From Prochlorococcus sp. AG-409-L21 (GTDB lineage: Bacteria; Cyanobacteriota; Cyanobacteriia; PCC-6307; Cyanobiaceae): 64,000 nucleotides of DNA. A program made the translations under genes and the position numbers. The DNA lies in assembly GCA_003215475.1 (NCBI GenBank), contig QCKH01000004.1, forward strand, positions 19,795 to 83,794. Direction: 5' to 3'. Below the pieces are notes generated by a model, which worked only from the letters and a program-made list of their open reading frames with translations, did not search any database and was not told where the DNA came from. Below, piece by piece: positions 1 through 64,000 of this stretch (positions are counted from its first letter, which is position 1; each line of letters starts with the position of its first letter).

Positions 1-111
1 GTATTTATAGATAGAGGTGTGGCAGATATTTTTGAAAGACATGCTTTGTTAGGTGAAATAAAGACAACTAATGATATAGATAATAATAGAAATGGGTTTT
101 TAAGAACCTAA
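1..111 (+). CDS. C-terminal fragment of a probable virion protein (truncated at window edge)
   Basis: Frame 1 open from base 1 to TAA at 109-111 (…VFIDRGVADIFERHALLGEIKTTNDIDNNRNGFLRT*); immediately upstream of the tail gene cluster. Confidence 0.6.
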   Translation, partial: VFIDRGVADIFERHALLGEIKTTNDIDNNRNGFLRT

Positions 112-124
112 AAAAAAGATAATT

Positions 125-1039
125 ATGGCAACAGGAAATTATGGAACAGTAAGACCAGCAGATGTAGCGGTAGAGGATATAGAGATATTATACTCTTATA
201 GTCCTAATAGGGGGAGTAATTCAGCACAAACAGTTTTGACAGAATTAGACCCAACACAGGTTTTAGTACCTGCAAATAACCCCAATAATAATAAAGAAAT
301 TTTAGGGGGAATGTATACTTTAAAATTACCATCAAATGAGTTTACTGCTAAAGGATTTTATAATATTATTATTAGACCAAAACAAATTAGAACTTCTATT
401 GTTGCGTGTGGTACGTTAGCTAGTAGTCCTGATATCATAGGTATGGTAATAAATTTAAATGATTCTAATATAGACAATGCCGATAAAGTTAAATTAGAAA
501 ATGGAAATTTAGTAGGGTATAGAGTAGAGTATTTAACTACTAACACAAATGCTGAACAAGATAAAATACAAAATTTATTTAGGGTAGTGACATCCAATAA
601 TAGAGTACTTGCAGTATCGGAAAACTTAAGTAATTCATCTGATCAAGTATTATCATATTCTTTTGATGATAGTTCTTCATTAGTTTTCTGTACATTAACT
701 CCGTCTTCTGCACCATCTATCAAACCAAATGTTTTACCATTTATTGGAGAACCGGGTCAAGATATTATTATAACTAATACATTTTTTAATCCTATAATGT
801 TAGAAGTGGAAATGGTAGAGTATGATGATGAAACTTTAGCATATGCACTATATGGAAATCAAACAAAATCTTTAGAAGACGGTATTTATACAATATACAA
901 CTTTGACAATGAAATTTATAAACAATATACCTTATTTGAAGTTAAAGATCAGTTTACTGGTAAACCTCTTTATGAGGTTAGAGAAGAACTTAGTTCACCT
1001 GACTTTACAAAAGAATTTGATGACATTACAGACTTTTAG
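125..1039 (+). CDS. Putative tail/baseplate structural protein
   Basis: 304-aa ORF, co-directional with the structural cluster; function by context only. Confidence 0.55.
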   Translation: MATGNYGTVRPADVAVEDIEILYSYSPNRGSNSAQTVLTELDPTQVLVPANNPNNNKEILGGMYTLKLPSNEFTAKGFYNIIIRPKQIRTSIVACGTLASSPDIIGMVINLNDSNIDNADKVKLENGNLVGYRVEYLTTNTNAEQDKIQNLFRVVTSNNRVLAVSENLSNSSDQVLSYSFDDSSSLVFCTLTPSSAPSIKPNVLPFIGEPGQDIIITNTFFNPIMLEVEMVEYDDETLAYALYGNQTKSLEDGIYTIYNFDNEIYKQYTLFEVKDQFTGKPLYEVREELSSPDFTKEFDDITDF

Positions 1040-1049
1040 GATTAATTAG

Positions 1050-4000
1050 ATGCCACAACAAAATCAAAATAACACCAATAATAATAATAATAGAAAAGTT
1101 ATTAAAGTAGCGGGCTATGCGAAAAGAAAATTTTTCGATGGTGGTATTGAATATAGAGATTTTAGTGATGATTTAGTTGGTTTACAATTAACTGATGATG
1201 GTGGTTCATCGTTATTTACGATGGGTAACTTTAAAGTTACTACTAATTTATCCCCTAAATTAAATAAAACGTATAATCAGGGTACATATTCTGATTTTTA
1301 TGATTTAGATAGTTTGGATGATAAACAATTTGGTGCGGTAAAAGTACAAAAAAACCAAAAAGCGGGATTAAATTTAGATATAACAAATCCTTTAAGTTAT
1401 ATTTTATATGGTTCTTCCGAAGAAAAAATTAGAGTTTCATTGGAATATATACAAGAATATTTTCCAGCCGCAATTTATGTAGATAACAAAATAGGTGCAA
1501 TAACGGGTAATAATATCACAGATTATGTCTATGATAATTTAAATGATGAGACTAGTTTTACTGTTAGTACTAATTATTTTACCAATCCTTTTGGTATAAA
1601 TTATACATTATCTTATAATCTAGTACCTGAGGATCAGATACCCAATCCACTAAGAAATTTAACAGTTAATTACAATCAGTATGTTATAGAACATAATGGA
1701 ATAAGTAAAAAGATAAAATCTTTTAGTGGTTCTACTACTAAAACTAATGCAACATTAAAATTTGTTGTAGAAGGAAATCCCTTTCCTGAAATAACAGGAT
1801 TAAATTTTTCACAATTTACTTTTTTAAATCCTACTTATAATGCATCTATTCCATTTTTTGTAAAACCAAATGAATTAAAGTGTGAAGAATTTTTCAGTGG
1901 TTTGAATGACTTAGAAAAAAACTTATTGAATAGAGATGTATACCCTATTTATACGGCAACTTTTAGTCTACCAAAAGAAACCACTCAGGGGGTTATAGTT
2001 TATAGTGATGAAAAGATAACTTTTCCTGTTTTAACAGATGGATACAATCTTAACTTTTTTGATGGGATATATATTACTTATTTAGATGAAATCACTTCTA
2101 TTGGTGAAACTTTAGATAAGTTTAAAACTGATATTATAAAGAGAAAATATACTGCAGAAGTTATAACAGGATTTGATACTATCCCTAGGGGTGATGGTGG
2201 AGAAGATATGGTGATAGATGGTGCAAAAGCAACTAAATTACTTAGAATTTATGGGGTTGAGTTTGATGAAGTTAAAAAATATATTGACGGTATTAAATTT
2301 GCACATGTTGTTACTTATGATAAGAAAAATAACACACCTGATTCATTAGTAAAAGATTTAGCTAATATGTTAGGGTTTAGTAAATTTGATTTCTTAACTA
2401 ACCCAAACATTTTAAATAATGTATTACCGAGTAATGGTAAAGGATTATTTAGTGGTACATCTACACCACTTAGTTTAGAACAAATAGATATTGAGTTATA
2501 CAGAAGATTAATATTAAATGTTGCTTGGTTATGGAAAAGTAAAGGTACACGTAAAGCAATAGAATTCTTATTTAGATTTATTGGTGCACCAGAATCTTTA
2601 GTAAACTTTAATGAACATATTGTAATTGCAGATAAACCCGTAAATATACCACATTTAAAAAGTTTATTATATTTGTATACGGGTAGTTCTAATTTGAAAG
2701 ATTTACCATTCGATGATGATGGTTACCCCTTACCAATACCCAACGGTGGATTAGTATTAGTTGGTTTTGATAACACTACTACACCACCATCACCAATATA
2801 TGAAACTAATTGGTTTCAAAAATCTGGTGGGTGGTATAGAGAAACTGGTGGTTTAAACCCACCTATTGATATAACTGAGGATAATAATCCACACGCGGGT
2901 GTATATGATGGTGGTGCATTTTATTTAGAACAATTTTTAACCTGTCCATTTCCAAATGAGATAGTTAGTAAGTTTATTACTTTAACAGGTAATACACTTT
3001 ATGAGAACCAATTTATAAATTATAATGATGGGTTTATAAATGGTACAATGGATAATGATATATTATATATTACTCCAGTATCTTCAGTTAATAATCAAAT
3101 AATAACCGAAGGTATTGATATTGATTTTACTGTGGTATCTTCACCAGCAACTTCAGGAGGAACTACTATTTTTGAACAATTATGTACTGAAGCACTCGAA
3201 GAATATAATGAATGGGTAGAACTAATTAAAGAAAATTGTGAATTGATTTACTCACCCGAATGGTTTAGAGTACAACAAAATTATATTGTTGCGAAAAATA
3301 ATTTAAATAGAGAACAAAGTAGTAGGGGAACAGGTATTAATGAAGCATTAGAAATATGTATAAATGTTGATTGTGAAAATATTGAAGTTATAGAAAACCC
3401 TTGTGATCATTATGAGATGATTAATGAAGATGGGTTTATATATTTTGTTAATGAAAATGGTAAAAAGGTATTTTTTGAGGAATTTCCTCAATGTTGTGTT
3501 TCGGCAGGTGGAGAATATTATACATATGTAAACCAAAAAAATCAAAAAGCATTCTTTTGTGCTAGCGAATCCCCTTGTATAGGAAATCCTATTAGTAGTA
3601 ATGGAGAAGCAATTTTATTTGAAGTAGAGGGAGTTAATGCAGTTCCCGATAATATTATTTCAATAACTACCCCGAATAATGATAGACCCACAAACGATGC
3701 TAGACGCACCACAGAAAATGAGTTATGTAAAGAAAATAGTGGTAGTAATACACTTAATGGGTGTTTCCAATTAACCGAACAAGGAGAATATTACTTTGGT
3801 TTTAAAACTAAACCTAATGAAGAAGATTTTAGTACTAAAATTAGTCCTAGAGAAGCACCTTTTGTTGTATATGATAAAAATAATAATCCTGTAGGGTATA
3901 TCCCACAAGTTCCTGGTATGACTTTATTTACGGAAGGAATTGTTGCGATTAATTATGTTAAAAGTAATGGTGGTATTGTTTATCCATCTTATCAGTCATC

Positions 4001-7000
4001 GTTTGGAAACAATTCCGAATCAAGTGATCCACAACAAGCCTTAGATAAATATGTGAATAACATACGACAAGGTGGTGAAGTACCTTCAGACTTTTATAAA
4101 TATTTTACATCAGTTGATTGTGATAAGAAAAATACTACTTATGAATCTAGTATAGAATGTTGTACATATCATGGATTCGATCATTATTATGTGAATATCA
4201 CTGACCCAACGGATGGGTCGGTTAGACAAGTTGTTTATTGTAGACCTAAAGATACTTCAGCAACTGGTGATCTTACACAACCCTCTACACCTGGTTTAGG
4301 GGATATATTAGACCCAGGAAAAGAAATAGATAAAGAAATAGAAGTAATAGAAAGAGAAAAAGAAGTAATAAATAAAAAAATAAGTGAAGAACCTTCTTTA
4401 TCAAGTAAACAAAAAACCGAATTAACTACACAAAAATTAACTTTAGAACAACGTACACTAGATTTAAATTCGCAAAAACAAAAAATGGAAGTGTCAAATC
4501 GTAAAACTATGACACCTGCCAATGAAAAAGGGTTTAATAAATACGTAGAAGGAAGTAACCTCAATGCAGTTAAAACAGAAGGTGATCAATTAGTAGTAGG
4601 GAAAGACCCTAAAGGTGTATATACACAGGGAGTTGACTCTACAAAACCAAATAACCCAACCACTGATTTTGGTTCACCATTTAGTAATCCAGACTTAATG
4701 GATAGTATTAATTGGGAAGTTGCTTCAGTAGATCAATATGGTAGAATAACATTTATACCTATAGATCGTAATTATGATGATGTCTTAAGTTGGGAATTAT
4801 TGGCAGGAGAAGGTGCTGATTTATACAAAGAATGTTGTTTATTACAAGGTTATACTTTTGGAGAATTCCAAATTAACCCACAAACAAATGAGTTAATACC
4901 CTATAACGGACAACCTAATGAATATACTAATGGTAGTACTTTTTATGCTTGTGTAGATAATACAACCTTACCTTGTACCGAACTTAAAGATGTAAAATTA
5001 GTTTTTGGTAGTAATGGTAATAATGGTTTCTTTTTACCGGAAAATACAGAAAGTAATGAGGTAACCATTAAGTTTGATTATATGATTAAATATAATGCAG
5101 AAGAATTAATTAATTGTGCAAATATAGAAGTATGTAAAATACCATTAGATTTATATAATAATAGTATCTATAACTTAGATTGTAGAAACTTTATCGTCTT
5201 TACTCAAACCGAAGATAATAAGAATATTTTAAAAGATAATATAAACTATATTGATTCTGACGTATTTGCACAGAATGATTTTAGTTTAAATTCACCCAAT
5301 GTAGGGGATTTAGTTGTAAGTGAATTAGATGGTATACCTAATTTAATACCTTATTGGTCAACACAAAACTTACAAGTATGGCAAACTCCTGGTTTACAAC
5401 AACAAATAGATGTAGAGGGAGACTGTTGTAAAGCATTTGGTGGTAATTTATTACCAATAGAACAATGGGGTCCGGTAAACGAAGATAATGTTTATAATAT
5501 TAGACGTGAGTTTAATATTGCAATCAAAGCAATTTCTAATAATACACGACAACCAGAATGGGTAACACCTGAAATGTATTCTAATTTTAAATTAATCAAC
5601 GATAACTTAAATAAGGTTAATAAAATTATAGAAGAAGGTTGTTTAAACTATACTCTATTTACGGAAGATAATTTCTGTGATGATTTTGAAAGATTAATAA
5701 CAACTGAAAAGGTATGTGCGTTACTAACACCATTAGAATTAGGGGTTAATAGTGAAATGCTAAAAGAGTATTGGAAACTAATAAACCAACTTTTATTAAT
5801 GCAAAAAGAACTAGAAATCTGTGTTGAAAGAAAAGAAGGTTTAAGTAAGATTATTGAAGAGGTAGATAAAGAAATGGTTTTAGTAGAAGTAGAAAAAGAA
5901 ACTAAAAGAGGAGATTATAGAAAAACAGAAACTAATTTAGAAAATGACCTACTAACTAAACAAAGAGAAATTTTAGAAATTGATGATACATTAACTAACT
6001 TAAGAAACCAAAATACGGCAATTGATGTAGTTAAACAAGATAATTTACCTAAATTAGATTGTAACTTATACCAACAACAGATTAAAGAGGCACAATCATT
6101 TAATGTTGAGGAATTTTGTAGAAATCAACCACAACCTACTACAGATAATCCAGATGAGATTTTATCTGCATTTAATACATGTGTAAATCAAAAAAGATTT
6201 GAGATAGAACAAGAAGTAAAAAAATATCAACGATTATTTGAAAGTTGTGTTAATAGTAATGTTTATAGTGAAGAAATAACTAGGGCTAGAGTTAATAATG
6301 ATACTATAACTGAAGAAAGATTTACAGAAGAGTATAATACTACATTAAAACAAATAGATGAATTACAAGCAACAATTTATTGTGAAGATATTAGTGAGTT
6401 AAATGAATCTCTTAGAACAAATAAGGAACAAGAAAATAATATTGAAAAAAATGTAGATGTTGTTGCAAATATTTTAGGTGTTGAACCAACTACTATTAGA
6501 AATGGTAATACAACTGATTTAACTACCGAACAAAAAGTTGAGGTGACTAGAGTTGCTAATGTGAATAAAACAACAGAAAATAAATTATTAATACAAAAAG
6601 AAGAAAAGGAACAAGAATTAAGAAGTTTAGAAACTTTTAAAACACAAGTACGAAATGAATTTAAAGAACAAGAAAGAGAATTAGATGAAAACCTAACCAA
6701 TATAAATAACATTAAAGAAAATATTGTTACAGAAAATAATAATACGGTAGGTAGGGATTGTTGTAAAGAAACTTTAAATGTTGTACGTAAATTAGTTAGT
6801 AATATTAAAAAATATAGAAATAATTTATATTATGAAACCGAAGCACTATATCAAGGGTGGTATTTACAAAGATTTGAAGAATATAAATTATTCGTCAATG
6901 AGAAGATGGCAACTGCTTTTGAATATATGGATGAATTAAACCTTAATTTTAATATTGAAGTGGATAACACTTCTGTGGGTAGTCAACCACCTAATCAAAT

Positions 7001-9185
7001 ATCTTCTAATCTAACTACTTTACCAATAATGGGTAATAGTAACCCCATTTGGACATTCCAACCTAAAAATTATAGTGGAGTCGTTATTGGTGGGTCACAA
7101 TACAATTCAAATCTAATTGAAGATTCAATAACAACCGCATTAATACAAAATGGGTATCCTGGTTTAGATGCAGTATTTGAACCACAATGGCAAAATTTTG
7201 AGATGACATTACCTCAAAATGTAATAGATAATTTAAGACAAAGTTACCCTAATAAACAATTTTATATTTCTTTGGAATTAGAAAATTATGAATGTAGTGT
7301 GTGTTTATTAATTGATAATATTCAAATAAATTATAAAACATACGATATACTACCATTTTATAATACTGAGGGTTGTGGGTTACCAGAATTAAGTTGTGTT
7401 ATAGATAATAGAAAATCTTGGGTATATAAAGGAGATACAATTAACCCAGTTACTCACTTACCTGATGGTGAATGTCAAAAAAATGAAGTAACTTGTGCAA
7501 CTCCACTACAAATAACTGCACAAAATAGATTATGGCAAAATTTAGAGTATAGATACACTGAATATGATTTTAATCATTCAGATTTAATCATCAACAGTAA
7601 ATCTGCAGCATTTCAGATAGATCCGTCTAAGTCTATTGAATGTGATGTTTATAATTTTTGGAGAAATATTGATTGTGATGAATGTCCTACCTCTTGTACG
7701 AGTGGTGAAAGTATTACATATGAAGGTAAAGTACAATATACTGCTAGTTCTTACACTGATTACAGTGTTGTATTGAGTGGTACTTCTGCTGGTGGTTTCA
7801 CAGGAGATTGTAATACGTATGTGAGTTTATTAAATACTAATACTAATTTATTAAAAGAAGAATATTATGTATTAACGGCAGATTATTCACAAGCATTAAG
7901 TGCTGGATACACTGATTTTATTAATATTGGTGGTAGTATAGACACATTAAACATAGTAGAGAATGATTGTCAGGGTGATACTATAGTGTTAGGAAATAGA
8001 TTTGATTTAAATGAGGAACAAAGATTAATTGTTGAGGATAGTGACGGAACGGTTTCTTTATGGGGACTTTATGTATATACTGGTTCGACACCTTATAGTG
8101 GTGGTGATATAAATGAAGTTATTAGTGGTGTATCTGCACAAACATTTAATCAGACTAGTGGTATGACAGAAGAATGTTGTGAATCATTAAATAAAACATT
8201 ATCATCTAAAGGTAAAAAAGGATTAAGTTTAGATAAAAATTATGTGTGGGACACAACATTGAGTGGTTGTACTTGGAGAGAAATTAATGATGGTCAAGGA
8301 GATTGTACACATTGTGGTAACACTACCGAATCTTCCTTTACTGCTACTAGTAGTGGGTTAACTTGTGAAGTAGTTAACAAAACGATATGTGTAAATCCGG
8401 TAGATTTCTTAGATACTCCCCCATCTCAAATAAAAGTAAAAGAGGTGTTTGATGAAATGGTACAGAGAAATTTAATTAATGCACAAAATAGACAAACACT
8501 TAGTGGATACCCAACACTTAAACTATTTTACGAATTATATTTAAATGCAACTAATTGTGGTAAAGATTATAGTGGTAAGTTAACTTACAATAATCTATTC
8601 CAATTTATGGATTTAATTGGGGATTATTGGTTAGAATTAATTGAACAAGTAATTCCATCTACCACTATTATGGAAGGGTGTGAAAACTCAGGTAAAGTTT
8701 ATAGGAATACTATTTTTGATAATAATAAATTTACCTATAAGAAATACAGTTTAAACTTCTTAGAAGTAACTAATGAATGTAATGTTAGTGGTGTTACAAA
8801 TAATTCAATAGGTCAAGAAACTGTAGATGTTGCAGTTGAAGAAGTTTGTTTAGGTGGTGGATGTTTAGGACAATCTAATAAAGATTGTGAAGATAGTATA
8901 AGTGTATTACAAGGACAAATTGATACGTTACAATCCACTATAACTAGTATTGATGATCAATTACAAGTAATACAATTAGCAATAACATCATTAAAATCAC
9001 AAAATAATAGTAATAATACTAGTAAAGAAACGTCTAAAGAAAATACGTTTAAACAAAGAGAAGACGAAAAGGCAAAAAAAGAAGAAAATAATAAAATTAA
9101 AGAGGAGGTAAGAAGACAAGAAGAAGCAGCAGCTAGAGAACAAAAAGCTAGGGACGCAAGAAATCAAAGAGATCAATTAAGTTAA
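1050..9185 (+). CDS. Giant (2711 aa) baseplate/tail protein with tail-protein-I-like region, Cys-rich modules and coiled coils
   Basis: Single long ORF; segment LYRRLILNVAWLWKSKGTRKAIEFLFRFIGAP resembles phage tail protein (gpI/TIGR02242-like) motif; repeated CC-x(n)-C modules; Glu/Lys-rich coiled coils. Confidence 0.7.
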   Translation: MPQQNQNNTNNNNNRKVIKVAGYAKRKFFDGGIEYRDFSDDLVGLQLTDDGGSSLFTMGNFKVTTNLSPKLNKTYNQGTYSDFYDLDSLDDKQFGAVKVQKNQKAGLNLDITNPLSYILYGSSEEKIRVSLEYIQEYFPAAIYVDNKIGAITGNNITDYVYDNLNDETSFTVSTNYFTNPFGINYTLSYNLVPEDQIPNPLRNLTVNYNQYVIEHNGISKKIKSFSGSTTKTNATLKFVVEGNPFPEITGLNFSQFTFLNPTYNASIPFFVKPNELKCEEFFSGLNDLEKNLLNRDVYPIYTATFSLPKETTQGVIVYSDEKITFPVLTDGYNLNFFDGIYITYLDEITSIGETLDKFKTDIIKRKYTAEVITGFDTIPRGDGGEDMVIDGAKATKLLRIYGVEFDEVKKYIDGIKFAHVVTYDKKNNTPDSLVKDLANMLGFSKFDFLTNPNILNNVLPSNGKGLFSGTSTPLSLEQIDIELYRRLILNVAWLWKSKGTRKAIEFLFRFIGAPESLVNFNEHIVIADKPVNIPHLKSLLYLYTGSSNLKDLPFDDDGYPLPIPNGGLVLVGFDNTTTPPSPIYETNWFQKSGGWYRETGGLNPPIDITEDNNPHAGVYDGGAFYLEQFLTCPFPNEIVSKFITLTGNTLYENQFINYNDGFINGTMDNDILYITPVSSVNNQIITEGIDIDFTVVSSPATSGGTTIFEQLCTEALEEYNEWVELIKENCELIYSPEWFRVQQNYIVAKNNLNREQSSRGTGINEALEICINVDCENIEVIENPCDHYEMINEDGFIYFVNENGKKVFFEEFPQCCVSAGGEYYTYVNQKNQKAFFCASESPCIGNPISSNGEAILFEVEGVNAVPDNIISITTPNNDRPTNDARRTTENELCKENSGSNTLNGCFQLTEQGEYYFGFKTKPNEEDFSTKISPREAPFVVYDKNNNPVGYIPQVPGMTLFTEGIVAINYVKSNGGIVYPSYQSSFGNNSESSDPQQALDKYVNNIRQGGEVPSDFYKYFTSVDCDKKNTTYESSIECCTYHGFDHYYVNITDPTDGSVRQVVYCRPKDTSATGDLTQPSTPGLGDILDPGKEIDKEIEVIEREKEVINKKISEEPSLSSKQKTELTTQKLTLEQRTLDLNSQKQKMEVSNRKTMTPANEKGFNKYVEGSNLNAVKTEGDQLVVGKDPKGVYTQGVDSTKPNNPTTDFGSPFSNPDLMDSINWEVASVDQYGRITFIPIDRNYDDVLSWELLAGEGADLYKECCLLQGYTFGEFQINPQTNELIPYNGQPNEYTNGSTFYACVDNTTLPCTELKDVKLVFGSNGNNGFFLPENTESNEVTIKFDYMIKYNAEELINCANIEVCKIPLDLYNNSIYNLDCRNFIVFTQTEDNKNILKDNINYIDSDVFAQNDFSLNSPNVGDLVVSELDGIPNLIPYWSTQNLQVWQTPGLQQQIDVEGDCCKAFGGNLLPIEQWGPVNEDNVYNIRREFNIAIKAISNNTRQPEWVTPEMYSNFKLINDNLNKVNKIIEEGCLNYTLFTEDNFCDDFERLITTEKVCALLTPLELGVNSEMLKEYWKLINQLLLMQKELEICVERKEGLSKIIEEVDKEMVLVEVEKETKRGDYRKTETNLENDLLTKQREILEIDDTLTNLRNQNTAIDVVKQDNLPKLDCNLYQQQIKEAQSFNVEEFCRNQPQPTTDNPDEILSAFNTCVNQKRFEIEQEVKKYQRLFESCVNSNVYSEEITRARVNNDTITEERFTEEYNTTLKQIDELQATIYCEDISELNESLRTNKEQENNIEKNVDVVANILGVEPTTIRNGNTTDLTTEQKVEVTRVANVNKTTENKLLIQKEEKEQELRSLETFKTQVRNEFKEQERELDENLTNINNIKENIVTENNNTVGRDCCKETLNVVRKLVSNIKKYRNNLYYETEALYQGWYLQRFEEYKLFVNEKMATAFEYMDELNLNFNIEVDNTSVGSQPPNQISSNLTTLPIMGNSNPIWTFQPKNYSGVVIGGSQYNSNLIEDSITTALIQNGYPGLDAVFEPQWQNFEMTLPQNVIDNLRQSYPNKQFYISLELENYECSVCLLIDNIQINYKTYDILPFYNTEGCGLPELSCVIDNRKSWVYKGDTINPVTHLPDGECQKNEVTCATPLQITAQNRLWQNLEYRYTEYDFNHSDLIINSKSAAFQIDPSKSIECDVYNFWRNIDCDECPTSCTSGESITYEGKVQYTASSYTDYSVVLSGTSAGGFTGDCNTYVSLLNTNTNLLKEEYYVLTADYSQALSAGYTDFINIGGSIDTLNIVENDCQGDTIVLGNRFDLNEEQRLIVEDSDGTVSLWGLYVYTGSTPYSGGDINEVISGVSAQTFNQTSGMTEECCESLNKTLSSKGKKGLSLDKNYVWDTTLSGCTWREINDGQGDCTHCGNTTESSFTATSSGLTCEVVNKTICVNPVDFLDTPPSQIKVKEVFDEMVQRNLINAQNRQTLSGYPTLKLFYELYLNATNCGKDYSGKLTYNNLFQFMDLIGDYWLELIEQVIPSTTIMEGCENSGKVYRNTIFDNNKFTYKKYSLNFLEVTNECNVSGVTNNSIGQETVDVAVEEVCLGGGCLGQSNKDCEDSISVLQGQIDTLQSTITSIDDQLQVIQLAITSLKSQNNSNNTSKETSKENTFKQREDEKAKKEENNKIKEEVRRQEEAAAREQKARDARNQRDQLS

Positions 9186-9195
9186 AAAAAAAGAT

Positions 9196-9798
9196 ATGAA
9201 AGACCCTAAAATAAAAATAATACAAAATAGTCCAGAAGGTAAACAAAAACCGCCTTTGGAAGTGGATACTAATGCGATACCTAAACCTAATCCGACTACC
9301 CCAACTAATAATTCTTCTAATCAGGCACAAATTACTACATTACAAAATCAATATAATTCATTGGTTAACCAAAAAGAAGTTTATACTAACGAACTAGACT
9401 TATTAAATCAGCAATTACAACAACTTAAAGATGATTGTGAAGAACTAGCTGCACAACAAGCTCAACAACAACAACAATTTATATCAACTAAAGACGATTG
9501 TAATTCTTTAAGTATTGAGATAGAGGCGGTGCAACAACAATTAAAGTTAATCCCACCTAGTACAGTAAGTGGTTGTACTACTAATTCTTCATATAACAGT
9601 TTACTGGCTTATTTAAATGAATTAAAAGAAAAATATAATAATTGTATAACTGGTGCTCAGGCTACTAATGTTACACAATATAATACGGTATTTATCACAC
9701 AAATATACAACACTAACGAATATGAAGGTAATGTGACAGTTATTGGTGATGATGAGTGGGATGATAATAACCAATTAATTAATGATTGTATACAATAA
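9196..9798 (+). CDS. Coiled-coil virion-associated protein
   Basis: 200-aa ORF, Gln-rich heptad-like region, in tail cluster. Confidence 0.5.
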   Translation: MKDPKIKIIQNSPEGKQKPPLEVDTNAIPKPNPTTPTNNSSNQAQITTLQNQYNSLVNQKEVYTNELDLLNQQLQQLKDDCEELAAQQAQQQQQFISTKDDCNSLSIEIEAVQQQLKLIPPSTVSGCTTNSSYNSLLAYLNELKEKYNNCITGAQATNVTQYNTVFITQIYNTNEYEGNVTVIGDDEWDDNNQLINDCIQ

Positions 9799-9813
9799 AT
9801 ATATTTATAGATA

Positions 9814-12732
9814 ATGGCGAATATAAAAGGAAATATTACAAACCCAATTACTTTAAACGGTAAAGTTGTTTCAGAAATAGAGGTAAGGACTGATTTTACT
9901 CCAACCTTAAATGTTAGTTATTTGGCAAATTCTTTATCACCTTCCCTTTTTACTGTAAATAACGCTTATTTCTTAGATGATTTGTCTAATGTGAGAGATT
10001 TAATTTTTAAAAGTGTACCAGTAACATTAGGGAATAGTGCATTAAAAGATTCATCCCCTAATAAATTATGTTTATTTAATTATGAAGTGGATGGTGATGG
10101 TAATTTAGTAGATATGGATATATTTGCTAATATCCCAATGCAATACATAGATGGTGGTAAAACGTATACACAATATGGTGCTATTAGTGAGAAGAAAAAT
10201 TATTTAGGGTGGGAGCCTTTGAGTAATGAAGACAAATATTCACACATTGAGAGAACAGATGTATATGGGTTTGATTATCCACAATTTACCCCTAGAGGCA
10301 CTAGAAAGATACCTGTAACAGAAAGTGCGGATACTTTATGTGGCCCAGTTACTTATGTAGAAAATGAATATACCTATGATAGATTAAATTATAATTGGTT
10401 TTTCGGTAATAATGCGGGAATAAATTTTAATACAATAAAAAGTGGGGCAACACCAGTTACTATTACAGGTAGTGTAGTATCACAAGAAGGATGTTCTTCG
10501 ATATCTGACCAAGAAGGTAATCTATTATTTTATACAGATGGTGAAAATGTTTATACTAAGTTAAATACTATAATGTTAAATGGGACTGGATTAAGTAGTT
10601 CAGGAACCTCCACACAATCTAGTATTATAGTACCCCAACCTGATAGTAATAATTATTATATTTTCACTACGGATTTTGAAGGGAATCCAGATGGGTTTGA
10701 ATATAGTATTGTTGATATGACTTTACAAGATGGTTTGGGGCAAGTAACTACAAAAAACATTAAGTTGATTAATAATCCAATAACTGAAAAAGTAACTTCT
10801 TGTAATCACGCAAATGATGAAGACTATTGGGTTATTACACATACAAGTGGAGATTCTAGATATTACGCTTATAAGTTAAGTAGTAGTGGGTTAGTTGCAC
10901 CTGTTATTTCTAATATCGGTCAAGTTCATAACAGTAGTAGAGGGTATATGAAAACTTCTTTAAATGGGGATAAATTAATTTCCTTATTATACGATGAAAA
11001 CATAATTCAAATTTTAGACTTTGATGCGTCGGGAGGTACATTAAGTAATGAAATAGTTTTAACGGGATTAACATTTAGTAATGGTCCGTATGGATTAGAG
11101 TATTCTTCAGATTCTACTAAATTTTATGTTTCGGATGGGGCATCCCAAACTATTAAACAGTTTGATTTGAGTTACACTTCTTCCACAGAAATGGTGGAAA
11201 ATGTAATAGAAGTGGCATCTATAACTGACTCTAGTTTAGGTGCGTTGCAAATGGGTCCGGATGAAAAAATATATGTGGCAGACAATTTAAAAAATCATTT
11301 ACATGTTATACATCGACCTAATGGATTAGGGGTACAATGTAATTTTCAAGAAAGAGGGTTTTATTTAACTGGTGTCACAAGTGGTATAACTTCTACATGG
11401 GGGTTACCAAATACCGTCACAACCAAAGATCTTTCTTGTGACAGATATATTTACGTCAGTGAAAGAGATAGAACACCTTTTGAATTTGATTTAATAATGA
11501 ATGATGTATCAAATGTTATTCAACCTAATATGTTGAACTTTACTGCGGAGATATATCCATTTAACCATAATACGGGTGCTTTTGATGTAGAAAGTTTATT
11601 TAACCAATCATTTACTTATGATAGGTTTAGTGGAGAAAGCGGTACTACTTTATCTATACCAGTTAGTGGGGTTAGTGAAGGAGAATTTATAATTAAAGGT
11701 TATTATGAATATCCGATAAAAACATTGCTCCAAAAACAGTTAGGTTTTAGAAGAAATAGTATAAATAATTATAAAAGAGGTACAGAGTATAATATCTATA
11801 ACCCTGAAACGGATTGGTATTTTTTAAATATATATGAGGCAGATAAACCTACATTTAGTAATACAGATGTAACACCCGTCAGTACTATTAGTAATTTGAA
11901 GGTTGTTAGTACTTTTACTAATTCTGGAGACACTATTTTTTATTATAATTCTCAGTCTGATCCTATTGTAACTTATAATGGTGTGGTATTGGCTAAAGAT
12001 ATAGAATATAGTGCAATTACAACAGGTACAACCCCATATGTTTTATTTAATACACCAACATTGGCGGATCAAATGGTTACTTTAGCTTATGTAGAAGAAG
12101 GTAATACAAATGAGTTAATTGCAGATACTTATACCGTTATTGCACCAATAGCGAGTGGTAAAACAAATGAACAAACTTCTGAAGATAAATTGTATTATAA
12201 TACAGATAGGGCTAATTTTGAATTCTATTTAGAGATACAACCTTATGGTGACGTTATTTTTACATTAAATGGTACACCATTATCTAATAATATAGAATAT
12301 CTTCGTTCTTCTAGTGATTTTAGAAGAATAATAATATTAGTTGATATTAAACCGGGAGATTTAATACAAGTATTTTATAATCCATTAACGGGTGTGTTTG
12401 GACCTTTACAAACGAATGAACCAACATTATCTTGGTCTATAGTTAATGCTCCTACATTAGGACAAAGTGGATTGTTCACAGTTCAAATAACCAATGTTAC
12501 TGACGAGGATTATGAAAATGTACAATATTTTGATAGTGTACCATATGTGATTGGACAGAGAACATATTCAGTAACAATGAATTTATCTAATGCAGTGGCA
12601 GGTGATAAATTAATGTATAGAATAAAAAATGAAAAATTTTATACCCCAATAGTGGGACAAATAATAACAAGTGTTGCTTATAGTGACTCAATTCCTATAG
12701 AAATAGTCACAAATAAGGGAAATATTTATTAA
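9814..12732 (+). CDS. Tail protein with flavobacterial T9SS-associated-type beta-propeller region
   Basis: NYNWFFGNNAGINFNTIKSGATPVTITGSVVSQEGCSSISDQEGNLLFYTDGENVYTKLNTIMLNGTGLSSSGTSTQSSIIVPQP closely resembles the N-terminal propeller of flavobacterial T9SS type-B sorting proteins. Confidence 0.65.
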   Translation: MANIKGNITNPITLNGKVVSEIEVRTDFTPTLNVSYLANSLSPSLFTVNNAYFLDDLSNVRDLIFKSVPVTLGNSALKDSSPNKLCLFNYEVDGDGNLVDMDIFANIPMQYIDGGKTYTQYGAISEKKNYLGWEPLSNEDKYSHIERTDVYGFDYPQFTPRGTRKIPVTESADTLCGPVTYVENEYTYDRLNYNWFFGNNAGINFNTIKSGATPVTITGSVVSQEGCSSISDQEGNLLFYTDGENVYTKLNTIMLNGTGLSSSGTSTQSSIIVPQPDSNNYYIFTTDFEGNPDGFEYSIVDMTLQDGLGQVTTKNIKLINNPITEKVTSCNHANDEDYWVITHTSGDSRYYAYKLSSSGLVAPVISNIGQVHNSSRGYMKTSLNGDKLISLLYDENIIQILDFDASGGTLSNEIVLTGLTFSNGPYGLEYSSDSTKFYVSDGASQTIKQFDLSYTSSTEMVENVIEVASITDSSLGALQMGPDEKIYVADNLKNHLHVIHRPNGLGVQCNFQERGFYLTGVTSGITSTWGLPNTVTTKDLSCDRYIYVSERDRTPFEFDLIMNDVSNVIQPNMLNFTAEIYPFNHNTGAFDVESLFNQSFTYDRFSGESGTTLSIPVSGVSEGEFIIKGYYEYPIKTLLQKQLGFRRNSINNYKRGTEYNIYNPETDWYFLNIYEADKPTFSNTDVTPVSTISNLKVVSTFTNSGDTIFYYNSQSDPIVTYNGVVLAKDIEYSAITTGTTPYVLFNTPTLADQMVTLAYVEEGNTNELIADTYTVIAPIASGKTNEQTSEDKLYYNTDRANFEFYLEIQPYGDVIFTLNGTPLSNNIEYLRSSSDFRRIIILVDIKPGDLIQVFYNPLTGVFGPLQTNEPTLSWSIVNAPTLGQSGLFTVQITNVTDEDYENVQYFDSVPYVIGQRTYSVTMNLSNAVAGDKLMYRIKNEKFYTPIVGQIITSVAYSDSIPIEIVTNKGNIY

Positions 12733-12776
12733 TAATATTTACATTGAGCATATTTATAATAAAATAATAATTAGTA

Positions 12777-14984
12777 ATGAGTTATATAAATAAACAAAAT
12801 ACCGCTTTAGTAAGAGTTAAGTTAACTGATATTGGTAGAGAACAATTAGCACAAGGAAAATTAACATATAATTCTTGGGTGGCAGGTGACTCAGAAGTGG
12901 ACTATAATTATGTTAAGGGATGGAAAGAATTTGTACCTAGTAGTAATGCGGCAACTGGGGAGTTTTTCTTTTATGGGGGAGACGGTTCAGTAACTAGAAA
13001 TATTTATTCAAAAGTTTTAAGACCTAAAGATGAACAACCATTTTTCACTTCATTTCTTTTAAATAACCAAAACGAATTTATACAACCAATTGATACACAA
13101 AGTAGTTTACAATTAATAAAAGGTGTTGTAAGTAATCAGGCGGCAGATAGAGGATTTTTCTCTGGGTCGACTGTTGATGTTGGGTTAACGGCACAAACTT
13201 CAACAGAGTTTATTAAAGAAAGTGGTACAATTGATTTATCTAATTTTACGGGTGAAATTGAGGCTACACCCTTCATACAAGGGGTTTTATCAGGAATTAC
13301 ACTAACCGCAACCAGCGAAGATGATTATATAATGTTTAGATTTAGTAATCCAACGTTAGGTGATGTGGATACACCACAAATGACTGCAGCAACTGTCAAT
13401 CAATTTTATAATATAACAAGTATTAGTGGTTCGACTATCAAAGTAGATAGAGAATTACCTAATTTTAGTGGTTTTGCTGGTACAATTATAACTTATTATA
13501 CTCTACCTGGTGGTGATGATCCGGAAGATGATTATTATGGATTACCATCGTTATCTTCTTATTGGAATACAGGTACACTTTCTTTTGATAGTAGTTGTGA
13601 TATTTGTGTAGAAAATATACCAGTGTGGAATATGAACAATGTGTGGACAGAAAATATGGCAGGACAATGGAAAGAAAACACACAAAATTACCATAATCAC
13701 ACATTATTTGGTTCAGAACAATATGCAGGAACTAAACAATATCTAAAATATAATGAAAACCCAACAGTTACACTTAATAGTAATCAGTTATCTGTTAGTT
13801 ATATGGATCAATATGTAAAAGGTATTTCTATTATCCATTATACTAATAGTTGTATTTCTAATTTTTATGGGGAAATGTTTAATATAGACGGACAAAGTGG
13901 TAAATTATTGAATTTAGATATTCCTGTAATGTGGCACAGACGAAGTGACGGAGGAACTGCCAGTGGTACTACATTAGGAATGAGATTTGTTAGTGACACA
14001 ATAGAAAAAACATTAAGTAATACTGATATAGAATATTATGATTTAATAGAGTTTAGTGGAATGTCTGTTACACCAGATGCACCATTAGCAGTGGGTAAAG
14101 TATTCCCACAATTAAAGATTGTGGTTATTGATAATGAAGAATTGTTGGCAGCAATGTCTTATAAATCAAATAGAAACTACTCACTTCCTGATTTGGCAGC
14201 TAATTTAATCCCATGTGTAGATGGTGATTGTACCGGATGTTTAAGTGCGGGCGAGTCGATGTTTTTAACATATGCTTTACAATATACGGGTAGTACAGGA
14301 TTTACAACTGTTTTACCTTGTCAAAGATATACAATACTAGAAAATAATACTCAAAGTGATAAAGATTTACAATTTAGAATTAATAATGTGAGTCAATTAC
14401 CTTATATGAGAAAATTAGAATCACCTTCATATGATGGTTATGGATTTTATGCAAATCAGTTTGTTTTATTAGCACAAAAAATAAATAAAGCAACACAGAC
14501 TAGACCAAATCCATCTGAATGGAGAGTAGTAGATTACACAAGTCCTTTAATAACTAGTGTAGCTGGAGAAACTATTGACCCAATTCTTTTGGAAAATCAA
14601 AATAGTGCAAATACAGGATTTGAATTAATAGGTAGTGTGTATGATGCAGCAAGTGCCAATACATTTAATTTAGGGGTTGAATTAGACTTACCTAAAGGAG
14701 ATAGTTATGGTAAATTAAATTTTGGGGATGAAAGATTATTTTATGGTAATTTAAGAACTTTTATTGGTGCAACAATATACAAAACTTTATTTACCATAAA
14801 TGTGGATGGAGCTACTTTACAAAGTAGTTGTAATACCACTTATACTGTAGGTACAGATAGATTTATTTCTGAAGTGGGAATTTTAGATAGTGATGGTAAT
14901 TTAGTATTAGTAGGTAAATTATCTAGACCAATAAGAATAGCGGATAGTAGTACTGCCTCTATTGAACTAACAATTGATTTTTAA
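12777..14984 (+). CDS. Tail/baseplate structural protein (paralog of 14995 gene)
   Basis: N-terminal VRVKLTDIGREQLAQGKL…VAGDSEVDYNY shared with next gene; C-terminal FISEVGILDSDGNLVLVGKLSRPI also shared. Confidence 0.6.
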   Translation: MSYINKQNTALVRVKLTDIGREQLAQGKLTYNSWVAGDSEVDYNYVKGWKEFVPSSNAATGEFFFYGGDGSVTRNIYSKVLRPKDEQPFFTSFLLNNQNEFIQPIDTQSSLQLIKGVVSNQAADRGFFSGSTVDVGLTAQTSTEFIKESGTIDLSNFTGEIEATPFIQGVLSGITLTATSEDDYIMFRFSNPTLGDVDTPQMTAATVNQFYNITSISGSTIKVDRELPNFSGFAGTIITYYTLPGGDDPEDDYYGLPSLSSYWNTGTLSFDSSCDICVENIPVWNMNNVWTENMAGQWKENTQNYHNHTLFGSEQYAGTKQYLKYNENPTVTLNSNQLSVSYMDQYVKGISIIHYTNSCISNFYGEMFNIDGQSGKLLNLDIPVMWHRRSDGGTASGTTLGMRFVSDTIEKTLSNTDIEYYDLIEFSGMSVTPDAPLAVGKVFPQLKIVVIDNEELLAAMSYKSNRNYSLPDLAANLIPCVDGDCTGCLSAGESMFLTYALQYTGSTGFTTVLPCQRYTILENNTQSDKDLQFRINNVSQLPYMRKLESPSYDGYGFYANQFVLLAQKINKATQTRPNPSEWRVVDYTSPLITSVAGETIDPILLENQNSANTGFELIGSVYDAASANTFNLGVELDLPKGDSYGKLNFGDERLFYGNLRTFIGATIYKTLFTINVDGATLQSSCNTTYTVGTDRFISEVGILDSDGNLVLVGKLSRPIRIADSSTASIELTIDF

Positions 14985-14994
14985 AAATATTCTA

Positions 14995-16293
14995 ATGGGA
15001 TTTATAAGTTCAGCAACAACAGTATCAATAACCGCTAAATTAACTTTAGCTGGTAGACAAAGACTATTAACACAAAGCAATCAAATATTAACACACTTTG
15101 TTTTAGGTGATTCAGATGCCAATTATAGAACTAGTGGTTTGTTAAGTACAGGTACAGTTCCCGCTAATAGTGGTAACTTAGGTGAAAATGGTGGAGTGAA
15201 TGATAATATAGATGTGGGTGTAGGTATTAAAAATAAATTATATTTAGATAATACACAAATTAATATAAAGCCAGTTGAGTCGGGTTCTAATGTAGTAAGT
15301 AACACTACGGTATCATTAGGGGAAACTGTAGTAAGTGGTACTAATTTAACTTATGCATTATTAAATAAAAATGATGGTACATCATCTTTCACTAATTATT
15401 TTGAAAGTTTAAGATTACCTATACTACCATCTAAGAAAAATTTGTTTACTGGTTCTACATCAGCCGATGGTGGTTGGGCAGATACTGCGTTTAGTGGTTT
15501 GGCTAGTGATAGAGTATTAATGTTATCGATAAACACTGATAGTTATGGTGAATTAATAGATGGTAAGAGTATAAAAGCAACTTTACCAATAGCAACAGGG
15601 TATACTTCAGGTGGAGATGTTACTGGAATTACTACCTATGATTGTTATTCTACTTTTGTTAATAGTGGACAATTTAGTTTAGTACAACAAGATGGTAGAT
15701 ATAAAGATGGTTCTGTTTTTACAGATGGGTTATTCGGTTCTAATTTCCCAGTTACTTATATGGTTTCTGATAATATACAACGACCAAATAATGATGTATT
15801 AAAAAGTTGGTCAACAGGATATGATTCATTTAAACCGTTTAGTGTTAATAATAAATCTTTGATTAATACTAAAAATGTTACACCAACTAACATTAATGCA
15901 GATAAGGTAATAGGTGTTGCTTATTTAGATAAAGGTTTGATTGCGTTTACGGATCCCGCAATTGTAGATAACATTGCTACTAATTTTTCAGGTGATACTG
16001 AAACCGGTATTGAGACAAATAGTTTTGGTTTCTATTATTATACTGGTGGTACATATAATACTACAGTAGATAGTATCCTAAATAATTTAGTACAAAATGT
16101 AGTATGTATTGCAGGAAGAGGAGAATTTTTTAGGTCTAATAACCCAACTATTGATATTAATGATAATGTGAGAATTAGTGAAGTGGCACTTACTGATGTT
16201 ACTGGTGAAATATTAGCAATAGGGAAGGCAGATAGACAAATTATTAAAAAGAAGAATGACTTTGTAATATTTGATGTACAAGTTGTTATATAA
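14995..16293 (+). CDS. Tail/baseplate structural protein (paralog)
   Basis: Start revised from TTG 14974 to ATG 14995 (MGFISSATTVSITAKLTLAGRQRLL…FVLGDSDANY); C-term VRISEVALTDVTGEILAIGKADRQI parallels upstream gene. Confidence 0.6.
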   Translation: MGFISSATTVSITAKLTLAGRQRLLTQSNQILTHFVLGDSDANYRTSGLLSTGTVPANSGNLGENGGVNDNIDVGVGIKNKLYLDNTQINIKPVESGSNVVSNTTVSLGETVVSGTNLTYALLNKNDGTSSFTNYFESLRLPILPSKKNLFTGSTSADGGWADTAFSGLASDRVLMLSINTDSYGELIDGKSIKATLPIATGYTSGGDVTGITTYDCYSTFVNSGQFSLVQQDGRYKDGSVFTDGLFGSNFPVTYMVSDNIQRPNNDVLKSWSTGYDSFKPFSVNNKSLINTKNVTPTNINADKVIGVAYLDKGLIAFTDPAIVDNIATNFSGDTETGIETNSFGFYYYTGGTYNTTVDSILNNLVQNVVCIAGRGEFFRSNNPTIDINDNVRISEVALTDVTGEILAIGKADRQIIKKKNDFVIFDVQVVI

Positions 16294-16295
16294 AT

Positions 16296-16312
16296 AAAAC
16301 CTCATAGGTTTT
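16296..16312 (+). terminator. Weak intrinsic terminator-like hairpin
   Basis: AAAACCT-CAT-AGGTTTT after the structural cluster; not followed by a clean T-tract. Confidence 0.35.
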
Positions 16313-16332
16313 AATAAAAAAAATGTTTTATA

Positions 16333-16965
16333 ATGAGTAGAATACTAGGATTAGATGTGTCCACAAAAACTATAGGGATAGCATTATTTGAAGATCAAGG
16401 AGAAAAAGGAAAATTACAATTATTAACCCACATAACCCCTAAAGTTAAACCCAAACCAACAAATAATATTGAGACTTTAATTAAAAAAGTGCAAATTTTT
16501 GAAAACGATTTTTTAGAAAAATATAGTGATATAGAAATTGATAGGGTGTTTATTGAAGAACCTTTATTACGTTCTAATAATGTAAATACTGTGGCAACCT
16601 TATTAAGGTTTAATGGTATGATTTGTAGGTCAGTTTACGAAGTTTTAAATATTGTACCAGAATTTGTTTCTTCTTATGATGCTAGAAAGTTTGCGTTTCC
16701 AGAATTAATGCAAATCAGACTATTTAAAAAATCGGGAGATAGATATAGCGAGAAAGAGATACAAAAGAAAAATCCTGTGTTATTTGGTGGGTTACCATAC
16801 GACATAGATAAAAAAGTAGTAATACATCAAAAAGTCAGCGAATTAGAACCTCAAGTTATATGGATGTACGATAAACACAACAAATTAACTAAGGAAAATT
16901 ATGATATGACAGATGCGTATGCGTGTGTGTTGGGGGGTATGAGAAAGTGTGGTGATTGGTCATAA
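16333..16965 (+). CDS. RuvC-like Holliday junction resolvase
   Basis: MSRILGLDVSTKTIGIALFE… (RNase H-fold first Asp), FIEEPLL second acidic motif, DAYACVLGG C-terminal Asp. Confidence 0.75.
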   Translation: MSRILGLDVSTKTIGIALFEDQGEKGKLQLLTHITPKVKPKPTNNIETLIKKVQIFENDFLEKYSDIEIDRVFIEEPLLRSNNVNTVATLLRFNGMICRSVYEVLNIVPEFVSSYDARKFAFPELMQIRLFKKSGDRYSEKEIQKKNPVLFGGLPYDIDKKVVIHQKVSELEPQVIWMYDKHNKLTKENYDMTDAYACVLGGMRKCGDWS

Positions 16966-16997
16966 TTTGGTTAATTAAAATAAATTCACTATATTTG
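16966..16997 (+). promoter_or_regulatory. Bacteroidetes-type promoter TTTG-N20-TATATTTG
   Basis: TTTG 16966-16969, TATATTTG 16990-16997, 5 nt before ATG 17003. Confidence 0.75.
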
Positions 16998-17002
16998 TGG
17001 AA

Positions 17003-17950
17003 ATGTCACAACTTATAGTAGAAATATTAGAGGATGTATTAGGTAACTCCAAAAAACATTACGAAAACAAAAGTCAAATATCTTTTGATTGTCCTGTGTG
17101 TTCATCCATTAAAGGATTAGATTGTGGGGACGGGAAAGGTAATTTAGAAGTTAATTATAATCATCATGTTTATAAATGTTGGGCATGTTCGGAAACTCAT
17201 GGTACACATGGTACAATAAATAAATTAATCCGAAAGTATGGTAATAAAACCCATTTAAAACAATATCAATTAGTTATACCTGATAATAAAAGAATTATTG
17301 GTGAAAAAGAAAAAGTGGTAATAAATGGATTACCCAAAGATTTTACTTCATTAACTATAGATAGGGATGATAATGGTTACCGACAAGCCATACAGTATCT
17401 TAAAAAGAGAAACATTGGTTTAGACTTAATTAAAAAGTATAATTTAGGTTATGCAAATACTGGCGACTATAGAGGTAGAATAATATTCCCTTCATATGAT
17501 TCTGATGGTAATATAAACTATTTTTTAGGTAGGAGTTATGAAAAGTATAGTAAATTAAAATATAAGAATCCAGAAGTATCCAAAATGGGTATTATATTTA
17601 ATGAAGGCAAGATAAATTGGGATTCAAACATATATTTAGTAGAAGGTGTGTTCGATCATATAACATTACCCAATAGTATTCCTATGTTAGGTAAAGTACT
17701 AAATGATTTATTGTTTAAAAAGTTAATTGATTGTGCATCTGCAAAAGTTATCATTGTTTTAGATAATGACGCAGAAAAAGATGCAATTAATTTATACAGA
17801 AGACTTAATAGTACTAAATTAAATGGGAGAGTATTAATGGTATATATGCCAAAAAGATTCGATTTATCAGATGTACACCAAAGATTGGGTAGTAAGGGTG
17901 TAATTAAATTAATTACTACTGCAAAACGTATAAAAGAAAGTTTATTATGA
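17003..17950 (+). CDS. DNA primase (zinc finger + TOPRIM)
   Basis: CPVCSSIKGLDC…YKCWAC zinc-binding motif; YLVEGVFDHIT and IIVLDNDAEKDA TOPRIM motifs; start set to ATG 17003 rather than GTG 16997. Confidence 0.8.
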   Translation: MSQLIVEILEDVLGNSKKHYENKSQISFDCPVCSSIKGLDCGDGKGNLEVNYNHHVYKCWACSETHGTHGTINKLIRKYGNKTHLKQYQLVIPDNKRIIGEKEKVVINGLPKDFTSLTIDRDDNGYRQAIQYLKKRNIGLDLIKKYNLGYANTGDYRGRIIFPSYDSDGNINYFLGRSYEKYSKLKYKNPEVSKMGIIFNEGKINWDSNIYLVEGVFDHITLPNSIPMLGKVLNDLLFKKLIDCASAKVIIVLDNDAEKDAINLYRRLNSTKLNGRVLMVYMPKRFDLSDVHQRLGSKGVIKLITTAKRIKESLL

Positions 17951-18333
17951 AATTATTTTTAGATGATGTAAGAGTACCCTACGATGTTTTTAGATTAACA
18001 GTTAATCCACTATATGAAAATAATGAGGATTGGGTTATTGTTAGAGATTACTACCAATTTATTAATGTGATTACTAAATTCGGTGTACCAGAATATATTT
18101 CTTTCGATCACGATCTTTCGTATGATGCATATTTAAGTGAAAACCAAAAAGGAGATATAAAATATGATAGTCTTAAAGAAAAAACTGGTTATGATGCATG
18201 TAAATGGTTATGTGAATATTGTGAGGATAATAATATAGATATCCCTAATTATTATGTCCACTCTGCTAACCCAGTTGGTGCGAAGAATATTGACAGATAT
18301 TTAAAAAATTTTAAAAAATATTTGGCAGTTTAA
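17947..18333 (+). CDS. Cyclic-phosphate processing receiver (cREC)-like domain protein
   Basis: MKLFLDDVRVP…VRDYYQFINVI…ISFDHDLS…TGYDACKWL pattern; overlaps primase stop by 4 nt. Confidence 0.65.
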   Translation: MKLFLDDVRVPYDVFRLTVNPLYENNEDWVIVRDYYQFINVITKFGVPEYISFDHDLSYDAYLSENQKGDIKYDSLKEKTGYDACKWLCEYCEDNNIDIPNYYVHSANPVGAKNIDRYLKNFKKYLAV

Positions 18334-18352
18334 AATATTTTTTGTAATTTAG
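18321..18352 (+). promoter_or_regulatory. Promoter-like TTTG-N20-TAATTTAG
   Basis: TTTG 18321-18324 and TAATTTAG 18345-18352, upstream of ATG 18374. Confidence 0.5.
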
Positions 18353-18373
18353 TGTTAACAAAATCAAACAACT

Positions 18374-18895
18374 ATGAATAATTTAAATGCAATCCGAAAA
18401 AACGAAACTTCAACAAGTAACTACCCAGAGATAGACAATAAGTTCTATTATGGTAAAGTATCTCAGTATGATAACACTGGTAAATACTTTGAGTTTAGTG
18501 TTACTAATCACTTAGACGAAAACAAGAAGTATAAATTTCGTTACACCGCAAAATGTAAAGCAGGTTTCCTTAATATTAGTGAAACTCGTTACGATCAGAC
18601 ACCAAAACAGTTTATTGAACAAACTTATGGATTTTTAGAGAACGTACAAGTATGGAGTGAATCTGAAAACCCAACAGAAGATCATAAGGGTATTTGGTTA
18701 AATGTATTATGTACTAAAGGGAAAAAATTCTATTCTATCGATAAGAGTTTCCTTTTGAATCTGACTGTAAGTAATATGCACAACGCTTGGAAGAAGATGG
18801 TAGATTACGATCTATGGAAGAGAATGGGTACTAAGACTCACGCAGATTATCCTTACAAAATGAATAATGTCGCTACCGAAGAGGTGGCGGCATAA
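18374..18895 (+). CDS. Hypothetical protein in replication region
   Basis: 173-aa ORF with own promoter-like element. Confidence 0.6.
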   Translation: MNNLNAIRKNETSTSNYPEIDNKFYYGKVSQYDNTGKYFEFSVTNHLDENKKYKFRYTAKCKAGFLNISETRYDQTPKQFIEQTYGFLENVQVWSESENPTEDHKGIWLNVLCTKGKKFYSIDKSFLLNLTVSNMHNAWKKMVDYDLWKRMGTKTHADYPYKMNNVATEEVAA

Positions 18896-18914
18896 ACCTT
18901 AAAAAAAAACAATT

Positions 18915-19199
18915 ATGAAATATTTTAACAGACATCAATGTATGAAAAGAGAAACTTTAAGTAGTATCTCCAAAGTTATAACTGATTTATTTGGAATAGA
19001 TGGTATTAGTCCTTTTGGTGGTATCTCTAATATGTTATATGGGTTATATGACGGATTTGACTATTCTGACAAAATTCGTTCACACGAAGAAATGGAAATC
19101 ATTAAAGAACAAAGAATGGATTTGTATGAAAAGATTTTAAATATCTGTAAGGATATTGATACATATCCTAAACACGATTATGACGTAACAGTTCACTAA
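18915..19199 (+). CDS. Hypothetical protein
   Basis: 94-aa ORF, co-directional. Confidence 0.5.
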   Translation: MKYFNRHQCMKRETLSSISKVITDLFGIDGISPFGGISNMLYGLYDGFDYSDKIRSHEEMEIIKEQRMDLYEKILNICKDIDTYPKHDYDVTVH

Positions 19200-19213
19200 A
19201 TAATAACAATAAT

Positions 19214-19702
19214 ATGGAATTGAGAATTGAGGATTTGTATAGGGATTATTGGAAAAAAATGTTAGTACAGGTTTGTCTTCGGTATACAAAAAATATAGAA
19301 CAAGCAGAGGATTGGTGTCAAAACGGTTTTATAAAAATTAATAATAATTTAGATAAATATAAAAATACTGGTTCTTTAGAAGGGTGGGTTAGAAGAATAA
19401 TTAGAAATACAGTGATGGATGATTTAAGGAAAAAGAAATTAGAAGTTACTTACGAAGGTTATGATGATGTGGCAGAAGAAATAATAGAGGAAGAAGATAA
19501 GTATACATTTTTACACGTAATGAAAGTTAAAGATGACTTATCCCCCAACTATAAAAAAGTTTTTGATTTACATGTATTAGAACAATTAAAACATAAAGAA
19601 ATTGCGGAAATATTAAATATTAGTGAAGGTACATCTAAATCTAATTTCCACAAAGCTAAAAAATCAATTAAAAGAATGTTGTTAACTAGAAAAAATTTGT
19701 AA
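19214..19702 (+). CDS. ECF-like sigma-70 family sigma factor
   Basis: Region 2 (YTKNIEQAEDWCQNGFIKI…GSLEGWVRRIIRNTVMDDLRK) and region 4 HTH (LKHKEIAEILNISEGTSKSNFHKAKKSIKRML). Confidence 0.85.
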   Translation: MELRIEDLYRDYWKKMLVQVCLRYTKNIEQAEDWCQNGFIKINNNLDKYKNTGSLEGWVRRIIRNTVMDDLRKKKLEVTYEGYDDVAEEIIEEEDKYTFLHVMKVKDDLSPNYKKVFDLHVLEQLKHKEIAEILNISEGTSKSNFHKAKKSIKRMLLTRKNL

Positions 19703-19703
19703 T

Positions 19704-20039
19704 ATGAAAAATTTTATTTTAATAGTATTTATTTTATTATCTCTTACTCTCTATAGTCAAGAAATTGATTTACATTTAAGTGATAAACAAATACCTAATT
19801 ATGGGTTAGCGATGACAGGAACCGGTATGACGTTGTGTGTTATTGGTACTTCTATGAGTCAAAGTCCACAACCAACATATAGTGGGAGGTATGGTATTAA
19901 TTATGTGAGATATGAATCACAAAATAATAGATCATTAAGGTTATCGACAATGGCAATAGGTACAGTAGTAACTATTGTAGGTATATTATTGCAAAATAGA
20001 AATAAAAGAAAAAACAATGACAGAGGAAGAAATATATAA
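19704..20039 (+). CDS. Small exported/membrane protein
   Basis: N-terminal signal-like MKNFILIVFILLSLTLYSQE and two further hydrophobic segments. Confidence 0.5.
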   Translation: MKNFILIVFILLSLTLYSQEIDLHLSDKQIPNYGLAMTGTGMTLCVIGTSMSQSPQPTYSGRYGINYVRYESQNNRSLRLSTMAIGTVVTIVGILLQNRNKRKNNDRGRNI

Positions 20040-20181
20040 AAAATGGAAAAAAATACTTAGAGGTATTTCTATAGAAGATGCGATCAGATGTGAAGGATTT
20101 AATGAAGATTTTAAAGACGGTATATTGTCTGCTAAAGAATTAGAAGAAGAAATCTATCAAATATCACTAAAATACTCTTAA
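20017..20181 (+). CDS. Small hypothetical protein (54 aa, not in ORF track)
   Basis: ATG 20017-TAA 20181: MTEEEIYKKWKKILRGISIEDAIRCEGFNEDFKDGILSAKELEEEIYQISLKYS, overlaps previous gene. Confidence 0.45.
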   Translation: MTEEEIYKKWKKILRGISIEDAIRCEGFNEDFKDGILSAKELEEEIYQISLKYS

Positions 20182-20184
20182 AAG

Positions 20185-20216
20185 TTTGTTTTTAAAAAAA
20201 AATATTTTTATATTTG
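20185..20216 (+). promoter_or_regulatory. Bacteroidetes-type promoter TTTG-N20-TATATTTG
   Basis: TTTG 20185-20188, TATATTTG 20209-20216, 4 nt before ATG 20221. Confidence 0.75.
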
Positions 20217-20220
20217 AAAT

Positions 20221-20385
20221 ATGATTAACCTAAATAATATAGAAAAATTTAAATTACTGTATAACGACGCAGTAAATAAAGGTGACGAAATGTTTGTGTT
20301 TGAAGGTAGGGATGTTCTTACTTCATACGCTAAATATGTTATTGAATATTTTAATAGTATAGTAAATGCTCGGGTGGTGGAATAG
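20221..20385 (+). CDS. Small protein (54 aa) overlapping tRNA-Leu
   Basis: MINLNNIEKFKLLYNDAVNKGDEMFVFEGRDVLTSYAKYVIEYFNSIVNARVVE*, directly after promoter; stop lies inside the tRNA. Confidence 0.5.
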   Translation: MINLNNIEKFKLLYNDAVNKGDEMFVFEGRDVLTSYAKYVIEYFNSIVNARVVE

Positions 20386-20452
20386 GTAGACACGCAAGAC
20401 TTAAAATCTTGTTCCCATTTGGGAGTGCGGGTTCGATTCCCGCCCCGAGTAC
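20368..20452 (+). tRNA. tRNA-Leu (anticodon TAA)
   Basis: GCTCGGG/CCCGAGT acceptor, long variable arm, CTTAAAA anticodon loop, GGTTCGATTCC T-arm. Confidence 0.9.
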
Positions 20453-20457
20453 ATATT

Positions 20458-20531
20458 GGACCGGTAGCTCAGCTGGATAGAGCATCTGCCTTCTAAGCAG
20501 ACGGTCGAAGGTTCGAATCCTTCCCGGTTCA
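20458..20531 (+). tRNA. tRNA-Arg (anticodon TCT)
   Basis: GGACCGG/CCGGTTC acceptor, TCTGC-CTTCTAA-GCAGA anticodon arm, GGTTCGAATCC T-arm. Confidence 0.92.
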
Positions 20532-20593
20532 CTTTTCTTTACTTTAAAATTACAATTAACTTATAATTTATACTAAAGTCATTATACTTATTA

Positions 20594-20848
20594 ATGGTTA
20601 TGAATGAAATCTATCATGTATTACACAATAAAGAAAAAGATTTATGGTATATAGTACCCATTAAACAAGGATTTATGTCCACCATCAATGATCTAATGTA
20701 TGAAAAAAAAGAAGTTATATTTATTGGGGATGGTAGAAGTAAAAGAGAACAAGTTGAAGATTTAGTAGAATTGGTGTGTATGGATGATGGATATGGAAAA
20801 TATTACATTCACATCATTTCAAAATTAATTTTTTCTTACGAAGACTGA
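20594..20848 (+). CDS. Hypothetical protein
   Basis: 84-aa ORF. Confidence 0.5.
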   Translation: MVMNEIYHVLHNKEKDLWYIVPIKQGFMSTINDLMYEKKEVIFIGDGRSKREQVEDLVELVCMDDGYGKYYIHIISKLIFSYED

Positions 20849-22170
20849 GTTTCTTTTTTAATAAAATCCGGATTAGGTGCTACAAATGCTCTCAGTTTAA
20901 CTTTGTCCCAATCCTTTAATTCAGTAGGGGATTCTTCATCCCATAATTCATCATCATAATCCTCCGTAGGTTTATCACCCATTTTTAAAATAGACATTGT
21001 TCTATGCCACCCTTCTATTAATTGATAAGTTCCATCAGGATTTTGTAGGATAATAACTGGTTCGTTCATTCCATCGTCTCTCCTCATACTCATTTGTGTA
21101 TCCATTCGTTCTTCATCGTTTGGTACGTTATATGCATTTATATTACCGAAGTCTCTTTGTTCAAACGCTCTTACTGTACGTTTATCAAAATCCATTGGGT
21201 TTACATTTAAAACTTGCAACTTCCACGGACCTTTTAAATAGTTATACCACCACCCATTTCCATCACCTTTAATATAAGGTATTGGATCACCATTATAAGT
21301 GTTTAAAATATCTTTCATCGCTGGACGATGACCTGGTGCTCTCATTAATATGATGTTTCTATAATAATCTTGTAAAACATATTCTGGTGTGTCAGGAAAT
21401 TCTCTCCTCATTTTTTCATATATTCTTTTGTGGGGATTATTATCTTTATATATTGGAATACTAGTTACCTCTTCTTCTAACTCCACACCCATTTCATATT
21501 TGTTTTTGTTTGGGTTTGCATCACTAACATTCCAATACTTTAAATCCTCTTCTATTTTAGATAATTGACTTTCAGTAATAATAATTTTTCTTTTAGTAAT
21601 ACTTTCATTTAAATTTCGTATTACATTCACATCCATATCAAAAACATCGTCATAATCACCTTGTTCTATGAAATCATCTAAGTGAGTTGTTAATTCTGGA
21701 TTTACCATATTACCATAATCAATTTCCCAATCTAGTGCATCACCTGCATCATCCGAATCAGATGCCACCACACTATTTGTCGCTTCTCTCCAAGAGTTAA
21801 CATTTTGGTACATTTTAACTTCATACTCTTTCATTTGGGGTACAACTACTTCATCAATAGATGAAAAGTTACCATCAATAGTATTGTGTAAGTTGTTTTT
21901 ATATAAAGAATAAAAATACATCAGTATATCCTTATCTAATGCTAAGTTACCTATTATATCATTATCCATTAAAAGGTACATATCAGTTCTATCACCACTC
22001 TGACTATTACGATTTTTTATTTTACCACCTAAAGTTCTATATATTTCTCTTAATACCGCAACCTCAAATTTATTGAACGGTTGGGTATCGGTAGTATTTC
22101 TTATAATATCTTTTAGTTCCATTTGTTTTTTTAAAAAAAAATGCTTATCTTTGTAATAATAAATATGCAT
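20836..22170 (-). CDS. ParB/Srx-like domain protein
   Basis: C-terminal EPVIILQNPDGTYQLIEGWHRTMSILKMG resembles a ParB-like GxHR motif; true start may be the internal MELKD. Confidence 0.55.
   Translation of the reverse strand: MHIYYYKDKHFFLKKQMELKDIIRNTTDTQPFNKFEVAVLREIYRTLGGKIKNRNSQSGDRTDMYLLMDNDIIGNLALDKDILMYFYSLYKNNLHNTIDGNFSSIDEVVVPQMKEYEVKMYQNVNSWREATNSVVASDSDDAGDALDWEIDYGNMVNPELTTHLDDFIEQGDYDDVFDMDVNVIRNLNESITKRKIIITESQLSKIEEDLKYWNVSDANPNKNKYEMGVELEEEVTSIPIYKDNNPHKRIYEKMRREFPDTPEYVLQDYYRNIILMRAPGHRPAMKDILNTYNGDPIPYIKGDGNGWWYNYLKGPWKLQVLNVNPMDFDKRTVRAFEQRDFGNINAYNVPNDEERMDTQMSMRRDDGMNEPVIILQNPDGTYQLIEGWHRTMSILKMGDKPTEDYDDELWDEESPTELKDWDKVKLRAFVAPNPDFIKKETQSS
22122..22153 (+). promoter_or_regulatory. 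Bacteroidetes-type promoter TTTG-N20-TATCTTTG
   Basis: TTTG 22122-22125 and TATCTTTG 22146-22153. Confidence 0.75.
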
Positions 22171-23070
22171 AAAATGGAGATTATTAAAGAATTATCCGTA
22201 TTCAACAATATAAAATATTATGATGAACCTCATACGTACTATATTGATGGAGAGAAAACAATATCCTGTACTGGTTTCATTCATAAGTTTGAAGAAGACT
22301 TTGAATCTAATGTAGATAAACCAGATAAGTGGGCGGAAAAACAAGGACATTTTTATAAGGCGAAAAGTATGGCAGATAAGTTTGCACATAAACAGAATTT
22401 TTATCCAATGGAAGATGACCCATATGAGAGACCAGATTATTCAAATCCTAAACCACCGGAAGAATGTACCAGTGAAGAAGACATCAAAAAACTATGGAAA
22501 TATAAAAACAATCATGCTACTTTTGAGGGTACAACTCTTCACGACTATATTGAGAATTATTTAAATAATAAAATAATGCCTTATCCCACTAAAAGTCCTG
22601 AAGGTTTAGACTTTAGTGAGATAGAAGAAACATATAAAATTATGGAAGGTTATTTTCATAATTTCTATAATGATACAGTAGCTAAAGGTAAGTTAGTACC
22701 AATTAAATCAGAGTTAGTGGTTGGTGATAAAGACTATATGTTATGTGGGATGGTAGATCAGTTATTTTGGAATGAGAGGTATGGTACTTTAGAAATATGG
22801 GATTGGAAAACCAATACTCGCTTAAATATGAAAGATGATTATGGAAATAAAATGAAAGATTGTTTATGGATGTTAGATAAGTGTGAATTTAACACATATT
22901 CATTACAACTTAATATCTATAAAAAAATTATAGAAAAAAATACTAATTTAAAAGTTGGTAGATGTAACTTAGTTTGGTTTAATGAAAACAACCCAAATTA
23001 TAAAGTCATTAAATGTGCGGATTACAGTGAACACGTGGATAATATGTTATCTACTTTGATTCCTGCCTAA
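22165..23070 (+). CDS. PD-(D/E)XK superfamily (RecB/Cas4-like) exonuclease
   Basis: VVGDKDYMLCGMVDQLFWNERYGTLEIWDWKTN…YSLQLNIYKKI; start moved to ATG 22165 downstream of the promoter. Confidence 0.65.
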   Translation: MHKMEIIKELSVFNNIKYYDEPHTYYIDGEKTISCTGFIHKFEEDFESNVDKPDKWAEKQGHFYKAKSMADKFAHKQNFYPMEDDPYERPDYSNPKPPEECTSEEDIKKLWKYKNNHATFEGTTLHDYIENYLNNKIMPYPTKSPEGLDFSEIEETYKIMEGYFHNFYNDTVAKGKLVPIKSELVVGDKDYMLCGMVDQLFWNERYGTLEIWDWKTNTRLNMKDDYGNKMKDCLWMLDKCEFNTYSLQLNIYKKIIEKNTNLKVGRCNLVWFNENNPNYKVIKCADYSEHVDNMLSTLIPA

Positions 23071-23075
23071 TCGCG

Positions 23076-23106
23076 TTGTCTTTTTAATAAAAAATCCTTA
23101 TATTTA
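23076..23106 (+). promoter_or_regulatory. Promoter-like TTG-N20-TATATTTA
   Basis: TTG 23076-23078, TATATTTA 23099-23106, 4 nt before ATG 23111. Confidence 0.6.
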
Positions 23107-23110
23107 AGAT

Positions 23111-23929
23111 ATGATAAAAAAATTATTTCACATTGCAGATTTACATTTTAGGACTTATAATAGACATAGTGAATGTAGAGAAGTCTGTAATAAATTCCTG
23201 AATGAAGTAAAATTCTATATGGAAGATAAAAACTTATCTTTTGAAGAATGTAGAATAGTAATTGCAGGAGATATAGTTCATCAGAAGATTACTATATCAA
23301 ATGAATTAACAATGTTAGTTTCGTGGTTTCTTAATAAATGTAGTGAATTGTGTCCCGTAGTATTAATTGCAGGTAATCATGATTTATTGGAAAATAATAA
23401 AGATAGATTAGATTCACTTACACCCATAATAGAGATAATGAATAATCCTTACGTAAGTTATTTAACTGAGAGTAAATGTTATTTAGACGAAAATATTGTT
23501 TGGTGTTGTTACTCCATCTTTGAAGAAAATGCAAGACCAGATATAGATGCCTGTCGTAAAGAGTATGGTGACGATAAAAAATATATAGGGTTGTTTCATG
23601 CACCAGTTAATGGGGCAATCACTTCAGTAGGATTTGAATTTGAAGAATCAGTAGAATTACAACAATTTGAAGGGTGTGATGCGGTTATTATGGGAGATAT
23701 ACATCATAGGCAAAATTTTGTACATAAAGGTATAAATATCACATATAGTGGTAGCTTCATCCAACAAGATTTTGGTGAAAGAGTTTCAGAACATGGATAT
23801 CTTATTTGGGATGTAGAACACTTAGATTATACCGAACATGATATTGATACGGAATATGGTTACTATGTATTCAAAATAAATTCTTTAGAAGATTTAGATA
23901 TCGGTAAAGAATATCTAACTAATTCTTAA
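23111..23929 (+). CDS. Recombination nuclease subunit, calcineurin-like phosphoesterase (T4 gp47/SbcD/Mre11-like)
   Basis: HIADLHFR, VIAGDIVH, LIAGNHD, GDIHHRQ metallophosphoesterase motifs; followed by SbcC-like gene. Confidence 0.88.
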   Translation: MIKKLFHIADLHFRTYNRHSECREVCNKFLNEVKFYMEDKNLSFEECRIVIAGDIVHQKITISNELTMLVSWFLNKCSELCPVVLIAGNHDLLENNKDRLDSLTPIIEIMNNPYVSYLTESKCYLDENIVWCCYSIFEENARPDIDACRKEYGDDKKYIGLFHAPVNGAITSVGFEFEESVELQQFEGCDAVIMGDIHHRQNFVHKGINITYSGSFIQQDFGERVSEHGYLIWDVEHLDYTEHDIDTEYGYYVFKINSLEDLDIGKEYLTNS

Positions 23930-24591
23930 TGAGAGTCCCAAAAAAAATAAGAGACGAGATTAAAAAATTTTGTGAATTAAACAGTATTGATGATATTGAT
24001 AAGTTCATCGTAAAAAACATTGAAACCGGATTTAATATTGAAAAGTATGGTAACGCACCTTTTATACAAGAAGTGGTGGTAGAAAAAGAAGTAGTTAAAG
24101 AAGTAGTTAAAGAAGTACCGGTAGAGGTGGAGGTAATTAAAGTTGAAGAAAAAATAGTCGAGAGGGAAATACCAATAGAAAAAGAAGTAATTAAAGAGAT
24201 TACTGTAGAAAAAGAAGTGTATATTACTGATAATAAAGAGGTAGAAAAATTAGCATCTAAAATTATAGATTTAGAAGAAAAAATATTAAAAGAGAAAAAA
24301 AATAATACTTCTTTGCAAAATAAATTAAACAAAATAGAAAAAACTTATACAATAAAAGAGACAGAAAATTTAAACAAAGAGGAATCTATTAGTAAATTAA
24401 ATATTGAGATTAAGAAAAAGGATAAAAAAATAAAAGAATTAAAAAATGAAGTGGTTGATTTAGAAAAAGAAATTACGGATTTAAAAAATAAAGGTTTGGG
24501 TAATAAAGGTAGACCTATTAGAGACATTTATGATGAAGAACCTTTTAGTAAAGGTGGACATTGGGGATCTAATCTTAAAGATAAAAAATAA
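23929..24591 (+). CDS. Coiled-coil protein with EVVKEV repeats
   Basis: EKEVVKEVVKEVPVEVEVIKVEEKIVEREIPIEKEVIKE low-complexity repeats, then long coiled coil. Confidence 0.6.
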   Translation: MRVPKKIRDEIKKFCELNSIDDIDKFIVKNIETGFNIEKYGNAPFIQEVVVEKEVVKEVVKEVPVEVEVIKVEEKIVEREIPIEKEVIKEITVEKEVYITDNKEVEKLASKIIDLEEKILKEKKNNTSLQNKLNKIEKTYTIKETENLNKEESISKLNIEIKKKDKKIKELKNEVVDLEKEITDLKNKGLGNKGRPIRDIYDEEPFSKGGHWGSNLKDKK

Positions 24592-24596
24592 TAAAT

Positions 24597-26978
24597 ATGG
24601 AAAATCAATTTGAAGTGGTTAGAACAAAAAAAATAGTAGAAGTTCCGAGTAACGCACAAATAAGGGTAGATTGGCAAGATTACCCTGAAAATAGAACATT
24701 AGAAACGATCAATAGAGTTAAAACTTATTTTTCGGATAAGTATGGTTTACCTAAATCATCCATCAAAATTAATTTTATACCGATTTTAAAAAATAGTGTG
24801 GGTAAAGTAGTAGACATCACCGATGGATTGATAGATAATATAATGGACACCGCATATCAAAGAAAATTATTTACTCAGTGGTTAGAAATAAATGGAGTTG
24901 ATATAGATTTTGATCGGTTATGTAGATTAGACGAAAAAGTTAATGATGTATTAGTAAATTTAGGAGAAGAAGATATAAGATATAGGAGATGGAGTATAAA
25001 TAGGTTATGGATTGATAATTTTTTATCTTTTGGTGGTGATAACATAGTGGATTATAATAATCTTAAAGGGTTAACTATAGTGAATTCATTACCAGCCAAT
25101 CAAGGTGGTAAAACAATTTTTAGTATTGATTCTTTACTATTCTTATTTTTTGGTAAGACAACTAAAACTGATACTGCCGCTGAAATATTTAATACATTTA
25201 CTGATAAAAACGAAGTGGTAGTGGGAGGCGAAATCAATATTGATGGTGAAGAATATATTATTGAACGTAAATTATTTAGGAAAAAAACTAAAACAGGTAA
25301 TTATAAAACATCTTCTGAATTAAATTTCTATAGAGTTTTATCAGATGGTAGTCACGAAAATTTAGAGGGTGAACAACGAAGAGAAACTGATAAATTAATT
25401 AGTGAAACTATAGGTACGTTTGATGATTTTATGTTAACTATTGTTGCAACTGCAAAAAATTTAGAAGATTTATTAGAAACCAAACCAACACAAAGAGGAA
25501 GGTTGTTAACTAAATTTATTGGTTTAGAAATTATTGAGAAAAAAGAAGAAATTAATAAGGGTTTAATGTCTGATTTCAAAAGTAAAATGAAATCAAATAT
25601 TCATAATACTAAAGAATTAGAATTTGAAATTGATGATAATTTAGACAAAATAAAAGAAAATAAAAATACAATAAAAGAAAATAATAATAAATTATTAAAA
25701 ATAGATGAAGAGATCGCTGAAGCCAATAATAAAAAAGAAGTGTTATTATCAGAAAAATATGTTATTGATGATGAAGTAAGTAGTGTAAACCCTAAAACTT
25801 TAAAGGACGAAATAGGTTCATTAACAGAAGAGGGTGTAACTAAGAAAAAATCTTTAGATAAGATAGTAAAAGATATTAGTAAGATAGGTAAGGTGGAGTA
25901 TGATGAAGATACTCATGAAGAATTGAGACTGGAAGAAAAAGATTTATTGTTGAGAGAAAGTAAAGAGGAGAGTAATAAAGAAAGAAAAGAGTTATTAATT
26001 AAGAATTTAGAAGAGGGTGAAACATGTCCTACATGTAAAAGAGCGTTAGATGATGTAGATCATAGTAAAGAGATAAAAGCGGAAAAGGAAAATTTAAAAA
26101 CCATCAAAGGTTTAATAAAAGAAATACAAAAAGATTTAGGGATAACAATTAAGTCTTTAGATAAACAAAACAACCTAAAAAATATTTCTGATGAAAAAGA
26201 TAAATTAGAACTAAGTAGAGATAGATTAGAAGTAGAGATAGAAGGTTTAAGGGTAGATTTAAAAGAAAAAATGAATCTACAAAAGAACTATGAACGTAAT
26301 ATTGAGTATATTGAAAAGAATAGAAACTTAGAAAGTAAAATATTGGGGTACAATCAACTCTTAGAGAAGTTAAATAAAAAAAGAGATAGTGTTAGAAATG
26401 AAATACAAGACTTAAAAAATGATAATAAAGTTAAAAAAGAAATAAACACCAAAAACAAACTATTAATTCAACAAATATTGAGAGAAGAGGAAGTATTAAA
26501 AATATTTGAAATATATAATAGGATGATTGGTAAAAACGGTATATCTAAGTTGGTTTTATCTTCAGTAATACCTATTATAAATTATGAGTTAGATAGGTTA
26601 TTAGATGAAGTATGTGATTTTCAAATACAATTAGAGATTAATGATAAAAATGAAGTAGATTTTAATATAGTTAAAAAAGACGTAACCAAAAAGTTAAAAT
26701 CAGGATCAGGATTAGAAACAACGTTAGCATCTTTAGCACTTAGATGTGTATTAGGTAGAATTTCTACGCTACCAAAACCAAATATTATCGTCTTTGATGA
26801 GGTGTTAGGTAAAGTTGCGAATATAAATTTAGATTATGTTAAAATATTTTTTGATAAGATAAAAAAGATGTATGAGGTGATTTTACTCATAACACATAAC
26901 CCTATCACGCAAGATTGGGGTGACAAAATTATCACTATTGAAAAAAATAATGACGTTTCGTCATTGCAAATCAAATAA
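24597..26978 (+). CDS. Recombination nuclease ATPase subunit (T4 gp46/SbcC/Rad50-like)
   Basis: Walker A-like NQGGKTIFSID, central coiled coil with CPTC zinc hook, Walker B region PNIIVFDEVLG. Confidence 0.88.
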   Translation: MENQFEVVRTKKIVEVPSNAQIRVDWQDYPENRTLETINRVKTYFSDKYGLPKSSIKINFIPILKNSVGKVVDITDGLIDNIMDTAYQRKLFTQWLEINGVDIDFDRLCRLDEKVNDVLVNLGEEDIRYRRWSINRLWIDNFLSFGGDNIVDYNNLKGLTIVNSLPANQGGKTIFSIDSLLFLFFGKTTKTDTAAEIFNTFTDKNEVVVGGEINIDGEEYIIERKLFRKKTKTGNYKTSSELNFYRVLSDGSHENLEGEQRRETDKLISETIGTFDDFMLTIVATAKNLEDLLETKPTQRGRLLTKFIGLEIIEKKEEINKGLMSDFKSKMKSNIHNTKELEFEIDDNLDKIKENKNTIKENNNKLLKIDEEIAEANNKKEVLLSEKYVIDDEVSSVNPKTLKDEIGSLTEEGVTKKKSLDKIVKDISKIGKVEYDEDTHEELRLEEKDLLLRESKEESNKERKELLIKNLEEGETCPTCKRALDDVDHSKEIKAEKENLKTIKGLIKEIQKDLGITIKSLDKQNNLKNISDEKDKLELSRDRLEVEIEGLRVDLKEKMNLQKNYERNIEYIEKNRNLESKILGYNQLLEKLNKKRDSVRNEIQDLKNDNKVKKEINTKNKLLIQQILREEEVLKIFEIYNRMIGKNGISKLVLSSVIPIINYELDRLLDEVCDFQIQLEINDKNEVDFNIVKKDVTKKLKSGSGLETTLASLALRCVLGRISTLPKPNIIVFDEVLGKVANINLDYVKIFFDKIKKMYEVILLITHNPITQDWGDKIITIEKNNDVSSLQIK

Positions 26979-26993
26979 TTTGCCGTATATTTG
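26964..26993 (+). promoter_or_regulatory. Promoter TTG-N19-TATATTTG
   Basis: TTG 26964-26966, TATATTTG 26986-26993. Confidence 0.65.
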
Positions 26994-27024
26994 TAAAAAT
27001 TGGGTAATGGTACTTAATTTGTTA

Positions 27025-27033
27025 ATATTTATA
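27025..27033 (+). promoter_or_regulatory. ATATTTATA element (candidate late promoter)
   Basis: Intergenic, upstream of ATG 27053. Confidence 0.4.
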
Positions 27034-27052
27034 AAAAGGAAATAGTTTTAAT

Positions 27053-27556
27053 ATGGGAGAAAGTATAATACTAAAAAATTATTGTCTAATAGGTTTAGAT
27101 GAAATAACAGAAATCCAACAAGATTTAGAATATATATCGGAGAGTGTAGTTAATTATGCCACAGGTGATAGTTTAATTATTGCAACATTTAAATCTTCTT
27201 TAAACATCATAGAGTTGGAAGATTTTTTAAATACACACCAAAGAGCTTATATTGTGTTTGAAATGTTACCCGCCACATATTCAGCTAATTTAATGTTAGA
27301 AAAGTTTCAAAAGGCGTTATTTGGTGGTAAAATAGATAATACTGAATTCTTACCTTTATTTCAGGTAAGAAATAATATGGAAGGTGTTTTAGGACAAATG
27401 TTAGAGGAGGAACGTTTTGATAAAAGAAATATACAAGACATCCAACCCATAAAACCTACGATGGATGAATTATTAGACAAAATTGGGAAGGTAGGTTTAG
27501 AAAATTTAAGTAGAATAGAAAAAGAATATTTAAAAGAATACTCAAATCAACAATAA
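27053..27556 (+). CDS. Hypothetical protein
   Basis: 167-aa ORF between gp46-like and sigma genes. Confidence 0.6.
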   Translation: MGESIILKNYCLIGLDEITEIQQDLEYISESVVNYATGDSLIIATFKSSLNIIELEDFLNTHQRAYIVFEMLPATYSANLMLEKFQKALFGGKIDNTEFLPLFQVRNNMEGVLGQMLEEERFDKRNIQDIQPIKPTMDELLDKIGKVGLENLSRIEKEYLKEYSNQQ

Positions 27557-27566
27557 AAAAAACAAC

Positions 27567-28400
27567 ATGAATAAGAAATTTATAAATACTAAAGAAGATT
27601 CTATGTCCATTTACTTAAAGGATGTAAGAAAAAGTGAACAAATAACACCACAACAAGAAGTAGAAATCGCTAAAAGAATATCAGAAGGGGATGAGAGTGC
27701 AATTGAAGAATTGGTTATGGCTAATTTAAGATTCGTTATAGCAATAGCAAAAGATTATCAAAATCAAGGGTTACCATTGGCAGATTTAATATCTGAAGGT
27801 AACTATGGGTTGATTACTGCAGCTAAGAGATTTGACTATACTAAAGGTTTTAAATTCATTTCTTATGCGGTTTGGTGGATAAAACAATCTATTTTACAAT
27901 CATTAAATGATAATTCTAGGATGGTTAGAATACCGGCTAATATGATTAATAAACTATCTAAAATAAAAAAAGAAATTGAGGCATTTGAGAAGGAATTTCA
28001 GAGACCACCTTCTCCCAATGAAGTAGAGTATATTTCTATACCCACATGTAGTTCTTTGAATAACACAATAAATGAAGATGGTGATGAATTAGGTTCACTA
28101 ATTAGAGATAACACCTTTGCTAGTCCTGATAAAGTGATTGACCCAAACGACACTTTAAACGGACAGTTAATGAATGTAATGTCTATATTAAGTTATAGAG
28201 AAAGAGAAATAATTAATTGTTATTTTGGTATATTTGGTAGTCCTATGACATTAGAAGCTATAGGCGAAGAATTAGAATTAACTAAAGAGAGAATTAGACA
28301 GATTAAAGAATCTGCAATTAGAAAAATAAGGCATAATGTGGGAGATTTATTAGATTATGTTTTAGAAGAAGAACAAGAAAGTGGTATAAAAATCACTTAA
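27567..28400 (+). CDS. RpoD-like sigma-70 factor
   Basis: ANLRFVIAIAKDYQNQGLPLADLISEGNYGLITAAKRFDYTKGFKFISYAVWWIKQSILQ (region 2) and MTLEAIGEELELTKERIRQIKESAIRKIR (region 4). Confidence 0.93.
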   Translation: MNKKFINTKEDSMSIYLKDVRKSEQITPQQEVEIAKRISEGDESAIEELVMANLRFVIAIAKDYQNQGLPLADLISEGNYGLITAAKRFDYTKGFKFISYAVWWIKQSILQSLNDNSRMVRIPANMINKLSKIKKEIEAFEKEFQRPPSPNEVEYISIPTCSSLNNTINEDGDELGSLIRDNTFASPDKVIDPNDTLNGQLMNVMSILSYREREIINCYFGIFGSPMTLEAIGEELELTKERIRQIKESAIRKIRHNVGDLLDYVLEEEQESGIKIT

Positions 28401-28421
28401 TATTAGAAAAAAAATACATTT

Positions 28422-28446
28422 AAGGGGGTTTTTACCCCCTTTTTTT
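28422..28446 (+). terminator. Intrinsic terminator
   Basis: AAGGGGG-TTTTTA-CCCCCTT followed by T-tract. Confidence 0.85.
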
Positions 28447-28485
28447 ATACACTTTTTTGTGTTTTGGTATTATTTATTATTAACG

Positions 28486-28494
28486 ATATTTATA
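28486..28494 (+). promoter_or_regulatory. ATATTTATA element (candidate late promoter)
   Basis: Upstream of lysis/virion operon, ATG 28522. Confidence 0.4.
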
Positions 28495-28521
28495 TAATAT
28501 AAAAGTTAAAAAAAATAAGTT

Positions 28522-28824
28522 ATGAATCAAATATTAAATTTTATTGACAAATGGGGTGTAAGAATTACCTTTTTATTAACATTAGTAATATTCTTAAAGA
28601 CTTGTGGTACTAACACTAAAATAGAAAAGGTGCAAAAACAAGTTACCCAACAAACTAATAAATTAGATAGTACAATAGTGGAGATTAATAATAAAACTAT
28701 TACTACTGAGGAATTAATTACACTAATTAAAGAAACCCCAAATTGGAAAACTTTAGAATTAGAAGAGTTATCAGATAAAAATAGAATTCCTATTAATAAA
28801 TTAAAAAACGATAACGAAAAGTAA
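28522..28824 (+). CDS. Small single-TM protein
   Basis: Hydrophobic ITFLLTLVIFLK near N-terminus; adjacent to lysis genes. Confidence 0.5.
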   Translation: MNQILNFIDKWGVRITFLLTLVIFLKTCGTNTKIEKVQKQVTQQTNKLDSTIVEINNKTITTEELITLIKETPNWKTLELEELSDKNRIPINKLKNDNEK

Positions 28825-28836
28825 AATAAATCTATT

Positions 28837-29739
28837 ATGGGACTAATTGGAAGTTGGATTAAAAACAATCCTATACGTACACTGTTTTTGATACCGATTA
28901 TACTTGTTGCTGCGATTTCAATATCGCATGTTGTGACATGGTATAGTATCGCAAACCCAATTAATTGGGCAATTTATCTATCAATTGCAATTGAAGTCGG
29001 TGCGATGACGGCATTAGTTGCTGCAACAAATAGAGTGAAAGGTGGTGTTTGGTTTATGTTTGGATTAGTCACATTTATCCAAATGGTGGGAAATATATAT
29101 TTTTCTTTTAAGGAAATTGATGAAACTGGGGAGTTATGGTACTCGTGGATAGAATTAACTACACCTGTATGGGAAATGATGGGTACAGAATTAACTGATA
29201 CAGTATCTCTTAAACGGTGGTTAGCATTTTTAGAAGGTGGTTTATTACCTATAATTTCACTAACTTCTTTACATTTTTTCGTTAAATATAATAAAGTAGA
29301 AGATGAAGAAAAAGAAGAAAATCAAGAAATAGATATGGATAAAATGAGGCAAGAAATAAAAGAAGAATTATTAGTTGAACTTTTACGAAAAGAAACTGCA
29401 ATTAAAGAAGAAACTAATGAAGAAGAATCTACTACAACACCAACAGAAGTTGAAGTGGATGAAACTGATTATTTATTATCCTCCGAAGCCAATAAAACTA
29501 ATTTGGAAGAATCTATTGAACAAGCCGAAGAAATAAAAGATTTGTATGGCGAAAATAAAAGTGAAGGAGAAATTGTAGAAGAAGAGATTTTAAAAAAAGC
29601 ATTAGATGAGTATAATGAAAAAAAAAGTGGTGAAACTAAAACAACAGTAGTTAAAAATTCGCCAACTGTAATACAAACACAAACCGGTAAAGTTAAATTT
29701 AAAAAAGCAATTTCTAAAAATATACAAAGAATAGATTAA
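28837..29739 (+). CDS. Multi-TM membrane protein with charged C-terminal tail (possible lysis/holin-related)
   Basis: Several hydrophobic segments in residues 1-140; directly upstream of amidase. Confidence 0.5.
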   Translation: MGLIGSWIKNNPIRTLFLIPIILVAAISISHVVTWYSIANPINWAIYLSIAIEVGAMTALVAATNRVKGGVWFMFGLVTFIQMVGNIYFSFKEIDETGELWYSWIELTTPVWEMMGTELTDTVSLKRWLAFLEGGLLPIISLTSLHFFVKYNKVEDEEKEENQEIDMDKMRQEIKEELLVELLRKETAIKEETNEEESTTTPTEVEVDETDYLLSSEANKTNLEESIEQAEEIKDLYGENKSEGEIVEEEILKKALDEYNEKKSGETKTTVVKNSPTVIQTQTGKVKFKKAISKNIQRID

Positions 29740-30347
29740 TGGTTATAGATGAAAATACATATAAATTAAAGGAGGACAATTTTTATAATAAATCTTTTGA
29801 TAAAAATCAAATTGTTATTGGAAATTCTTTTTCTCATAGTTTAAATCATTTCACTGGTTGGTTAAATAGATTAGATGGGGAATATAAAGAAACTGCACAT
29901 TATACAATTACTAGAAAAGGAGAAATATATCAACATTTCGATACTAATAATTACTCTAATTTTGTAAATGAAAAAAGGGTTGATAAAAAAATTATTTCTA
30001 TAGTATTAGAGAATTTAGGGTGGTTAAAAAAAGATTTGAAGGCAGACAAGTACATTGACTGGGTAGGTAATATTTATAAAAGAAGGGTTAAAGTTTTAGA
30101 AAAGAGATGGAGAGGACAACAATATTGGGATCCATATACACCAAAACAATTTAATACTACAGTTAAGTTAGTTAAGTTTTTGTGTAATAAATACGATATT
30201 GATAATAAATGTGTAGGGCATAATACATTTATTAAAGATATTGAGGATTTTAAAGGAGTTGTTTATCGAAGTAATTATTATAAAGATAATACAGATGTTA
30301 ATCCTTCTTGGAATTTTTATAAATTTAAAGAAAAAATAGAAAAATAA
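29739..30347 (+). CDS. N-acetylmuramoyl-L-alanine amidase (amidase_2/PGRP-like) endolysin
   Basis: FSHSLNHFTGWLNRLDGEYKETAHYTITRKGEIYQHFD…CVGHNTF. Confidence 0.65.
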   Translation: MVIDENTYKLKEDNFYNKSFDKNQIVIGNSFSHSLNHFTGWLNRLDGEYKETAHYTITRKGEIYQHFDTNNYSNFVNEKRVDKKIISIVLENLGWLKKDLKADKYIDWVGNIYKRRVKVLEKRWRGQQYWDPYTPKQFNTTVKLVKFLCNKYDIDNKCVGHNTFIKDIEDFKGVVYRSNYYKDNTDVNPSWNFYKFKEKIEK

Positions 30348-31744
30348 TGAAAAAACAACTAAAAGAGGAACTTAAAAGATTTAATCAGATATTAAATTAT
30401 GAATTATCGGGTAATAATTTAATAAGGGAATCTGTTAGTGTGTTTAGCGACGCAATAATTAATAAATTAACACCCTCTTTACCCCTTAATTCTGAAAGTG
30501 ATGATGTAGAATCAATTACCCTTTTACAAAAAACTTTAGTAGATTTAGGTAAATTAAATAAAAATTATGGAATTGATGGGGACGGGGTTGACGGTGATTT
30601 TGGTGGTGACACTAAAAAGGCATTATATAAAACAATAAAAAGTGAACAATTGAATGATATTAACATAGATGAGTTTGAAACGGTATTAGATGATAATTCG
30701 GACAAAATAGTTAATACGTTAGATAATCATGCAGATTTCTTTAAAAGATATGTGAAACAAGGTGGTGTTAGTAAAGATAAATTTAAGAAATGTAAATCTA
30801 TAACGTCATACAAAGATTTAGATTTTGTCCCTAAAAAAAATATGTGCCATACGAGAACAACTATTGCAGAAACACTTAACGAGGTGTTTCCTAAAGAATC
30901 ACCAATTAATAAGGCAGCCATTTTATCCGTTATGATAAAAGAACAGGGTAGGGGTAATAAGATTTGTGCACCAAACAATAATTATGCAGGTATACAAACC
31001 GATGCTGGAAGATGGGGAGATTTAGACGATAAAATAGATGCACAATTTTGTGCTAAAGACGCAGAAAGAGTCAGATCTTTTGCTTCATTTACTAGTTTAA
31101 GTAATGGTTTATCATTCATAAAAAAATCATTTGATAGAAAAAATTGGTTTGTTAAACTTTTAGTAGATAGTGATGATGAAAATGTAGAAACGGAAGAAGT
31201 AGATATAGAAAAAATTTCTAAAAATCATGCAATTATTTGGCAAACTAAATGGAATTTGAGTTTAAATAAAGAAGAATTTAATAGGTTTAAAAAATATGGA
31301 TACAATCCTTATATGAAAAATAAATCCTTTGCAGATAAAAAAGGGATATATAAAAAATCTGTTAATGACTTAACTACAGAAGAAAAAAAACAACACGACA
31401 AAAAAGATAAATTTTACAGAAGTCCTGAAAAAATACAAAAAAGTTTAGACTCAGTAAGTAACCACTTTATGACTGCATATAATATATTTAAAGAATTGGG
31501 GGGTGAAGAACCTATAATTACACAACCCGGAATTGATGATGAAATAGATATGGTAGTTGACTTACCACAAGTAACTATAACAACATCTAAAAATAGAGGT
31601 GGTGGTGGAACAATGTGGTTTGACCCAGATGACTTCAAATCAAAGAAAGATACTATAATACCAAATATTTATGGTAGAGAGATAGATATAAAAAAGGGAG
31701 ATATAGTTCCCGATCATTTAAGAAATGATGATGACGATTTTTAA
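30347..31744 (+). CDS. Peptidoglycan-binding protein with glucosaminidase-like domain
   Basis: PG-binding-like GIDGDGVDGDFGGDTKKAL; NKAAILSVMIKEQGRG…NNYAGIQTDAGRWG…RSFASFTSLSNGLSFIKKSF. Confidence 0.55.
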   Translation: MKKQLKEELKRFNQILNYELSGNNLIRESVSVFSDAIINKLTPSLPLNSESDDVESITLLQKTLVDLGKLNKNYGIDGDGVDGDFGGDTKKALYKTIKSEQLNDINIDEFETVLDDNSDKIVNTLDNHADFFKRYVKQGGVSKDKFKKCKSITSYKDLDFVPKKNMCHTRTTIAETLNEVFPKESPINKAAILSVMIKEQGRGNKICAPNNNYAGIQTDAGRWGDLDDKIDAQFCAKDAERVRSFASFTSLSNGLSFIKKSFDRKNWFVKLLVDSDDENVETEEVDIEKISKNHAIIWQTKWNLSLNKEEFNRFKKYGYNPYMKNKSFADKKGIYKKSVNDLTTEEKKQHDKKDKFYRSPEKIQKSLDSVSNHFMTAYNIFKELGGEEPIITQPGIDDEIDMVVDLPQVTITTSKNRGGGGTMWFDPDDFKSKKDTIIPNIYGREIDIKKGDIVPDHLRNDDDDF

Positions 31745-31757
31745 AAAATAAAAAGAT

Positions 31758-32294
31758 ATGAACCAACATGATGAAACAAGAAAAATATTAGAATTAATTA
31801 GAGAAAGTGGTAGAAAAGTATCTCCCACTAAAAAATTAATTAATGAGCAAGACATAAGCGCCCAAAAACAAGATGAAAATGCGTTAGACCCTACAGAAAT
31901 TAGAGAACAAGAAAGGTTATTTAGGGATACTGTAACACAAAGAGTTAAATTTAATCAATTAAAATTATATCCTAAGGCTCAGAATGTAGAATGGAGTGGT
32001 AAGTTTACGGATAATGAAATTGAATGGTTTTATTCGTTAGATGATTCACAAGGGGTTTATATTACAACTGACTTATTACAACTTAGGGAGGATACAATGA
32101 AATTACTTCAAAAGTTAATAGGTTATTATAAAACATGGTCAGAAGATTGGGCAAAAAGAATTGCAGAAGAATATGAGAATGATTTGGTAGACGAAGAAAA
32201 TGCTGAAGAAGGACCAGAAAGTTTAGAATCACCAGGATTTGGGGAAGAAGGAGGAGGTGAAACTATGCCACAAACCCCAACTACCGATGCTTAA
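31758..32294 (+). CDS. Hypothetical protein, possible virion-internal
   Basis: 178-aa ORF with N-terminal KKLINEQ motif. Confidence 0.5.
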   Translation: MNQHDETRKILELIRESGRKVSPTKKLINEQDISAQKQDENALDPTEIREQERLFRDTVTQRVKFNQLKLYPKAQNVEWSGKFTDNEIEWFYSLDDSQGVYITTDLLQLREDTMKLLQKLIGYYKTWSEDWAKRIAEEYENDLVDEENAEEGPESLESPGFGEEGGGETMPQTPTTDA

Positions 32295-32667
32295 AATTAA
32301 TATAGACTTAAAGGCAATCTTAATATTATCACTAGCCGTTGCACTGGTTTTAAGTTTAGTGTTTAGACCTAGTGTGCCTATAGAAGAATATGAGAAGGAG
32401 ATTGAAATTTTAAAAAGACAAAATCAAGAGTTGATGATGTCTAATGATAGTATTACTAAAGCAAATAATAAATTACAGAAAGAAATTGAAGTAATATTAT
32501 ATGCTATTGATAGTACTAAATCAGTTTTAGCTGCAACTGAACATAAATTAGAAGAATTAGAAAAAAGAAGAAATGAAGTATCTAATATCGTTGATAATAT
32601 GGATAGCGATGACGTTACCAATACTATCTCAGACTATCTCAAAAGGAGAGGTCAAAACAATCGTTGA
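32288..32667 (+). CDS. Putative inner-membrane spanin-like protein
   Basis: Start revised to ATG 32288 (MLKINIDLKAILILSLAVALVLSLVF…): N-terminal TM then coiled coil; downstream of endolysins; overlaps next gene out of frame. Confidence 0.5.
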
Positions 32668-33031
32668 TGATAGTGGTGACACATTAGTTATTATGAACTT
32701 AGAAGACGCTAAGGTAATTCTTAATGATCTTTTAGAATATGAAATTGCAGATAGTTTATTAACTGTATATAAAGAAAAAGATTCTTTAAATACTGAAACA
32801 ATTACACTACAGAAGGAAGTCATATTTAAATTAATGGAAAAATCCGATAACCAAGCAGAGCAAATAAAAAACTTTCAACAGTTATTAGATAATAAAGATG
32901 AAGAGTTAGGACATAAAGATGATACTTTAAAACAGTATAAAAAAGAACTAAGAAAACAAAAATTTCTAAAATTTTTAGGTTTTGGTGGATCAGTAATTTT
33001 ACCTATTATCGCAATATTAATTTTAGTCTGA
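32573..33031 (+). CDS. Putative spanin partner (signal sequence, coiled coil, C-terminal TM)
   Basis: MKYLISLIIWIAMTLPILSQT signal; C-terminal FLGFGGSVILPIIAILILV; overlaps 32288-32667 by 95 bp. Confidence 0.5.
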   Translation: MKYLISLIIWIAMTLPILSQTISKGEVKTIVDDSGDTLVIMNLEDAKVILNDLLEYEIADSLLTVYKEKDSLNTETITLQKEVIFKLMEKSDNQAEQIKNFQQLLDNKDEELGHKDDTLKQYKKELRKQKFLKFLGFGGSVILPIIAILILV

Positions 33032-33049
33032 TTTTTTTAATAAATTTTA

Positions 33050-33058
33050 ATATTTATA
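33050..33058 (+). promoter_or_regulatory. ATATTTATA element (candidate late promoter)
   Basis: Intergenic, upstream of 33077 gene. Confidence 0.4.
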
Positions 33059-33076
33059 AATAAACATTATCTCATT

Positions 33077-33337
33077 GTGGAAGATAGAGAATTAAAACAT
33101 ATTATTAGGGAAGCATTAACTAAAACGGATGAAAACAAAATTGGTGTTATGATTCGTAAAGAGATAAGAGATGCTTTTGGTAAAGATTTAGAAAAAAAAG
33201 TTACTGCTATTGTAGAAAAACAAATAAAAGGTACTAAATTTGAAAAAGAAGTGGTAAAAATAAGTAAAGATGTATTAGAACAACTTTATAGAGAATTATG
33301 GATGAGGAGAATGTTTTGGAAAAATGCAATTAAATAA
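33077..33337 (+). CDS. Hypothetical protein (GTG start)
   Basis: 86-aa ORF; N-term ELKHIIREALTK. Confidence 0.5.
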   Translation: MEDRELKHIIREALTKTDENKIGVMIRKEIRDAFGKDLEKKVTAIVEKQIKGTKFEKEVVKISKDVLEQLYRELWMRRMFWKNAIK

Positions 33338-34488
33338 TGGGAACTAGCGAAGCATACGAAAAATATAATAAGGTTAAAAAAGTAATAAAATCTTGTGAAA
33401 ATGAGGCACAATTAAATGTCGCAATAAGAATGTTTAATATATTATTAGAAAAATATGGTAAAGACATTCCTGACAATAATCTTCATATATTAAAAGAATT
33501 ATTAAGTCTTATGAGACTTAAATGTACAGGTGATGAAGAAATTAATGAAATATTTAATAGTGGTGAAGATTTTAGTAAACAATTAGGGTTAAGTCAAACA
33601 AGAGAGTTAAGAGATTTAGCACCTAAAATGTTAAAAGAAATTAATATAGGAACACAAATTGAACAAAACCATTTACCTTTAGAACAAGCTAAAGAGTTAG
33701 CTACACAAAATGTACAACAAATATCAGATTACTATACTAATCCAGATTATTGTATAATTGCGGTGGAGAGTAAATCAGGTAATAAAAAAACAGTTAGGGT
33801 TGAGAAAAAAGTATATGAAAAAAGCGAAGTAGAAAAAGATGTTTTAATTATGGATGATATGGAAATATTTCATGAAGATTTAGATACTAATGAAATTGCA
33901 AATAGATTAAGAGATCAGTTAAGACAACAACAGAGAAAAAAGTTTACTAAAAAAGAAATTTTTGATAAGATAAGGGAAAAACGTCAACAAGAACTAGAAA
34001 GAAGAAGGTCCGAAGATTTTATTGAAGATGAAGAACTAGAAGAAGCCACTGGTGCGTCTAGTGCAGGTGCGTTTGTAGGTCCATTAAATCAAGAACCAAT
34101 CACTAAAAGATTTGCTAAAAATGAAATACCGGTGACGAAAAATGGTATCACTAAACCTATAGGTAAAATGTATTCAATGGATATTTTAGAAGAAGATGAA
34201 GAAATAGAAGAAGCAGTAGATTATGGGGGTGCGGTAGGATCTTATGTTACACCAGCAATGTGGGCTAAAAACAAAAAGAATTGGAGGGGTGCACATAAAT
34301 TAGCATATCCGGGAGGTAAATTTGTTAATATTAAAAAGAAATGTAGTACTCACCCTTATTGTGATCAAGGTGCGGGTGGACCGAGTGGGTCTCCTATAAC
34401 ACTTTCTAACACATCGGATATGAAAATAGACAATGTATTTAATGAAAATAAAATAATTAAAAAAAGTAATTTAAAACTTAAAAAATAA
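33337..34488 (+). CDS. Hypothetical, possible virion/prohead-associated protein
   Basis: 383-aa ORF; low-complexity ATGASSAGAFVGP segment. Confidence 0.5.
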   Translation: MGTSEAYEKYNKVKKVIKSCENEAQLNVAIRMFNILLEKYGKDIPDNNLHILKELLSLMRLKCTGDEEINEIFNSGEDFSKQLGLSQTRELRDLAPKMLKEINIGTQIEQNHLPLEQAKELATQNVQQISDYYTNPDYCIIAVESKSGNKKTVRVEKKVYEKSEVEKDVLIMDDMEIFHEDLDTNEIANRLRDQLRQQQRKKFTKKEIFDKIREKRQQELERRRSEDFIEDEELEEATGASSAGAFVGPLNQEPITKRFAKNEIPVTKNGITKPIGKMYSMDILEEDEEIEEAVDYGGAVGSYVTPAMWAKNKKNWRGAHKLAYPGGKFVNIKKKCSTHPYCDQGAGGPSGSPITLSNTSDMKIDNVFNENKIIKKSNLKLKK

Positions 34489-34507
34489 GACATTATCTAA
34501 TTAATGT

Positions 34508-34516
34508 ATATTTATA
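34508..34516 (+). promoter_or_regulatory. ATATTTATA element (candidate late promoter)
   Basis: Intergenic, 17 nt before ATG 34534. Confidence 0.4.
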
Positions 34517-34533
34517 TATAAACAAACAATAAA

Positions 34534-35382
34534 ATGGAAAAGAAATTTTTAACTAAAAATACAAAAGTTACCATTAATGAAGAGGCGGCACCTAATGGAT
34601 TAAAAACTTATGAAAAAATCCATAAAGAAGATGCAACTATTAATAATGATGCATTAAAGGAGATTGGGAAGAAGTTAGAAGATTATTATGGTGATGAATT
34701 AAAAGAATTAGATCCGGTATTAAAGGTAGATAGAGAACAAGAATCAACTGGTGATGTAGATGTATATGATATTGAAGCATTAGGTACTGGAATGCAGGCA
34801 TTAAAATATGATGATGAAGGTAGTGAAGTATTTAAAAAGTTTATGAAAAGAATGGACGATTTAAATGATACCTCAGAATACGATAAAGAATTTGGTACTA
34901 AAGATGGTTTCGGTGCAACAGACAAAAAAGATGACACTTATGAGAAATTAGAGAAAGCATCTGATGAGTATAAAAAGAATAAATATGATGAACCTAACCC
35001 TGAAATTGCAACACGTAGAGTAAGAGTTCAAACAGAGTCAAAAAATGAAAAAATGAAAAGATTAAATTTTAAAAACGAATTTACTTCAATAGAAGAAGTT
35101 AAAGAATTAATACCTGAAAATTATAAGGTGGATGATCACACATTTTTAATGACAGATGGAAACCAAACATATAAATTTAGATGGGACGAATCTTTAAAAG
35201 AGGCAACAGTATTAAATTATAAAAACACTCAACAAATTAGTGAAAATGTTGATAAAATGAAAAAACTTTATGATTTTAAATATGGTGATGTAAACACTAA
35301 AACCAATGATTATACTGAAGAAACAAAAGTTTTTAAAAATTTAATGGAATCTATTAAAGATAAAGATTTATTATCTGAATAA
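34534..35382 (+). CDS. Hypothetical, possible virion-internal protein
   Basis: 282-aa acidic ORF; N-term KVTINEEA. Confidence 0.5.
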   Translation: MEKKFLTKNTKVTINEEAAPNGLKTYEKIHKEDATINNDALKEIGKKLEDYYGDELKELDPVLKVDREQESTGDVDVYDIEALGTGMQALKYDDEGSEVFKKFMKRMDDLNDTSEYDKEFGTKDGFGATDKKDDTYEKLEKASDEYKKNKYDEPNPEIATRRVRVQTESKNEKMKRLNFKNEFTSIEEVKELIPENYKVDDHTFLMTDGNQTYKFRWDESLKEATVLNYKNTQQISENVDKMKKLYDFKYGDVNTKTNDYTEETKVFKNLMESIKDKDLLSE

Positions 35383-35407
35383 ACCACAAATCTAAAACCA
35401 CATAATT

Positions 35408-35431
35408 AAACCTCCATTTGGGGGTTTTTTT
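35408..35431 (+). terminator. Intrinsic terminator
   Basis: AAACCTCC-ATTT-GGGGGTTT followed by T-tract. Confidence 0.8.
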
Positions 35432-35442
35432 ATGCCTTATAT

Positions 35443-35451
35443 ATATTTATA
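35443..35451 (+). promoter_or_regulatory. ATATTTATA element 4 nt before ATG
   Basis: ATATTTATA-agta-ATG (35456). Confidence 0.5.
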
Positions 35452-35455
35452 AGTA

Positions 35456-36211
35456 ATGGGTTTAAATTTTAAAAATATATTATTAGAATCAATAATTGAC
35501 GAATTAGATAATCTAAGTAGAATGGATAAAGCGGTTCTTAAGTTTATCCACAACTCTATGTCACAAGAAAAATTTCCTCATCTAGTTGGTAATAAAAGCT
35601 ATGATTTTGATGCTAGTGACGCACTAAGAATTAATGATTTAATTAATAGTTTTGGTTTAAAAGATTATGACTATGCTTTCAAAATGTGGAATTTTTATAA
35701 AAGGTTTGGGAATGTCTTATTTGATGATGAGGTATTTGATGACTTTTCATACAAACAAGAAGATTATGATGATGCAACTAAACTTATAGTTGCAAAATAT
35801 TATATAGATAATCTAGTAGGTAGGGAAATTTATCCGGGATGGACAATAGAAATGATGGAAGATCCAATTGGTATGGTAGAAGAAGATGTTATGACGTTTA
35901 CAGTGGGTAATGATAAGTCAGAAGTAATATATCTCTATTTACTAGATTTAAATGGTAAAAGATTACAGGGAGATATAATTACTCATAATGTAGGATTAGG
36001 CGCATATTTTGTGGAAGCAGGTATATCTAAACATAATGATGTTATTGATAGTATTGAGATACCAAACCCTTTAAAAGAAAGATTAATAGATTTAAGTGAT
36101 GAAAGTTTGGAAAAATATTTTGATTTCATTATTGAACAAATACAAGATGAGATTGAAGAATGGGATGAAGACATCCTACACTACTACAAAGATTGGGAAC
36201 CAGAAAGGTAA
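35456..36211 (+). CDS. Hypothetical protein
   Basis: 251-aa ORF; N-term NILLESI. Confidence 0.55.
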   Translation: MGLNFKNILLESIIDELDNLSRMDKAVLKFIHNSMSQEKFPHLVGNKSYDFDASDALRINDLINSFGLKDYDYAFKMWNFYKRFGNVLFDDEVFDDFSYKQEDYDDATKLIVAKYYIDNLVGREIYPGWTIEMMEDPIGMVEEDVMTFTVGNDKSEVIYLYLLDLNGKRLQGDIITHNVGLGAYFVEAGISKHNDVIDSIEIPNPLKERLIDLSDESLEKYFDFIIEQIQDEIEEWDEDILHYYKDWEPER

Positions 36212-36254
36212 AATAAGTACGAAGAAACCAATAATAGAAGAAAAAAACAAAAAG

Positions 36255-37091
36255 ATGTTATTAAAAAAAGGAAGTAAAGGGGATGATGTTAAAGAATTAC
36301 AAAAATTATTAAAAATTACTGTTGATGGTGATTTTGGTCCAGCAACTGAATTAGCCGTTATGAAATTTCAAGGACAACAAGGGTTAAAAACCGATGGTAT
36401 AGTCGGTCCTAAGACATGGGCAAAAATACAGAGTAGAAATGGGGGTGAACAAAATAGTGATGGGTATGTTTGGATATTAGATAATGGACATGGAGGGATA
36501 ATAGACGGTGTATATCAAACATCTGGTAAACGATCACCTAAATGGGAAGATGGTACACAGTTATTTGAAGGAGAGTTCAATAGAGCGGTTGTAAAGAGAA
36601 TAATTAAGATGTGTGAAAAGGATGGTATTGAATGTATTAATTTAGTTGATACCGAAAAAGATTTATCATTAAGATGGAGAACTGATAAAGCAAATGATAT
36701 ATACAGAGAAAGACAACAAAGTGATGGTAAGAAATGTATTTATGTTTCAGTACACGCTAATGGATTTAATAAAGAATCTGCACACGGTTGGTCGGTGTAT
36801 ACAACCGTAGGGGAAACTAAATCAGATAAAATTGCTCAGATATTACACGAAAAGGCAAAGGCAGAATTTCCTACACATAAAATGAGGATGGATAATAGAG
36901 ATGGTGATGCCGATAAAGAATCTAACTTTTGGGTTTTACGTAAAGTTGTTATGCCTTCCATATTATCAGAAAACTTTTTTATGACTAATAGAGAAGAAAG
37001 TAAACTTTTATTAAGTGAGGAAGGAAGAGATAGGATTGCTAAAATACATTACCAAATGATAAAAGAAGTAGAAAAGAATAAAATTATATAA
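36255..37091 (+). CDS. N-acetylmuramoyl-L-alanine amidase (amidase_3) with peptidoglycan-binding domain
   Basis: PG-binding VKELQKLLKITVDGDFGPATELAVMKFQGQQGLKTDGIVGPKTWAKI; LDNGHGG…EGEFNRAVVKRI…YVSVHANG; start revised from 36096. Confidence 0.85.
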   Translation: MLLKKGSKGDDVKELQKLLKITVDGDFGPATELAVMKFQGQQGLKTDGIVGPKTWAKIQSRNGGEQNSDGYVWILDNGHGGIIDGVYQTSGKRSPKWEDGTQLFEGEFNRAVVKRIIKMCEKDGIECINLVDTEKDLSLRWRTDKANDIYRERQQSDGKKCIYVSVHANGFNKESAHGWSVYTTVGETKSDKIAQILHEKAKAEFPTHKMRMDNRDGDADKESNFWVLRKVVMPSILSENFFMTNREESKLLLSEEGRDRIAKIHYQMIKEVEKNKII

Positions 37092-37136
37092 TATAGTCTT
37101 TATATAGTTCAAACCCAATATTATATTAGTGTTGTA

Positions 37137-37604
37137 ATGAATAGTGCAGAATTTATAGAATATATATCTAGACCACTTACTAGTGATGAAATGAATTTGC
37201 TATATAAGGCAAATAATATAAATTATGATAGATGTAATTTATATTATGATTTTATTACATCTTTAAATAGAAGTGTGAATAATACATTTTTAGGGGACGA
37301 TGTAATCAATTCCGAAGAAGATATTAAAAATCATTTTGAGTGGTGTTTTAATAACAGAATAGAAAAATTCGCAAAAGAAGGTATATATTTTTTAGATACT
37401 AACACATTAAAAGAATACTTCTTCAATTTTTATATTGAAATATTTTATAATAATACTAACAAAAAAGATTCTTTAGAAAGATTAGATAAATTCCCTAATA
37501 TGTCTTTTAAATACTATAGGTTAAAAACTAGATCAGATATGGATGTTTTATTAGAATTATACCGAATTTTCGATAAATCTTTAGATTTTAAATTAAAAAT
37601 GTAG
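37137..37604 (+). CDS. Hypothetical protein
   Basis: 155-aa ORF. Confidence 0.5.
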   Translation: MNSAEFIEYISRPLTSDEMNLLYKANNINYDRCNLYYDFITSLNRSVNNTFLGDDVINSEEDIKNHFEWCFNNRIEKFAKEGIYFLDTNTLKEYFFNFYIEIFYNNTNKKDSLERLDKFPNMSFKYYRLKTRSDMDVLLELYRIFDKSLDFKLKM

Positions 37605-37649
37605 TATTTAGTATTTATTTTATAACAAAATAGTTTTATAGTTAGAGAT

Positions 37650-37898
37650 ATGAATAATAAAGTAAAATTTTTAGAAATAGTTTTGGCAGATTTAGTGTCA
37701 CAAAGAGACACTGCAGAAATGGATTTAAATTACGTTTTAAATTCAGAGAGTAATAAAACAGAAAATAAAAAAACAGATTTTATCTCGGTTTTAGATGAAA
37801 TAGTTAGAATTAACAATAAAATCCAAACACTGAGTGAATATTTAGCCCAACTCAACGCTACTACAGTAGCTAATGAGGTAGAAGCTAAAACAGAATAA
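37650..37898 (+). CDS. Hypothetical small coiled-coil protein
   Basis: 82-aa ORF. Confidence 0.5.
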   Translation: MNNKVKFLEIVLADLVSQRDTAEMDLNYVLNSESNKTENKKTDFISVLDEIVRINNKIQTLSEYLAQLNATTVANEVEAKTE

Positions 37899-37925
37899 AT
37901 AATAACAATAATTAAATTAAGAAAA

Positions 37926-38114
37926 ATGAAAAATTTCGAAACATTAAAAGAATTAGTTGCAAGCTTAGAAGAAGATGCAGTAAAATTTTATGAAAAAAAT
38001 AATAAAGCAGCAGGTACTAGAGTAAGAAAAGGGTGTCAGGAAATTAAGAATTTATGTCAAACTATTCGTGTTGAAGTGTCTGAGTTAAAGAAAAGTGATA
38101 CAGTAACAGTATAA
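37926..38114 (+). CDS. Histone H1-like (Hc1-type) DNA-binding protein
   Basis: MKNFETLKELVASLEEDAVKFYEKNNKAAGTRVRKGCQEIKNLCQTIRVEVSELKK matches the Bacteroidetes Hc1-like family pattern. Confidence 0.75.
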   Translation: MKNFETLKELVASLEEDAVKFYEKNNKAAGTRVRKGCQEIKNLCQTIRVEVSELKKSDTVTV

Positions 38115-38132
38115 GTTATTAAATATAAATAG

Positions 38133-38321
38133 ATGGACGTTCTTAACAAAATATTTTTATTCTTATTAATACTTTCTATTCTTAATGTTATTAGGAATTC
38201 ATTTTTTTTAGTGAGGAATTATATGGATGGGGAAAGATTTGTGTTAAGTAAATTTTCTTTATGGATGTTAGGGATGTCTATCTCTTATATTATATTAATT
38301 TTAATAGATGGAGTAAAATGA
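38133..38321 (+). CDS. Small membrane protein
   Basis: 62 aa, two hydrophobic segments. Confidence 0.45.
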   Translation: MDVLNKIFLFLLILSILNVIRNSFFLVRNYMDGERFVLSKFSLWMLGMSISYIILILIDGVK

Positions 38322-38785
38322 TACAAGATAAATTAAATAGTTTAAGACCCTATGTTACTGGTTTAAGATTTGTGAAAGATCTTCCTGTGGTAGATTTAAT
38401 CATAAAGGAAGGTTGGAATATGTTTGAATCAGATAAAGTTTCTTATAAACCTAGTGCGAACAATAAAAATTATTTTATGGTTTTCCCAAAGGATCCTAAA
38501 GATTCAATTGATGATGTAGTTATACACGTAGAAAATGTTATTTCTATTAATATAGAAAAAGAGAACAAATTAGTTTTATTAAAGGCAAAAATTGAAGAGT
38601 TGAAACTTTTATTTACAAATAAAGGGTTAAGTGAGTTAGAAACATTAAAATTTGTATTTCCTGATGTTACTGAACCTACGTTGGAAGATATTCCTATATC
38701 TACTACTAGTAGACATAGTAAAAATGGTGTTGAATTACCACCTAAACAAAACACAAAGGAGGTTTTGGAAAAAGAGGAAAAATAA
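38318..38785 (+). CDS. Hypothetical protein
   Basis: Start revised to ATG 38318 (MIQDKLNSLRPYVTGLRF…), ATGA overlap with previous gene. Confidence 0.5.
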   Translation: MIQDKLNSLRPYVTGLRFVKDLPVVDLIIKEGWNMFESDKVSYKPSANNKNYFMVFPKDPKDSIDDVVIHVENVISINIEKENKLVLLKAKIEELKLLFTNKGLSELETLKFVFPDVTEPTLEDIPISTTSRHSKNGVELPPKQNTKEVLEKEEK

Positions 38786-38798
38786 TTCCTCTTTTTTT
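38771..38798. terminator. Bidirectional intrinsic terminator between convergent genes
   Basis: AAAGAGGAA-AAATAA-TTCCTCTTT + T-tract, A-tract upstream. Confidence 0.75.
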
Positions 38799-39117
38799 AT
38801 GCTTCAAAATGTTCTTGTAAGGTATGAATCAACCAAGTAGTACCAGATAAAAGACAACTATCGAGAAATATAGATATATAGATATTATCTAAACCATTAG
38901 AATAAAAAGGCGAAAATTGAGTATAAGTACTTATTTGTGAACCAAGAGATAATATAAAACCTACCCAAAAAGGCATACACATCATACAACTAAACAATTT
39001 ACCCCAAAAATCAGGTGATATTAGAGTGAGTTTATCCCTTAACCCCTCAAATATACTTCCATATACTATAATATTTGAAATTCCATAACACACTAAAATA
39101 GTTAATATAATTTCCAT
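38797..39117 (-). CDS. Small membrane protein with CMMCMPFW motif
   Basis: 106 aa, hydrophobic segments, CxxC-x-PFW; oriented against neighbours. Confidence 0.55.
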   Translation of the reverse strand: MEIILTILVCYGISNIIVYGSIFEGLRDKLTLISPDFWGKLFSCMMCMPFWVGFILSLGSQISTYTQFSPFYSNGLDNIYISIFLDSCLLSGTTWLIHTLQEHFEA

Positions 39118-39163
39118 TTTTAATTATTTTTTTAATATTTATTATAAAACAAATATACTTAAA

Positions 39164-39589
39164 ATGCGGTTAATTGTAAATGAAAGACAATATAAAGAGT
39201 TATTATCAAACCAAAAACAGAACCTAAGTACGGGAGATGAATGGGTAAACTATATTAGTGATTTCACAATAACCAATCTAGAAGATAAAAATTTACTAGA
39301 AAGTGTACTAACAAATAATAATTTAAAATATAAATTAGGTAAGTTTAATTTTTATAAAAAATTACCTATAGATAATATTATTTTAAATGTTTATAGTGAA
39401 GAAAACTCACCATTTAATTCCGAATTTGATGAAAGAGAAATATTTATAAATGAAAATAAACAGATAAAAAATGTCAATATTAATATTACTATAGATAAAC
39501 TCCTAACATTAGAAGAACAAATAGATAAAAATAATTTAAAGTTAACCTTACATAAAATAAAAGAGTGGTATGAAAATAATAATAAGTGA
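39164..39589 (+). CDS. Hypothetical protein
   Basis: 141-aa ORF beginning MRLIVNERQYKELL. Confidence 0.5.
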   Translation: MRLIVNERQYKELLSNQKQNLSTGDEWVNYISDFTITNLEDKNLLESVLTNNNLKYKLGKFNFYKKLPIDNIILNVYSEENSPFNSEFDEREIFINENKQIKNVNINITIDKLLTLEEQIDKNNLKLTLHKIKEWYENNNK

Positions 39590-40571
39590 AAAGCAATTAA
39601 AAATACTTAGAGAAGATAGTATATCTTCAGAAACTGACGTTGCATTAGATGATTTGAAAACTGCGGATCATTGGGTGGATGAGTTAGATGGTAAATATAT
39701 TAAACGATATAAAAAAAATAATGTGGATCACGTAAAACGTATACAGACAATGTTAACATTATTGGGTTACGATGTAGGACATTACGGTGATGGTGAACCA
39801 ATGATAGACGGTATTTATGGACCGGACACCGCAGAAGCAGTAAGAGATTACCAAAAAGATGTATTCATTGAACCGATTGAGTGGGACTCAATTATTGGCC
39901 CTAAAACGTATACGGAATTATATGATGACATAGAAGAATTAGGAGATGATCACGCTATGTCAGTAGAAGAGGTATTATTATTGGGGTTAGATGATGAAAA
40001 CATTATGGGGGATGAAGATGATCCACATTATGATGACGAGGAAGATGATGAAGAAGAGGAAGAAGAAAATGATGATTTTGAATATAGTGATGGGATAGAA
40101 AAGTGGTTCGCACCTATCTCAGAAGAAGGATCGGGATGGGAAATAAGGTATCACGATCATTTTGGATCTGGTAAATATGGTGCGAGTAGAGGTAATAGAA
40201 TTCACAAAGGATTAGACATTATTTCAAATAAAGACGAAAAGGTATTTTCCCCTATGGATGGAAAAATTACGAGAACATTTCACCCATATAGTGATAAATG
40301 TAGATTTTTAAAAGGGGTAGAAATTGTAGGTGAAGGTGAATATTCGGACTATAAAATGAAATTAATGTATGTGGATTTAGAAGATAATGTAGATACTGGA
40401 GATAGTGTTAAAAAAGGAGACGTAATTGCCATCCAGCAAGATTTATTGGAGTGTTATCCACCCAAACATGGTAAAAGTATGACTAATCATATACATTTTG
40501 AAGTGTACGAAAATGGAAGGAGTATTGACCCTGAACAAATAATAGATATGGAAAGACCTATAATGGTATAA
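39570..40571 (+). CDS. M23-family (LytM-like) peptidase with peptidoglycan-binding domain
   Basis: IHKGLDIISNKDEKVFSPMDGKIT…NHIHFEV (HxH); PG-binding MIDGIYGPDTAEAVRDYQ. Confidence 0.75.
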   Translation: MKIIISEKQLKILREDSISSETDVALDDLKTADHWVDELDGKYIKRYKKNNVDHVKRIQTMLTLLGYDVGHYGDGEPMIDGIYGPDTAEAVRDYQKDVFIEPIEWDSIIGPKTYTELYDDIEELGDDHAMSVEEVLLLGLDDENIMGDEDDPHYDDEEDDEEEEEENDDFEYSDGIEKWFAPISEEGSGWEIRYHDHFGSGKYGASRGNRIHKGLDIISNKDEKVFSPMDGKITRTFHPYSDKCRFLKGVEIVGEGEYSDYKMKLMYVDLEDNVDTGDSVKKGDVIAIQQDLLECYPPKHGKSMTNHIHFEVYENGRSIDPEQIIDMERPIMV

Positions 40572-40581
40572 ATTTAATTAA

Positions 40582-40959
40582 ATGAATAAATACGGAGGAG
40601 TTTTATTAATTTGTGAGAAAAGTGGTAAGTTTTTATTGTTAAAACGTTCTGCAAAGTCCACATATCCCAAAACTTGGTCAATAGTATCTGGTGGTATAGA
40701 AAAAGGAGAAAGTCCATTAGAAGGGGTTAAAAGAGAGTTAAAAGAAGAAACCCAAATAGATAGTAACAATATTAAGTATGAATTTTTTGAACATCAAAAT
40801 CAATTGATACCATACTTTGATTTCTTTATTGGGTATTGTGATGAAGAATTTGAATGTAAATTAGATAATGAAAATATTGATTGGGGATGGTTTGATATAG
40901 AAAATCTACCAAAACCATTATTTCCTACCTTATATTCTTCACTAGTTAGAATTATTTAA
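40582..40959 (+). CDS. NUDIX hydrolase
   Basis: Nudix box GGIEKGESPLEGVKRELKEETQI. Confidence 0.9.
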   Translation: MNKYGGVLLICEKSGKFLLLKRSAKSTYPKTWSIVSGGIEKGESPLEGVKRELKEETQIDSNNIKYEFFEHQNQLIPYFDFFIGYCDEEFECKLDNENIDWGWFDIENLPKPLFPTLYSSLVRII

Positions 40960-40972
40960 GTATAATTGTAAT

Positions 40973-41164
40973 ATGGATGAAATAGAAAGAGAACGATTTA
41001 AGATTGAAATCGATAAAGAAAAGACTGAATTAAAAAAAGAACAATTTATTAAAGAAATTAGATCTGGGTTAGGTGACCATATTAAAAAAAATGGTAATAA
41101 AATTAATAGAATTGAAAAAACCAAATGGCAAAAATTTTGGTTAAAAATTAGAAAAATATTTTAA
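40973..41164 (+). CDS. Hypothetical protein
   Basis: 63-aa ORF. Confidence 0.4.
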   Translation: MDEIERERFKIEIDKEKTELKKEQFIKEIRSGLGDHIKKNGNKINRIEKTKWQKFWLKIRKIF

Positions 41165-41165
41165 A

Positions 41166-41387
41166 ATGAATTTAGAAAAAGTTTTAGATATTGCAAATGA
41201 ATGTGTGAGTAATGAAACCATACCAACAGAAGGGTTAACCCTTATGTATTTTTTAGATGGAAAAACCCACCGACATTTAGATGAAGAATTGTTTTATAAA
41301 ACTAATAATAGTTTAAATTCGTTCCAACACAACAAAGAAATAGAAGTGAATATTGCAGGTATTACTTTTATTTTTAAAGAAAAATAA
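41166..41387 (+). CDS. Hypothetical protein
   Basis: 73-aa ORF. Confidence 0.4.
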   Translation: MNLEKVLDIANECVSNETIPTEGLTLMYFLDGKTHRHLDEELFYKTNNSLNSFQHNKEIEVNIAGITFIFKEK

Positions 41388-41388
41388 T

Positions 41389-41420
41389 TTTGACATTATA
41401 AGAAAAATTGTTTAACTTTA
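41389..41420 (+). promoter_or_regulatory. Promoter-like TTTG-N20-TAACTTTA
   Basis: TTTG 41389-41392, TAACTTTA 41413-41420. Confidence 0.55.
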
Positions 41421-41436
41421 CACAAAAAGTTTACTT

Positions 41437-42498
41437 ATGCAAGAAGAAAATGAAATGGAAGATTTCATCGATTTTATATTAAATGATGAAGTAAAAGAAA
41501 AAGAAAAGGAATTGGGGTTAGAACATCCTAGTGTAGAATATGAAGAAAAAGAAAGAGAGGCTGCAGATAAAATTTTAGAAGAAAGAAGTATTGAAGAAAG
41601 ATTATCTTATTATACATGTAAAAGATTTCAGGGCGATGAACGAGGTGTATGTGATAAAATAAATAAATTAGGTAGGTGGTTAAAAGAAAAAGATGGTTTA
41701 GATATGCAACCTATTATTGATACTTTATTGTCACCTTTAAGAGATAACAAAGATATGAATCCCGATTTCCAAAAACCATTAAAATATCTATATGAAACAG
41801 GTAAATTTAATGATATAACAGAAAAAAATGGTATATACACTTCTCAAAGATTATTAAATTGTGAATTAGTGAGAAATGAAAAAGGAGAATGGGTTTTTGT
41901 AAATAAGTTAAACACTAGTTGGAGTGATTTGGCAGAATTACTTACAACGTTATTTATGCGAGGTGGTAAAATAGAGTTGTTAAAAAATATGAATATTACT
42001 GAAATCAAAAATTTTATGTATGATTTAAGAGTAAGTGGTAACCCTACTCGTAAAAATCCTCAAACATCACATTTATATAGATTATTGGATAAATATTTCG
42101 ATGTTAACGAATATGGGGATTATACATATAATACACGAAAAAATACTATCATAGGTGATGAGATTGAAGATTTAACTATAAAGTTATTAGAAAAACAAGG
42201 GTTTAAATTATTGTATCACGGTAGTAATGGTAATTTTATTGATATGAAATATGGTATTGATATGATAATGGAATTAGAGGGTAAAGTTTATTTAATACAA
42301 GTTAAAAGTAAATCTAACGCAGCGAAGATGGCGATGGATTACCCTAGTTATAAGTATATTGATTTGTTTGCTGGTGAAACACCAGATAAGAATGGTATAA
42401 TGTTATACGACAGAGATTCAATGAAAGAAGGTGAGTTCATTGCCAAAGATATCCTACAAGATAATTTAGATTATTTGATTAATAAGTATTCCAATTAG
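41437..42498 (+). CDS. PD-(D/E)XK nuclease-like protein
   Basis: IGDEIEDLTIKLLEKQGF…GIDMIMELEGKVYLIQVKSKS (E…D…QxK). Confidence 0.5.
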   Translation: MQEENEMEDFIDFILNDEVKEKEKELGLEHPSVEYEEKEREAADKILEERSIEERLSYYTCKRFQGDERGVCDKINKLGRWLKEKDGLDMQPIIDTLLSPLRDNKDMNPDFQKPLKYLYETGKFNDITEKNGIYTSQRLLNCELVRNEKGEWVFVNKLNTSWSDLAELLTTLFMRGGKIELLKNMNITEIKNFMYDLRVSGNPTRKNPQTSHLYRLLDKYFDVNEYGDYTYNTRKNTIIGDEIEDLTIKLLEKQGFKLLYHGSNGNFIDMKYGIDMIMELEGKVYLIQVKSKSNAAKMAMDYPSYKYIDLFAGETPDKNGIMLYDRDSMKEGEFIAKDILQDNLDYLINKYSN

Positions 42499-42515
42499 GG
42501 GATATTTATTAATAT

Positions 42516-44918
42516 ATGGATAAAAAATCATTAGACATAATAGTAGAAGAATTCTTTGATACCGGTAAATTGGTATTAAATGAAAATTACTGGGATGATA
42601 CAGTAAGAATATTTACTAATTTAAGAAATAATCCTCAAACCGTTGATCAGTTATTAGATAGATATGACAGTATCCGTAATGGTGTCTATTCAGATAGAAT
42701 TGGAAGGTTAAACGATATGATGGTTAATAATGAAATATCCGTATTTGATTTTATTGAAGGTTTACAAAGTGATGAAGTTGATGAAGAAGAATATTCGGAA
42801 GATGGGGTTATTTTCCCAACAACTGACACTACTGAGGTAGAAGATGAAAAAGAGGTTGAAGTTTCTGACGAAGAATCTAAAGAAGAACCATTATATATTA
42901 GTGATAAAGTAGTAAAATTAACCAATCCCATACAAAGAAAAAATCAAATTAAAAAACAAAATAATACTCCTTTATTACCATTATCTAGAAATTATGATGG
43001 TGATAAAGATAGTGAGTTATATAAGTCTAATTTAAGATTGTTACAATATATTCTATGGAAAGGAGCCTGGACAAGAGAAGACATAGGTCCAACAGAAACT
43101 AGTGAATTGAAAAATGAAATAGATAATTCCGAATTTGGGGAAATGACTGATATGTTACTTAGACTTTTCCAAACTATTCAAATGCAAAAAGAATATAAAG
43201 ATAATAATGAACCGGATTATATACTATATTTTAATGATGGGCAACCTTCTTTAGAATGGAAAGAAGGTAGTATACCTATGTCTGTATATAAAAATTTACC
43301 ACAAATATATAAAAATGAAGGTATAGTAGATAAGGGGACATGGGATAAATTGATGAAAGTGATGGAGGAAAAAGAAATTATAAAATTAGAATTCATACCT
43401 AATTCTGAAGGTAATATAGATAGAATTGTTGATAAATCTCAGATAAAAACTATTGACGTAAATAATGATACCTTTGATGAAAGTAAGAGAGACATGTTTA
43501 AGTCATTATCACTTAAATTTTTTAATAATTTACATAATAATGAAATATATAAAACGACATTCCAAAAACAATGGGGGGATTTACAACAAAAGTTTTTGAA
43601 GGGTATACAAAGAGTAAGAAAAATAGAAGAATTAGAGAAGAAAAAGGAAAAATTTTTAAATGGTTTAACTCTAGATTATAGAGAAAGAAATGAAAAAGGT
43701 ATTAAGCGATATATAAAAGATAATTTTGATACCCCAATTACAGATTTAAAGTCCACATCAAATAATATAGATGTAGAACCCATAGAGTTTTGGGAGAATT
43801 ATAAAGATAGATGGGACGAAATTAATAGAAGAACAGGTGGTGGAAGTACTGAAGGAGAAAGAGAAAAGAAGGATTTACAAAAAGAATATGTTAAATATAG
43901 AAATCGAAGATCTACTATTGAGGGTATATATGAAAAAATAATTGATAAATTAAAAGAGGCATTGAGAGGAAGAATATTATCTATAAATGAAATTAACACC
44001 ATATTACATAATGTAAATGACTCATTATATGAAGTATTTGATACTGATAGACGACTTACCACACAAATAAACAATGCTAGAAACCTAATTAAGGATCTCT
44101 TTGATAAATTAAGTAAAAAGGATGATATAGATGTATATGACGTAGTAGATTTCTTAAAAAACATAAATACTAGAAAACTCAGTTATGATGTATACGAAAA
44201 AAGTTTTTGTGGGTGTGAAGGTAATTATTTTAGAGGGTGTAATGGAAAAGAAGGTGATAAATCTAAGTTATTCAATACTGCCGTAAAAGAAATTAAAAAA
44301 TATTTAGACGGAGACTTCAGAGATTTGACAATTACAGGTGCTTCCGAATCAATTTATAACTTAATTATAGATAAGGAAACTACTAATGCGGATAAGTATG
44401 ATATAATATCTAATAGTGCGGTTACTTTAACTAATAATGTAGTAATACCTGAAGGTAAAAAGATTGAGATTAAAAAATACGATGAGAGTTCATCATACAC
44501 CTTATCCGAATTTATTGGTTTATATAAAAAACAAAAGGATATAGTTAAGTATAAATACGAAAATGCTGAATATTATAAAAGATATAATAAAATAATAGAA
44601 GACGTAGTAAGACGTTTAAACTTGAATGATAATGGATTAGCAAATAGCTTCATAAATAATACAGAAGATGACGATAAATTATTTGGTGTTTTTGTTAGTA
44701 ATTATATGTTTTATAAGTACGATCAAATAGAAGTATTTTGGGATACAGATTCAGATCAAAAAAGATTTAGTGATGAATTTAGAATAACTCTTAAATTTAG
44801 AATTAAAGATAATGAACAACCCTCCCAATGGGTAACTGGTAATTGTAATCTTGATGAACCTAATACTATAGAAGAATCAATAACTAACTTTTTCGACACA
44901 GGTAATTTTGAATTTTAA
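42516..44918 (+). CDS. Large hypothetical protein, possible virion-internal
   Basis: 800-aa ORF; N-term VEEFFDTGKLVLNENY. Confidence 0.5.
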   Translation: MDKKSLDIIVEEFFDTGKLVLNENYWDDTVRIFTNLRNNPQTVDQLLDRYDSIRNGVYSDRIGRLNDMMVNNEISVFDFIEGLQSDEVDEEEYSEDGVIFPTTDTTEVEDEKEVEVSDEESKEEPLYISDKVVKLTNPIQRKNQIKKQNNTPLLPLSRNYDGDKDSELYKSNLRLLQYILWKGAWTREDIGPTETSELKNEIDNSEFGEMTDMLLRLFQTIQMQKEYKDNNEPDYILYFNDGQPSLEWKEGSIPMSVYKNLPQIYKNEGIVDKGTWDKLMKVMEEKEIIKLEFIPNSEGNIDRIVDKSQIKTIDVNNDTFDESKRDMFKSLSLKFFNNLHNNEIYKTTFQKQWGDLQQKFLKGIQRVRKIEELEKKKEKFLNGLTLDYRERNEKGIKRYIKDNFDTPITDLKSTSNNIDVEPIEFWENYKDRWDEINRRTGGGSTEGEREKKDLQKEYVKYRNRRSTIEGIYEKIIDKLKEALRGRILSINEINTILHNVNDSLYEVFDTDRRLTTQINNARNLIKDLFDKLSKKDDIDVYDVVDFLKNINTRKLSYDVYEKSFCGCEGNYFRGCNGKEGDKSKLFNTAVKEIKKYLDGDFRDLTITGASESIYNLIIDKETTNADKYDIISNSAVTLTNNVVIPEGKKIEIKKYDESSSYTLSEFIGLYKKQKDIVKYKYENAEYYKRYNKIIEDVVRRLNLNDNGLANSFINNTEDDDKLFGVFVSNYMFYKYDQIEVFWDTDSDQKRFSDEFRITLKFRIKDNEQPSQWVTGNCNLDEPNTIEESITNFFDTGNFEF

Positions 44919-44937
44919 ATATAAATTACTATATTTA
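44907..44937 (+). promoter_or_regulatory. Promoter-like TTTG-N19-TATATTTA
   Basis: TTTG 44907-44910, TATATTTA 44930-44937. Confidence 0.5.
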
Positions 44938-44948
44938 CAAAAAATTAA

Positions 44949-44957
44949 ATATTTATA
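44949..44957 (+). promoter_or_regulatory. ATATTTATA element 3 nt before ATG
   Basis: ATATTTATA-ggt-ATG (44961). Confidence 0.45.
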
Positions 44958-44960
44958 GGT

Positions 44961-45599
44961 ATGGGATGTGATATTCATATGTGGGTAGAAAAGAAAAATC
45001 CAGTTACACATAATTGGGATAAGATGGGAAAAGTATTTTTCGATTCTTATGGTGCATCTCTTATTGTGCGAAATTTAGTGAATGTTATGGGGATAACCGA
45101 AGATGAAGGGTGGACTATTTTACAAAAATGGAGAGATGGTGAAAAACCTTCTAATAAAACAGAAGAATTCATAATAGGTAAGTATATACCCCAAAATATG
45201 GCTGACAATCATTTACATTGGTACGAAGCGGATAAAAAAGGATTATTACCATATCCTTATAGTGATCAACCTTATGGTGGTAGATGTTATAGACTATTCG
45301 GTTTATTAGCGGGTGTGAGGGATACATCAATGGAAATGGTGGTGCCTGATAGATATGATCACTTACCTGATGATGTGAGTGATGAATTAAAAAGTATGTC
45401 AGATGGTTATGGAATGGACGCTCATTCACATAATTACTTAACATTAAGAGAATTAATGGATAGTAAGTATTATAAAATGAGTACGGATGAATTAATGGAG
45501 GATGGAATCGATCCATATTTCTTTAAAACTATGGTTCCTGATTTACAGAAATTTGGTAATCCCGATGATATAAGAATAGTATTTTGGTTTGATAATTAA
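44961..45599 (+). CDS. Conserved phage-type hypothetical protein (MGCDIHMWVE)
   Basis: 212-aa ORF with MGCDIH N-terminus as in many phage hypotheticals. Confidence 0.6.
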   Translation: MGCDIHMWVEKKNPVTHNWDKMGKVFFDSYGASLIVRNLVNVMGITEDEGWTILQKWRDGEKPSNKTEEFIIGKYIPQNMADNHLHWYEADKKGLLPYPYSDQPYGGRCYRLFGLLAGVRDTSMEMVVPDRYDHLPDDVSDELKSMSDGYGMDAHSHNYLTLRELMDSKYYKMSTDELMEDGIDPYFFKTMVPDLQKFGNPDDIRIVFWFDN

Positions 45600-45601
45600 T
45601 T

Positions 45602-46300
45602 ATGGAAGGGAAGAATAAAATATTAATAATTGGTGTGGATAAAGAAATACACACATCAATTACCAAACATTTCGACACGTCAAATTTTGAATGTGTATGT
45701 GTGGTACATGGAAAAGAAGGTTTAACTAAAATTAGGGAAGCTAGGTTTGATATTATTATATTAGATGAAAAATTAGTAGATATTAGTGGGTTAGATTTAT
45801 GTCAAACTATACGAATTGAAGATCAAAAAACCCCTATCTTATACATAAGTTATCATAACGATGAAGAAAGAAAAATTGAAGTTTTAAAAAATGGTGCTAA
45901 CGATTATCTAATAAAACCTTTAAATTATTTAGAAATTTTTTATAAAGTTAATAACTATATTAGGTTATTAGGTAAGTCCACTAACAATGTAATAAGTGAT
46001 AAAACTGAAATTGGAAATCATATTATTGATTTTAAATCTTTTGTAGTAAATGATACAAGTGGTGTCGAACAAAGGTTAACCCAAAGACAGGTTAAGTTAT
46101 TAAAATTACTAATTAGTAAAAAGAATGAAGTGGTATCTAGAGAAGAGATATTAGAAAAAATTTGGGGTTACGATGTATATATTAAAACAAGGACAATTGA
46201 TAATGTAATATTATCATTAAGAAAAATATTTGAAAAAGATTTAACACCAAACACTTATTTTAAATCAGTGAGAGGTGTCGGTTATAAATTAACTATTTAA
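45602..46300 (+). CDS. OmpR-family-like response regulator (REC + winged helix)
   Basis: REC: ILIIGVDKE…FDIIILDEKLVDISGLDL…DYLIKPLN; C-term wHTH LTQRQVKLLKLLISKKNEVVSREEILEKIWGYDVYIKTRTIDNVILSLRKIFEKD…FKSVRGVGYKL. Confidence 0.9.
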   Translation: MEGKNKILIIGVDKEIHTSITKHFDTSNFECVCVVHGKEGLTKIREARFDIIILDEKLVDISGLDLCQTIRIEDQKTPILYISYHNDEERKIEVLKNGANDYLIKPLNYLEIFYKVNNYIRLLGKSTNNVISDKTEIGNHIIDFKSFVVNDTSGVEQRLTQRQVKLLKLLISKKNEVVSREEILEKIWGYDVYIKTRTIDNVILSLRKIFEKDLTPNTYFKSVRGVGYKLTI

Positions 46301-46312
46301 AAACCTAAAAAA

Positions 46313-46386
46313 GGACTGGTAGTTCAGTTGGTTAGAATACCTGCCTGTCACGCAGGGGGTCGCGAGTTCGAGTCTCGTCCAGTCCG
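46313..46386 (+). tRNA. tRNA-Asp (anticodon GTC)
   Basis: GGACTGG/CCAGTCC acceptor, CTGTCAC anticodon loop, GAGTTCGAGTC T-arm. Confidence 0.92.
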
Positions 46387-46417
46387 CAAAAAAAAATTAA
46401 AAAAAATTAAAAAAAAA

Positions 46418-46449
46418 TTTGACTTTTAATTATCTTTGTCTTATATTTG
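46418..46449 (+). promoter_or_regulatory. Bacteroidetes-type promoter TTTG-N20-TATATTTG
   Basis: TTTG 46418-46421, TATATTTG 46442-46449; second TATCTTTG at 46431. Confidence 0.75.
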
Positions 46450-46492
46450 TATCACACTTTTGTTAAACAATTAAAAAAACAACAACTAAATT

Positions 46493-47953
46493 ATGGAAAA
46501 TTCGTACACAAGATGGTTAGAAATTCAAGAAGAAATGGAAAATAAAACTCCGTTAACAGAGAATGGTATGACAACTAATGATACTACATTAGATTCTTGT
46601 GTGGATTTATTTTTTTCCATTGGTGCGATGAGAGGAAAGAATAAAATTAGGTTAATTGAGAAATTTTCCAAAGCATATTCTGAGAACCCTTTAATTGCAA
46701 CTAAAATCCTTTTTTGGGTTAGAGATGTGAGACAAGGTGCTGGTGAGAGACAAATCTTTAGAGATGTAATTTCTCATTTAGTAAAACTTGCACCACAAGT
46801 TGTTAGTAAAAACACTCACCTTATTTCAGAATATGGAAGATGGGATGATGTATTCACATTAATTGGTACAGAACTAGAAGAGATGGTTATTGATTTAATT
46901 ATCACTGCATTAAAAAATGAAGATGGTTTATGTGCTAAGTGGATGCCACGTAAGGGTGTGGTATTTAACAAAGTAAGAAAGTCGTTGAGGGTAACACCTA
47001 AACAACTTAGAAAAATGTTAGTTGGTTTAACTAATGTGGTAGAAACTAAGATGTGTGCTAATGAATGGGATAAAATCGAATATTCGAAAATACCTTCTTT
47101 AGCATCAGCTAGGTATCAGAAATCTTTTTGGAGAAATGATTCCGAAAGATATGGTAAATTCGTAGAAGACCTTAAAAATGGTGTAACTACAGTAAATAGT
47201 GGGGCTTTATATCCTTATGATATATTGAAGTCACTATACGCTGGGGGTGATGAAACTGTTTCACAAAAACAGTGGGAATCATTACCAAATTTTATGGAAG
47301 GAAATGAGGAAAAGGTTTTACCTATGGTGGACGTTTCAGGATCAATGAATTGTCCGGCAGGTAACAACCCCAACCTTACTTGTATGGATGTAGCAATATC
47401 TTTAGGGATATATATATCTGAAAGAAATGAAGGGTCATTTAAAGATGCGTTTTTAACTTTCTCTTCTTCTCCTCAATTACAATTTTTATCTGAGGGTAGT
47501 TTAAAAGATAAATTACGACAGTTAAAATCTGCAGATTGGGGTATGAGTACTAATATTGAAGCTACTTTTGATTTATTATTAAATCAGGCGGTAGCACACA
47601 ATATACCACAGGCAGAGATGCCAACTAAAATTTTAATCTTATCTGATATGGAATTCGATGCCGCAACTTCTAAACGTTGGGGTAATGATGTTCCAGAATG
47701 GAATCCTACGGTTATGGATTTAATAAAAACAAAATACGAAGAGGCGGGTTATAAACTACCTACCATCGTATATTGGAATTTAAATGCTAGAACTGATAAT
47801 TTTCCAGTCAGACAAGATGAAATGAACACCGCATTAATTTCAGGATTTAGTCCTTCAATATTGAAATCAGTACTTAATGGGGAAAATTTAACTCCTTATT
47901 CGGTAATGATGAAAACTATTGAAAGTGACAGATATGAAAATATTACGGTATAG
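46493..47953 (+). CDS. DUF2828-type / Ro60 (TROVE)-like protein with vWA MIDAS
   Basis: TENGMTTNDTTLDSCVDLFFSIGAMRGKNKIRLIEKFSKAYSENPLIATKILFWVRDVRQGAGERQIFRDVISHL (HEAT-like N-term) and VLPMVDVSGSMNCP (DxSxS MIDAS). Confidence 0.75.
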   Translation: MENSYTRWLEIQEEMENKTPLTENGMTTNDTTLDSCVDLFFSIGAMRGKNKIRLIEKFSKAYSENPLIATKILFWVRDVRQGAGERQIFRDVISHLVKLAPQVVSKNTHLISEYGRWDDVFTLIGTELEEMVIDLIITALKNEDGLCAKWMPRKGVVFNKVRKSLRVTPKQLRKMLVGLTNVVETKMCANEWDKIEYSKIPSLASARYQKSFWRNDSERYGKFVEDLKNGVTTVNSGALYPYDILKSLYAGGDETVSQKQWESLPNFMEGNEEKVLPMVDVSGSMNCPAGNNPNLTCMDVAISLGIYISERNEGSFKDAFLTFSSSPQLQFLSEGSLKDKLRQLKSADWGMSTNIEATFDLLLNQAVAHNIPQAEMPTKILILSDMEFDAATSKRWGNDVPEWNPTVMDLIKTKYEEAGYKLPTIVYWNLNARTDNFPVRQDEMNTALISGFSPSILKSVLNGENLTPYSVMMKTIESDRYENITV

Positions 47954-47974
47954 TTCTTTGAAATAAAATGGTAT

Positions 47975-48447
47975 AAGGAATAATTGCAGCAAATTTAATT
48001 TTTATTAAACTATGCAAAAACCAGAAGGAAGGGGTAATGTGTTAGTCGCCCCACCTACCAAAAGTTATTAAACCGATTGTTCGGGGGACATAACAGAGTA
48101 GGTAAAAAAAGACTGACAAACGATTCCGTTACCATTATGATGTGAAACGAATGGTTTCTGCAAACTCTAACTTTAAACTAGAAATGTAGATCAGAGGTTT
48201 TATTCTCCCTTTACCCAAAATTTATAAAGGGAGCAACCATAGGTGAGGTTTAAACAGGGAAATTCCCTACCTTGAGGTTGTAAAACATACCTTTTGGTTT
48301 TGTCACAAATAAATAAACGACACTCAGTGGGGCTGAGTTAACACTCTACCGTAGGGACGGTCATTACGTTAAATAAAAGCCGGATCCCCATTCCGACATC
48401 AACAAATTAAAAGAGGATATTTTAACTAGTATCCTCTTTTTTTTTAT
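47975..48447 (+). ncRNA. Candidate large structured ncRNA downstream of the Ro60-like gene (boundaries approximate)
   Basis: No ORF; nested helices 48013-22/48153-62, 48033-39/48127-133, 48040-47/48111-118, 48053-58/48098-103, 48064-68/48090-94, 48073-76/48081-84; 3' hairpins 48205-213/48225-233, 48234-238/48276-280, 48322-327/48333-338, 48348-352/48357-361, 48381-384/48392-395; ends in intrinsic terminator. Confidence 0.75.
48411..48447 (+). terminator. Intrinsic terminator of the ncRNA
   Basis: AAGAGGATA…TATCCTCTT followed by T-tract. Confidence 0.88.
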
Positions 48448-48480
48448 CATAACTTTAGTATATTTAATAATAAAAATATT

Positions 48481-48777
48481 ATGGCAAAATTTGATGAACT
48501 AATTAATTCCGAAAAACCAACACTAGTAGACTTTTATGCAACCTGGTGTGGACCTTGTAAAATGATGTCACCATTATTAGAACAAGTTGCCACTGACTTA
48601 GGGAGTGACGCAAAAATTATAAAAGTAGATATTGATAAAAATAGAGAAGCTGCAAAACAATATGGTATTAGAAGTGTACCTACTCTTATTTTATTTAAAG
48701 AAGGTGAAATAGTGTGGAGACAAAGCGGACTACCCCCAAAAAATTTAATTACCGAATCGGTTAAAAAATTCATATAA
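48481..48777 (+). CDS. Thioredoxin
   Basis: DFYATWCGPCKMMSPLLEQVA…KVDIDKNREAAKQYGIRSVPTLILFKEGE. Confidence 0.93.
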   Translation: MAKFDELINSEKPTLVDFYATWCGPCKMMSPLLEQVATDLGSDAKIIKVDIDKNREAAKQYGIRSVPTLILFKEGEIVWRQSGLPPKNLITESVKKFI

Positions 48778-48844
48778 ACATTTACACTGTTAAAAAAAAT
48801 GACTAATATTATATTATAATAACAAAACAATATAATGAAATGTA

Positions 48845-49333
48845 ATGAAAATATTAACTAAAAATTATTCACTTAAAAACGGTAAGAGATCGTATTTAGT
48901 GTATTTATTAGACCATAACGATAATTCTTTAGAGTGTTATGATGTGTATGGTGAAGAAGATAGATTAAAAAAAGAAGAAGAATTAAGTGGTAAATATAAT
49001 ATTGGAGATGAAGACATTAGTTATATTTCATTAGAAAAATTTAAAGAGGGGGAAGACTCTGTAGATAAACCATTATTTTTAGTATTTTATTTAGATAGGG
49101 GAACTTTTGCTAATCCAGAACTCATTAAACAATATGGTGATAATGTTAGGTTATATTTGGAAGATCGAGGAGATAATGTAAGGTTATTCTTTATGCCCAC
49201 CGATAGTGAAGAAAAAATAGTATGTATTAATCCATTATATATAGAAGATGAGGACGAATTTACTAAAATAGATACTTTGGTTAAGGAGTTAGAAAACAAA
49301 TTTCAGGTAATGGAGGTTAGGGACGACTCTTAG
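48845..49333 (+). CDS. Hypothetical protein
   Basis: 162-aa ORF. Confidence 0.5.
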   Translation: MKILTKNYSLKNGKRSYLVYLLDHNDNSLECYDVYGEEDRLKKEEELSGKYNIGDEDISYISLEKFKEGEDSVDKPLFLVFYLDRGTFANPELIKQYGDNVRLYLEDRGDNVRLFFMPTDSEEKIVCINPLYIEDEDEFTKIDTLVKELENKFQVMEVRDDS

Positions 49334-49964
49334 TTCGGTACATTTTAAACTCATCCCACCCAGTTTTTTCTTGTATAGATTTATAAACTTGATTTTTATT
49401 CTTAGATATTTTACCTGTAAAGATAATATTTTTAAGTTTATTGGAGTTATAAAATTCATATAAAGTGTTATAAAGTCTTTCCGCATCCTTAACACATTTG
49501 CAAGTAATAATGTCAAAATCATTGTTTTGGTGGATTAATACTTTATTGTTAATATAATTAACTTGTTTGACTAAAATAGTTTTATTATTTTTTAATAATA
49601 TATTTTTGATTATCTCAATAGTTGTTAGTCTTTGTTTATAGTTAAATAAAGTAAATTTCTCTTCGTAGAAATAATCATCTTTATAAAGTATTGTCCATTT
49701 TTTATTTTTATCTTCAATTTCTGTCGTCCTCCCAAACTCATCACGATCAATAAATGGTGTATCATTTTTTTCACGCAATTTCATTAAAATGATTTCATAT
49801 TTAACTGGTTTAACTTTTTTATATGCAATATGTTCTACAGGACATAATACTTTGTTATTATCCTTTAATTTAAAGTATTTTTTAGTTATAAATGATAAAT
49901 CATTGTTTTTAAAAACTACTTTTTTCTTTTTATTATTACAAGATATAATAATTCTATACTGCAT
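49317..49964 (-). CDS. Hypothetical protein
   Basis: 215-aa ORF on minus strand, convergent with preceding gene. Confidence 0.55.
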   Translation of the reverse strand: MQYRIIISCNNKKKKVVFKNNDLSFITKKYFKLKDNNKVLCPVEHIAYKKVKPVKYEIILMKLREKNDTPFIDRDEFGRTTEIEDKNKKWTILYKDDYFYEEKFTLFNYKQRLTTIEIIKNILLKNNKTILVKQVNYINNKVLIHQNNDFDIITCKCVKDAERLYNTLYEFYNSNKLKNIIFTGKISKNKNQVYKSIQEKTGWDEFKMYRTKSRP

Positions 49965-50028
49965 TACTTTATTTTTATATAAAAAATACTTATTTTTTAT
50001 AATAAATAAATATTAACGTCAAATAAAG

Positions 50029-51057
50029 ATGAGTAAAGATTATTATAACGTATTAGGTGTAACCAAAAACTCTAGTGAAAAAGAGATAAAAAAGGCGTAT
50101 AGAAATTTATCTAAAAAATACCATCCAGACTTAAACCCTGATAATGCACAAGCAGAAGAAAAGTTTAAATCTGTGGCGGAAGCATATGATGTACTATCCA
50201 ATCCCGATAAAAAGAAAAATTACGATATGTTTGGACATGCAGAAGGTAGACGTGGAAACCCTTTCAGTAATGGTGGGTTTGATATGGGAGATATTTTTAA
50301 TTCTTTTTTCGGTGCAGATGATAACCCCTTCAATTCAGGTAGGAGGAAAAAAAGAGTGGTTAGAGGAACAGATATTAGAATTAATTTAAAGTTAACTTTA
50401 GAAGATGTATTTAATGGGATTCATAAAAAAATAAAATATAGGAGAAATGATTTTTGTGGGACCTGCGAAGGAACCGGAGGTAAATCCAGTATGTGTCAGA
50501 GTTGTGGGGGTACTGGACAAATTACTAGGATTAGTAATACTCCGTTTGGCAGAATCCAAAATACCGTACTATGTCCTACATGTATGGGTGAAGGTAAAAT
50601 AATTACTGATCCGTGTAAAAAATGTACAGGTAACGGGGTTAATTTAACCGAAGAAACTGTCGAATTCGATATACCCACAGGTGTGATGGAAGGAGAGAAT
50701 TTAATAATAAAAACTAAGGGTAATGCGATTAAAGGTGGGTTAAATGGGGATTTAATCATTAATATTATTGAAATACCTCATGATACATTTACAAGAAAAA
50801 ATCAAGATATATACCAAAGAATAAAATTAAAATATAAAGATTTAGTTTTAGGAACACCTTACGAATTAGATACCTTAGATGGTAAAATTAGAATAAATAT
50901 AAAAGAAGGTACTGAAATCGGACATATTTTAAGAGTACCTAAAAAAGGAATAACTAAAGATAAATATACTGGTGATATGATGGTTGAAGTATGGTTAGAT
51001 ATCCCTAAAAACATAGACGAAGAAAATAAAAAAATAATTCAGTCTTTAAATATTTGA
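50029..51057 (+). CDS. dnaJ: DnaJ-like chaperone
   Basis: J domain with HPD (KYHPDLNP), G/F region, four CxxCxGxG-type repeats. Confidence 0.93.
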
Positions 51058-51105
51058 TAATATAAAATAAAATTAGTAAAATAGTAAAAAATAAACAAAA
51101 TAGTT

Positions 51106-51561
51106 ATGGCAAAATTTCAAGAAGTATACGAAGAAACAAAAGAAGTATTCAATAAACATATTAACAATAGTGGTATTCCCGGATTTGTTAATATCAAAAT
51201 TTTATCCAATGAAGGATTAAAAGATTGTTTTGGTCAAGTTACTAAAGCACAAGACATCGTTAAATTTATGACAGATTACGATGTTATTATACAAATTAAT
51301 GAACCTATTTTTGATCAATTACAGGATACGCAAAAAGATTATGTAATTAAAGATTTATTAGCACAAATAGTTTATAATTTAGAGAGTGACAAATTAACTA
51401 TTAGTAAACCAGATATAACCACCTTTAGTGGTGTTTTACGACAATATAGTATAGATGATTATATTAGTATTTGTGAGAGTATAAAAACTTTACAAGAACA
51501 AAAAAAGATTCAAGAAGATGCGGCTAAACAATCTGCTAAAAAAAGTAAGGTAACCGCATAG
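51106..51561 (+). CDS. Hypothetical protein
   Basis: 151-aa ORF. Confidence 0.55.
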   Translation: MAKFQEVYEETKEVFNKHINNSGIPGFVNIKILSNEGLKDCFGQVTKAQDIVKFMTDYDVIIQINEPIFDQLQDTQKDYVIKDLLAQIVYNLESDKLTISKPDITTFSGVLRQYSIDDYISICESIKTLQEQKKIQEDAAKQSAKKSKVTA

Positions 51562-51592
51562 AATATGGATAACTCTAATATTTATATGATAT

Positions 51593-51666
51593 GGGGGATT
51601 AGCTCAGCTGGCTAGAGCGCCTGCCTTGCACGCAGGAGGTCATCGGTTCGACTCCGATATCCTCCA
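51593..51666 (+). tRNA. tRNA-Ala (anticodon TGC)
   Basis: GGGGGAT/ATCCTCC acceptor, CTTGCAC anticodon loop, CGGTTCGACTCCG T-arm. Confidence 0.92.
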
Positions 51667-51687
51667 CTAAAAGAAAGGAAAAGTAAA

Positions 51688-51978
51688 ATGGAAGAAAAAA
51701 AAGAACCAAAAAATTATTTACACTGGGTGTTTACCGATCATTATTTTAATAATGGCAGGGGGATATTCAAACTAATAGGGACAATATATGGGATAATTCA
51801 GATTATTTATGCAACACCACTGATTATGGAAGAATATTATGGTGGGTGGATTCCATTGTTTCCGGTAGTATTAGTACATTTAACAATGTGGGGATTTTTA
51901 ATCGGTATTACTTTACAACCTTATGGTATATATCGTAGATTAAAAAAATTAGATTGGTGGAATAAAACAAAAAAATAA
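51688..51978 (+). CDS. Small membrane protein
   Basis: 96 aa with two hydrophobic segments. Confidence 0.5.
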   Translation: MEEKKEPKNYLHWVFTDHYFNNGRGIFKLIGTIYGIIQIIYATPLIMEEYYGGWIPLFPVVLVHLTMWGFLIGITLQPYGIYRRLKKLDWWNKTKK

Positions 51979-51989
51979 AATTTAAATTA

Positions 51990-53048
51990 ATGTTAGTAAA
52001 ATTAGAATACATTTGGTTAGACGGTTATAAACCAGAATCTAATCTAAGAAGTAAGACAAAAGTGTGGGATTTTGATCCCAATAAAGACCCCAAATATAAT
52101 GTATTAAGAGAAAATGGGCCGTGTCCTGAAGAATTACCTATATGGTCATTTGATGGGTCTTCCACTCAACAAGCAGAAGGAAACTATTCAGATTGTTTAT
52201 TAAAACCAGTAAGGGTGGTTGCCGATCCTAAAAGAAAACAAGCATTTTTAGTTATGTGTGAAGTTTTAAATCCAGATGGTACTCCCCATATATCTAATAC
52301 CCGACATCTTATTAACGAAGATGTTAATGTATGGTTTGGTTTTGAACAAGAATATACATTAATTAAAAATGGTAAACCACTAGGTTTCCCTAAAGATGGG
52401 AATCCTGATCCACAAGGAATGTATTATTGTTCTGTAGGTACTAGAAATGTAAATGGTAGAGAAATTGCAGAAGAACATTTAGATACGTGTTTATCTGCGG
52501 GGTTAAAACTAACCGGAATCAATGCAGAAGTTTTATTAGGTCAATGGGAATACCAATTATTAGGTAAAGGAAATAAACGAGCAGCGGATGATTTATGGTT
52601 AAGTAGATATCTATTACACCGCATATGTGAAAAATACAGTGTACATGTAGAATTTCACCCTAAACCTGTATTAGGTGATTGGAATGGTAGTGGACTACAC
52701 ACCAATTTTTCTAATACTGAAATGAGAGATAATGGTGGAGAAGAATTATTTAGAGGTATATGTGAAAAGTTAAGAAGTAGACATGCAGAATTTATAGATA
52801 ACTATGGTTCATCTAATGAATTAAGACTAACAGGTGAATATGAAACTGCAGATATAAAAGATTTTAGTTATGGGATTTCAGATAGAGGATCCTCAATTAG
52901 GATACCGGTGGGTGTTGTAAATGATGATTGGAAGGGGTATTTGGAAGATAGGAGACCAGCATCTAATGCTGACCCCTATAAAATTACTAAGTTAATTAGT
53001 GAAACCATTTCTTCATTTAATAAAGTAGAAACCGTTTTAAATACATAA
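51990..53048 (+). CDS. glnII: Glutamine synthetase, type II (GlnII/eukaryotic-like)
   Basis: WSFDGSSTQQ, FGFEQEYTL, DWNGSGLHTNFS, SDRGSSIRIP, YLEDRRPASNADPYKIT motifs; full-length 352 aa. Confidence 0.92.
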   Translation: MLVKLEYIWLDGYKPESNLRSKTKVWDFDPNKDPKYNVLRENGPCPEELPIWSFDGSSTQQAEGNYSDCLLKPVRVVADPKRKQAFLVMCEVLNPDGTPHISNTRHLINEDVNVWFGFEQEYTLIKNGKPLGFPKDGNPDPQGMYYCSVGTRNVNGREIAEEHLDTCLSAGLKLTGINAEVLLGQWEYQLLGKGNKRAADDLWLSRYLLHRICEKYSVHVEFHPKPVLGDWNGSGLHTNFSNTEMRDNGGEELFRGICEKLRSRHAEFIDNYGSSNELRLTGEYETADIKDFSYGISDRGSSIRIPVGVVNDDWKGYLEDRRPASNADPYKITKLISETISSFNKVETVLNT

Positions 53049-53052
53049 ATAT

Positions 53053-53697
53053 ATGAATAATACAGAGAATTTCGAAGAGTACGTTTGTAATTTACATGGT
53101 TTAAGTAGACATATGAAAAGACCTAGACTCTATTGGACAGGGGAAGGTAAAAGTAATATTGATAAACTATGTAGTTTAAATAAATGTCCTAATAAATTTA
53201 AACCTATCCTAAGTGAATCAAAGTTTGTTAAGTGTGATGCTATAGATGATGAAGGTAACCTATATGAAATAAAAAAATATACTTTAAATCAATTAAAGAA
53301 ATATAGACTTTATTCCGAACCTATCATTAAAGTGTCACCTAGTAGAAGTAAGTGGGGTAAAGGACATCCGTATTATGATAATTTTGATGATTCAACAGAG
53401 TATAATACCTTTATTGAAAATTTAATGGAGACTGATTGGTGGAAAAGATACAATTCAATAATCTTAGATAGTATCACCCATTCTAATAGAGGTATATACT
53501 GTAAAGATGGTTTCATACCACATACTCAATTAGAATTTAAGTGGGTTATTAATAGAGGTGAATATGGGACTATTTTTGATGGTTATAATAGACTTTGTAT
53601 TGTTTTTAAAGTAAAAGAAGATAATAAAGATGATATTGGTTTTGTGAGACCTAATAGATCTATTTTAGAATATGTAAAAGAATTTTTTAAAGTTTAA
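53053..53697 (+). CDS. Hypothetical protein
   Basis: 214-aa ORF. Confidence 0.5.
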   Translation: MNNTENFEEYVCNLHGLSRHMKRPRLYWTGEGKSNIDKLCSLNKCPNKFKPILSESKFVKCDAIDDEGNLYEIKKYTLNQLKKYRLYSEPIIKVSPSRSKWGKGHPYYDNFDDSTEYNTFIENLMETDWWKRYNSIILDSITHSNRGIYCKDGFIPHTQLEFKWVINRGEYGTIFDGYNRLCIVFKVKEDNKDDIGFVRPNRSILEYVKEFFKV

Positions 53698-53707
53698 ATT
53701 ATATTAA

Positions 53708-53953
53708 ATGAAAAACAGTTATCAATCTTACCCTAACTTAAATGTTGATGGGGAAAATAGAACACTTGAGGAAATATATATTGCACCATTAGGACATTTA
53801 ATGGTTAGATTCTTTGATGAAACCAACAAAACTACACACACATATAATTTAGGTTTATGGGAAGATGTACTATTTCCTATAATGGAAAATAAAATGGATG
53901 TTTTTATAATAGATAATATTAAAAAAATTAGAAATACTGAAAAAATATTTTAA
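53708..53953 (+). CDS. Hypothetical protein
   Basis: 81-aa ORF. Confidence 0.5.
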   Translation: MKNSYQSYPNLNVDGENRTLEEIYIAPLGHLMVRFFDETNKTTHTYNLGLWEDVLFPIMENKMDVFIIDNIKKIRNTEKIF

Positions 53954-53955
53954 AG

Positions 53956-54315
53956 ATGGAAATTGAAATAAGAAAAGTAGAAACTTATATTTGTACTGAC
54001 GCATCCGCACCAGTTAAATTAAATGTGGAGGAATTTAAAAAATGTAACCCCCCTTTTAAAGGTAGTACTGAAGAAGAATTTATGGATTATTTATATGAAG
54101 AAGTAGATTGGTTAGAGGATTTTGTGGAAGAAAATAAAAAAATACTGTCTGAAGATAATATTGAATCATTAGATAGTTTAATATACCCGATGATGGATAT
54201 AATGTATGATAGTAGAAATAAGGGGGAAGATTCGTGGTATGAAATAGGTAAAACTAATCCTGAGTATCGGAGAAGTAATGAATTTGAGGTTACCGTAAGT
54301 GGTAATAATTATTAA
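53956..54315 (+). CDS. Hypothetical protein, paralog of 56657-57019
   Basis: Shared IxKxET…FxxCxPxFxG…FMDY…EDSW pattern. Confidence 0.55.
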   Translation: MEIEIRKVETYICTDASAPVKLNVEEFKKCNPPFKGSTEEEFMDYLYEEVDWLEDFVEENKKILSEDNIESLDSLIYPMMDIMYDSRNKGEDSWYEIGKTNPEYRRSNEFEVTVSGNNY

Positions 54316-54343
54316 TAACTAAAAAAAATAAAATTAAAAAATT

Positions 54344-55045
54344 ATGATAAATTTTGATTATTACAGTGAATTTAAAGATTATGCAACAAAACATTTAGGT
54401 GTGACTGGGTTGCAATTTCATTATTGGGAAAAATTACAAGATAGAATTTATTCTCATAATGCTGCACTAACGCCATATATTCTTGAAGAAAGAGAAATGA
54501 GAGTTACACAAATGGATATTTTTTCTAGATTAATGATGGACAGAATTCTATGGGTTGCTGGACCTGTTAACGATAATATGTCTACTGTCGTACAAGCACA
54601 ATTAATGTTTTTAGATAATGTACAAGTAAAGGACATTACAATGCATGTGGATAGCCCAGGTGGAAGTGTAAAATCAGGATTATCAATGGTAGATGTTATG
54701 AATTATGTTGCATCAGATATAATAACTATTAATACAGGGATGGCAGCGTCTATGGGGTCTATCTTACTGGGTGCAGGTACAAAAGGGAAAAGATTCTCAC
54801 TTAAAAATAGTAGAGTTATGTTACATCAAGTTTCGTCAGGTGCACAAGGTAACATACAAGATATTAGAATATCTTTAGCAGAAGCTGAAAAATATAATAC
54901 TTTATTATTTGAATTATTGGGTAAATATTGTAATAAAAAACCAAAAGAAGTATTAAAATTTGCTAGTAGAGATCAGTGGTTAGATTCTACTGAAGCATTA
55001 GAATATGGAATTATTGATGAAATAATTGAAAAATTGGAAAAATAA
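54344..55045 (+). CDS. clpP: ClpP-like serine protease
   Basis: MHVDSPGGSVKSGLSMVDVMNYV…TGMAASMGSILLGAG…VMLHQVSSGAQG. Confidence 0.9.
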   Translation: MINFDYYSEFKDYATKHLGVTGLQFHYWEKLQDRIYSHNAALTPYILEEREMRVTQMDIFSRLMMDRILWVAGPVNDNMSTVVQAQLMFLDNVQVKDITMHVDSPGGSVKSGLSMVDVMNYVASDIITINTGMAASMGSILLGAGTKGKRFSLKNSRVMLHQVSSGAQGNIQDIRISLAEAEKYNTLLFELLGKYCNKKPKEVLKFASRDQWLDSTEALEYGIIDEIIEKLEK

Positions 55046-55117
55046 TCCTATATTTAAAAATAATGTCATTAAAAACTTGACATTCTTACAAACTTTTATT
55101 AATTTTAAAATAAAAAA

Positions 55118-56026
55118 ATGATTAGTTATATTGGTGGTAAAGCCCGAATTGGTAAATGGATTATACCTTTTATCCCACGTGACATCGAAACATATGTGGA
55201 GACATTTGGTGGGATGTTTTGGGTATTCTTTAATATGGACTTAACCAAATACCCTAATTTAAAAACTGTAGTATATAATGATTTTAATGGGCTTAATGCT
55301 AATCTTTTTAAATGTAGTCTGGAATATGATAGGTTATGGAATGAATTATCTAAGTACCCGTGTCAACAATTAGGTGTAGAAAATACCCCTAAAGAGTATG
55401 AAGAGATGTTTAAGGAATACCAACAAGAAATTTTTCACACTGAGTTTGAAATTACTGAAGAAAATAAATTTGAGATTGCTGCTAAATATGTATATGTTTT
55501 AACACAGATATTTTCTGGTTCTAAACCAGAAACTTCTTCATATACTGATTATAAAGGTAAATATAGATGTAAAGTTTTAATTTTTATGGATAAATTAAAA
55601 AATCCTAAATATAGAGAACATTTTGATAAAATTACTTTTGTAGAAAATATGGATTTTCAAGAAGTTATTGAAAAATACGACTCAACTAAAACATATTTTT
55701 ATGTTGATCCTCCGTATTGGAAAACAGAAAATTATTATTCTAATCATGATTTTGATAGGGCTGATCACGAAAGATTGGCAGATTGTTTAAAAGATATGAA
55801 AGGGTTGTTTTCTTTAAGTTATTATGATTTTGAATTATTGAGAAAATGGTTTCCTAAACATGAATATGTTTGGGAGAAAAAGGAATTTGCTAAAGCAGCT
55901 GCAGCTAAAAGTGGTGTTAAACAAAATATGGGTGAAGAATTATTAATAATGAATTATGGTGACAATGTAATTGAAACCCCATGTGTTGGGATGCAATTGG
56001 ATATGTTTAGGCATGATTATCTATGA
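55118..56026 (+). CDS. D12-class (Dam-like) adenine DNA methyltransferase
   Basis: MISYIGGKARIGKWI (FxGxK-like), TYFYVDPPYW (DPPY). Confidence 0.85.
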   Translation: MISYIGGKARIGKWIIPFIPRDIETYVETFGGMFWVFFNMDLTKYPNLKTVVYNDFNGLNANLFKCSLEYDRLWNELSKYPCQQLGVENTPKEYEEMFKEYQQEIFHTEFEITEENKFEIAAKYVYVLTQIFSGSKPETSSYTDYKGKYRCKVLIFMDKLKNPKYREHFDKITFVENMDFQEVIEKYDSTKTYFYVDPPYWKTENYYSNHDFDRADHERLADCLKDMKGLFSLSYYDFELLRKWFPKHEYVWEKKEFAKAAAAKSGVKQNMGEELLIMNYGDNVIETPCVGMQLDMFRHDYL

Positions 56027-56574
56027 ATAAATTAATGTTATATATGTGTTTTTTAGGAACTTTATTTGGGTGTAAAAAGATTGATGAAAATGGTTTTAGG
56101 ATTTACACTATTAAAAAAGATAAACACAGATCGGGTTATAGATATTGTACTACCAAAGAAAACAAATTTAAATTAGAGGTAATCTTTGATGAGTCCGCAA
56201 TTTATCAAACTCAAGATACACTCAACCAATATGATGTAAATAAATTATGGGGGGTCAGTGATTGTGGTACTAACCATATGGAGAACTCTATAAGATTTGG
56301 GTGGAGATGGTTGAATGATAATTTAGAGATACACTGGTTCCAACACGAAAATGGTGATTTCTATTTCGCAAAGATTAAAGATGTTGAAATCAATGAAATT
56401 ATTAACTTAGAATTAGAAATAACTGATAGTGATTATATTATATCAGTAGACGGTGTTACCAAAACTATAAGTAGAAATTGTAATAAAAAACGTAAAAAAT
56501 ATAAGTTATACCCCTATTTTGGGGGTGATGAAACGGCACCACATGATGTAAAAATATTAATTAAAGAAATATGA
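56023..56574 (+). CDS. Putative lipoprotein
   Basis: MNKLMLYMCFLGTLFGCKK lipobox-like N-terminus; ATGA overlap with methyltransferase. Confidence 0.5.
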   Translation: MNKLMLYMCFLGTLFGCKKIDENGFRIYTIKKDKHRSGYRYCTTKENKFKLEVIFDESAIYQTQDTLNQYDVNKLWGVSDCGTNHMENSIRFGWRWLNDNLEIHWFQHENGDFYFAKIKDVEINEIINLELEITDSDYIISVDGVTKTISRNCNKKRKKYKLYPYFGGDETAPHDVKILIKEI

Positions 56575-56608
56575 TAAATGTCATACTTTTGTCACAATTT
56601 TAAAATAG

Positions 56609-56639
56609 TTGATATATCAATATAAATTAACTATATTTA
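56609..56639 (+). promoter_or_regulatory. Promoter-like TTG-N20-TATATTTA
   Basis: TTG 56609-56611, TATATTTA 56632-56639. Confidence 0.5.
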
Positions 56640-56656
56640 TTAACGTATGAGTAATT

Positions 56657-57019
56657 ATGAAAATAGGTATAAAAAAAATAGAAACATTTAATATAACTCA
56701 AACCACACAAGAGTTGATTTTTGAAATGGATGATTTTAGAAATTGTACTCCTGCATTTATAGGTAAAGACCACAAAGATTTTATGGATTATATCACTAAT
56801 GATATAGAAGAAATTAAAAGTTTTTTAATTGAAAATAATGATATATTATCAGATCAAACTAAAAAACGTTTATATTTGTTAGATGTTGACCCAATTTATG
56901 AGGTTATTGAAGATTCAAGAACACAATACGAAGATAGTTGGTTCACAATGAATAAAAATGTAGAAGTAGAAGAAAAAAATTTAGTAATAGGTGTTAAGAA
57001 CAAAAAAGTAAGCAAATAA
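56657..57019 (+). CDS. Hypothetical protein, paralog of 53956-54315
   Basis: See 53956-54315. Confidence 0.55.
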   Translation: MKIGIKKIETFNITQTTQELIFEMDDFRNCTPAFIGKDHKDFMDYITNDIEEIKSFLIENNDILSDQTKKRLYLLDVDPIYEVIEDSRTQYEDSWFTMNKNVEVEEKNLVIGVKNKKVSK

Positions 57020-57038
57020 ACACCAAAATTAATGTTTT

Positions 57039-57962
57039 ATGAAAAGACCAAAAAGAAAGACTGTTAATAGTGGACAATATCTCTTGTTTGAAGATCTCAT
57101 AGTAGATGTGGTAAAAATAGAAGAAGATATGAAAGAAGAACAACCTTCTTTATTACAAAAATACCCCACTAAATATACCCCTAATAGTAATGTAGGTTTA
57201 GACACTAATAAAATTTATTGTGGTGATACAGTAGAAACAATGAAAAAGATTAATGAAGAATCTATTGATTTAATACTTACTTCCCCACCTTATTTAGCGT
57301 CTATAAGACAAGATAACCATAAATATCCAGGTGCTAAAGATCAAATTAAAGACAACCAATCAGTAGATGATTATTTAGAGTGGATTGTAGAAAATTTTAA
57401 ACAGTATGAAAGAATATTAAAAAAAGATGGTGTAATAGTTTTTAATTTTAGTTATACTACATTTAACCCTTCTTTACCTTATTTTTTGATTAATGAAGTA
57501 TTTAAACATACGGATTTTAGGGTATATGATACTTTTGCGTGGAAAAAGAAATCAGCAATGCCAGTATCTGGACACCCTAATAGAGTTACTAGAATAGTAG
57601 AAATGGTGTACATCTTTGCAAAAACACCTTACTTTAAAGCCAATAAAACAGTTTCGTCAGTGTCAAGAACAGGACAAAAATATTATAATAATTATTATAA
57701 TTTTATTGAGGCACGGAATAACGATGGTAAAGTGGAGGGACATGAAGCAACATTCTCTACTGACTTTGCATCCTTCTTCATAGATTTATATTCCAAAGAA
57801 AACGAAGTTGTTTTAGACAACTTTTCAGGAACAGGTACAACCCCCTATGCATCTTCTAAAATGAACCGTCAATATATTGGTATTGATTTAGTTGAGAAAT
57901 TTTGTGATTATGCTAGAAAGAGAATATCTAAAATCTATAAAGAAGAAGGTATTTCACATTAA
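57039..57962 (+). CDS. N4-cytosine/N6-adenine DNA methyltransferase
   Basis: DLILTSPPYLASI catalytic motif and VVLDNFSGTGTTPYASSKMNRQYIGIDL SAM-binding motif. Confidence 0.9.
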   Translation: MKRPKRKTVNSGQYLLFEDLIVDVVKIEEDMKEEQPSLLQKYPTKYTPNSNVGLDTNKIYCGDTVETMKKINEESIDLILTSPPYLASIRQDNHKYPGAKDQIKDNQSVDDYLEWIVENFKQYERILKKDGVIVFNFSYTTFNPSLPYFLINEVFKHTDFRVYDTFAWKKKSAMPVSGHPNRVTRIVEMVYIFAKTPYFKANKTVSSVSRTGQKYYNNYYNFIEARNNDGKVEGHEATFSTDFASFFIDLYSKENEVVLDNFSGTGTTPYASSKMNRQYIGIDLVEKFCDYARKRISKIYKEEGISH

Positions 57963-57969
57963 ATAAATC

Positions 57970-58182
57970 ATGGAAAATATTAAACATAATGTTAATGAGA
58001 TAAAATCTCAAATAAAAACATTAGAAGAAGAATTAAATAAAATTCAAGGACAGTGCGACCACCCAAACGTAGTGTTAAAATATGACGATAATAGTAAAAG
58101 TGTCTTAAAAATATGTAATATATGTGAAAAAGTGATAGGTTATCCTACTACCGAGGAATTAAAAAATTCCGATTATTTATAA
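57970..58182 (+). CDS. Hypothetical small protein with CxxC pair
   Basis: 70 aa, CDHP…CNIC. Confidence 0.5.
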   Translation: MENIKHNVNEIKSQIKTLEEELNKIQGQCDHPNVVLKYDDNSKSVLKICNICEKVIGYPTTEELKNSDYL

Positions 58183-58188
58183 AAATAA

Positions 58189-58220
58189 TTTGTTTTTCCG
58201 TATATTTTTTTTTATATTTA
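58189..58220 (+). promoter_or_regulatory. Promoter-like TTTG-N20-TATATTTA
   Basis: TTTG 58189-58192, TATATTTA 58213-58220, 5 nt before ATG 58226. Confidence 0.6.
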
Positions 58221-58225
58221 CCAAT

Positions 58226-58597
58226 ATGGAAATACCAAAATCGATTATTACCAACATAAACAATAAAAATGCAATGGATGCATATGAGGAATTAACTGAA
58301 GTAATGGGATTCTCTGAAAAAGAGGCTGCCAATATTTTAGGTGTTAAAATCTTTGATGATTTAAATTTTGAACCACATGGTGTAATACCTAATGCAGTTG
58401 CGAGTAGTATGTATTTTGATGGTAATGTAGGTGAAGAATGGATTTCTATTGTAGGTGGTGGTGCTGGGCTATATGGTGATGGTGTGGATACTTTTGAAGT
58501 TTGGTCACATATATTACCTGATCCCTTATCATATTTAAATAAAAAAGAAGTAACACAAGAGATGTTAAAATTACAAAAAAGCAAATATGAATTATAA
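58226..58597 (+). CDS. Hypothetical protein
   Basis: Start revised from 58190 to ATG 58226 (MEIPKSIITNINNKNAMDAYEELTEVMGF…). Confidence 0.5.
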   Translation: MEIPKSIITNINNKNAMDAYEELTEVMGFSEKEAANILGVKIFDDLNFEPHGVIPNAVASSMYFDGNVGEEWISIVGGGAGLYGDGVDTFEVWSHILPDPLSYLNKKEVTQEMLKLQKSKYEL

Positions 58598-58937
58598 GTT
58601 ATTAGGTATAGGGGTATTAATGTTTTTTATTGCACAATTAATCACATGGTTTCAATTAAACGGACAGTTTATTTGGAAGTGGGTTAAAGATAATGAATGG
58701 GTAATGGCACTTATTGGTATACCTTTATCTTTTGCGTACCTTTGGGCAACTAAATATAGTGTAGCTGCTTTTGGTGGGTTATTATGGCCGGTTAGATTTA
58801 TAGGTTTTGGTGTTGGTATAATAGTATATACTATATTGGTAAGTTATTTTTTTAATGAAGGAATATCAACTAAAACATTTATTTCTTTATTATTATGTTT
58901 TATATTAATTACTATACAAGTTTTTTGGAAAAATTAA
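58587..58937 (+). CDS. Small multi-TM membrane protein
   Basis: 116 aa with about four hydrophobic segments. Confidence 0.55.
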   Translation: MNYKLLGIGVLMFFIAQLITWFQLNGQFIWKWVKDNEWVMALIGIPLSFAYLWATKYSVAAFGGLLWPVRFIGFGVGIIVYTILVSYFFNEGISTKTFISLLLCFILITIQVFWKN

Positions 58938-58941
58938 AAAT

Positions 58942-59163
58942 ATGGAAAAATATATACCTATTCAAACCACTAGTCATAGTGGGAGTTGTAACAGAAAAAT
59001 CTATAACTTACCAGTAAGTTACTTGCCACTATTTAGAAAAGTATTTGGTAGTACCTTATCAAAGGTTACCAATGAAAAATTTATTAAATGGTGTAAAGAT
59101 AATGATGTGACTCTTTATAAAATGGTTGTAGAAACAGTAGAAGTTAAAATTGATGAATATTAA
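58942..59163 (+). CDS. Hypothetical protein
   Basis: 73-aa ORF. Confidence 0.45.
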   Translation: MEKYIPIQTTSHSGSCNRKIYNLPVSYLPLFRKVFGSTLSKVTNEKFIKWCKDNDVTLYKMVVETVEVKIDEY

Positions 59164-60084
59164 ATGAATACTTTAGATAAACAATATAAAGATTTACTTC
59201 GTACTATATTAGAATATGGTGCAACCAAAAAAGACAGGACAGGAACGGGTACTAAATCTATTTTTGGTTATACTATACGACATAATATGCAAGAAGGGTT
59301 TCCCTTACTCACTACTAAAAAGATGGCTTGGAAACAAATTGTGACCGAATTATTATGGTTTCTTAGAGGAGATACTAATATTAAATTTTTACATGAGAAT
59401 GATTGTCATATTTGGGATGGAGACTATAAAAAGAGTGGGAGAGATGATGGAGAATTGGGGCCTATTTATGGTAAACAATGGAGAGACTGGGGAGGTATCG
59501 ATCAAATAGACTATATTATTAGAGAAATTAATAATACTCCAGATAGTAGAAGATTAATGGTTAATGCGTGGAATGTTTCAGATTTAGACAAGATGACTTT
59601 ACCACCATGTCATTATGGATTCCAACTTTATACTAGGGATTTAAATTTAGATGAAAGAATAGATTATTTTAATACACACAGTAAGGCATTAAATAAATCG
59701 CTAGATTATCATCATATACATATGGATAGTTTGAGAGTACCTAAAAAAGGAATATCATTGTTATGGAATCAAAGATCAGTAGACACATTTTTGGGTTTAC
59801 CTTTTAATATTGCGTCTTACGGTCTTTTATTAGAAATAATTGCCAAAGAAGTTAAAATGATACCTTTACAATTAATTGGTAATTTGGGTGATGTACATCT
59901 ATATAAAAATCATATAGAACAAGCAAAAGAACAGTTAAGTAGAAATTCATTTCCTTTACCTAGTTTGTGTTTAGATTATAGAGATGGTGAATATAACAAA
60001 AATTTAAAAGAATTTGTGGTAGAAGATTTCCAATTATTTGGGTATAAATCACATAAAACAATAAAAGCAGTTTTAAGTAATTAG
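59164..60084 (+). CDS. thyA: Thymidylate synthase
   Basis: YKDLLRTILEYGATKKDRTGTGT…LPPCHYGFQLY…QRSVDTFLGLPFNIASYGLL. Confidence 0.95.
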   Translation: MNTLDKQYKDLLRTILEYGATKKDRTGTGTKSIFGYTIRHNMQEGFPLLTTKKMAWKQIVTELLWFLRGDTNIKFLHENDCHIWDGDYKKSGRDDGELGPIYGKQWRDWGGIDQIDYIIREINNTPDSRRLMVNAWNVSDLDKMTLPPCHYGFQLYTRDLNLDERIDYFNTHSKALNKSLDYHHIHMDSLRVPKKGISLLWNQRSVDTFLGLPFNIASYGLLLEIIAKEVKMIPLQLIGNLGDVHLYKNHIEQAKEQLSRNSFPLPSLCLDYRDGEYNKNLKEFVVEDFQLFGYKSHKTIKAVLSN

Positions 60085-60087
60085 AAA

Positions 60088-60264
60088 ATGAAAGACAAGT
60101 TAACCCCTACTCAAATAGATTACGATCACGTAACATTAATATTACGTGACGCCAGTAAAATAGGTGTAGAAATAGAAGTTAAGTTATTAGCAGAAAAATA
60201 CCTTAATGAAGGTTATAATTATGTAGAAGCCCATCAGATGGCATATAGTAAATTTTTAAAATAA
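60088..60264 (+). CDS. Small hypothetical protein (58 aa, not in ORF track)
   Basis: MKDKLTPTQIDYDHVTLILRDASKIGVEIEVKLLAEKYLNEGYNYVEAHQMAYSKFLK*. Confidence 0.5.
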   Translation: MKDKLTPTQIDYDHVTLILRDASKIGVEIEVKLLAEKYLNEGYNYVEAHQMAYSKFLK

Positions 60265-60271
60265 TAAAAAA

Positions 60272-60565
60272 ATGAAAAAAGATATTCCAACACACGATCC
60301 TCATACCGGGGAATTAAACCCTTATTATGAAGAACTAGTCGGTAAAAAAAATCCATTAACACCAAAAGTAATACCTATGGACGATTTATATAAAAAAGAC
60401 AAGAATATAGAAAAAATGCCTAATCAAAAGTGGCACCAAATAATATCATTTATTAAAAGTGGTATTAGAATTATTGGGTATATATTAATACCTTTTGATT
60501 TATTTGTTGCGGCTTCTGTATTAGTTTTTAGTGAAATTATTGGTATAGTAGAAGAATTAGTATAA
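60272..60565 (+). CDS. Hypothetical protein
   Basis: 97-aa ORF with C-terminal hydrophobic region. Confidence 0.45.
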   Translation: MKKDIPTHDPHTGELNPYYEELVGKKNPLTPKVIPMDDLYKKDKNIEKMPNQKWHQIISFIKSGIRIIGYILIPFDLFVAASVLVFSEIIGIVEELV

Positions 60566-60582
60566 TAATTTTTACTATATCT

Positions 60583-60614
60583 TTTGGATAAGTTAAAAAT
60601 TTTTTATATTTTTG
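60583..60614 (+). promoter_or_regulatory. Promoter TTTG-N20-TATTTTTG
   Basis: TTTG 60583-60586, TATTTTTG 60607-60614. Confidence 0.65.
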
Positions 60615-60634
60615 TATAAATTAAAAATGAAGTT

Positions 60635-61984
60635 ATGTCAAACAAAACAAAAAATGAAATAGTCATAGATATGGCTGACGAAGTACAGTTTACTACTGAG
60701 AAAGATTATATAGAAGATATAATATGTAAGATAGAAAACAAAAAAATTTATATTGATCCTAGATATCAAAGACGTAATTCTTGGAATAAAGAAAATCAGA
60801 AAAATTTTATTGACTCCATTTATAAAAATATGGTATCACACTCTATTATTTTAGTTAATATTGGTGCTAGTTATCATATAGCGTTACAAAAAAATAGACA
60901 TAAAGATGGTGAATATTTTAAGGGTTTATTGGATAAAGGTTATGAGTATATTTCAATCGATGGGAACAACAGGAGTCAGACTATTACTAAGTATAAAAAT
61001 GGGGATATTGACGTTAAGTATTCTCATGATAAAGACAAAAGTTTATTCTTAAAGAAAAAATTATCTGTTACAACCTATAGTTCAATGTCACTTTTGCAAA
61101 TGCATGAATTAGGTATTAAAGTTAATCAGGGACAACCATGGAATAGACAAGAGCAACGAAATTGTATTAATTCAGTAGTGGCAGATACTATTAGAGAATT
61201 CTCCACTAAATTTGATTCAATAACAGAGAAAATAAGTGTTAAAAAAAGTAGAATGTATGACGATGAATTATTAGTGATGTTACTATTCTACCAAACTAAC
61301 AAAAGAGGAGGGGCACAAGATTCTTGGGACACAATGTATAAAAAAGAAACTGCGGATTTAGTAGAGTTTAAAAAAGTGATAAATGAATGGGGTAAAATAT
61401 TAAAAAGTCACCCTAATAAGAAAAAATTAGATAAGTCCTTTGTTTATAATTTATATACATTATTGTGTTATTTAAATGAACATAATGTAACTATAAAAAA
61501 AGGTAAACACAATAAATTCTTAGAAGTATACCACCAACAAGAAACACTAAGAAAAAATGAAAAAAGAGCATTATACTTAGTCAATGGAGAACAAAAAACT
61601 TGGGGTGATTTATGTAGGTTAGTGGCATCAAACATTGAGATTAGAATAGATAAAATTTTATTAGACATAGTTCCTTTTTTAGAGGATTTAACTATACAAA
61701 AAGATAGTAAACGAACATTTAGTTTTTCAGACAAAGTTAATTTATGGGTAAGTTCTAATGGGATGGTTAGGATTAATGGAGATGTTGAGGATGAAACATT
61801 CAATACTCAGTGTAGTGAAACACATAAATATGTATCATTGATAGATGTTATGGATGGTGAAAAATATGTAGTAGATCATGTTTTACCATATAAAGATGGT
61901 AATAAAACAGTACTTAAAAATGGTGAAATAACAACTAGAGAATATAATTTATGGAAATCTAGTAGAATACCTCAATATGTCTAA
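60635..61984 (+). CDS. DUF262 (GmrS/ParB-like) protein with C-terminal HNH-like motif
   Basis: YIDPRYQRRNSWNKENQKNFIDSI…YISIDGNNRSQTI (DGxxR); C-term VVDHVLPYKDGN…YNLWKSSR. Confidence 0.7.
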   Translation: MSNKTKNEIVIDMADEVQFTTEKDYIEDIICKIENKKIYIDPRYQRRNSWNKENQKNFIDSIYKNMVSHSIILVNIGASYHIALQKNRHKDGEYFKGLLDKGYEYISIDGNNRSQTITKYKNGDIDVKYSHDKDKSLFLKKKLSVTTYSSMSLLQMHELGIKVNQGQPWNRQEQRNCINSVVADTIREFSTKFDSITEKISVKKSRMYDDELLVMLLFYQTNKRGGAQDSWDTMYKKETADLVEFKKVINEWGKILKSHPNKKKLDKSFVYNLYTLLCYLNEHNVTIKKGKHNKFLEVYHQQETLRKNEKRALYLVNGEQKTWGDLCRLVASNIEIRIDKILLDIVPFLEDLTIQKDSKRTFSFSDKVNLWVSSNGMVRINGDVEDETFNTQCSETHKYVSLIDVMDGEKYVVDHVLPYKDGNKTVLKNGEITTREYNLWKSSRIPQYV

Positions 61985-61995
61985 AATATTTCTCC

Positions 61996-62004
61996 ATATT
62001 TATA
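61996..62004 (+). promoter_or_regulatory. ATATTTATA element 4 nt before ATG
   Basis: ATATTTATA-ttat-ATG (62009). Confidence 0.45.
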
Positions 62005-62008
62005 TTAT

Positions 62009-62695
62009 ATGGAGAAATTAGATAAGGACTGGTTAACTAAACATAATACTGATTTTGAATATAAAAAGTATGTATTACTAGCATACTTACAATTTGTAAA
62101 TCAAAATTTTAAGGATAAAAAAATTTATCCTTTTTTATCTGATTGTATTGAAGAATTTCGTTCACTTAAAGGTTTATTAGATCAGAAAGATAAATTGACA
62201 CCCAAAGAACTTACATCCATAGATTTTAAAAATATGGAGTTAATTTATACTACAATTGAGGATAAAACTTTTAGTGAGATAGAAAAATTAATTAATTATG
62301 CTCTTCGTAGAATAAAAGGTACTATAGAGGAAGGAAGAAAAATTTGTGATCAAATAGAAAAAGATATTCACTTTAAAGAGGTAGGAATCATAACTGAAAA
62401 AAAAGAAGAAGGATATCTTATTCTCACTACTAAACATAGTGTTGTATATAAATACAAAATGGATAGTTTAATATTAGAAGGTAATAAATATAAAATGTTA
62501 AAGACAACTCAAATTACTACACAAAATATATCTAAATTTAGCAGTCAAGAAAATATCAAAAAAGAATACATTAATAATAGAGATGACATCCCTATGATGA
62601 CATATGGTGCATATATTAAAAAAGAAATTCCTTTTGATAATACTTTTCTTCCTATAGTTAAAAGAATCTTAATAAGAGAAATAAATAAAGATTGA
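62009..62695 (+). CDS. Hypothetical protein
   Basis: 228-aa ORF. Confidence 0.5.
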   Translation: MEKLDKDWLTKHNTDFEYKKYVLLAYLQFVNQNFKDKKIYPFLSDCIEEFRSLKGLLDQKDKLTPKELTSIDFKNMELIYTTIEDKTFSEIEKLINYALRRIKGTIEEGRKICDQIEKDIHFKEVGIITEKKEEGYLILTTKHSVVYKYKMDSLILEGNKYKMLKTTQITTQNISKFSSQENIKKEYINNRDDIPMMTYGAYIKKEIPFDNTFLPIVKRILIREINKD

Positions 62696-62771
62696 CTTTA
62701 GCATCATCCTGAATTATATTGGTAGTTGTTATAATCTATAATAACAAAATAAATTAAAAAAAACAAAAATT

Positions 62772-63179
62772 ATGGAAACAATTTTAGTAACAGTATCAGT
62801 TTTATCTACGTTATTAGTGGTTGGAATCGTATTAGGGATTGTGATCGTTTTTAATAAATTAAAAGGTAAAGTTGATGTAGAAGTAGTAAAAAAAGATAGA
62901 GTAAGTTTTGAAAAAGAAATTGAAATATTACATAATATAATAGATAGTAGGGAAGAAAATATACGGAGAGAATTAGAAAGTGTAGAAAAAGACTTATGGA
63001 GAAGTCATGAAAAAATGCAGGAAGAAATGGAAAGAAATTTCGAGGACATAATGCGAACTATTGATAGTAGAGTTGATAGATTATATGAAAAATTATCTAA
63101 AAGAGATGTGGAATGTAATCATCGATTAGATAGTTTAGAAAATAAAATAGGGGATAATAAACAGTTATTAACTGATTAG
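62772..63179 (+). CDS. N-terminal TM + coiled-coil protein
   Basis: ILVTVSVLSTLLVVGIVLGIVIVF TM then charged coiled coil. Confidence 0.5.
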   Translation: METILVTVSVLSTLLVVGIVLGIVIVFNKLKGKVDVEVVKKDRVSFEKEIEILHNIIDSREENIRRELESVEKDLWRSHEKMQEEMERNFEDIMRTIDSRVDRLYEKLSKRDVECNHRLDSLENKIGDNKQLLTD

Positions 63180-63205
63180 AATAAAAATAAAATAGATTAT
63201 AACAT

Positions 63206-63234
63206 AAAACCCTCTTTTAGAGGGTTTTTTTTAT
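63206..63234. terminator. Intrinsic terminator between convergent genes
   Basis: AAAACCCTC-TTTTA-GAGGGTTTT + T-tract. Confidence 0.85.
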
Positions 63235-63656
63235 ATAATATCTACTATTTCAATATCTACATCTAAAGTTTCACCGGCTAAGGGGTGATTACAATCTACC
63301 ACATAAAATTCTGGTTGGATTTCTATTATTTTACCTCTTTTAGTTGTTCCGTCACTTAACTTAATATTAATAAGGTCATTTATTTTACCCCCCTTAAGGA
63401 ATTTATTGGGTATTGAACCTATTAATTTTTCTATTTTTTCACCATATGCTAATGAAGGAGGTATACTCAATTGTTGTTTATAACCTTTTTCATAATTACT
63501 TTCATTAATTTCAGTTAATAAAATATTAACCCCTACTAAATTAAGTGGGTCATCTAATATTAAAGTGAAAGATTTTTTTTCTTCTAAAACATTACCATTT
63601 ACGCTAACTTTATAGTTAACCTTAAATTTTTTATTATCTTTTAAACTCATTTTCAT
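63231..63656 (-). CDS. FKBP/SlyD-like peptidyl-prolyl isomerase
   Basis: SIPPSLAYGE…VDCNHPLAGETLDVDIEIVDI (SlyD hallmark). Confidence 0.8.
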   Translation of the reverse strand: MKMSLKDNKKFKVNYKVSVNGNVLEEKKSFTLILDDPLNLVGVNILLTEINESNYEKGYKQQLSIPPSLAYGEKIEKLIGSIPNKFLKGGKINDLINIKLSDGTTKRGKIIEIQPEFYVVDCNHPLAGETLDVDIEIVDII

Positions 63657-63677
63657 TAAACTTTAGTATGTATAAGG

Positions 63678-63992
63678 TTAAGAAACATTAGTAACTTCTA
63701 ATTCTATAGTCATTATTTTATCTGACAAAACATTATTAAAATCTATAATAATATGTTGATTATTTTTATTTATAACTTTTCCTGTCATCACTTTATCCTC
63801 CACACCAATTGTAATTCTTTGTCCTATCTTTATATTTTTATGGTCTTTAAGCTCTTTTATAGGTAACATAATTACTTTTTTTTCTGAAGGCATAAATACT
63901 TTATTACCATGAACTAACACAGTATCCTTATCCCCTTTATTTAAACCTACATCTTTTTTCACTTCTAGGTATTGATGTAATAATTTAGACAT
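63678..63992 (-). CDS. Diverged FKBP/SlyD-like protein
   Basis: IGQRITIGVEDKVMTGKVINKNNQHIIIDFNNVLSDKIMTIELEVTNVS aligns by eye to SlyD C-terminus with degenerate NHPLAG; may extend past window. Confidence 0.5.
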   Translation of the reverse strand: MSKLLHQYLEVKKDVGLNKGDKDTVLVHGNKVFMPSEKKVIMLPIKELKDHKNIKIGQRITIGVEDKVMTGKVINKNNQHIIIDFNNVLSDKIMTIELEVTNVS

Positions 63993-64000
63993 ATCATCCT

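What the first reader, a model, noticed from the sequence alone, without database searches (positions are those of the whole stretch)
47954..48450. Candidate large structured ncRNA immediately downstream of a phage Ro60-like gene
About 0.5 kb with no ORF in an otherwise tightly packed genome, appearing less AT-rich than its surroundings. By eye it forms one long nested 5' arm: TGCAAAAACC/GGTTTCTGCA (48013-22/48153-62, one mismatch), GGTAATG/CGTTACC (48033-39/48127-133), TGTTAGTC/GACTGACA (48040-47/48111-118), ACCTAC/GTAGGT (48053-58/48098-103), GTTAT/ATAAC (48064-68/48090-94), CCGA-TTGT-TCGG (48073-84). A 3' domain follows, with a 9-bp hairpin CTCCCTTTA/TAAAGGGAG (48205-233), a composite hairpin CAACC..AGGT..AGGGA/TCCCT..ACCT..GGTTG (48234-280), three small hairpins and an intrinsic terminator. 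Established: bacterial Ro60 orthologs bind Y RNAs usually encoded nearby, at roughly 100 nt; large phage RNAs such as GOLLD and ROOL also exist. Inference: an undescribed phage Ro-like RNP whose RNA is much larger than known Y RNAs.
Basis: partly seen in the sequence, partly recalled or inferred. Interest (0 to 1): 0.93.

Follow-up and report, generated by a model that had tools for sequence, protein, structure and literature searches.

The report
Phage Ro60 protein's modular partner RNA
The non-coding stretch next to this phage's Ro60-like RNA-binding protein is a real structured RNA made of two modules, and the same module signature, a closing stem followed by CAGCAA, lies beside Ro60-like genes in phages of very different bacteria, so phages appear to carry a widespread and largely undescribed Ro60–Y-RNA-like machine with interchangeable RNA parts.

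Summary
In detail: 47954-48480 has no gene, is GC-richer than the window and folds far better than chance (z -4.2). It is not in Rfam. The neighbouring DUF2828 gene models as a full-length Ro60 fold; the ten best PDB matches are all Ro60/TROVE. The region is better read as two tandem modules (47970-48133 and 48149-48393) plus a terminator, not one long nested arm. Each module is a closing helix followed within a few bases by CRGCAA (CTGCAA in the second), with G directly or one base after the 3' strand. This signature recurs beside DUF2828 genes in phages of Bacteroidota, Vibrio, enterobacteria, Campylobacter, Listeria, Staphylococcus, Enterococcus, Bacillus and mycobacteria, singly or in arrays. 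A strict search gave 103 hits in DUF2828 loci, all on the gene's strand, 1 in shuffled DNA, and 1 locus of 117 other viral contigs. Payloads between the arms vary freely; 29 of 98 contain a tRNA T-arm and at least 12 are circularly permuted tRNAs like the YrlA Y RNA, but on a different closing stem. Best explanation: Y-RNA-like partners of phage Ro60; the window holds an unusually large two-module, non-tRNA form. Binding and function are untested.

The parts
46493..47953 (+). Ro60-like protein (DUF2828 + DUF7788 vWA), 486 aa, intact MIDAS residues (DVSGSM, T353, D385)
   Evidence: Pfam PF11443/PF25043, PHROG 850 'RNA-binding protein', AF2 pLDDT 84.7 with top ten PDB matches all Ro60/TROVE, MIDAS residues invariant in 38 relatives
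47970..48133 (+). RNA module 1 (164 nt): closing helix GGTA..GGAAT / ATTCC..TACC, motif AATTGCAGCAAATTT directly inside, inner arm of stacked helices
   Evidence: unconstrained MFE; conserved position and motif in relatives; covarying inner helices
47977..47991 (+). signature of module 1: stem strand GGAAT followed by AATTGCAGCA(A)
48040..48118 (+). module 1 inner arm TGTTAGTC/GACTGACA, ACCTAC/GTAGGT, GTTAT/ATAAC, CCGA-TTGT-TCGG
   Evidence: z -3.44; last three helices with compensatory changes in 6 relatives
48149..48393 (+). RNA module 2 (245 nt): closing helix GAATGG/CCATTC, motif TTTCTGCAAAC inside, payload GTTTTA/TAAAAC three-way element and small hairpins
   Evidence: 10-sequence alignment A3 and consensus fold, 41 pairs, 13 with two-sided changes
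48205..48233 (+). hairpin CTCCCTTTA/TAAAGGGAG of module 2
   Evidence: MFE; replaced by a similar hairpin in relatives
48234..48280 (+). composite hairpin CAACC..GGTTG of module 2, the most conserved payload part
   Evidence: AU/GC exchange at one pair, further two-sided changes in the nested helices
48409..48445 (+). intrinsic terminator AAAGAGGATA..TATCCTCTTT + T-run
   Evidence: z -5.90; conserved in relatives
46313..46387 (+). tRNA-Asp(GTC) directly upstream of the Ro gene

Best explanation
47967-48445 encodes the RNA partner of the phage Ro60-like protein encoded just upstream: a Y-RNA-like RNA with two modules. In each module the closing helix and the CAGCAA-type bulge or loop just inside it form the presumed Ro-docking handle, and the variable interior is a payload held out by the protein. 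By analogy with bacterial Ro-Y RNPs, the RNA either gates the Ro ring or tethers a client (nuclease, RNA-repair enzyme, ribosome or tRNA factor) so that damaged or structured RNAs are handled in the infected cell. In this phage the RNA follows the stop codon by about 14 nt and ends at a strong terminator, so it is probably co-transcribed with the Ro mRNA. Shown here: the structure, the conserved signature, its co-location and co-orientation with Ro60-fold genes across phages, and tRNA mimicry of some payloads. Inferred: physical binding to Ro, which part is the handle, processing, and function.
For: Ro60 fold of the protein: top ten PDB hits all Ro60/TROVE, E 1e-9 to 4e-7, full-length alignments, 12-17% identity. 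Signature hits: 103 in 80 DUF2828 loci (some near-duplicate), all on the gene strand, 1 in shuffled DNA; of 119 viral contigs fetched only by the 5' half of the signature, 3 keep the stem, and 2 of these carry DUF2828. In whole phage genomes the hits pile up at the Ro gene: A511 3 of 3 and CP81 1 of 1 just upstream, LeBron 3 just downstream, Felix-type CL1 4 of 6 among tRNAs 0.3-1.1 kb downstream. Closing stems vary freely at all 7 pairs (modules were selected for pairing). 29 of 98 payloads hold a T-arm (0.7 expected from shuffles), at least 12 are permuted tRNAs, matching Rfam YrlA below cut-off, full length in some cases. Published RNA-seq of a P100-like Listeria phage found very abundant non-coding transcripts within 2 kb upstream of its Ro homologue, same direction (PMC12282133).
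Against: No binding, transcript or mutant data for this phage. The window's own closing stems are short (4+5 and 6 bp) and its second core reads CTGCAA; they rest on homology to relatives. Neither window module is tRNA-like. The covariance model R1 gives the window only 17.4 bits (E 0.19). A few DUF2828 loci (for example L079) show no module in the DNA held. The location downstream of the stop codon also fits a cis-regulatory 3' UTR.
Confidence: 0.77

Rival explanations
1. Cis-regulatory 3' UTR of the Ro gene: the structured region stabilises or autoregulates the Ro mRNA and is not an independent RNA.
For: It starts 14 nt after the stop codon; in L007-type phages the closing helix starts 1 nt after the stop, leaving no room for a separate promoter between them.
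Against: In most other phages the modules lie upstream of the gene, several in a row with different payloads, or among tRNA genes; payloads mimic tRNA.
Confidence: 0.12
2. Stand-alone phage ncRNA of GOLLD/ROOL type (large ornate RNA, possibly oligomeric) unrelated to Ro binding.
For: About 480 nt, elaborate fold, phage tRNA context.
Against: No Rfam hit; the two-module organisation and the signature shared with 50-nt RNAs beside Ro genes.
Confidence: 0.05
3. The modules are decayed or hypervariable tRNA genes or tRNA-processing debris, and Ro genes merely sit in tRNA islands.
For: 29 of 98 modules contain T-arms and many loci are rich in tRNAs.
Against: 69 of 98 contain no T-arm, the CAGCAA signature and stem-G rule are not tRNA features, permuted order with paired acceptor and D-arm implies selection, and contigs without DUF2828 lack the signature.
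Confidence: 0.05

Closest known systems
YrlA / bacterial Y RNAs (Rfam RF02553; Chen et al. 2014, Sim & Wolin reviews)
   Same: Encoded beside a Ro60 protein; ends pair into a stem; a tRNA-like, circularly permuted domain (T-arm, closed acceptor, D-arm) in at least 12 phage modules; sub-threshold full-length CM matches (45.9 and 39.8 bits).
   Different: Below the 69-bit cut-off; the Rfam YrlA closing stem reads cggCgaAUGCuugg with no CAGCAA; most phage modules, including both in the window, have other payloads; modules occur in arrays.
Mycobacteriophage and Listeria phage putative Y RNAs (Chen 2014 as cited in PMC12282133; CKA15, PMC12282133)
   Same: Same protein family (LeBron gp53 and A511 gp178 are in the same tblastn set) and neighbouring abundant or tRNA-like RNAs.
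   Different: No common signature or array organisation was reported in the text read; the 2025 paper leaves Y RNA as one guess among several.
Ro60-Y RNA RNPs of animals and Deinococcus (RYPER with PNPase)
   Same: Ro60 ring fold with vWA MIDAS; RNA stem expected to bind the protein, payload as gate or tether.
   Different: 12-17% identity; DUF2828 rather than the Pfam TROVE model; no PNPase link shown.
GOLLD / ROOL large phage RNAs
   Same: Large structured RNA in a phage near tRNA genes.
   Different: No covariance-model match; modular and Ro-linked.

Membership tests
Ro60/TROVE protein fold (for 46493-47953) | HEAT-repeat ring plus vWA domain | tested here: met
   AF2 model, Foldseek top ten PDB hits all Ro60, full-length alignments, TM 0.50-0.60
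Ro60/TROVE protein fold (for 46493-47953) | MIDAS residues DxSxS..T..D | tested here: met
   D280, S282, S284, T353, D385 invariant in 38 relatives
Ro60/TROVE protein fold (for 46493-47953) | binds misfolded RNA ends and Y RNA | not testable with these tools
   needs biochemistry
Phage Ro-linked CAGCAA modules (defined here) | closing helix, CRGCAA within a few nt inside it, G at or one base after the 3' strand, same strand as the Ro gene | tested here: met
   module 1 met (core TTGCAGCAA, ATTCC-G); module 2 met only with the variant core CTGCAA and CCATTC-CG; both stems are shorter than the 7 bp of the strict filter
YrlA (RF02553) | score above gathering cut-off | tested here: not met
   no YrlA match in the region; best phage relatives 45.9 of 69 bits
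YrlA (RF02553) | tRNA-like domain with T-loop and D-loop | tested here: not met
   absent from both window modules; present in at least 12 of 98 modules elsewhere
GOLLD, ROOL, RNase P, tmRNA, group I/II introns | Rfam covariance model match | tested here: not met

The most novel reading that the evidence does not exclude
DUF2828 phages share one undescribed RNP platform: a viral Ro60 that recognises a short common RNA handle (closing helix plus CAGCAA) and displays interchangeable RNA cartridges, from 50-nt hairpins to permuted or acceptor-less tRNA mimics to 245-nt folded domains as in this window, each recruiting or blocking a different client during infection.
Probability: 0.5. Interest if true: 0.92.

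Novelty: new variant of a known kind. Interest (0 to 1): 0.82.

Why it matters
Ro60–Y RNA biology is old and medically important, yet its function in microbes is poorly known. The viral Ro60 gene occurs in 682 phage records, including laboratory phages (KVP40, Felix O1 types, A511/P100, LeBron); a short RNA signature that marks its likely partner RNAs makes the system findable and testable: predicted handle, predicted payloads, predicted co-purification. The tRNA-like payloads come in two topologies (anticodon arm or acceptor stem replaced by the handle), natural examples of modular RNA design.

Tried and rejected
Near-threshold Rfam hits in the region (rli60, snoRNAs) are chance-level. A covariance model of the joined arms (R1) cannot bridge long payloads and was not useful for scanning; own scripts were used instead. 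A looser motif (any stem start, spacer 2-4) raised the background: 99 plus and 7 minus hits in DUF2828 loci against 7-14 per strand in shuffles, so the strict form is quoted. The 5' half of the signature alone is not specific: 116 of 119 contigs found by it lack the stem. Stem covariation in A2 is partly circular because modules were chosen for pairing; the independent support is the count against shuffles, the other contigs, strand bias and whole-genome position. The YrlA hit at window 20426-20483 is an artefact of two adjacent tRNAs. DNA similarity of the region to named phages finds nothing convincing.

Full report
What is there. The intergenic stretch 47954-48480 follows the stop codon of a 486-aa DUF2828/DUF7788 gene and precedes a thioredoxin gene. 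It has no ORF of 50 aa or more, is GC-richer than the window (0.354 for 47954-48450 against 0.286), folds much better than shuffles (z -4.20), and ends in a strong terminator. No Rfam family matches at its gathering score and the best weak hits are chance-level. The window lies in an IMG/VR viral contig of 83.8 kb (L001; G000 C4) with phage replication and lysis genes.

The protein. A structure predicted from 38 relatives taken from the loci (pLDDT 84.7) matches, over its full length, Ro60/TROVE proteins as its ten best PDB hits, among them the Ro60 of Thermus phage phiLo and several Ro autoantigen-RNA complexes, E 1e-9 to 4e-7. Sequence identity is only 12-17%, and a profile search by sequence alone gives weak TROVE hits. 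MIDAS residues are invariant. So the 'Ro60-like' reading is right. tblastn finds the protein in 682 of 50,697 phage records, from KVP40, Felix O1 types, Listeria A511/P100, Campylobacter, Staphylococcus and Enterococcus to mycobacteriophages, where it is already annotated 'Ro-like RNA binding protein'. Overexpressed LeBron gp53 is toxic to its host (PMC13148394).

The RNA in close relatives. Five close relatives (72-79% identical proteins) keep the RNA downstream of the gene; more distant Bacteroidota-type phages keep parts of it. Comparison shows two tandem modules. Module 1, 47970-48133, is closed by GGTA..GGAAT/ATTCC..TACC, which the unconstrained minimum-energy fold also picks. Module 2, 48149-48393, is closed by GAATGG/CCATTC. 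Forcing both costs 1.2 kcal/mol of 126.6. Inner helices ACCTAC/GTAGGT, GTTAT/ATAAC and CCGA/TCGG of module 1 change on both sides in relatives, as do 13 of 41 pairs of module 2.

The shared signature. Just inside each closing helix lies the motif (U)NCRGCAA (CTGCAA in module 2 of the window group), and the 3' strand is followed by G or YG. A structural search (stem of 7 or more pairs, at most 2 nt to UNCRGCAA, G or YG after the 3' strand) of the 80 DUF2828 loci found 103 hits, every one on the coding strand of the gene, against 1 in shuffled sequence (near-duplicate loci included). The window's own modules and many of its Bacteroidota relatives have shorter stems than this filter asks for and are recognised by homology. 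Scanning IMG/VR only for the 5' half, TTTTAGGNNNNNNTNCAGCAA, returned 119 contigs; 3 keep the stem, two of them with 3 and 6 copies, and both carry DUF2828. Modules also sit near the Ro gene in KVP40, S13, BUCT194, CL1, CP81, A511, SEP9, Bacillus 2S-4, Enterococcus ZJGS2, Lak and LeBron. In whole genomes they concentrate there: A511 has 3 hits in 138 kb, all 36-300 nt upstream of the gene; CP81 1 in 132 kb; LeBron 3 of 5 directly downstream; CL1 4 of 6 just downstream among tRNAs; KVP40 3 on the gene strand 3-7 kb upstream amid scattered background. After removing near-duplicates 98 joined arms remain, 39-260 nt long, median 96; all seven stem positions vary by two-sided changes (on 72 of them), bearing in mind that pairing was a selection criterion. 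One of the 98, L211:4298-4336, may be a chance hit.

The payloads. 29 of 98 modules contain a paired T-arm (0.7 expected from shuffles). At least 12 are circularly permuted tRNAs: T-arm, acceptor strand, linker, acceptor strand, D-arm, with 6-7 acceptor pairs, so that the closing helix takes the place of the anticodon arm. Others (L055:4571-4661, L044:2005-2102, L073:4647-4736, L074:4866-4951) have D-like, anticodon-like and T-arms in normal order, with the closing helix in place of the acceptor stem. The permuted form is the architecture of the bacterial Y RNA YrlA, and Rfam's YrlA model matches some of them below its cut-off (45.9 and 39.8 of 69 bits). The terminal stem of the YrlA model has no CAGCAA. 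The remaining payloads, including both in this window, are not tRNA-like.

Interpretation. A set of RNAs that share only their terminal helix and an adjacent motif, lie on the same strand beside a Ro60-fold gene in unrelated phages, and sometimes carry Y-RNA tRNA mimics is best explained as the Y-RNA-like partners of that protein: common handle, variable payload. The window has a large, non-tRNA, two-module example probably made from the Ro transcript; in L007 the closing helix begins 1 nt after the stop codon. What the RNP does is inferred from bacterial Ro-Y systems (gate or tether for RNA decay, repair or quality control), not shown. In A511 'tRNA splicing ligase' and RNA ligase genes follow the Ro gene within a few kb, and an RNA ligase lies close to it in Salmonella phage 7t3, which fits an RNA-repair role.

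Prior knowledge. A Listeria P100-like phage transcriptome found non-coding regions upstream of the Ro homologue to be by far the most abundant phage transcripts, and its authors proposed Y RNAs as one explanation (PMC12282133); whether those regions include the three A511-type modules is not established here. Y RNAs in mycobacteriophages were reported by Chen et al. 2014, which is not held and is known here only through that citation. A survey of jumbo phages notes TROVE proteins in a few of them as an RNA-repair platform (PMC7824862). The library holds few subscription papers, so an earlier description of the motif cannot be excluded.

Noticed in passing
L209:4447-5105 (A511 26143-26801): A gene-free stretch of about 650 nt with a strong promoter-like element, at about the position that in the related phage CKA15 yields the most abundant transcripts (26,236-26,727, PMC12282133). 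It shows no CAGCAA signature: possibly another large phage ncRNA.
   Followed up: partly
L055:4571-4661, L073:4647-4736, L074:4866-4951: RNAs with D-, anticodon- and T-arm-like hairpins in normal order but with the acceptor stem replaced by the Ro-type closing helix.
   Followed up: partly
L207:7713-8512: In a Felix O1-type phage four modules alternate with ordinary tRNA genes, all with AGACC/GGTCT stems, followed by GG.
   Followed up: partly
window 20426-20483: Weak YrlA covariance match is the T-arm of tRNA-Leu followed by the D-arm of tRNA-Arg: tandem tRNAs mimic a permuted tRNA and can mislead Y RNA searches.
   Followed up: yes
window 45602-46300, 50029-51057, 51990-53048, 54344-55045, 59164-60084: Phage carries response regulator, DnaJ, glutamine synthetase, ClpP and thymidylate synthase genes, unusual cargo.
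   Followed up: no
L082 (CALWZW010000018.1): A Clostridia MAG contig carries a 37% identical DUF2828 gene with two modules downstream, probably phage DNA in a bacterial bin.
   Followed up: no
L203:5872-6114: In Cronobacter phage S13 two oversized 'tRNAs' (121 and 113 nt) annotated just downstream of the Ro gene may be Y-like RNAs misannotated as tRNA.
   Followed up: no
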